Part shown: one piece after another, positions 1 to 24,523 of the stretch
Layout: each line of letters opens with the position of its first letter
Position numbering within the stretch: the first letter of the stretch is position 1
Virus record (IMG/VR): IMGVR_UViG_3300045974_000143
Coordinates: 1 to 24,523 of that record
Origin: a virus
Length of the DNA: 24,523 nt
Direction: 5' to 3' (one strand)
The notes under the pieces: model-generated
The model's input: the letters and a program-made list of their open reading frames with translations, nothing else
What the model was told of the DNA's origin: nothing
The model's database searches: none
Made by a program: the position numbers and the translations under genes

Positions 1-590
1 CTCAAAGAAATTCATAAAATAGGTTGGTTTAAACGGTTCACTGCCTGGACTGCGGTTCATGTTGACAGTGAGTGCCATTTGCTGCCCATGCCGCAACTCG
101 TGCCGCATTTCCCCGAACGGCTCTATTTCGTCGTATGCTTGCCATTCCCTGAATTCTTTGGCTGTGATTTTTTGGAGCAGTTCGTTTGGGTGCCGGTATC
201 CGAGCTGGATGCAGAGACGGAAGGCAAAGAGTCTACTTTCGTCTCTTCGGAGTTTTTTACCTCTTCACCAGACAGACCGTTAAGGCGGCGTGCCACTTTT
301 GCCAGCTCCATAAACGGCCCGTGAGCAGCGCGTGCAATCGTTGCCGCGTCTGATTCGTCAAGAATCCGGTTGCCGTTTTCGTCTACGATGCAAAAAGCCA
401 GAAGCGCCGGGGTAAATTTAACCATATCTGTTTCGCCGTCTGCGCCTTTGTGTGCGGGGTCTGTCCACAATTTAATGTAGTCACTCCCCCCAATTTCTGA
501 CACGTAGACGCAGCCGCTTTTTAGCTGTACTGCTTCCTTTTTTAACTCCACCTCTTCAAACAATTCCGCCCTGTTGAGTACCTTTGTCAT
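1..590 (-). CDS. Tail assembly chaperone gpGT, -1 frameshift fusion (partial, runs off left edge)
   Basis: This is the long form of the tail chaperone, made by a -1 slip at the A AAA AAC heptamer (252-258). Zero-frame translation runs from 590 to base 252 (113 codons). Reading then restarts on base 252 and stays open for 84 codons to base 1. The shifted part contains the stretches KEFREWQAYDEIEPFGE and NMNRSPGSEPFKPTYFMNFF, which look like the T half of lambda-type gpGT proteins (EW.AY...EPFGE..., then N..R.....F.P.DF). In lambda, gpG and gpGT together coat the tape measure protein and recruit the tail tube protein. The T half has no start codon of its own, as expected. The true C-terminus lies outside the window. 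Confidence 0.88.
123..590 (-). CDS. Tail assembly chaperone gpG-like (short form)
   Basis: This 155-aa protein directly follows the major tail protein, the position of gpG in lambda/HK97-like siphophages. The conserved-looking body is residues 1-113. The zero-frame tail after the slippery site is Ser/Lys/Thr-rich and low in complexity, typical of the short form. It has no transmembrane segment. The start at 590 gives MTKVLNRAEL and lies 49 nt after the tail protein stop. A hairpin (614-633) in that gap may reduce its expression relative to the tail tube. The role as a cytoplasmic chaperone for tape measure and tube protein is inferred from position and from the frameshift, since these proteins diverge quickly in sequence. 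Confidence 0.85.
   Translation of the reverse strand: MTKVLNRAELFEEVELKKEAVQLKSGCVYVSEIGGSDYIKLWTDPAHKGADGETDMVKFTPALLAFCIVDENGNRILDESDAATIARAAHGPFMELAKVARRLNGLSGEEVKNSEETKVDSLPSVSASSSDTGTQTNCSKKSQPKNSGNGKHTTK
252..258 (-). promoter_or_regulatory. Programmed -1 ribosomal frameshift site (A AAA AAC)
   Basis: In the frame of the 155-aa gene the codons are GTA AAA AAC, so the heptamer A AAA AAC fits the X XXY YYZ rule exactly. The -1 frame is open from here to the window edge and encodes gpT-like sequence. No downstream stimulatory structure was worked out. Confidence 0.85.
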
Positions 591-613
591 ATAGCCCTTT
601 CAATCGTAAATTG

Positions 614-633
614 AGGGGGCAATTAAGCCCCCT
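614..633 (-). other. GC-rich RNA hairpin after the major tail protein gene
   Basis: The inverted repeat AGGGGGC / GCCCCCT has a 6-nt loop and begins about 7 nt after the stop of the major tail protein gene. It lies between that gene and gpG. No T-run follows on either strand, so it is not a clear intrinsic terminator. It could stabilise the 3' end of the tail protein message or attenuate transcription into gpG. Confidence 0.5.
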
Positions 634-639
634 GTTGGT

Positions 640-1296
640 TTATGACCTGACTACCGCGCCGCTGATCTGCCACTCTACTGATTGAGTCTGCACCCCGTTT
701 ACTGCTACATCTGGAAGTGTGCCAAATTTTGTAACAACAGCATCAAATGTGCGGGTGCTGCCACCTGTCAGCGCAAGTTTATACGTGTTGACGGTCTGTG
801 CGTTGAATGCCGCAAGAACTGCTGTTTGCCCTGCGTCGGTCACGCTGTCGAACCCATCAGCGGAAAGAGTGCCGTTGTCAACCAGCCCCACACGGTATTC
901 AGCGGCGTCACTGTCGAGGTCTGAAACGTCGATTTTTGAAGTAGACGCGCCGCCTGGTTTAATGGCTTTCAATTCCTTGATCTGCGTCCAGGTGTTCGGG
1001 GTTGCTGTTCCGCCCGATGTGTAAACGAGGCCGGTTGTGTTGGCTTCAATTACAAAGCTGTTAGCCAGAACGTGGTTGATAACGTAGGTCTTCCCGTTCA
1101 GGCCGTTGGTTGCATCGGTGCCGATGGTGCCGACAAGCGCGGCGATGACAACAACGTCACCATTGGCGAGTCCATGAGCGGTTGAGGTGACAACTGCGGG
1201 ATATCCGATAGATACAGCCGTGATAGTCTTGGCCGCTCCTGCGGTGCTGGCGATATACATGCGACTTTTTTGTGCTAACTGAGCTGCCTTGGACAT
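640..1296 (-). CDS. Major tail (tube) protein with inserted FCCH-like domain
   Basis: This 218-aa protein forms the polymeric tail tube of a siphophage; the call rests on position (after the tail terminator gene, before gpG/gpGT) and on its shape. The flanking parts (about residues 1-22 and 98-218, including SKIDVSDLDSDAAEYRVGL and the Gly/Thr-rich end) resemble tail tube proteins. Residues of about 25-97 look like an insert: VVTSTAHGLANGDVVVI and TYVINHVLANSFVIEA match a small beta domain often seen in phage proteins and reported by Pfam as the E1 FCCH domain. The start at 1296 has a strong AAGGAG site, which directly follows the stop of the homing endonuclease gene. Confidence 0.82.
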   Translation of the reverse strand: MSKAAQLAQKSRMYIASTAGAAKTITAVSIGYPAVVTSTAHGLANGDVVVIAALVGTIGTDATNGLNGKTYVINHVLANSFVIEANTTGLVYTSGGTATPNTWTQIKELKAIKPGGASTSKIDVSDLDSDAAEYRVGLVDNGTLSADGFDSVTDAGQTAVLAAFNAQTVNTYKLALTGGSTRTFDAVVTKFGTLPDVAVNGVQTQSVEWQISGAVVRS

Positions 1297-1308
1297 GTCA
1301 TGCTCCTT

Positions 1309-2082
1309 TTAGGCTGAAATTGCCTGTTTTGATTTTGCGTATCTTCGTAAATTGGCCTCTGATAGTTTTTTTCTGGTTTCATCTGATACAACAAAACCAG
1401 ATTCTCTTTTCAGCCGTTCTCTTTCTTTGGCTTTCTCGCTTAACAGCGCCTTTGTCTCTGCGCTTCTTTTTTGGCCGCTAGGACCGAACTTGCCTTTGTT
1501 GTGAGCCGTTCTGCCTTTGCGCTGCGCTGAAAGTTTCTCAAACATTTCTGGCTTGCTATATGCGATCTTTAACGCTTGAGATATTTTTTCTCTACTCTCT
1601 GCCGAGACTGTCCTGCCTTTTTGCGCCAGCGACATTTTTATCTTTGTCTCATCACTTTTTAATTTCCCCAGTTTGGCTTCCCGCATAAGAGATATTGTTT
1701 TTACTGTATGCGTCTTTCCTTTCATTGCACTGGGTCTGCCTTTTAATGATTTAGACCTTTTAAGCCGCGTTGACTCGCTTACCTTGATACCTAGCGGACC
1801 TTCACCGCCCATAGTTAGATTAGTTAATCTGGCCCCTATCATTTTGAAATAAGCAATCCAGAACTGTTCTGATGATTCCCAATCTTGGCCCACTTCTTCC
1901 AAAACAATAATTTCTGGCTTAACTGGCGACATTGATCGTACCCAGTGAGCGGAATATGTTTTGTTGTCTAATTTAGGGTTACAATGCTGGTTGTATCTAG
2001 CTTTCACCCTTACGGACTTGCCTACATATCTGCATTCTGAATTTCTTGGATCAACCAAACTGTAAATAACTGTTGTCGCCAT
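1309..2082 (-). CDS. GIY-YIG homing endonuclease with NUMOD3 repeats
   Basis: This is a free-standing homing endonuclease. Residues 5-100 form the GIY-YIG module: VIYSLVD stands for GIY, CRYVGKS for YIG, R29 is the likely catalytic arginine, E72 (SEQFWI) the metal-binding glutamate, and LTNLTMGGEG is the typical end of the module. Residues of about 100-190 and 218-245 carry NUMOD3-like DNA-binding repeats (SDETKIKMSLAQKGR, SAESREKISQALK, SDETRKKLSEANLR). The protein is very Lys/Arg/Ser-rich and the gene is AT-richer than its neighbours, so it was probably acquired separately. It starts 2 nt after the tail terminator stop and ends just before the SD of the major tail gene, so no structural gene is broken. 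It has no role in virion assembly. Confidence 0.9.
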   Translation of the reverse strand: MATTVIYSLVDPRNSECRYVGKSVRVKARYNQHCNPKLDNKTYSAHWVRSMSPVKPEIIVLEEVGQDWESSEQFWIAYFKMIGARLTNLTMGGEGPLGIKVSESTRLKRSKSLKGRPSAMKGKTHTVKTISLMREAKLGKLKSDETKIKMSLAQKGRTVSAESREKISQALKIAYSKPEMFEKLSAQRKGRTAHNKGKFGPSGQKRSAETKALLSEKAKERERLKRESGFVVSDETRKKLSEANLRRYAKSKQAISA

Positions 2083-2084
2083 GA

Positions 2085-2426
2085 TTAAGTCCAGATTGAA
2101 TAATCAATTGACACCCGATAAAGCTGTGTGTCGGTTTCGTATGTTTCCCTGCTTGATAGTGGAATGTTGATAAATGTTGCCGCTTCCATTGCTGCCTTTA
2201 CTGCCAGTTCAAGCGTTTTGACAGCGCCGTATGATCTGTCGTAAATGTCAACCTGTACCCTGCGGTTTTCGGTATCGGTTACGCCGTCAAGCGTCACCTC
2301 TGGCACGTTACTGATTACCTGATAGACCACATACGGCTTAACAGTCTTATCCGGCGCGATCATCGGATAGCAGCGCCCCGTGACCAGCGCACCCAAAACG
2401 CTTTGTATGGTGGCTTCGATAGTCAT
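2085..2426 (-). CDS. Tail terminator / tail completion protein (DUF3168-like)
   Basis: This 113-aa protein matches the DUF3168 pattern: an N-terminal helix (IQSVLGALVTGRCYPMIAP), a central YVVYQVIS strand, the stretch RRVQVDIYDRSYGAVKTLELAVKAAM, and a C-terminal beta segment ending in DYSIWT. In HK97-like phages this family caps the tail tube and sits between the head-closure protein and the major tail protein, as it does here. It begins 1 nt after the stop of the upstream adaptor gene, so translation is probably coupled. Its C-terminus looks complete despite the homing endonuclease gene inserted right behind it. Confidence 0.85.
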   Translation of the reverse strand: MTIEATIQSVLGALVTGRCYPMIAPDKTVKPYVVYQVISNVPEVTLDGVTDTENRRVQVDIYDRSYGAVKTLELAVKAAMEAATFINIPLSSRETYETDTQLYRVSIDYSIWT

Positions 2427-2427
2427 A

Positions 2428-2751
2428 TCAGCCCTCGTTCAGCCCTTCGGATGCCATAATGACCAGTTCACGGTGTCGCAGTTCAGGATCGATGACGCTT
2501 TGAAGGTTGTAAAACTTGCCCTCAAATACGATCCTGTCGGCTGTGGTTACGGTGGTGTAGCGGGTTGTGATCTTCGTGGTAGTCTCTGCGTTGGTGGCCT
2601 GCGCGTTGACCAGTTCCCGCCCCTGCATAGGCTCTACTGCTGCCCAAACTGTGGCGACATCTCCCCATACGTCAATCGGGCCGCCGTAAGTGTCGGTGGT
2701 GGCGGTTTTCCGCTGGATTGTGACCTGGTGTCGTAGTTTTCCGGCTTCCAT
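2428..2751 (-). CDS. Head-tail adaptor / head closure protein (SPP1 gp16-like)
   Basis: I chose the start at 2751 (MEAGKLRHQVTIQRK, 107 aa) because it shares one base with the stop of the connector gene (TGATG). A longer frame extends upstream but only overlaps that gene. The sequence follows the head-tail joining family: GKLRHQVTIQRKT at the start, Y-G-G-x2-D-V-W, then VWAAVEPMQGRELVNAQ, and a C-terminal end with IVFEGKFYNLQSVIDPE. Such proteins close the portal channel after packaging and provide the interface for the tail. Its place between the gp6-like connector and the tail terminator is the standard order. Confidence 0.87.
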   Translation of the reverse strand: MEAGKLRHQVTIQRKTATTDTYGGPIDVWGDVATVWAAVEPMQGRELVNAQATNAETTTKITTRYTTVTTADRIVFEGKFYNLQSVIDPELRHRELVIMASEGLNEG

Positions 2752-3359
2752 CAGAATTGCACCAGGCGATACGAGTCGAGCAGCGAGTCTGCCATTGTTG
2801 ACAGCTCCACCACGCCTGTTTTGCCGACAATTACGCTTTCCCTGTTCTCGTACAGGTTGGCAATATTGATCAGCATCCATACCCTGATTGCTTCGGGTAT
2901 ATCTGTCGACTCGTTACCATAGCCGCATGTGTATCGGATCTTTACCGCGCCCGGCTGCACTCGCGTTGCTGGCCATGTATTACCGTAGATCGGCACAACT
3001 ACTGCGGGATCGTCGTCGGTTTTATAGTATTCAGCGGGGTCAAGTGTTTGCGGTTCCCCGTTTCCATCTATAAAAACGATGCTGTCAATCGCCTGTACAG
3101 GTGACATTGGAAGGCGAATCCCGCCAAATCGGCCCGTGTTAATGATCGCCTGGGGGACACATGGGAAGTGATCAAGCGCAAGCTCCCACGTCTGTGTTAT
3201 CAGCGCACGTTTGATGTAGCTTTCCGCTTTGGCTGTAATTGCGGAGATATACACATCAACCAGCATGTATTCTGCTGTCAGGTCTGCCCGTATATGATCC
3301 CCTACTTCGGATGGAATCAAAGGCTTTGCTACCGGTGCTGTTATCAGGGTGAGTGACAT
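2751..3359 (-). CDS. Head-tail connector protein (gp6 / phiE125 gp8-like)
   Basis: This 202-aa protein is the portal adaptor that forms a ring beneath the portal. The N-terminal helical part reads IPSEVGDHIRAD, then ISAITAKAESYIKRALITQTWELALDHFP. The middle has IRLPMSPVQAIDSIVFIDGNG, and the C-terminal helices follow IPEAIRVWMLINIANLYENRE. That is the usual pattern of the gp6-like connector family, including the RxP...PVxxI motif. It lies downstream of the major capsid gene across a short gap that holds a strong hairpin, and overlaps the next gene by one base. Confidence 0.88.
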   Translation of the reverse strand: MSLTLITAPVAKPLIPSEVGDHIRADLTAEYMLVDVYISAITAKAESYIKRALITQTWELALDHFPCVPQAIINTGRFGGIRLPMSPVQAIDSIVFIDGNGEPQTLDPAEYYKTDDDPAVVVPIYGNTWPATRVQPGAVKIRYTCGYGNESTDIPEAIRVWMLINIANLYENRESVIVGKTGVVELSTMADSLLDSYRLVQF

Positions 3360-3375
3360 GGTTTATGCTCCGTTA

Positions 3376-3397
3376 GGGGAGGGTGTTACCCCTCCCC
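3376..3397 (-). other. GC-rich RNA hairpin after the major capsid gene
   Basis: The 8-bp inverted repeat GGGGAGGG / CCCTCCCC with a 6-nt loop starts about 11 nt after the capsid stop codon. There is no T-run on the - strand. It may protect the 3' end of the capsid message or act as a partial terminator, and it parallels the hairpin behind the major tail protein gene. Confidence 0.55.
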
Positions 3398-3407
3398 ATT
3401 GGTCAGA

Positions 3408-4622
3408 TTAAGCTACGGAGCATTTGAGGACTTTGATAGCCTCGGAGTCAGTCACCATGCCGCCTACACGCTTGGTGGTGTAGAAGTTGACGTACGGCTT
3501 GTTGCTGTACGGATCGCGCAGTACGCGGGTGCCCATGCGGTCAACGATGGTGTAACCGTTTTTGAAGTTACCGAAGGCGCAGACCAGGGCGTTGGCGCCG
3601 ACTGCTGCGGACATGTCTTCGTTCTCGTAGACAGGGTAACCGGCAAGCGTACCAGGAGTTCCACCAGTAATGCCTTCACCAACAACTGCAGAAGGAGTCC
3701 ACAGGTACTCGTTGGTTGTGGTTTTGAACTTCCTGATATTGGCCAGCATCAGCTTGGACATCTGGAACACTGCGCCGACTCGGTGAGCGGCTTTCAGCGT
3801 GTACACCAGGTCAAAGATGTTGTCTGCCGGGGTGGTTGCTTTGAAGTCAGCAGCAACGCCAGTCGGAACATACTGCAGTGAGCCGAAAGCACGAACGCCG
3901 TCAGCGGTGTTGGCGAAAGTGTAAGCCAGGAAGCCCTTGGGTTTGGTCACGCCGTCGCCGGTTGTGAAGGCAGTGCCCTCGGCAACTGCGAACTGCTGTG
4001 CAACTTCGCCGGCCAACCATGCTTCGACATCAAAGAACGCATCGTCGAGCAGCTGCTGGGATACGGGAGGATTGGCGTACAGTTCGCCCATGAACGGGGT
4101 GATCTGTGCGAACTGAGGTGTGCCGGTTGCAGGGCGAGCAGCAGTTTCACCAACCCAGCCGGATGCGGTGCCGTGAAGGTTGACCAGTTTCTGGTATGTC
4201 GGCGAACCGATGGCCACGACAGTAGACAGGGCACGCATGACGTTCATGTTGACAGCCAGATTCTGAATGGCGCGGTCGAGCTCGACGGGCACAGCGTACC
4301 CACCATCAGCAGCGGTTTCAGTCATTGCAGTACCAGCGGCCTTGATCTCGGCACCGTGGCGCATGAAGGCGTTGAACGACTGCTTGTATTCGGCCTGTGC
4401 TTTGTCCTCAGGCTTGCCACCGAGCAGACCCTGGCGGTTGATGATGGCCTCCATCGTATCGATGCGGGCCTGCAGTTTGCTTTCGATTTCGCTGATGCCG
4501 GCATTCATGGCGTCAACTTTGTTTTCCAGCAGGGGATCTGCGTGGCCGTTTTTCTCGATCTGCTTCAGTCGCTCGTCATTGGCAATCTTGAACTGCTCGA
4601 ATAATGCTTTTAACTCTTCCAT
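3408..4622 (-). CDS. Major capsid protein (HK97 family)
   Basis: This 404-aa protein builds the icosahedral head. Residues 1 to about 75 are a charged coiled coil (the delta/scaffolding domain, normally removed by the adjacent protease), and the HK97 fold follows from about residue 105. Family hallmarks are GGYAVPVELDRAI near residue 110, the P-loop-like PVSQQLLDDAFFDVEAWLAGEVAQQFAVAEG, the GDGVTKPKGFL motif, and a C-terminal part with GYPVYENEDM and AFGNFKNGYTIVDRMG. An AAGGAG site precedes the ATG. The gene order protease, capsid, connector is standard. Confidence 0.96.
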   Translation of the reverse strand: MEELKALFEQFKIANDERLKQIEKNGHADPLLENKVDAMNAGISEIESKLQARIDTMEAIINRQGLLGGKPEDKAQAEYKQSFNAFMRHGAEIKAAGTAMTETAADGGYAVPVELDRAIQNLAVNMNVMRALSTVVAIGSPTYQKLVNLHGTASGWVGETAARPATGTPQFAQITPFMGELYANPPVSQQLLDDAFFDVEAWLAGEVAQQFAVAEGTAFTTGDGVTKPKGFLAYTFANTADGVRAFGSLQYVPTGVAADFKATTPADNIFDLVYTLKAAHRVGAVFQMSKLMLANIRKFKTTTNEYLWTPSAVVGEGITGGTPGTLAGYPVYENEDMSAAVGANALVCAFGNFKNGYTIVDRMGTRVLRDPYSNKPYVNFYTTKRVGGMVTDSEAIKVLKCSVA

Positions 4623-4634
4623 GTCCGACTCCTT

Positions 4635-5429
4635 TTAACTCAGTATTGTTTTGATTTTGATTGATGCGGTTTCGTTTTTGAGAAGTTGTGCTAATTCCTC
4701 TGTCGCAGAATCTCTCCGCGCTTCGGCCTTCAGTGATGCAACGGCGGTGAGTGCTTCCTTTTTGCTGAGTCCTGCATCTCGCAAGACAGTTTCAAGGTCG
4801 CGCTCATTTTCCGGTTTGGTGATTACGTTCATTGCGGCGACTGCCTGCGGTACGTGGCTGAACTTGGACAGGTCGAACTTTGCCTTCACGTCTGCCGGGT
4901 CACCGATGACATCACAGAAACCAGCGGCCAGTGCTTCGTCAGCATTCAGCCACGTCTCTGCTGCCATCATCTCGCGGATGTCTTTCTGTGTCCCGCCGGT
5001 GCGGTCCTGGTATGTCTGCACCAGAGTCCCGTCGATCTTCTCCAGCGTGTCTGCCAGTTTCCGCATGTCAACCGCATTACCGGCGCAGCCGGCCCATGCG
5101 TTATGGATCATAAAGAACGCATTCTTTGCCATGCGGATCTCGTCGCCAGCCATGGCGATGATCGAAGCGATAGAAGCGGCAAGGCCTTCAACCTGTACGT
5201 TGACCTTTGCGGCATGTCCCTTCAGTGCGTTATGGATTGCAAGACCGTCGAATACATCGCCACCGGGACTGTTGATCTTCAGGTTAATGATGCTGGTGTT
5301 CACTCCGTTCAGCGCGTCACAGAATTCCTTGGCGGTAACTCCCCAATATCCGATCTCGTCATACACGTAGACAGTTGTCGCGTCTTCGCCGGCTTTATTC
5401 TCAAACTTGAACCAGCTTTTTGAGCTCAT
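4635..5429 (-). CDS. Head maturation protease, ClpP-type
   Basis: This 264-aa serine protease of the ClpP/S14 type cuts the scaffolding domain from the capsid protein during prohead maturation. Hallmarks: INLKINSPGGDVFDGLAIHNAL (residues about 48-69), the nucleophile S86 in EGLAASIAS, H109 in FFMIHNAW, and TWLNADEALAAGFCD (about 159-173), which closes the protease domain. Residues after about 205 form a charged helical tail common in phage versions. The start codon overlaps the portal stop (ATGA) and has a GGGGGTGAA site. All expected catalytic positions that I can place are present. Confidence 0.94.
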   Translation of the reverse strand: MSSKSWFKFENKAGEDATTVYVYDEIGYWGVTAKEFCDALNGVNTSIINLKINSPGGDVFDGLAIHNALKGHAAKVNVQVEGLAASIASIIAMAGDEIRMAKNAFFMIHNAWAGCAGNAVDMRKLADTLEKIDGTLVQTYQDRTGGTQKDIREMMAAETWLNADEALAAGFCDVIGDPADVKAKFDLSKFSHVPQAVAAMNVITKPENERDLETVLRDAGLSKKEALTAVASLKAEARRDSATEELAQLLKNETASIKIKTILS

Positions 5430-6646
5430 GGCTTCACCCCCGGGACATCGTTCGCTGCTGATTCTTCAACCATGTTGAGCGGTCGCAACGGCTCGTCCAG
5501 TCCTTCAATCCAGTTCAGATTCTCACGCTGTCTGCATTCGTTACGCGTCAAAAATCCGCTAAATATCCCTTTGTTGTAAGCGGTATACCGACTGGCGATG
5601 TCGCCGCGCAGCAGGCCATCCACAAGAAACTCAAAGTAATATTCCTGCTGCTCAGCCTCATTCAGCAGTGACATGTTCATCGCCTGTTCCCAGCGAGTGA
5701 GCCAGGGGGAGAGACAGTCGACCACGTAGTCAATATTTTGCTGCTCGATGTTGCTGAACGTGGCACGGGTCAGGTCGCCGATCTTGTGCAACGGCATGCG
5801 GAAGAAGCGGGCAATCTCTGGGATCTGGAACTGACGAGTGACCAGGTACTGAGCGTCATCGTTCGACATGGTGACCTTTTCCCACTTCATGCCCTGCTCA
5901 AGTACAATCGTTTTGTGGGCGTTTTCTCCGCTGGTGGTTGCGTCGAACTCATCGCCGATCCGGTCTTTTGTCTTCGGGTCCTTGAATGTCCCGGGTACAG
6001 ATAGGATCCCGCCCATTCTGGCGCCGTTACTGAATACCTTGCTGCCGTGGCGCTCTGTTGCCTGCATCAACCCGATGGTGTCCCGGGCATAAGTGATAGG
6101 GCTGACCCCGCTCCATCCGTTGAGTGATAATCCCATGACGTGCAGTACGTCGGACTGTGGAAGCGTGCGAGTTTCGCCCTTCTCTGGTCGGTACTCGTAA
6201 ACACGGGCTCCGATATCGTTCAGTTTGATGGTCACGCGATCAGGATGCAGGGGGATTAGTTCTAAAATTCGGCCACCCTGTGTTCGGCTGATGTAGCTCA
6301 TCCCATTACCACGGAGTGCGGTGGCAGCTGTACCGGTCTCACGAAACCCCATGGGCGTTTGGAGACTGTTCGGTTTGATGCTTACAACCCTGGACAACGG
6401 GTGATTCGTGGCACGTTCTCGGCTTTCTTTGCCTTTTGTGGTAGTGCGGCGGTACAAAATGAGGGGAAGTTTCCCGATATCTTCCGAAAGGACTTTGACG
6501 CACGCATAAACGGCAGCTGTGCGGAGTGCACTATCAGGCGATACATGGATACCAGACTGCGACGTGTTGCCGTGCATGATCTGGCTTAGGATGCTGGAAA
6601 TGTCGCCGGTTGCTATCTGGTTCTGAAAGAGTTTGTGGAGGAACAT
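5426..6646 (-). CDS. Portal protein (HK97 family)
   Basis: This 406-aa protein forms the dodecameric portal through which DNA is packed and ejected. Family signatures are ALRTAAVYACVKVLSEDIGKLP (about 40-61), HPLSRVVSIKPN, FRETGTAATALRGNGMSYI, LHPDRVTI, VLHVMGLSLNGWSGVSPI, and the clip/stem stretch RQFQIPEIARFFRMPLHKIGD followed by NIEQQNIDYVVDCLSPWLTRWEQAMN. The C-terminal NRNECRQRENLNW-like region is also typical. Its gene follows a small membrane protein and overlaps the protease gene. The SD is weak, which suggests coupling to the upstream gene. Confidence 0.95.
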   Translation of the reverse strand: MFLHKLFQNQIATGDISSILSQIMHGNTSQSGIHVSPDSALRTAAVYACVKVLSEDIGKLPLILYRRTTTKGKESRERATNHPLSRVVSIKPNSLQTPMGFRETGTAATALRGNGMSYISRTQGGRILELIPLHPDRVTIKLNDIGARVYEYRPEKGETRTLPQSDVLHVMGLSLNGWSGVSPITYARDTIGLMQATERHGSKVFSNGARMGGILSVPGTFKDPKTKDRIGDEFDATTSGENAHKTIVLEQGMKWEKVTMSNDDAQYLVTRQFQIPEIARFFRMPLHKIGDLTRATFSNIEQQNIDYVVDCLSPWLTRWEQAMNMSLLNEAEQQEYYFEFLVDGLLRGDIASRYTAYNKGIFSGFLTRNECRQRENLNWIEGLDEPLRPLNMVEESAANDVPGVKP

Positions 6647-6648
6647 GG

Positions 6649-6807
6649 CTATTTACCCCGCAGCGAGAAGATGAACGGGGCAAGAAGGGCGAGACCTGCG
6701 GAAATGAGCGCGGCGGGTGGGTAAATCATCCAGACACCAGCGACAAAAAGGCCGACACCAATTATGGCGGCGACCTCCTGGACGGCAGTGGCGGTTTGAA
6801 TATTCAA
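6649..6807 (-). CDS. Small membrane protein between terminase and portal
   Basis: This short hydrophobic protein has two likely transmembrane segments (about VAAIIGVGLFVAGVWMIY and AALISAGLALLAPFIF) and a short basic end SLRGK. No ATG is in frame. I chose TTG at 6807 because GGAG lies 5 nt upstream, giving 52 aa; another TTG at 6837 would give 62 aa. It is the first gene after the promoter at 6859-6887 and ends just before the portal gene. Holin-like topology is possible, but small membrane proteins of unknown role also occur at this position in HK97-like phages, so I assign no function. Confidence 0.65.
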   Translation of the reverse strand: MNIQTATAVQEVAAIIGVGLFVAGVWMIYPPAALISAGLALLAPFIFSLRGK

Positions 6808-6858
6808 TTTATCTCCGGGGCATCTGTTGGGATGCAAGCGGCTGCACTATTTTCGGGA

Positions 6859-6887
6859 AGAATATTCCAGAATAATTACATTGTCAA
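6859..6887 (-). promoter_or_regulatory. Leftward sigma70-type promoter ahead of the portal/capsid genes
   Basis: On the - strand there is a perfect -35 TTGACA (6882-6887), a 17-bp spacer and -10 TATTCT (6859-6864, 4 of 6). It lies in an AT-rich gap between the large terminase and the small membrane protein gene, and would start transcription near 6852. Confidence 0.6.
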
Positions 6888-6901
6888 GAATTAATTTTTA
6901 G

Positions 6902-6945
6902 TTATCAACATTTTATTCGTACCTTTTTGCACAGGGTTATCAACA
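6902..6945 (+). repeat. Two copies of TTATCAACA (near-DnaA-box)
   Basis: The 9-mer TTATCAACA occurs at 6902-6910 and 6937-6945, each one mismatch from the DnaA box TTATCCACA. Both lie just past the large terminase stop codon. Whether any protein binds here is unknown, and chance is possible. Confidence 0.3.
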
Positions 6946-6948
6946 GGG

Positions 6949-8736
6949 TTAAACGCTGGCGAATAGGCTCCCACCTTGTGCCAGTCGCTCTTCGTAGACA
7001 CTGCCGCTGGTGTCGGCCGACGCGCAGATCCCACACGCCATAATCGAGCTGATGATTCCGTCAACTCTACCAGATGATTTTCGCTTGGAAATCTTGCGGT
7101 AACCGTCTTCGTCGCTGGTGACAACCGAGTTTGCAGCGCACCATTGCAAAACCGGATTGCCGTCGTGCATAACTTCCACGTTCAGGAGCATGCCCTCAAA
7201 TTTGCTGAGTGCCGGCGACATGCTGCGAGCCTCTTGCCCGAATGGCATCATTTTGATGCCGTAACTGCTGTCGAACTCCCATTCCCGCTTTTCCTTGTTC
7301 CATTTACCCAGCGCCAGTTCAATACCGGCCTTTTCTGCGAACTCAAAAATTGAATTGATGCCGGCGCGGTCATAAGCCACCCCCACCAAGTCATGATTTA
7401 GCGAGATTTCATACATCTTTTTGATGACGGCCGACTTGTTCACGGCTGTACCAGGGAAGGTATAGAGCCATCCCGCTTCCTTCCATGCCTGATATGGGAC
7501 GTGATCGTGCTCTGATTTGCGCTTTAGGTTGTCCCCTGGCAGCCAGAAATAAGACTTCATGCGCCAGATCGGGTCCAATTCAATCGGTTCAAACAGTAAA
7601 ACGAGCGAGGTTAAGTCCTGAGTCGACGACAGGTCGAGCCCGCCGAAGCATTTGCGGCCGTCCAGCAGCTGCTCGTCAAAGTCTTTTCCATCACAACCCT
7701 GCCAGACTTCTTTCGATATCCACGGATCCTCGGATTCTGTCCACACGTTGAAGTTCAACCGCTTGACCAGGGACATCTTCGACGGCAGGCCTCGGGCCTC
7801 GCGCACTTGTCCTCGGATGTAGTCCAGCCCGGGCAGGCCGATGTTGATAGACGGGTTCGACTTAACCCAGCAGGTTTCATCGTCGAGAAACCGGTCATCC
7901 TTCAGATCTTCTTCGTCCATGGCGCACACGTAAGAAAAAAACTCGTCGTTTTCTTCGGTACCGGCTGCAACTTTGGCGGCGAGTTCGTGGTATTCCCAGC
8001 AGACTGAGGTCATATCACAGCCTGAATTGGTGATCATCACACTGAGTGGTTGCCGGCGGCTCTTGAAACCAGCCCGCAGCATCTCGATTATGTTGCCGTT
8101 TGGAGCCTCGTGGATCTCATCCAGCAGCGCCATGTGTGGCCGGAGCCCTGATTTCTTCTTGTCAGCAGATACGGTGCGGAAAAAAGAGCTCGTTGCGAGG
8201 TACGCGAGGTTGTATTCCTTCCCGGGTCCGCCGGACGCGACGAGTCTCGACTGCAGTTCGGGGGAATGTTCCCACATGGCCACGGCATCTTTGAACAGGA
8301 TCGCCGCCTGGTCCTTGCTTGTCGCCGCCGCGTAAATCTCTGCGCGGGATTCGTTGTCAGCGATCAGGCCGATGTGTCCGATTGCTGCAGCAAGGGGAGA
8401 CTTGCCGGATCCCTTGGCCGTCTCGATGTAGGCGACACGAAACCGACGCGGTCCGTCAGCGTTTGTCTTCTTCCAGCCAAAAAGGGAACCGATGATGAAG
8501 TCCTGCCATGGCTGGAGCAGAAACGGCTTGCCTTCGTACTCGCTCCCGTTCAGACAGAGACATTCCTCGATGAAGGCGATCCGGTGCGCGGCGTCGGCTT
8601 CGTCGTAAAACAGTCCGCGGGCCGGTCCTTCCACCAGGTCGCGCAGATGCCGAGCGCATGCGTCCCGAACGTGGGGCCCCGCGGTAACCTTACCGATTAC
8701 AACCGATTCAGCGTATGCTGTGGCGCGATCACTCAT
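6949..8736 (-). CDS. terL: Terminase large subunit
   Basis: This 595-aa packaging motor supplies ATPase and nuclease. Walker A is TAKGSGKS at about 106-113 and Walker B ALLDE at about 203-207, followed by IHEAPNG. The RNase H-like nuclease domain begins near 364 with GGLDLSSTQD (D368 as a metal ligand), continues with VGVAYDRAGINS, and ends near SSGRVDGIISSIMAC, which holds the last acidic residue. This is the HK97-like (Terminase_1) type. The ATG overlaps the TGA of the small subunit gene. The length is normal and I see no break. Confidence 0.96.
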   Translation of the reverse strand: MSDRATAYAESVVIGKVTAGPHVRDACARHLRDLVEGPARGLFYDEADAAHRIAFIEECLCLNGSEYEGKPFLLQPWQDFIIGSLFGWKKTNADGPRRFRVAYIETAKGSGKSPLAAAIGHIGLIADNESRAEIYAAATSKDQAAILFKDAVAMWEHSPELQSRLVASGGPGKEYNLAYLATSSFFRTVSADKKKSGLRPHMALLDEIHEAPNGNIIEMLRAGFKSRRQPLSVMITNSGCDMTSVCWEYHELAAKVAAGTEENDEFFSYVCAMDEEDLKDDRFLDDETCWVKSNPSINIGLPGLDYIRGQVREARGLPSKMSLVKRLNFNVWTESEDPWISKEVWQGCDGKDFDEQLLDGRKCFGGLDLSSTQDLTSLVLLFEPIELDPIWRMKSYFWLPGDNLKRKSEHDHVPYQAWKEAGWLYTFPGTAVNKSAVIKKMYEISLNHDLVGVAYDRAGINSIFEFAEKAGIELALGKWNKEKREWEFDSSYGIKMMPFGQEARSMSPALSKFEGMLLNVEVMHDGNPVLQWCAANSVVTSDEDGYRKISKRKSSGRVDGIISSIMACGICASADTSGSVYEERLAQGGSLFASV

Positions 8737-9188
8737 TTAAAAAACCGCTCCTTGCCTTCCGGCTTCACCTTCTCGGGAGTTGTCGCGCTGACTTTGTTAC
8801 GATCGGCCGGAGTCATTCCGAATGAGGTCAGCGTCTTCAGTGCAATCTGCTTGGCGGTGTTGCTGATCCCCACCCATGGCGACTGGATCATGTTGCCGTT
8901 TGTGGTGGTGATGACAGCGCCGTGCTTCCGGATCATATACTCGGCCTTGACGTGATCGCCCCAGGCAGAGCAGTACATGGCGAATGCTGACCGGTCGTGC
9001 TCGGTGATTAATCCCATGTCAAACAACCGCGGCGCCATACGGTCCCACTCAGCCCGGGCAAACTTCGACAGGTGATGCGGCGCTGTCGGGATTACAACAT
9101 CCGGCTTCGGCTCATCCGGATTAACCCTGCTCGGTTTTTCGGTGCCTCTGACGATTTTTAATATGCTCGGCTTCGTTGGTCTGGCCAT
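8733..9188 (-). CDS. terS: Terminase small subunit (P27 family)
   Basis: The start at 9188 (MARPTKPSILKIVRG) has an AAGGGGGTC site and gives 151 aa. It recognises phage DNA and loads the large subunit. The P27-like pattern is visible: RPTKPSILKIVRGTEKPSR at the start, then P.APHHLSKFARAEWDRMAPRLFDMGL, TEHDRSAFAMYCSAWGDH, and the C-terminal helix WVGISNTAKQIALKTLTSFGMTPADR. A longer upstream frame overlaps the HNH gene and is not needed. The order HNH, small, large terminase is common in HK97-like phages. Confidence 0.94.
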   Translation of the reverse strand: MARPTKPSILKIVRGTEKPSRVNPDEPKPDVVIPTAPHHLSKFARAEWDRMAPRLFDMGLITEHDRSAFAMYCSAWGDHVKAEYMIRKHGAVITTTNGNMIQSPWVGISNTAKQIALKTLTSFGMTPADRNKVSATTPEKVKPEGKERFFK

Positions 9189-9276
9189 CTTTGACCCCCT
9201 TTGATTCATTTTGGATTTTTGCACAGATGGGTACCCACGCGGTCTGCAGTGGAAACTCTGTAGAGATTTTACCCCC

Positions 9277-9624
9277 CTACGGGGTATTCCAGTGACTCCT
9301 GCTGTCGGTCGGTACCCCATCGATCCCACAGTCTGCTCTCGCCTTCATCTTCCCCTTCTTGTTGCCGAGGCCTCCGTCTTCGGTGGCTGTCTTGATGTCG
9401 TGGCATTGTTTACACAGTGGCTGCCAGTTGTCCTGATCCCAGAACCTGACCATGTCTCCATTGTGCGGGATGATGTGGTCAACTACTGTGGCCACATTCA
9501 GCCGTCCGGACTTTTGGCATTCTCCGCACAGGGTGTTGCTTCTCAGGAAGATGACACGTGCCTTCTGCCATCGTGCTGTGTACCCTCGTTCATGTGCCGT
9601 GCCTCTGGTGACAAATTTTGTCAT
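9277..9624 (-). CDS. HNH endonuclease next to terminase
   Basis: This 115-aa HNH nuclease (start MTKFVTRGTAHERGY at 9624, TAAGGA upstream) has the zinc-binding pair C-x2-C in LCGECQ, the catalytic core VVDHIIPHNGD, W-Q-P-L with the second pair C-x2-C in LCKQCHDIK, and a basic tail. HNH proteins at this position are needed with the terminase for DNA cutting in HK97-like phages, where this has been tested. It is the first gene of the late operon, about 150 nt downstream of the predicted promoter start. The N-terminal ARWQKAR stretch is typical of the phage subfamily. Confidence 0.93.
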   Translation of the reverse strand: MTKFVTRGTAHERGYTARWQKARVIFLRSNTLCGECQKSGRLNVATVVDHIIPHNGDMVRFWDQDNWQPLCKQCHDIKTATEDGGLGNKKGKMKARADCGIDGVPTDSRSHWNTP

Positions 9625-9684
9625 AGCATAATCCTTACTGTGTTCTTTTTGCAACTATGTTCACATCGTGGGTGCTTACACAAC

Positions 9685-9710
9685 GACACTCCCCTAAAGG
9701 GGAGAGTGTC
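9685..9710 (-). other. Stable hairpin in the late-operon leader
   Basis: GACACT and CCCC pair with GGGG and AGTGTC around a TAAA loop, with two extra bases on one side. It lies between the predicted late promoter and the HNH gene, so it would form in the 5' leader of the late transcript. No U-run follows, so it is not a simple terminator. Confidence 0.5.
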
Positions 9711-9809
9711 CGTGCGTGTCATATGCACCAGTTTGTTTTGTGTCACATGCACCAGCCGTGTCACATGACACGCACGGTCTAATTATATGTTTTGTGCCGT
9801 GCGTGTCAT
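9710..9809. repeat. Repeat cluster: three copies of CCGTGCGTGTCAT plus shorter related sites
   Basis: The 13-mer CCGTGCGTGTCAT occurs identically at 9710-9722 and 9797-9809, and inverted at 9765-9777. The last two form a perfect 13-bp inverted repeat with a 19-bp spacer. Between them lie GTGTCATATGCACCAG (9716-9731) and GTGTCACATGCACCAG (9740-9755), one mismatch apart, and a further GTGTCACATG at 9758-9767. The cluster fills the gap between the primase-helicase stop and the late genes. It looks like a multi-site protein-binding region (operator, or iterons of an origin). Confidence 0.75.
9782..9809 (-). promoter_or_regulatory. Leftward late promoter inside a 13-bp dyad
   Basis: On the - strand there is -35 ATGACA (9804-9809, 5 of 6), a 16-bp spacer and a perfect -10 TATAAT (9782-9787). 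The -35 lies in one arm of the 13-bp dyad, and the other arm (9765-9777) covers the expected start point, so a protein bound to the dyad would control it. It points at HNH, terminase and the head genes. Confidence 0.65.
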
Positions 9810-11834
9810 TCATATCAGACCCTTGAACATTGACTCAGTTACCTGCTTTTCTGATTGAACCATCGTGTAATACTTGCCATCCAATTCAACTTCACCCGCT
9901 TCAATCATCTTCGGTATCTCTCCACCATCCTGACGGAATAGAGCGGTCCGGAGTGCACGTCGTGACTTGTCGGGAAACATGGCAGCAAAACAATCAACCC
10001 ATGTGTCAGCACAACACTTACCGCCAATATCATCAGCCTCTATGGCTTCGACCAATGCAGCACGTGCAGCCTTCCTGTATGCTGTCTCTGCGCGTGCAGC
10101 TTTGCTGTTGTAGTCCAGGTCATACTTCAGCACGCAGGATCCATCCCGCTTGCCTTCACCATACTGGATAGGCAACAACTCAAACTTAATAGGAGCGTGT
10201 GGTTCCATGTCCTTGGTCTTCGTCCATTCGATAGTGCGGTCCTTGGTGATCAGGATCTCCACATCCATAGCACCTTTGATTGCTGATGATCCGCGGGCGC
10301 GCTTACTGGCAGAGTCAGCATGGCCAGTGTGATGAACGATCAGCACAACGCAATTGTACTTTGTCTGCAGCCGATCGCACTCATCGATGAAGGACCCAAC
10401 ATCCTTGGAACTGTTCTCGTCTGCATCACCTGGCAGAGCTCGCGCCATGGTATCGACAATAATTACCGCCGGCGGACCGGTGACCGACTCCAGGTGATCA
10501 ATCTCTGAAACCATATCGCGTACTGACTCTGGACTAAAATCGATACGTGCTGACGACATAAGAAAGCTGTTGTAGGGCAGTTGTACTTTGTGGTGTGTCT
10601 CCCATGCCTTCATCCTGCGCGGGATAGCATGACGCCCCTCGCCACAGACGTAGAATACAGGACCCTGCTTGACGGTCTTACCGAGCCACTTCTTGCCGCA
10701 TGCGATATGAAATCCCATATCCAGAGCGACGAATGTCTTGCCGCCTCCAGATGGACCGAAGACCATACCCGTACAAGGTGTCTCGATAGCATCCTCAATC
10801 AGGAACTGTGGCTCAACCAGGGCAATGGTTTTGATGTCCACAAATACCTGTGATCGCTTATGACTCGACAACAGGTCGCGTGTCGCCTTGCCGCCGTGCT
10901 GTATTGCGTAATCGTTCCAGTCTCCCTTCTGGCCGACAGGGAAGGGTGGCGCCATCACTACGCCGCGGGCGATCTGCTTGACTGCATTGTTTGCCGCCTT
11001 GATGCCGGGATTCTCGTCGCTGTCCGGTTTCTGATCATTGTCGGCAGCGAACACCAGTTGTGCCGAGGGGAACATCTTCCCGATCTTCTCGCCTACCGTG
11101 GCAAGGTTACCAGCTGATACGGCCATGACTGCCGTTTTACCTGTGGCCATGGCGACTGTCTGCGCTGTTGCGTATCCCTCACAGACATACACCACGTCAC
11201 GCTCACCACCGATGATGTAGAAATTGCCCGTCAGTCGGCCGCAGTTATTGATCTTCTTGCCGCCTTCCTGGTCGATGCGCTGCACGCTCCATATCACACC
11301 ATATTCATCAGACAGTGGAATCAGGATGTTTCCCGTTTGTGGGTGAATGCGTATTCCGTTGTCGGCGTTGATGCCCTTCTTGATCAGGTAAGGGTGGTTG
11401 TGCGGGCAGGATTCGGACTCAACCCACAGGCCGAGGGCGATCTTCTGCCCTGCTGCGTAGCGTTCCTCGGGGGATTGTTGCGGGATGACTGGAGTCGGCC
11501 GGCAGTTAGTAGAGCCACAGGAGAGAAGATCCTGCAGTCTACCAGCTGCCACTGACATACTGACATCATCGATCTGTGCCACCAGATCGATAGCATCGCC
11601 CCAGGCCTCCCCGCTGCCGAAGTCGGAACCGACTCCGGTGCGGACATTGGTGGAACATGAGGATCCGGCGCCGCCATACTTTGTTGCGCAAATATACTCA
11701 CCGTTGATCAGTTTGCCCCCGGGCTGGTAGTGCTCCAGGATCGTCATGATGTTGCTGGTGCAGAGTGACTTGATTGCGGCGAAGTCGATTTCTTTCTTTT
11801 CGTCGGATGTGCCCCAATGGTTGAAGTCAATCAT
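9810..11834 (-). CDS. TOPRIM primase / RecA-like (RepA-type) helicase
   Basis: This 674-aa replication protein has two halves. The N-terminal half has a DNA-binding/primase-like part (about 1-110) and a TOPRIM domain: VVYVCEGYATAQT with E219, then LVFAADNDQ with D265 and D267, then GDWNDYA near 305. The C-terminal half is an AAA_25/RepA-like hexameric helicase: Walker A GPSGGGKTF (360-368), Walker B AVIIVDTMAR with D461, and the VLIVHHTGH sensor near 498-505. The start at 11834 overlaps the upstream stop (ATGA); a longer reading would add 14 residues inside that gene. It is the last gene of the early/replication operon, next to a repeat cluster that may include an origin or operator. Confidence 0.9.
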   Translation of the reverse strand: MIDFNHWGTSDEKKEIDFAAIKSLCTSNIMTILEHYQPGGKLINGEYICATKYGGAGSSCSTNVRTGVGSDFGSGEAWGDAIDLVAQIDDVSMSVAAGRLQDLLSCGSTNCRPTPVIPQQSPEERYAAGQKIALGLWVESESCPHNHPYLIKKGINADNGIRIHPQTGNILIPLSDEYGVIWSVQRIDQEGGKKINNCGRLTGNFYIIGGERDVVYVCEGYATAQTVAMATGKTAVMAVSAGNLATVGEKIGKMFPSAQLVFAADNDQKPDSDENPGIKAANNAVKQIARGVVMAPPFPVGQKGDWNDYAIQHGGKATRDLLSSHKRSQVFVDIKTIALVEPQFLIEDAIETPCTGMVFGPSGGGKTFVALDMGFHIACGKKWLGKTVKQGPVFYVCGEGRHAIPRRMKAWETHHKVQLPYNSFLMSSARIDFSPESVRDMVSEIDHLESVTGPPAVIIVDTMARALPGDADENSSKDVGSFIDECDRLQTKYNCVVLIVHHTGHADSASKRARGSSAIKGAMDVEILITKDRTIEWTKTKDMEPHAPIKFELLPIQYGEGKRDGSCVLKYDLDYNSKAARAETAYRKAARAALVEAIEADDIGGKCCADTWVDCFAAMFPDKSRRALRTALFRQDGGEIPKMIEAGEVELDGKYYTMVQSEKQVTESMFKGLI

Positions 11835-12079
11835 GGTGTGGGCTCCACCATTTCGACGTAAGCGGCCATTACCCATATTTGAACCATTTCTTTACCTTCC
11901 AGCTTTTTGCAAATATCCACCATTGCTTCAATTTCTGAACATTTGTTTATGGTGGCAACCTGTTTTATTGTCTCTTGCCAGTCCTTGCAACGCTGCACGA
12001 ATACATCGGGGAACAAGATTCTCATCGAATGTCGTGCGGAATACAACTCACTGGCTATTTTGACGTGATGTTCGCTCAT
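11831..12079 (-). CDS. Hypothetical protein (82 aa)
   Basis: The start at 12079 (MSEHHVKIASELYSARHSMR) has a GGAGGGCGGT site and overlaps the exonuclease stop as ATGA. The stop overlaps the primase-helicase start in the same way, so it is translated as part of the chain. The protein is mostly helical, has two Cys in the middle (QRCKDW, NKCSEIE), and no transmembrane segment. I do not recognise a family. Its place between exonuclease and primase suggests a replication accessory role, but the sequence does not show one. Confidence 0.75.
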   Translation of the reverse strand: MSEHHVKIASELYSARHSMRILFPDVFVQRCKDWQETIKQVATINKCSEIEAMVDICKKLEGKEMVQIWVMAAYVEMVEPTP

Positions 12080-12804
12080 ACCGCCCTCCAGCAATCTGCT
12101 GAGAAATCGCACATCTTGCAAATATAGTACGCCGGATCACTCGTGCACCGTGCCACCATGGCCCCTGCATCGGTCGCGTTGATCACGCCCTGCACACGCG
12201 ACTTGCACAGCATGGCCTCTGCATCGTCGTATGGCACGATCTCGTGGTATATCTCCATGGTGTCGGCATTTACTGCCGTGAAGTGCGTCCGTTCCAGCCC
12301 CAGATAGTGCATGTATATCTGAACCTGTCCATAATAGGTTGATGAGTAAGCACGCAATTTATCAGCAACAACCTTCTTCCAGCCCTTCGACCCGAGGCAC
12401 TTGTTCTCCCATAGCGCAGGGAGTTCGATCGGGCAGGGTATGTCCTGCGGTTTCCATCCGGTAATCACACCGTCAACGTGGCCCTTGAACTGGCCTTCGA
12501 AGTCGGTGAAGGCCTTGCCCTTCTTAGTGCGACCGAACAGAAAACCGGCCTGCTTCAGCCATGCCCGGGCGCGTTCCTCGTACAGATTGCCCCGGTCGAA
12601 GATCCGCAGGATGCGCGGCTGAAAGTCCTTACGCGATACCATGCCCCGAGCAGCCATCAGGTGATACTGCACGTGGCGCTCGCAGTAGTGACCGACAACT
12701 GACGCGCCCAGATATTCACGCTTCTGCGTCTCCTGGGTGAATGATTGGTCTATGAGATGGTTCAGCCGATCGGAAAGGGCTGATTTAGAATTGAAGTCAA
12801 GCAC
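12076..12804 (-). CDS. PD-(D/E)XK exonuclease, Cas4/RecB-like with Fe-S-type cysteines
   Basis: This 242-aa nuclease starts with GTG at 12804 behind AGGAGGTAGCA. The nuclease core shows GHVDGVI (D111) and LWENKCL (E133-x-K135), followed by a Gln in YYGQVQIYMH (about 159), which is the RecB/Cas4 motif III. It also has C41 (GHYCERH) and the C-terminal group C229, C232 and C238 (ICKMCDFSADC), the one-plus-three cysteine layout that holds a 4Fe-4S cluster in Cas4 and AddB. It probably resects DNA ends for strand annealing with the Sak4-like protein at 18488. This is a phage recombination nuclease, with no sign of a CRISPR system nearby. Confidence 0.85.
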   Translation of the reverse strand: MLDFNSKSALSDRLNHLIDQSFTQETQKREYLGASVVGHYCERHVQYHLMAARGMVSRKDFQPRILRIFDRGNLYEERARAWLKQAGFLFGRTKKGKAFTDFEGQFKGHVDGVITGWKPQDIPCPIELPALWENKCLGSKGWKKVVADKLRAYSSTYYGQVQIYMHYLGLERTHFTAVNADTMEIYHEIVPYDDAEAMLCKSRVQGVINATDAGAMVARCTSDPAYYICKMCDFSADCWRAV

Positions 12805-12827
12805 TGCTACCTCCTATTTAATCATTA

Positions 12828-13094
12828 TTAAAACTGCGAACCGCCTGTACTTGGTCCTGCTCCGCTGGTTCCGATCACGGCTGGTGTTGTTACGATCACC
12901 ACCGGCGTGCTGGGTGGGCTAATGGTAGGTGGAGCAATTACAGGTATGATCGTAGTCCCGATTGTTGTATCGCTTGCTCCGGTTGTTGCTGCCACCGTGG
13001 CCGGTTCTGTTGTGGCCTGTGCCGTTGTTGGTGCGCTGCTGCCGTCTCCACATCCTGCGAGTATGAGTGCTGCTATCAGTATCATGTGGCGCAT
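12828..13094 (-). CDS. Small Thr/Pro-rich lipoprotein inside the replication operon
   Basis: This 88-aa protein starts MRHMILIAALILAGCGDGSS, with a clear lipobox (LAGC, lipidated Cys at 15), so it should be exported and anchored in a membrane. The rest is low-complexity Thr, Ala, Pro, Val and Gly without charged residues to speak of, like a flexible surface linker. The SD (AAGGAGG) is strong. It is flanked by the exonuclease gene and a hypothetical gene of the same strand. Phage lipoproteins of this kind can block superinfection or alter the host surface. A role in lysis (spanin) is less likely, since no partner gene is adjacent. Confidence 0.85.
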   Translation of the reverse strand: MRHMILIAALILAGCGDGSSAPTTAQATTEPATVAATTGASDTTIGTTIIPVIAPPTISPPSTPVVIVTTPAVIGTSGAGPSTGGSQF

Positions 13095-13149
13095 TTTGTT
13101 GCCTCCTTGACGTGTCTTAATGGTGGTTATGGTGAAACCGCTTAACTCG

Positions 13150-13506
13150 TTAAAATGGTATCAACCTATTCATGTAATCAGCCTCGGTCATATGGCTGTT
13201 TCCCCGGTTCTCCATATACTTCTTTGCCACTTCCCACGGCGCGTTCAATTCAATAAGTGTGGCAAGCACACTCTGACCGTCCGGATTCCACCAGTGATAT
13301 TTCGGGTGACTGTTAAACGTAATGTGAAGATCACCCTTTTCATCGATGCGGGGATCCTCCCACCCTTCAACCGGAAGGGTATCATCCGGGCAGGAGAAAA
13401 CAGCTGTCACCAGGAGTTGAATTTCTGGTTTTGACATATCCATAAATGATTTTTGCAGGAGGCCGTACTGGTTCAACTTGTCGGCTAAATCGGGAAGATT
13501 GATCAT
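13150..13506 (-). CDS. Hypothetical protein (118 aa)
   Basis: The protein starts MINLPDLADKLNQYGLLQ. Its stop/start contact with the upstream gene is TAATG, and a GGGGAGGA site lies ahead. It is soluble, acidic and tryptophan-rich in the middle (KYHWWNPDG), and ends in RLIPF. No catalytic motif or membrane segment is visible and I do not recognise the family. It belongs to the early operon between helicase and exonuclease genes. Confidence 0.75.
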   Translation of the reverse strand: MINLPDLADKLNQYGLLQKSFMDMSKPEIQLLVTAVFSCPDDTLPVEGWEDPRIDEKGDLHITFNSHPKYHWWNPDGQSVLATLIELNAPWEVAKKYMENRGNSHMTEADYMNRLIPF

Positions 13507-13697
13507 TAGAATAAATCCTCCCCAATTCTAGCGTCGATACAGAAATTAACCTCACAACTGCCACGCTTATTGACATCCGTAACAGGGTGCCAGTCGCTAT
13601 CTATCTCACCGCCCTCGACATATACAGTGTCCATTCTATTGAATTCGCCGGTCTTTAGTTTGTCGCTGAGAATATCGTAAAGTTCTCCAAGCATCAT
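13506..13697 (-). CDS. Hypothetical protein (63 aa)
   Basis: The protein starts MMLGELYDILSDKLKTGEF and has the pattern helix, then TVYVEGGEIDSDWHPVTDV, then a beta-rich end. That resembles small phage proteins found in replication regions, but I cannot name a function. GAGAGG lies 8 nt upstream, and two start codons in a row (13697 and 13694) are possible. It begins just after the stop of the 61-aa gene, and its stop overlaps the next start. Confidence 0.75.
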   Translation of the reverse strand: MMLGELYDILSDKLKTGEFNRMDTVYVEGGEIDSDWHPVTDVNKRGSCEVNFCIDARIGEDLF

Positions 13698-13699
13698 GG

Positions 13700-13885
13700 T
13701 CAGTACCTCTCAAAAAGTTCTTCCAATTTAGTCACTTGCTTTTCTGTTAGGGACAGGCCTGCATCGATTCTGTTGTGGCAGGAGATTATAAATTCCACAG
13801 CCCATTCGTTCTCAATATGATCACGTTGCACCTGGTCATAGAGCTTATTCGCCATTATCTTGGTGCGTTCGGTTGTGATGCTCAT
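13700..13885 (-). CDS. Hypothetical protein (61 aa)
   Basis: The start codon overlaps the helicase stop (ATGA), with a GGGGGTGG site, which supports translation. The protein is helical and charged; its second half (FIISCHNRIDAGLSLTEKQV, then LEELFERY) resembles small helical phage proteins of the type xxFIxSxxxRxxxGxxLSxKQ. Function is unknown. A start at M11 is possible but has no SD. Confidence 0.75.
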   Translation of the reverse strand: MSITTERTKIMANKLYDQVQRDHIENEWAVEFIISCHNRIDAGLSLTEKQVTKLEELFERY

Positions 13886-15606
13886 GCCACCCCCAGCAAC
13901 CGCTCAATGCCGCTGCGGTTGAAAAAGAAATTTGTTATGCAGCTGGCCATGTACTTGGTGACACCGCTGTTACCGAACATGTCCGACTGCAGCTGATACC
14001 CAAACTTATTCAGCAGCTCTACCTGTTTCGCTGACGCCGGCTCATTCAGCCAGCGTTTCGACTTCTTTGCAGCGCCATCGGTTTCATAATTACGCAAGAA
14101 GTCATCACTGGCAGAAAGCGCCTGCAGCCTTCCTGTGCGGGCCAACTGGTAGATCTTCTTTTCATCCTGTTTTTTACCGAGTGCGATCCAGATCTCCCCA
14201 CGATCCGGAGAGAACACCCCGGCCCACGCCGCGAAACCTGACGCCATCAAGCACATGTCAGTGTTGAAAACGTCCTGCCATAGAAAGGGGCTCTGATTCA
14301 AAATATCCAATTCGGTCAGATCAATGGTTGTAACCTGCTGCTCGTCCTGGTTGTCGATACGCTCAAATGTAAATCCACAGATTGGACATGTCTTAGTTTG
14401 TGCCGGCACTTCGGCACCACACCCATCGGCCCCGTTTTTATCGGGGAAACGATATGGCATACCGATCGTATATTCACTCGGGCAGACCTTCATTACAGCT
14501 TCGCCCTTCTCTCCTTCGTTCTCCTGGTGCAGTCCGTCTTCCTGATCAAGATTGCCGTGCGTCAGCAAGGACGTTCCGAAATCCAGAATGATGCAATCCT
14601 TCTTGACCACGCCCGGGTACAGTTCCGGATCTACCGTCCGGAGTCCGCGGCCGGCCATCTGAATCATGGGCCCCTTCTCCGAACACTGCCGGAGTAACAG
14701 TACACATGATACCGGTTGTGAGTCGTACCCCTCGGTCAGTACCGCCACATTGACCAGAACCTGCAGACGCCCTTTGTCGAATCGCTGCAACACGGCCTTT
14801 CGCTCACCGTCGGCCATATCTCCCGTCACAACTCCCGACTCTACCCCGCTATTCTTGAAGGCCTCGGCCACGTCAAGGGCATGCTGAACAGTTGCACAGA
14901 AAACGATTGTCTTGCGGTCGCCTGCCTTTTCTTTCCAGTGGCGGACTACTTCCTGGTTGATGATTGGAGTATCGAGAACCCGCGCCACTTCCTGCTGATC
15001 CCCAAACGCGGAGAGACCCTTGATTGCCTGGAGCTCTGCCTGAGCACCCACGTTCACCACGTAGGCTTTAGGCGGAACCAGGAACCCGAGAGCCACGAGC
15101 TCACGGATGGTGATCTTGTCCGACACATTGTCGAAATACTTGCGGAGTGACTTCTTGTCGCCGCGTTCCGGAGTGGCCGTGAATCCCGATAACAGCAACT
15201 TCGGGTTGCGGTCCCGGCATGCGTCGATGATCTTGCTGTAGGTGGGCGCGACGATGTGGTGAACTTCGTCGCAGATGATGTGGTCGAATGATGGCAGATG
15301 ATCCAGGTTGCGGCACATGGTCTGCTGCATGGCAAAGACCGCCTGCCCACCGAATGACTTTTGGTTGGCGTCGAAGAACGAGATCGGCCAGTCCGGGTTG
15401 ACCTTCTGAAACTTGGCGGCGTTCTGCTGTGACAGTTCTTGCCGATGCTGGAGGATCAACGTTTTACCCCTGACCTCCTTTGCCAGTGCTGACAGGATGA
15501 TTGTTTTTCCAGCTCCCGTTCCCGCGATGACGAGGGTGTTGCCGCTCTTCTTCAGAGCGGCTTTCGCCTTCTTCACGGTTCTGTTCTGATACGTGCGGAG
15601 AATCAT
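13882..15606 (-). CDS. DEAH-type superfamily 2 helicase
   Basis: This 574-aa helicase has all main SF2 motifs: Walker A GTGAGKT (29-35), DEVHH (113-117), FTATPERGD (about 142-150), a second RecA domain with KTIVFCATVQHA and VLVNVAVLTEGYD, and motif VI QMAGRGLR. A Cys group (CGAEV...TCPICGF) after the helicase core looks like a zinc ribbon, and the C-terminal region is of unknown type. I chose 15606 because it overlaps the upstream stop as ATGA and has GGAG 8 nt ahead; 15615 is an alternative. It probably remodels branched DNA or helps open the origin during phage replication. Confidence 0.92.
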   Translation of the reverse strand: MILRTYQNRTVKKAKAALKKSGNTLVIAGTGAGKTIILSALAKEVRGKTLILQHRQELSQQNAAKFQKVNPDWPISFFDANQKSFGGQAVFAMQQTMCRNLDHLPSFDHIICDEVHHIVAPTYSKIIDACRDRNPKLLLSGFTATPERGDKKSLRKYFDNVSDKITIRELVALGFLVPPKAYVVNVGAQAELQAIKGLSAFGDQQEVARVLDTPIINQEVVRHWKEKAGDRKTIVFCATVQHALDVAEAFKNSGVESGVVTGDMADGERKAVLQRFDKGRLQVLVNVAVLTEGYDSQPVSCVLLLRQCSEKGPMIQMAGRGLRTVDPELYPGVVKKDCIILDFGTSLLTHGNLDQEDGLHQENEGEKGEAVMKVCPSEYTIGMPYRFPDKNGADGCGAEVPAQTKTCPICGFTFERIDNQDEQQVTTIDLTELDILNQSPFLWQDVFNTDMCLMASGFAAWAGVFSPDRGEIWIALGKKQDEKKIYQLARTGRLQALSASDDFLRNYETDGAAKKSKRWLNEPASAKQVELLNKFGYQLQSDMFGNSGVTKYMASCITNFFFNRSGIERLLGVA

Positions 15607-16634
15607 GCTTTGCACTCCACAAACTGCCCTGCATCATCCAGCGAATACCAGACTTCTGCTTTCAGTTTGCCGTCTGATCCGTCCCCGCAGCCGGTTTCAG
15701 CACAACGCATTTCATAGCGTTCGTCTACTTCATTCCAAAAGGAAAGAGCAATACAGCCATACTTGCCGGCCATGGCCTTTGAGTAACGGCCCGTACAAAT
15801 CGCCGCACTGCTGTCACCAGTGGCTGACGATGCTGATCTGTAACCAGTGGCTGACGATGCTGAGCTGTAACCAGTGGCTGACGATGCTGAGCTGTCACCA
15901 GTGGCTGACGATGCTGATCTGTCACCAGTGGCTGACGATGCTGATCTGTCACCAGTGGCTGACGATGCTGATCTGTAACCAGTGGCTGACGATGCTGAGC
16001 TGTAACCAGTGGCTGACGATGCTGAGCTGTCACCAGTGGCTGACGATGCTGATCTGTCACCAGTGGCTGACGATGCTGATCTGTCACCAGTGGCTGACGA
16101 TGCTGATCTGTAACCAGTGGCTGACGATGCTGATCTGTAACCAGTGGCTGACGATGCTGAGCTGTAACCAGTGGCTGACGATGCTGAGCTGTCACCAGTG
16201 GCTGACGATGCTGAGCTGTCCTGCGTGATATGGTTCGACGTGGACGTTTCGTACTTGCGGGAAAACATGAATTTGAGGCTTGCGCCGATAAAGTCCGGCA
16301 GTGAAAGCGAAGCGCCTATTTTGATTTCAGTGCAGGCAACCTTGCTATCATCAGCATGCTTGTCAGTCTGTCCAAAGCCCTCTACTTCATGGAACACGCT
16401 TTCAGCAGGAGAGTAGTAACTGAATACGTCCAGCGGGTTTTCGCAGAAGTGAAAGCCAGAATTACAGGCTGAGGCTGTGCCCTTATGCTTGAAGGTTTCG
16501 CCTTCCTTGAATTGGAATTTACGGCATGTCAGGTCTTTGTCGAAACCCTTGAAGCCCTTTATTCCGGGTGTAGTGGGTGCTGCACCCTCTACGGGTGCAG
16601 CTTTCTTTTTGGTTGTCTTCTTGGCGGTTGTCAT
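15603..16634 (-). CDS. DUF7666-like protein with 9-residue tandem repeats
   Basis: This 343-aa protein has three parts. The first about 20 residues are Lys/Thr/Ala-rich. Residues of about 24-125 match the phage domain now called DUF7666: IKGFKGFDKDLTCRKFQF, then SGFHFCENPLDVFSYYSP and a DDSKVACTEIKIGASLSL strand. The middle holds 15 near-identical nonapeptides plus a degenerate 16th (for example YSSASSATG). The last about 60 residues (AMAGKYGCIALSF onwards) end in a Cys-containing tail. Such repeats suggest a repetitive beta-solenoid. The function of the family is not known to me. The SD is TTGGAGG. The stop overlaps the helicase start, and the repeat length may vary between isolates. Confidence 0.82.
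   Translation of the reverse strand: MTTAKKTTKKKAAPVEGAAPTTPGIKGFKGFDKDLTCRKFQFKEGETFKHKGTASACNSGFHFCENPLDVFSYYSPAESVFHEVEGFGQTDKHADDSKVACTEIKIGASLSLPDFIGASLKFMFSRKYETSTSNHITQDSSASSATGDSSASSATGYSSASSATGYRSASSATGYRSASSATGDRSASSATGDRSASSATGDSSASSATGYSSASSATGYRSASSATGDRSASSATGDRSASSATGDSSASSATGYSSASSATGYRSASSATGDSSAAICTGRYSKAMAGKYGCIALSFWNEVDERYEMRCAETGCGDGSDGKLKAEVWYSLDDAGQFVECKA
15814..16218. repeat. Tandem repeat, 15 copies of a 27-bp unit
   Basis: Exactly 15 units of 27 bp, each with the invariant core CAGTGGCTGACGATGCTGA, encode the nonapeptides of the DUF7666-like protein. Units differ only at TCACC/TAACC and GATCTG/GAGCTG. The order of variants shows a larger period of about five units (135 bp). 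Other frames stay open through the array only because 27 is a multiple of three. Confidence 0.97.
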
Positions 16635-16637
16635 GGT

Positions 16638-17810
16638 TCAGTCCTCCAACGCTTTGGGGTTGGTAAGCAGTTCTTCCCATGCATGGCGGCACTCATTCGG
16701 AGTGTCGAACTTCTTCCAGTTTTTCCAGCTAGGACCAATTTTGATACGCAACTCTTCACGGCGGTAAAATTCAAAGCCATGATCCCGCAACTTGTGTGTG
16801 CACTTGTTGTCACACACACCGCCTTTTTTGTTGCCAGCCACCTGAATAAATCTATTTTTAATATATTCTTCAAGGTCACGCTCTGCAGCGACAAAGGTGT
16901 CATAAGGTCCAACAGTGAGCCATCCAGCCCGAGGATCCGCAGCGGTAACATAGATGGTTTTTGAATCACGATCGGATTTGATTAACCGAAAACCAACAGC
17001 GAGGATCTTCGCCTCATTGGCGCTGTACTCCCAGCCCATGAGACCCTGAAATGTGAATGATGGTATTTCATCTGTTGTGGAGGCCGGCGCGGTAACAACC
17101 GGCAACCGGTGCGGCTCGTCCTTGAAACAGATACTGTCTTCCTCGTTCTGCGGGGTGAAACAGATATCCTGGTGTTCACACTCATTCCACGTTTTGCAGA
17201 TTGAGTCGCGACGAGCCATTTCCGCTTTGGCCGCTTCGGTATCTTCCGCCCCTTCCTGCACCGCCTGCTTGCACTCCCACACCATTTCATACTGCTTGCA
17301 GCCGTTACCCTCGGTTGCATCGTTATAGTGACACTCGGTGTTGCCACATACAGAAATGCTATGATCTTCTTCCGGCGTTTCCTGCTCACCAGCTGCTGTC
17401 ATGCCCTCGCAATCCTCCAGGTACTGCTTTTCAACGGCTTCGTCTTCCAGTTCAGCCGCCTTATCCTCTTTCTTCTCGAAATCCAACTTCTCCTGACGCT
17501 CATCGTCAGTCAATTTGCGCTGATTGATAGTCACACCAGTATCAGTGCGGATGGTGAACACCAGACCTTTCGCATAGTCATATTCGTAGTCGCACTCGAC
17601 CTGACGCTCTTCCTTGCGGGTCGTCACCTTGCGGGCCAGTACGCGACTGTCGGCGATACATTTGTTGAGTTTTGCCGTGAAGTCGGACAGGACTTCCTTT
17701 TTCTCGGCTTCAATCTCCGCCTGCTCGGAGGTGATACGAGCCAGCTCGTTGCTATAGTTCTGCACTTCGCTGTCACTGAGATCACAGGATAATTTCTGAT
17801 AAGTGGACAT
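16638..17810 (-). CDS. Composite Cys-rich phage protein of unknown function
   Basis: This 390-aa protein starts at 17810 with GAGGTAGATC ahead. Residues 1 to about 110 (helical ELARITSEQAEIEAEKKEV, then RKEERQVECDYEYDY and VFTIRTDTG..INQRKLTDDERQ) resemble small stand-alone phage proteins found beside recombinases. Residues of about 150-230 are rich in paired Cys (CGNTECHYNDATEGNGC, KTWNECEHQDIC), suggesting metal binding. Residues of about 240-390 hold a domain with GWLTVGPYDTFVAAERDLEEYI, a CDNKC pair, and a Trp-rich end (KIGPSWKNWKKFDTP). It looks like a fusion of three units. It sits between the SSB-like gene and the DUF7666-like gene. Confidence 0.8.
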   Translation of the reverse strand: MSTYQKLSCDLSDSEVQNYSNELARITSEQAEIEAEKKEVLSDFTAKLNKCIADSRVLARKVTTRKEERQVECDYEYDYAKGLVFTIRTDTGVTINQRKLTDDERQEKLDFEKKEDKAAELEDEAVEKQYLEDCEGMTAAGEQETPEEDHSISVCGNTECHYNDATEGNGCKQYEMVWECKQAVQEGAEDTEAAKAEMARRDSICKTWNECEHQDICFTPQNEEDSICFKDEPHRLPVVTAPASTTDEIPSFTFQGLMGWEYSANEAKILAVGFRLIKSDRDSKTIYVTAADPRAGWLTVGPYDTFVAAERDLEEYIKNRFIQVAGNKKGGVCDNKCTHKLRDHGFEFYRREELRIKIGPSWKNWKKFDTPNECRHAWEELLTNPKALED

Positions 17811-17813
17811 GAT

Positions 17814-18485
17814 CTACCTCGTCGCCCACGCCGGGACCGGCGAGGTGGTTTTCTGTGCAGCCGGAGGGGTGGTGGTTGCTGCGGGAACTCCGGACGGAGG
17901 TGCTCCCCATGCTCCACCAGTTGCGGCGGCAGCTGTAGTCTGTTTGGGTGCGCCGGCCTCGGGGATCGACGGAAGCGGCTTGTCGCTGATAAACTCGCCT
18001 GCGGCATACTCGGTATCATCCGCAGTGATGATCTTCTTGAACTCATTGTTAACGTAGTAGTTGCCATCCTTCTGATTCTGCTCGACAACACACTTAACCT
18101 TTGCCAAAAATACCAGGCCGTTGAAGTCGGCCCAATCGGACAGCTGGCGGCCAGCGGATGCAGCCGGTGAAGCGTCAGAGGGTGCAATCCCCCGGGCACT
18201 CTCCACTATGGCGCGCAGGGTCCGCATGCTGATCTTGGCGGCCTGATCGGAGCCCACCAGTGTGAAGTTCTGCCAGACCTTGCGACCTGCGAACGTGCCC
18301 TGTGCTTCAAACTCGACATCGATGTACTCGTTGCCCTTGGCGGACTTACTGAACAGGTGGTGAGTGGTGCCTTCCTTGCCAGCTTTCGGCGGACGGATGG
18401 TCATCAGGAAAGGGATGATGCTGTCCTCGGGGATGGCACTGCCTGTGCCTTCGGTCTGAACTTCTGCGGAGTTGAAATCAAGCAT
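17814..18485 (-). CDS. Probable ssDNA-binding / DUF669-like recombination partner
   Basis: This 223-aa protein starts MLDFNSAEVQTEGTGSAIPE with GGAGAAAAAG ahead. Residues of about 20-150 look like a beta-rich domain: IIPFLMTIRPPKAGKEGT, YIDVEFEAQGTFAGRKVWQNFTLVG, then KISMRTLRAIVESA, and FLAKVKCVVEQNQKDGNYYVNNEFKKII. That order of strands (core, ...W.NF...., linker, V.......Y...N....) is what I know from DUF669-type proteins that accompany Sak4-like ATPases. The last about 55 residues are Pro/Ala/Thr-rich and disordered, as in many SSBs, though the end is basic (WATR) rather than acidic. The gene lies directly behind the Sak4-like gene. Confidence 0.7.
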   Translation of the reverse strand: MLDFNSAEVQTEGTGSAIPEDSIIPFLMTIRPPKAGKEGTTHHLFSKSAKGNEYIDVEFEAQGTFAGRKVWQNFTLVGSDQAAKISMRTLRAIVESARGIAPSDASPAASAGRQLSDWADFNGLVFLAKVKCVVEQNQKDGNYYVNNEFKKIITADDTEYAAGEFISDKPLPSIPEAGAPKQTTAAAATGGAWGAPPSGVPAATTTPPAAQKTTSPVPAWATR

Positions 18486-18487
18486 GG

Positions 18488-19282
18488 TTACTTTTTCTCC
18501 TTTTTCGGTGGGGTAGGGTTGATGTATTTGCCATCAGTAGCTGCAGTTAGTTGTTCATGGAATGCTGACCAGGTGCGGTCTTTCCCGATCAGGATTTCAT
18601 CCGGCAACGGCCAGCGACTCTTTGCCTTGTAAGCCGGGCGCTCGGTCGTATAAATCACGCGATCGCCGGTGCCGATGCCGCGGGTCTTCTCTTCGGTGAG
18701 GCGGGTCTTCGTCTTCTGAATGTTAACCTTGAAGTTAACGAAGGCGATAATATCAGCCCACTCCTGCCACAGCGCGAATGCACGCTTCTGCATTTTGATT
18801 TGATAGCAGTCGTACGGGTCGGTGTCGGGCGGGCTGATGTTCTTCACCTCGGAGTGTGCCAGCAGAACAATGTCCATCCCTTTTGAGTGACGGAGAGAAT
18901 CCAGACCGGACATGACGTGACGCCACCAACGGTCAACCTCGATGTACCCTTTGCCGTACCCGAACGCCTCGATTGATTCCTTACCGTGATGCTCACAGCA
19001 TGCAGCCCACAGGAGCGGCTCCAACCAGTCCAGTGTGTCGAGGACCAGAGTCTTGTAATTGTGATCACCGTGCAGCGCCTGGATAACATCGATCACGCCC
19101 TGAAACGTGGTGACCAGGGGAAAGGCCGGGATGTCGATCGCTGCCGAACCGTCCTCGATCTGAAGGAGAATCGGCGCCTTGAATGTAGCGGCGAACGTGT
19201 TCTTGCCGATTCCCTGTACGCCATAGATCAGGATCTTCTGTGGAGGAAATACCGAGTTGGCTGATCTGATCTGATCAAGCAT
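18488..19282 (-). CDS. Sak4-like RecA-fold ATPase (AAA_24 type)
   Basis: This 264-aa protein is the likely recombinase of the module. Near the N-terminus is ILIYGVQGIGKNTFAATFKAP, a Walker A at 21-29, followed by PILLQIEDGSAAIDIPAF and a Walker B KTLVLDTLDWLE (near 88-99), then DIVLLAHSEVKNISPP (sensor) and the C-terminal DRVIYTTERPAYKAKSRW, which is typical of the family. Sak4 proteins are small Rad51-like single-strand annealing proteins of phages. The Walker A has Asn at the position of the usual Ser/Thr (GKN, residue 28), with Thr one step later. The SD (GAGGAGGTGA) is strong, and the start overlaps the upstream stop. Confidence 0.86.
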   Translation of the reverse strand: MLDQIRSANSVFPPQKILIYGVQGIGKNTFAATFKAPILLQIEDGSAAIDIPAFPLVTTFQGVIDVIQALHGDHNYKTLVLDTLDWLEPLLWAACCEHHGKESIEAFGYGKGYIEVDRWWRHVMSGLDSLRHSKGMDIVLLAHSEVKNISPPDTDPYDCYQIKMQKRAFALWQEWADIIAFVNFKVNIQKTKTRLTEEKTRGIGTGDRVIYTTERPAYKAKSRWPLPDEILIGKDRTWSAFHEQLTAATDGKYINPTPPKKEKK

Positions 19283-19688
19283 TGGTCACCTCCTCAAACT
19301 TGAGAGACGCTTTTCCGGGCTTCACGGTGCGACAGTCGGCAAACATGACCTGCACAGCCGGGACAAACGCGGAGTATTCTTTCTCGCCCACTTCCAACTT
19401 CATCTTCATGTAGGCGCGTGGATCGTCGCCACCAGCTGCTATTCTGTCGAACAGATCATTCATTTTCTGCTGGTCCCACTCCACCTTTTTCGGAACAGTC
19501 TCGGTAACCTTGAAACCTTCGGTTACCAGATTGACCGCGCCGAACTCCTTGGCCTGCAACTTGCGCAGTCCGGCCAGTTGTTCTACCAGAACGTGCTCAA
19601 TATCCACGTTCACCGCGTTAATCATAGTCTGGATGTTTACTGCTTGCGTCTCCAGCTCCGCACGTTGCGCTAACAATTCTTTCAGCAT
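19275..19688 (-). CDS. Hypothetical protein with N-terminal coiled coil (137 aa)
   Basis: Residues 1 to about 50 form a helical, heptad-like stretch (LLAQRAELETQAVNIQTM), followed by a compact part with EGFKVTETVPKKVEWDQQ, then a helical YMKMKLEVGEKEYSAF segment and a beta end (TVKPGKASLKFEEV). The pattern resembles small phage proteins found upstream of Sak4-type ATPases, so I infer a link to recombination. The strong GAGGAGG site and the overlaps on both sides (RusA stop, ATPase start) support the call. No catalytic motif is visible. Confidence 0.78.
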   Translation of the reverse strand: MLKELLAQRAELETQAVNIQTMINAVNVDIEHVLVEQLAGLRKLQAKEFGAVNLVTEGFKVTETVPKKVEWDQQKMNDLFDRIAAGGDDPRAYMKMKLEVGEKEYSAFVPAVQVMFADCRTVKPGKASLKFEEVTNA

Positions 19689-20086
19689 TTTGCCTCCTCA
19701 ATGGTTACCGTCACTCCTGGACGGTCTGAATAATGTTTCGATACGACCAGCCGGACGATCTGCTGGTCAGCTGTGTAGAGGATGGATTCCAGAGCATCCA
19801 TGATGCCCTTTGCAAAATTGTCGCAGTCGGGCTTGGTGACCACGAACAACGCTTTCTTCTTAGACTTCGGCCGCTCTACGTTCACGACCAGGACCATGAC
19901 AAGAGGAACATCACGCGGGATCATTTCCAACTTGTAGCTGATCATGTAATCCAGCGCGCAGGACTTGACCCACGACTTGTAGTCCTTGGCCGGCGCTGCG
20001 TCATAGGTCGCCACAAAGTTGCCGCGGCGGGCGAAGCGAGGACGGGATTGTGCGACTGGTTTTCCCGGGATAAAGAACTCAATCAC
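19682..20086 (-). CDS. rusA: RusA-type Holliday junction resolvase
   Basis: This 134-aa protein starts with GTG at 20086 (MIEFFIPGKPVAQSRPRFAR), which overlaps the stop of the upstream gene; an ATG further upstream would extend it into that gene without a conserved sequence. RusA hallmarks are the GKPVAQSRPRF start, KPDCDNFAKGIMDALE (D87, D89, N90, K93, D97) and the YTADQQIVRL end, which keeps the second acidic residue (D107) of the usual DD pair while the first is Ala. It cuts branched DNA into packaging-ready linear molecules. It fits the recombination set encoded next to it. Confidence 0.93.
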   Translation of the reverse strand: MIEFFIPGKPVAQSRPRFARRGNFVATYDAAPAKDYKSWVKSCALDYMISYKLEMIPRDVPLVMVLVVNVERPKSKKKALFVVTKPDCDNFAKGIMDALESILYTADQQIVRLVVSKHYSDRPGVTVTIEEAKC

Positions 20087-20354
20087 AGTAGTAACCCCGC
20101 GCCCTGTTTTTCTCCTGTACATCGAGGTGTGGAATCGGGACATAGCGTTCGTCCATAATGCGGAGTGCTGTTTCAACGGAGTGGTACAGATCGACCAGTT
20201 CTTCTACCAGTCGCTCGGGTGGTTCGTTAAGATAGGCGTGTTTGACCTCTGCCATTTCGGTCTCAATGTGCGTGATCTGCTCAAAAAGTCCGTTTGAATC
20301 AACAAAGGTAGTGCGGGGAAAAGAAAACTTGAAATCTTCTGCTGTGTTTGACAT
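20079..20354 (-). CDS. MazG-like NTP pyrophosphohydrolase
   Basis: This 91-aa helical protein has the all-alpha NTP-PPase pattern: LFEQITHIETEMAEVKHAY with E33-x2-E36, and LVEELVDLYHSVETALR with E52-x2-D55, the four acidic residues that bind Mg. It is short but within the range of phage members. Such enzymes remove the pyrophosphate from (d)NTPs or (p)ppGpp and adjust the nucleotide pool during infection. The SD AGGTGA precedes ATG 20354, and the stop overlaps the RusA start. Confidence 0.8.
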   Translation of the reverse strand: MSNTAEDFKFSFPRTTFVDSNGLFEQITHIETEMAEVKHAYLNEPPERLVEELVDLYHSVETALRIMDERYVPIPHLDVQEKNRARGYYCD

Positions 20355-20383
20355 AATGTGGTCACCTTTTTTTGTTTCGGATT

Positions 20384-20407
20384 AAGACCGTTTGCAGCGG
20401 TCTTTTT
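20384..20407 (+). terminator. Rightward intrinsic terminator between leftward genes
   Basis: A 7-bp stem AAGACCG / CGGTCTT with loop TTTGCAG is followed by TTTTT on the + strand. On the - strand the sequence after the stem is not T-rich. It lies between the MazG-like gene and the 44-aa gene, both leftward, so it would stop antisense transcription. Confidence 0.55.
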
Positions 20408-20542
20408 CTATTCCTCCTGGTCGATCTCATCACCTCCCTCATCGTCATGTGGTCCTTCGTGGTAATCCGGATGCTGCCGTGCATCGAAGTTCACCTGCGC
20501 CTTGCTCATTACCCTTTGGTTTCTCAGTGCCTGTGCGCTCAT
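20408..20542 (-). CDS. Small acidic protein (44 aa)
   Basis: A short frame with a good CGAGGGGGTAAGCA site starts 3 nt after the stop of the 60-aa gene upstream. The first half is basic (LRNQRVMSKAQ) and the second strongly acidic (DDEGGDEIDQEE), with several His. No family is recognised. An acidic C-terminus can mimic DNA or bind basic proteins, but this is only a possibility. Confidence 0.6.
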   Translation of the reverse strand: MSAQALRNQRVMSKAQVNFDARQHPDYHEGPHDDEGGDEIDQEE

Positions 20543-20545
20543 TGC

Positions 20546-20728
20546 TTACCCCCTCGCCTTATCTGGTGTCTCGTTGCGACCGGCGTGCGGCATGTGACTT
20601 TGATCGGCGGTCAAATGTGTTCGCTGGTGACTGAAGCCCTTGCGGATCCGGCTGACATGCGTTGTCTCTGCAGCTCGTTCTGCAAAACCTGCATCGCCTG
20701 GCTTAAACACAATCGCCCCGTTTTTCAT
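20546..20728 (-). CDS. Hypothetical protein (60 aa)
   Basis: The start overlaps the stop of the membrane protein gene (ATGA), in line with the rest of the chain. The protein is basic and His-rich (HQRTHL, SHMPHAG) and has no membrane segment or motif I recognise. The overlap and the strand support it more than the sequence does. Confidence 0.5.
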   Translation of the reverse strand: MKNGAIVFKPGDAGFAERAAETTHVSRIRKGFSHQRTHLTADQSHMPHAGRNETPDKARG

Positions 20729-20961
20729 CGTGCACGCTCAGTGTAATACCGCGTTAAGTCCATTTCCTGCTGCTTGACTGCCTTGCGTGCGTTCTCTGCA
20801 ATCGTTGCCTTGTCGATGTACTGCGCGGCCTGCATGTCGCTATGGCCGGCCATGGATAGTGCCACCAGAACGAAGACGATGAACAGGGCAATCATGATCT
20901 TGTCAAAGTTGACCGGCGGCAGCTCCCGCGGTATGCGGCCATAGGATTTATAGTCGGTCAT
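20725..20961 (-). CDS. Small single-pass membrane protein (78 aa)
   Basis: The start MTDYKSYGRIPRELPPVNFD at 20961 has AAGGAG 8 nt ahead; a longer frame without SD is discarded. One transmembrane helix lies at about 20-38 (MIALFIVFVLVALSM), followed by a charged helical tail (ENARKAVKQQEMDL). It overlaps the preceding 37-aa gene by 14 nt and the following gene by ATGA. Function is unknown; it could act at the host membrane early in infection. Confidence 0.75.
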   Translation of the reverse strand: MTDYKSYGRIPRELPPVNFDKIMIALFIVFVLVALSMAGHSDMQAAQYIDKATIAENARKAVKQQEMDLTRYYTERAR

Positions 20962-21061
20962 CGTCGTTACTCCTTGCGATGAAGCACAGGCACATAATTG
21001 CAATACCCAAAAACGACCCGAAGAAAAGCCCTGTTAAGAAAATAATGATATGTGGTGTCAT
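20948..21061 (-). CDS. Micro membrane protein (37 aa)
   Basis: The frame MTPHIIIFLTGLFFGSFLGI is a single hydrophobic helix with a GxxxG-like face, ending in a charged tail (ARSNDDDRL). An AAGGGGGG site precedes ATG 21061, which overlaps the stop of the 56-aa gene (ATGA). It is too short for family assignment. Confidence 0.7.
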   Translation of the reverse strand: MTPHIIIFLTGLFFGSFLGIAIMCLCFIARSNDDDRL

Positions 21062-21228
21062 TTTGCCCCCCTTGCTTTCTTTGTTCTGAGTGCTGCAAGA
21101 TCGTTCTGTGCCATCCGCATAATCTGGTGTTCCCGTGAAGGAGAGGGGAGGGTGAGACTTTTGCCGCCCCCTACCAATTCCCGCAAGGTCTGCACAATCC
21201 ATGCTTTGTCTTCTGCATCGAGAGTCAT
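21058..21228 (-). CDS. Hypothetical protein (56 aa)
   Basis: The ATG at 21228 directly abuts the TAA of the 100-aa gene and the TGA overlaps the start of the 37-aa gene, so it is one link in a coupled chain. It starts MTLDAEDKAWIVQTLRELVG, is helical at both ends with a Gly/Pro/Ser-rich middle, and ends basic (RTKKARGAK). No function is recognised. Confidence 0.7.
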   Translation of the reverse strand: MTLDAEDKAWIVQTLRELVGGGKSLTLPSPSREHQIMRMAQNDLAALRTKKARGAK

Positions 21229-21531
21229 TTAATACTCACACCAGACAGCTACAGCCCGCCCATGTGCTGCCGGATGCAATGACGCCTGATACCCTATGCG
21301 TTTGATGATTTTGAGCTTTGCGGCGCTGGAGAATGCCGCCCCGATTGCGTTGTGATGCGGTGGTGCTGGTAGGATTTTGCGGATATTGTCGGAAGTGATA
21401 TGGCCGTGAATCTTGACAGCGTACCTGATCGCCTCCAGTGCGAGGCTTGACCAGTTTGGAGTAACAGCGTCAGCATGATCCAATGCTTTCGCTTGCCCTG
21501 CCTCTTTCAATGTGATACCGTCTGCACTCAT
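21229..21531 (-). CDS. Small phage protein with winged-helix-like pattern (100 aa)
   Basis: The protein starts MSADGITLKEAGQAKALDHA behind AAGGGGG. The pattern AVKIHGHITSDNIRKILPAP, then HHNAIGAAFSSAAKLKIIKR, then HGRAVAVWCEY is found in small phage proteins of early regions and reads as helix-turn-helix plus wing (ITSDDIR...P.P.NA.GA.F..A...I.......S....HGR...VW). I infer a small DNA-binding or replication-accessory role. It is the first gene after the RHH gene in the leftward operon. Confidence 0.75.
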   Translation of the reverse strand: MSADGITLKEAGQAKALDHADAVTPNWSSLALEAIRYAVKIHGHITSDNIRKILPAPPHHNAIGAAFSSAAKLKIIKRIGYQASLHPAAHGRAVAVWCEY

Positions 21532-21546
21532 TGGTTTTCCCCCTTG

Positions 21547-21578
21547 CCCTCATTCGTTCCCGCGAATGGGGGCTTTTT
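21547..21578 (+). terminator. Rightward intrinsic terminator upstream of the 100-aa gene
   Basis: CCCTCATTCG pairs with CGAATGGGGG (10 bp, one G-T) around loop TTCCCG, and CTTTTT follows on the + strand. It lies between two leftward genes (21229-21531 and 21582-21734), so it would stop rightward transcription before the immunity region. The - strand copy lacks a T-run. Confidence 0.6.
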
Positions 21579-21581
21579 GTT

Positions 21582-21734
21582 TTACTTAATCCCTGCGTGG
21601 TACTCTGCAATAAACTTCTTGACTATATTTCTAATCTGGCTCGAAACTTCTATCCCGGTACACTTAGCAATCACAAACAATTCATCGTGGTCTTCTGTTG
21701 GTATCTTGACAGTCAGGTTCTTCGTTTTAGCCAT
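21582..21734 (-). CDS. Ribbon-helix-helix (Arc/CopG-like) regulator, 50 aa
   Basis: The frame MAKTKNLTVKIPTEDHDELF starts at 21734 behind a strong AGGAGGG. The first 10 residues form the DNA-binding beta ribbon (NLTVKIP), then two helices (DHDELFVIAKCTG; VSSQIRNIVKKFIAEY). That is the full RHH fold at normal length. It is the first gene of the leftward operon, next to its promoter, so a Cro-like or autoregulatory role is likely. It could control the lysis-lysogeny choice together with the XRE repressor. Confidence 0.82.
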   Translation of the reverse strand: MAKTKNLTVKIPTEDHDELFVIAKCTGIEVSSQIRNIVKKFIAEYHAGIK

Positions 21735-21795
21735 ACTCTTTATCCCTCCTTTCTATGGGTAGTGGGTGCGTGTATTCCTCACACAATCTGTATTC

Positions 21796-21824
21796 GTTCT
21801 AAAACATAATGTTCTTACTGTCAA
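21796..21824 (-). promoter_or_regulatory. Leftward early promoter (pL-like)
   Basis: On the - strand there is a perfect -35 TTGACA (21819-21824), a 17-bp spacer and -10 TAGAAC (21796-21801, 4 of 6). It leads into the RHH gene and the long early operon. The operator-like direct repeats overlap it. Confidence 0.6.
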
Positions 21825-21839
21825 CAAAAATGTTCTTAC
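21808..21839. promoter_or_regulatory. Operator-like direct repeats (AATGTTCTTAC x2)
   Basis: The 11-mer AATGTTCTTAC occurs at 21808-21818 and 21829-21839, exactly 21 bp apart (two helical turns), on either side of the -35 box of the leftward promoter. These are likely binding sites for the XRE repressor or the RHH protein. Confidence 0.6.
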
Positions 21840-21853
21840 AATGTAAAAATAAA

Positions 21854-21880
21854 TTGCATTGTGTATTGCATTAGTATTAT
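21854..21880 (+). promoter_or_regulatory. Possible rightward repressor promoter
   Basis: A -10 TATTAT (21875-21880, 5 of 6) with TTGCAT at 21854-21859 and a short 15-bp spacer lies about 40 bp ahead of the repressor start. The region also holds the repeated ATTGCATT. The match is only fair. Confidence 0.4.
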
Positions 21881-21922
21881 CTTGTATTACACTAGAGTTA
21901 AGGAAAACAAAGGAGGGCTATA

Positions 21923-22327
21923 ATGAAAACCATAGGCGAGAATATTAAAGAGTTGCGATTGCAAAGGAAATTGACACAAGCTGAACTTGGCAAGGCTATT
22001 GGTAGGCACTCCACGCATGTGTCGGCTATGGAACGTAGCAAGCGTTCCCCAGGCAAGCAGATTATGGAATTACTGTGTGATGCCCTATGTGTGGATGAAA
22101 GGACAATCCGCTACGGTGAGCAGATAGCGCCGGAAGAGTTGCGTGCCGCTGAATACTTCGCGCTTGATGATATAACTCGTTCAATCGTTGATAGGGTCTT
22201 GCACAAAATGCGGGGAATGTCTGAAGCGGATCGTTGGAAGTATGCGGCGGAAGTTTTGGACTCGTTAAACAAAAGGGGGGAAAAATCCCCCCTCCTGCTC
22301 AAGTCACCGGATAAGCTTTTGAGCTAA
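21923..22327 (+). CDS. XRE-family phage repressor (cI-like)
   Basis: This 134-aa protein starts MKTIGENIKELRLQRKLTQA with AAAGGAGGG ahead. Residues of about 5-60 are a classic HTH_XRE domain (LRLQRKLTQAELGKAIGRHSTHVSAMERSKRSPG, then IMELLCDALCV). The rest is helical (ALDDITRSIVDRVLHKM, ADRWKYAAEVLDSLN). There is no protease (LexA-like) domain, so it is not a self-cleaving repressor; induction must come another way. It is transcribed divergently from the early operon. A G6/C6 hairpin (22275-22292) lies in its last codons, and its 3' end overlaps a small gene on the other strand by 24 nt. Confidence 0.92.
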   Translation: MKTIGENIKELRLQRKLTQAELGKAIGRHSTHVSAMERSKRSPGKQIMELLCDALCVDERTIRYGEQIAPEELRAAEYFALDDITRSIVDRVLHKMRGMSEADRWKYAAEVLDSLNKRGEKSPLLLKSPDKLLS

Positions 22328-22468
22328 ACTGGGGCCGTGTTCAATTAGTTCCGTGATTAGCATTAGTATCGTGGCGGCGGGTAGAGGTAGCCTGATAAGG
22401 GCTTTGAGTTGGGACAGCAGGGAAACACGGCGTTGTGTCGGTTCACAGTTTTTTTCGGGTACGTTCAT
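22304..22468 (-). CDS. Small hydrophobic protein convergent with the repressor (54 aa)
   Basis: The frame MNVPEKNCEPTQRRVSLLSQ starts at 22468 with GGAGG 9 nt ahead. The second half is hydrophobic (LIRLPLPAATILMLITELIE) and may be a membrane or amphipathic helix. The stop lies 24 nt inside the repressor gene on the opposite strand. I do not recognise it. The strong SD is the main support. Confidence 0.55.
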   Translation of the reverse strand: MNVPEKNCEPTQRRVSLLSQLKALIRLPLPAATILMLITELIEHGPSLAQKLIR

Positions 22469-22639
22469 CCTTCGACACCTCCATAGCAATAATTGCAGCG
22501 GAGAACTTAGTACGACTTTCCTTACACCGCAAGCAGAAATATTACATTGTACGACAGAATACGCGCAAATGATTGTAGTGCCGTTTTGCATTACAGGAAA
22601 ATTAAGGGGATGCGGGCGTTTAATGTGAGTAAAATAAAA
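22469..22639. other. Gap between the 54-aa gene and the second RHH gene
   Basis: I see no supported gene here. On the - strand a TACAAT hexamer near 22550 could be a -10 for the 54-aa gene, but no good -35 accompanies it. A + strand frame crosses the gap without an SD and has no recognisable sequence. Confidence 0.4.
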
Positions 22640-22783
22640 TTACAGTTTGCCGGATTCTCTCGCAATGATGTAGCGAATATACCCACTTACAGACATATTT
22701 AACAATTCGGCTAGTCTCTGTAATTCTTCTTTCTCAATGGTGGTCATTCTGATCTGTACCGATTCTAACTTTAGCCGTGGCAT
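22640..22783 (-). CDS. Second ribbon-helix-helix protein (47 aa)
   Basis: The frame MPRLKLESVQIRMTTIEKEE starts at 22783. The sequence fits RHH: a ribbon (VQIRMTT), helix 1 (IEKEELQRLAELLN), then MSVSGYIRYIIARESG. No SD lies ahead of either possible start (22783 or 22795), which weakens the call; translation may be leaderless, or the gene may be decaying. It faces the exported protein gene with only 30 bp between them. It could be an Arc-like regulator of the integrase operon or an excisionase-type factor. Confidence 0.5.
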   Translation of the reverse strand: MPRLKLESVQIRMTTIEKEELQRLAELLNMSVSGYIRYIIARESGKL

Positions 22784-22813
22784 AGGCGGGAACATACAAC
22801 AACAGGGGGGATT

Positions 22814-23224
22814 ATGAAACTTTTTATTATGGCTTTGTTGGTGATGATGCCCCATGTGGTCTTTGCGGAATGTCGTGTTGTGGAGTATGGAGACAGGAAT
22901 GAGGTTGAATGCAGTGGCGAACCTGTGAGCGATGCGGCGAAAGAGGCGATGATCAAGGAGCGCGACGCCAAAGAGAAGCAAGCTATTACAGACGAACATC
23001 AGATGATGTTTGACGCATGCAAGAAAGAGATCGGATATAATTTAAAGTCGCCTGCCACCGCAATATATTCGTTAGCCCGTAGCCGGTGGGCATATCAAGG
23101 CAAAGCCATATCGCTTTCGGTTGACGCTCAAAACGGTTACGGCGCGTTGATAAGAGAGCAGTTTGTTTGCCACTTTGACCATGTGATGAAGGTTAGTTAC
23201 TTTGAAAAAGAGGAACGGTTATGA
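22814..23224 (+). CDS. Exported small protein co-transcribed with the integrase
   Basis: This 136-aa protein has a signal peptide at 1 to about 18 (MKLFIMALLVMMPHVVFA, cleavage before ECR). The body is charged and helical in its first half, and then shows CKKEIGYNLKSPATAIY, then SVDAQNGYGALIREQFVC, a pattern I know from small exported phage and bacterial proteins (C.......LKSPSTA.......V..QN..GA..R..F.C). The two Cys probably form a disulfide in the periplasm. AGGGGGG is the SD. The stop overlaps the integrase start as ATGA. Function is unknown; it is expressed in the lysogen if the integrase operon is, so a host-altering (moron) or exclusion role is possible. Confidence 0.82.
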   Translation: MKLFIMALLVMMPHVVFAECRVVEYGDRNEVECSGEPVSDAAKEAMIKERDAKEKQAITDEHQMMFDACKKEIGYNLKSPATAIYSLARSRWAYQGKAISLSVDAQNGYGALIREQFVCHFDHVMKVSYFEKEERL

Positions 23225-24408
23225 GCTACAACCTGCACCCCACAAAAAACAAGCATCTTGCCCCCGGTGAAGACCGCTATTATCAGGTCAAAATAGGACG
23301 CGGCAAAGAGCAGGTTGTCCTTGTAAAGCAATTTGCCAGCGACGATGAAGCACAGATATATGACAACGCGCTGAAACGCTCCCACCGCCCTAAAATATCG
23401 GCTACGGTTGCCCCTTCGTTTGACGCCATGCTCCCTGATTTTCTGGTATATTACGAAAACGAACTGGAACGCAGGCCGCGTGCCGTTACTGCCTGGTTGC
23501 AGAGCTGGAATAATCTCAAGCCATTTTTCGGCAATCTGAAACCGAATTATCTGGCACCGGATCTGATCGAAGAATACAAAACCCACCGATTAGCGCAAAA
23601 GGCCGGTATACGCTTGAATCTTGTCTGTAAGCGTACCGTACAAAAAGAATTGCATGCGCTGTCAAGCTTCATCCGCTTTGCCGTAGAAAAGAACATGAGC
23701 GAACCTCTTGACTTCAAAATACGCGGCTTTATGAAAAAGAATATGAGGCCAAAGCCGGTCATTGTCCCGATGCCGGAACAGGTACAGGCAATGTTCCAAC
23801 ATACGCACCATTGGAGGCCGGACCTGTTGCCGCTGTACCATCTCGTTTATTACACGGGCTTTCGTTCGGAAGAGGCAAGGACTATCAAGGTTTCCAATGT
23901 TGACTTTGCATGGAATATTATCTTGATCCAGGGGAAGGGGGGCAAGTGGCGGTTTATGCCGATTGTAAACGAACTCATGCCGACGATAAAGGAATTGTGC
24001 AAAGGGAAGGAACCAGACGATTATCTGTTGATTTCCAAGCGTACCGGCAAGCCGTATTCAGCTAACTGCGGTAAAATGGGGAGGGCAGCAAAGGCGGCTG
24101 GAATTACGGCACACATTACGCTCCACGTCCTGAGAAAATGCTTTGCAACTCATTGCCTGTTCTGGGGTGTCGATATGAGGACAATTCAAGTCCTGCTAGG
24201 GCATGAGGACATGAAAACAACTGAGACATATACACCGCTGCCTCCCTCATTCCTAACACAGCAAATGAAGCGGTTTGCACAGGGATTGGTTGATCAAACG
24301 GAAGTTAAGGAAACGGAACCAAAAACACACGTTATACGGCGTATAAATAAATTGCCTGTTAATTATCAAGGATTGCGGCTAGTTAAGAGGATAGCAAACG
24401 GCCTCTGA
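23221..24408 (+). CDS. int: Tyrosine-family phage integrase
   Basis: This 395-aa recombinase has an N-terminal arm-binding part (1 to about 60), a core-binding helical domain (about 65-165, VTAWLQSWNNLKPFFG) and a catalytic domain from about 180. All catalytic residues are present: R215 (YTGFRSEEA), a beta-hairpin Lys at 239 or 242 (GKGGKW), H302 and R305 (LHVLRKCF), H328 (LLGHEDMKTTETY) and the nucleophile Y337. It inserts and excises the phage at the tRNA-Gln gene. The stop codon TGA lies within the anticodon loop of the tRNA fragment, so the last four codons are part of the att region. The start overlaps the upstream gene (ATGA). Confidence 0.95.
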   Translation: MSYNLHPTKNKHLAPGEDRYYQVKIGRGKEQVVLVKQFASDDEAQIYDNALKRSHRPKISATVAPSFDAMLPDFLVYYENELERRPRAVTAWLQSWNNLKPFFGNLKPNYLAPDLIEEYKTHRLAQKAGIRLNLVCKRTVQKELHALSSFIRFAVEKNMSEPLDFKIRGFMKKNMRPKPVIVPMPEQVQAMFQHTHHWRPDLLPLYHLVYYTGFRSEEARTIKVSNVDFAWNIILIQGKGGKWRFMPIVNELMPTIKELCKGKEPDDYLLISKRTGKPYSANCGKMGRAAKAAGITAHITLHVLRKCFATHCLFWGVDMRTIQVLLGHEDMKTTETYTPLPPSFLTQQMKRFAQGLVDQTEVKETEPKTHVIRRINKLPVNYQGLRLVKRIANGL

Positions 24409-24446
24409 CGCCGTCACTCTAGGTTCGAATCCTGGTACCCCTGCCA
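24398..24446 (+). other. 3' part of tRNA-Gln(CTG): phage attachment site
   Basis: The sequence shows an anticodon stem ACGGC / GCCGT with loop CTCTGAC (anticodon CTG, Gln), a variable loop, a T arm CTAGG TTCGAAT CCTGG, the 3' acceptor strand TACCCCT, discriminator G and encoded CCA. The matching 5' acceptor AGGGGTA and a D arm are missing upstream, where the integrase coding sequence continues, so the gene is only the 3' part. This is what phage insertion into a tRNA gene leaves at one junction. The intact tRNA-Gln would lie at the other end of the prophage. Confidence 0.88.
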
Positions 24447-24455
24447 ATAACCATG

Positions 24456-24488
24456 CGGCTTCACAGATATTGTGAAGCCGTTTTTTTT
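24456..24488 (+). terminator. Intrinsic terminator after the tRNA fragment
   Basis: A perfect 10-bp stem CGGCTTCACA / TGTGAAGCCG with loop GATAT is followed by eight T. It was probably the terminator of the host tRNA gene and now ends the integrase transcript. Confidence 0.9.
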
Positions 24489-24523
24489 GATTTATTCGGG
24501 AATATTCGGGATTTTATTTCTTG

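Follow-up and report, generated by a model that had tools for sequence, protein, structure and literature searches.

A candidate replication origin of iterons and a terminal hairpin directly behind a phage primase-helicase gene

We analyzed a 24,523-bp stretch of viral DNA from IMG/VR, referred to below as the window, and found that the segment at positions 9685-9809 is likely to be the replication origin of the phage. It would belong to the primase-helicase encoded next to it, whose C-terminal winged helix would bind the repeats (iterons) of the segment. As judged from sequence comparison, the segment lies directly behind the helicase gene and is made of iterons and a hairpin, the same arrangement occurs throughout a family of related loci, and the type of iteron is linked to the C-terminal domain of the enzyme.

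The 13-mer CCGTGCGTGTCAT was found in three exact copies, two on the plus and one on the minus strand (Table 1), and nowhere else in the 24,523-bp record. Simulating 200 sequences with matched dinucleotide composition never produced a 13-mer present three times within 100 bp, and the other 13-mers of the window with this density appear confined to a 27-bp tandem array at 15811-16220. That array consists of 15 units of CTGTCACCAGTGGCTGACGATGCTGAT with 97% identity, inside a 343-aa gene adjoining the helicase (ResIII) gene. Two copies of CCGTGCGTGTCAT form a perfect 13-bp inverted repeat with a spacer of 19 bp and arm centres 32 bp apart, and GTGTCAYATGCACCAG is present twice, at 9716 and 9740. 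Exact matching and the simulations are in agreement with an earlier reading of the window made from its letters alone (the sequence-only reading), which had described a 13-mer repeated three times in 100 bp, a perfect dyad with about 32 bp between arm centres and further copies of the longer repeat. It had passed over an additional GTGTCAC at 9758, the hairpin core CTCCCC-TTTA-GGGGAG at 9689-9704 and the fact that the primase-helicase stop codon directly adjoins the array. The outer stem of the hairpin (9685-9688 with 9707-9710) carries a 2-nt bulge. The cluster takes up the space from the helicase stop (9810) to the HNH gene, and on the helicase strand it is ordered as the dyad with its AT-rich spacer, two more iterons, the third 13-mer and the hairpin. 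An AT-rich stretch flanked by iterons was seen in the window, at this dyad.

Table 1. Positions of the candidate origin, the neighbouring primase-helicase gene and the nearby promoter candidate in the window
Feature	Position	Strand	Remarks
Primase-helicase gene, 688 aa: TOPRIM + RecA/AAA_25 + C-terminal winged helix	9810..11876	-	Pfam Toprim_3 1e-10, AAA_25 1e-33
C-terminal winged-helix domain, residues 599-688, proposed iteron binder	9813..10082	-	AF2 model; identity tracks iteron type
SRRALRTALFRQDGGEI, putative recognition helix region, residues 638-654	9915..9965	-	Comparison with L204 and L011, and AF2 model
Iteron copy 1, outer arm of 13-bp dyad	9797..9809	+	ATGACACGCACGG on helicase strand; exact match
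AT-rich spacer between dyad arms	9778..9796	.	Contains the TATAAT "-10" of the sequence-only reading; candidate melting region
Iteron copy 2, inner dyad arm	9765..9777	-	Exact match
Iteron core GTGTCAC	9758..9764	+	
Iteron GTGTCACATGCACCAG	9740..9755	+	
Iteron GTGTCATATGCACCAG	9716..9731	+	
Third exact 13-mer; doubles as the 5' arm (helicase strand) of the extended hairpin	9710..9722	+	
Terminal hairpin GACA-[CT bulge]-CTCCCC-TTTA-GGGGAG-TGTC	9685..9710	-	Core 9689-9704
Better late-promoter candidate: TTGCAA (9654-9649), 18 bp, TATGCT (9630-9625)	9625..9654	-	Consensus match only

The sequence-only reading had placed a leftward late promoter on the dyad and proposed a late-gene switch, that is, a sigma-70 promoter (minus-strand ATGACA-16-TATAAT) under the control of a dyad-bound repressor or activator. 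The promoter-like match is indeed present (11 of 12 positions), the dyad would overlap it, and it lies upstream of the HNH, TerS, TerL, portal and capsid genes. However, such a match is ordinary, since shuffled sequence is expected to hold 0.9 +/- 0.9 of them per kb. In L204, a Deltaproteobacterial prophage-like relative, GTCTTT stands in place of TATAAT and the -35 box is lost while the iterons stay, a promoter scan found none at this place in L204, L011 or L012, and in other phages the same design precedes unrelated genes. A site of the form TTGCAA-18-TATNNT beyond the hairpin is better kept, and recurs as TTGCAA-18-TATGGT in L011 and TTGCAA-18-TATAAT in L012. The boxes were correctly noticed, but the late-gene switch built on them is unsupported, and we consider a promoter at the dyad very improbable. 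AT-rich stretches between iterons can be misread as promoters, and caution is advisable.

The element could also be both an origin and an operator, at which the helicase or another phage protein sets the early-to-late switch. Its location at the border of early and late genes in the window and in L011, as well as the overlap of the promoter-like match with an iteron, would fit such a double role; in PB15, XX1924, CGphi29 and L014, however, there is no such border at the element, and we regard the double role as unlikely.

The leftward genes of the window encode a Cas4-type exonuclease, the primase-helicase, an HNH protein, TerS (Terminase_4), TerL, the portal and an HK97-type capsid protein; a homing-endonuclease-like gene (phrog_314) is present at 1309-2082 among the late-operon tail genes. 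Since HNH and terminase genes are adjacent and repeats with a dyad are typical of cosB, the element might belong to the packaging site (cos), where terminase would bind the repeats. We dropped this explanation, which is hardly probable at all, because a separate conserved cos-like motif, GACCGCGTGGGTACCCATCTGTGCAAAA, is located at about 9217-9244 between the HNH and TerS genes and is common to the window, L004, L006, L007 and L015. In addition, it is the helicase and not the terminase that the repeat element accompanies in other phages.

Modelled with AF2 (mean pLDDT 80.6), the helicase matched T7 gp4 (5ikn, 1q57) over the TOPRIM and RecA domains, where T7 gp4 was the best structural match, and RSF1010 RepA (1g8y, TMt 0.67) over the helicase domain. 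Neither a C-terminal winged helix nor recognition of an iteron origin is known for T7 gp4. Residues 599-688 of the model fold as H-E-H-H-H-E-E, with a pLDDT of about 90 over most of the domain. VIA-align returned many tied winged-helix matches for this domain, which therefore support the fold only, and a Foldseek search with it gave nothing below E 0.001. The SRRALRTALFRQDGGEI region differs by one residue in L204, which has the same iterons, and has diverged in L011, which has different ones. The phage-encoded DNA-binding protein, described in the sequence-only reading as not obvious, is probably the adjacent primase-helicase acting through this winged helix, and not one of the small regulators named there. 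In L198 the helicase ends early, and the hairpin element separates the helicase core from a short ORF of its own which, on reading of its translation, encodes the C-terminal winged helix; L198 would be a natural split of the helicase from its DNA-binding domain.

Six close relatives of the helicase, 55-85% identical, were read. The element was found at the same position in L011, L012, L014, L015 and L016, with different repeats and with the type of hairpin kept, namely a pyrimidine arm, a TTTA loop and a 2-nt 5' bulge (CT; CC in L012). The outer stems, in turn, vary on both sides across the window and these relatives (GACA/TGTC, TCACA/TGTGA, ACAT/ATGT, GGTA/TACC and TACA/TGTA). The hairpin of L204 likewise retains core type, loop and bulge and has a changed outer stem. 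The sequence-only reading had made its proposal depend on conservation of the 13-mer in related prophages, and L204 retains two of the three copies (12/13 and 13/13 bases), with the first dyad arm reduced to CGCACGG. The first dyad alone is kept in the sixth relative, L013/L124, where an opposite-strand gene takes the place of the remainder (L006:2082-2696 / L013). When viral contigs were searched for exact matches to the 13-mer with GTGTCAYATG after it, none was found, and a phage nucleotide search gave matches to HNH only.

When the 16-mer of the hairpin was used as a query, 106 stretches were retrieved, and helicase genes ending 70-119 bp upstream were seen among unrelated matches. The eight genes adjoining such hairpins contained AAA_25 in seven cases and DnaB_C in one. 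Many of the stretches were isolated inverted repeats or unrelated repeats, as in L042, L074 and L116, where CTCCCCTTTAGGGGAG belongs to an interspersed repeat, present several times in each contig and without relation to helicases. The hairpin 16-mer alone being unspecific, we drew an unbiased set of loci from protein searches, chosen by protein similarity alone.

The relatives have a common design in the same place, in which direct repeats are accompanied by one inverted pair and followed by a terminal hairpin, and the repeat sequence varies by phage (GTACCGAA, CATCCGAA, GGTTCA, CGGTACA, GGTAAC and others). This shared design gives good support to what the sequence-only reading had offered as its alternative, an origin with iterons. 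Dense direct repeats were present in 65 of the 86 distinct downstream regions, and many of the remaining regions have repeats farther on, behind an inserted gene, or fewer exact copies (L204, L206, L192). Within 265 bp past the helicase stop, the median number of 8-mer repeats was 38, in comparison to a control mean of 3.5. A strict rule, demanding a 7-mer in three copies and a perfect 7-bp hairpin right behind the helicase stop, was passed by 50 of 79 loci and by 35 of 964 control windows. The spacing of the repeats had its mode at 10 bp and further peaks near 21-22, 34 and 44 bp, as would suit sites lying along one face of the double helix. In L130, L132, L146, L152, L162, L163 and L169 the element lies about 475-1250 bp on, beyond a gene inserted after the helicase; some of the inserted genes look methylase-like or PAPS-reductase-like when read. 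Six deposited phage records (CGphi29, 1N2-2, XX1924, PB15, CRP-406 and ct3Oc712) bear the element unannotated, the first five of them being isolate phages. No such element was seen behind the gene in L214 and L215, the Mycobacteriophage and Gordonia RepA-like helicases.

Among 25 distinct perfect hairpin cores with a 4-nt loop, the loop was TNNA in 22 and the closing pair C-G in 20, and most stem positions showed three or four pair types. The filter used for these cores demanded Watson-Crick pairs and a loop with pyrimidine first and purine last, so the pairing is given by construction, whereas the T...A bias of the loop is not. A constant direction of the loop relative to the helicase was considered and dropped, as L036, L052 and L077 appear reversed; the nearest ORF with a Walker motif lies on the opposite strand there, and the loop can thus face either way.

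A variable stem with a kept C-TNNA-G loop and 5' bulge, within the transcribed strand of the helicase gene, might equally be expected of a structured RNA from the end of the helicase transcript (an antiterminator, attenuator or non-coding RNA), with the conserved bulged hairpin as its functional part. We find this explanation improbable: Rfam returned chance-level miRNA matches, none above the gathering threshold, most direct iterons lack a pairing partner and are spaced with a peak at 10 bp, iteron identity tracks a domain of DNA-binding type, G-T pairs are few in the stems (36/647), and the loop appears to face the other way in the three loci just mentioned.

The link between iterons and enzyme could be followed in pairs of loci. 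The window and L204 share iterons, with helicase cores 86% and C-terminal ends 80% identical; the window and L011 have different iterons, with cores 96% and C-terminal ends 64% identical. L164 is 90-94% identical in its core to the GTACCGAA or GCACCGAA group and 39-51% identical at its C-terminal end, and its iterons are of another type. At core identities of 0.90-0.95, the identity of the C-terminal end was 0.77 in pairs sharing iterons and 0.47 in pairs that do not. For 78 loci, iteron sharing and C-terminal identity were correlated beyond what the core accounts for; this partial correlation was reached by none of 999 permutations within core clusters. A segment scan gave a partial r of 0.30 at the end of the protein, against 0.01-0.29 elsewhere, so that the C-terminal domain is not sharply isolated. 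As far as sequences can tell, the iteron type follows the C-terminal winged helix and not the core.

We infer protein binding, strand opening, hairpin extrusion and the start of replication at the element as follows. The winged helix of the helicase would bind the iterons (GTGTCAY core, direct and inverted) just behind its own gene. As the RecA ring assembles there, it would open the AT-rich spacer of the dyad, and the enzyme would be loaded. The terminal hairpin with its C-TNNA-G loop, single-stranded once exposed, would mark the site of helicase loading or of first priming, and it is probably used for one of these. Precedents in SaPI Rep, pRN1 and RSF1010 make each step plausible. In 4 of 5 scorable isolate genomes (in this comparison the hairpin of CRP-406 was not located), the cumulative GC-skew minimum was offset from the hairpin by 1.1-2.6 kb and fell close to where transcription diverges, and GC skew is not decisive as origin evidence. 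In the window, third-position skews differ between the left and right sides of the element (GC p 0.006, AT p 0.0002), a difference that may reflect late and early genes differing in codon use.

An iteron origin beside its helicase is of a kind already known, and origins are known for few tailed phages. In the open-licence literature we found no description of such an origin with a TOPRIM/AAA_25 enzyme that carries the winged helix itself and with a TNNA hairpin as a fixed part. There is perhaps an even chance that the element represents a large undescribed class of phage origins, served by primase-helicases resembling T7 gp4 and RSF1010 RepA that acquired a winged helix at the C-terminus and load themselves onto the iterons following their gene. 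The iterons and the winged helix would diverge in step, so fast that sister phages lose a shared origin sequence, and the C-TNNA-G hairpin would stay fixed as a single-strand start signal. Origins could then be recognised in many metagenomic and isolate phage genomes by looking just behind a TOPRIM/AAA_25 helicase gene for repeats accompanied by a C-TNNA-G hairpin, and the matched pairs of winged helix and iterons would be a natural series for studying the evolution of initiator specificity. If confirmed, the element would offer a system in which one protein suffices for a helicase to load itself on an origin.

The SaPI/PICI rep-ori systems (staphylococcal and Gram-negative PICIs; SCCmec Cch2) resemble the window in that iterons lie directly 3' of a replicative helicase gene, that the C-terminal domain of the helicase binds them there, as it would in the window, and that iteron sets flank an AT-rich stretch, in the window at the dyad. 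PICI Rep and Cch2 are helicases of other families (AAA+/SF3 type), whereas the window encodes a TOPRIM + RecA-type (T7 gp4/RepA-like) primase-helicase, and the nearly constant TNNA hairpin is an added part of the phage element. The window enzyme, being AAA_25/RecA-type with TOPRIM, falls outside the PICI/SaPI Rep helicase family; the element is therefore likened to these systems in its working and is not a member of them. The C-terminal domain of SaPI Rep binds iterons directly downstream of rep (PMC7581432), and the PICI ori contains an AT-rich region flanked by two iteron sets (PMC6092414).

The origin of the archaeal plasmid pRN1 is a stem-loop 3' of its primase-helicase gene orf904 (PMC4234260). 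Plasmids of this type share with the window a stem-loop conserved in structure and variable in sequence, right behind the gene of a primase-helicase that bears a winged helix; they differ in having an AEP primase with an SF3 helicase and a single long stem-loop. The authors of the pRN1 study did not take the iterons as the origin in the related phage BIP-1 (PMC4234260).

The oriV of RSF1010 (IncQ; RepA/RepC/RepB', ssiA/ssiB hairpins) comprises iterons plus hairpins, as described in PMC4234260, and the hairpins are set beside that of the window by description and not by sequence. The window enzyme counts among the RepA-family helicases by its AAA_25 domain and the fold match to 1g8y, and the two systems have a RecA-type helicase of the same fold in common, as well as iterons and hairpins at the origin or, in the window, the candidate origin. 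In RSF1010, however, the iteron-binding RepC, the helicase and the primase are separate proteins, whereas the window fuses primase, helicase and proposed iteron binder.
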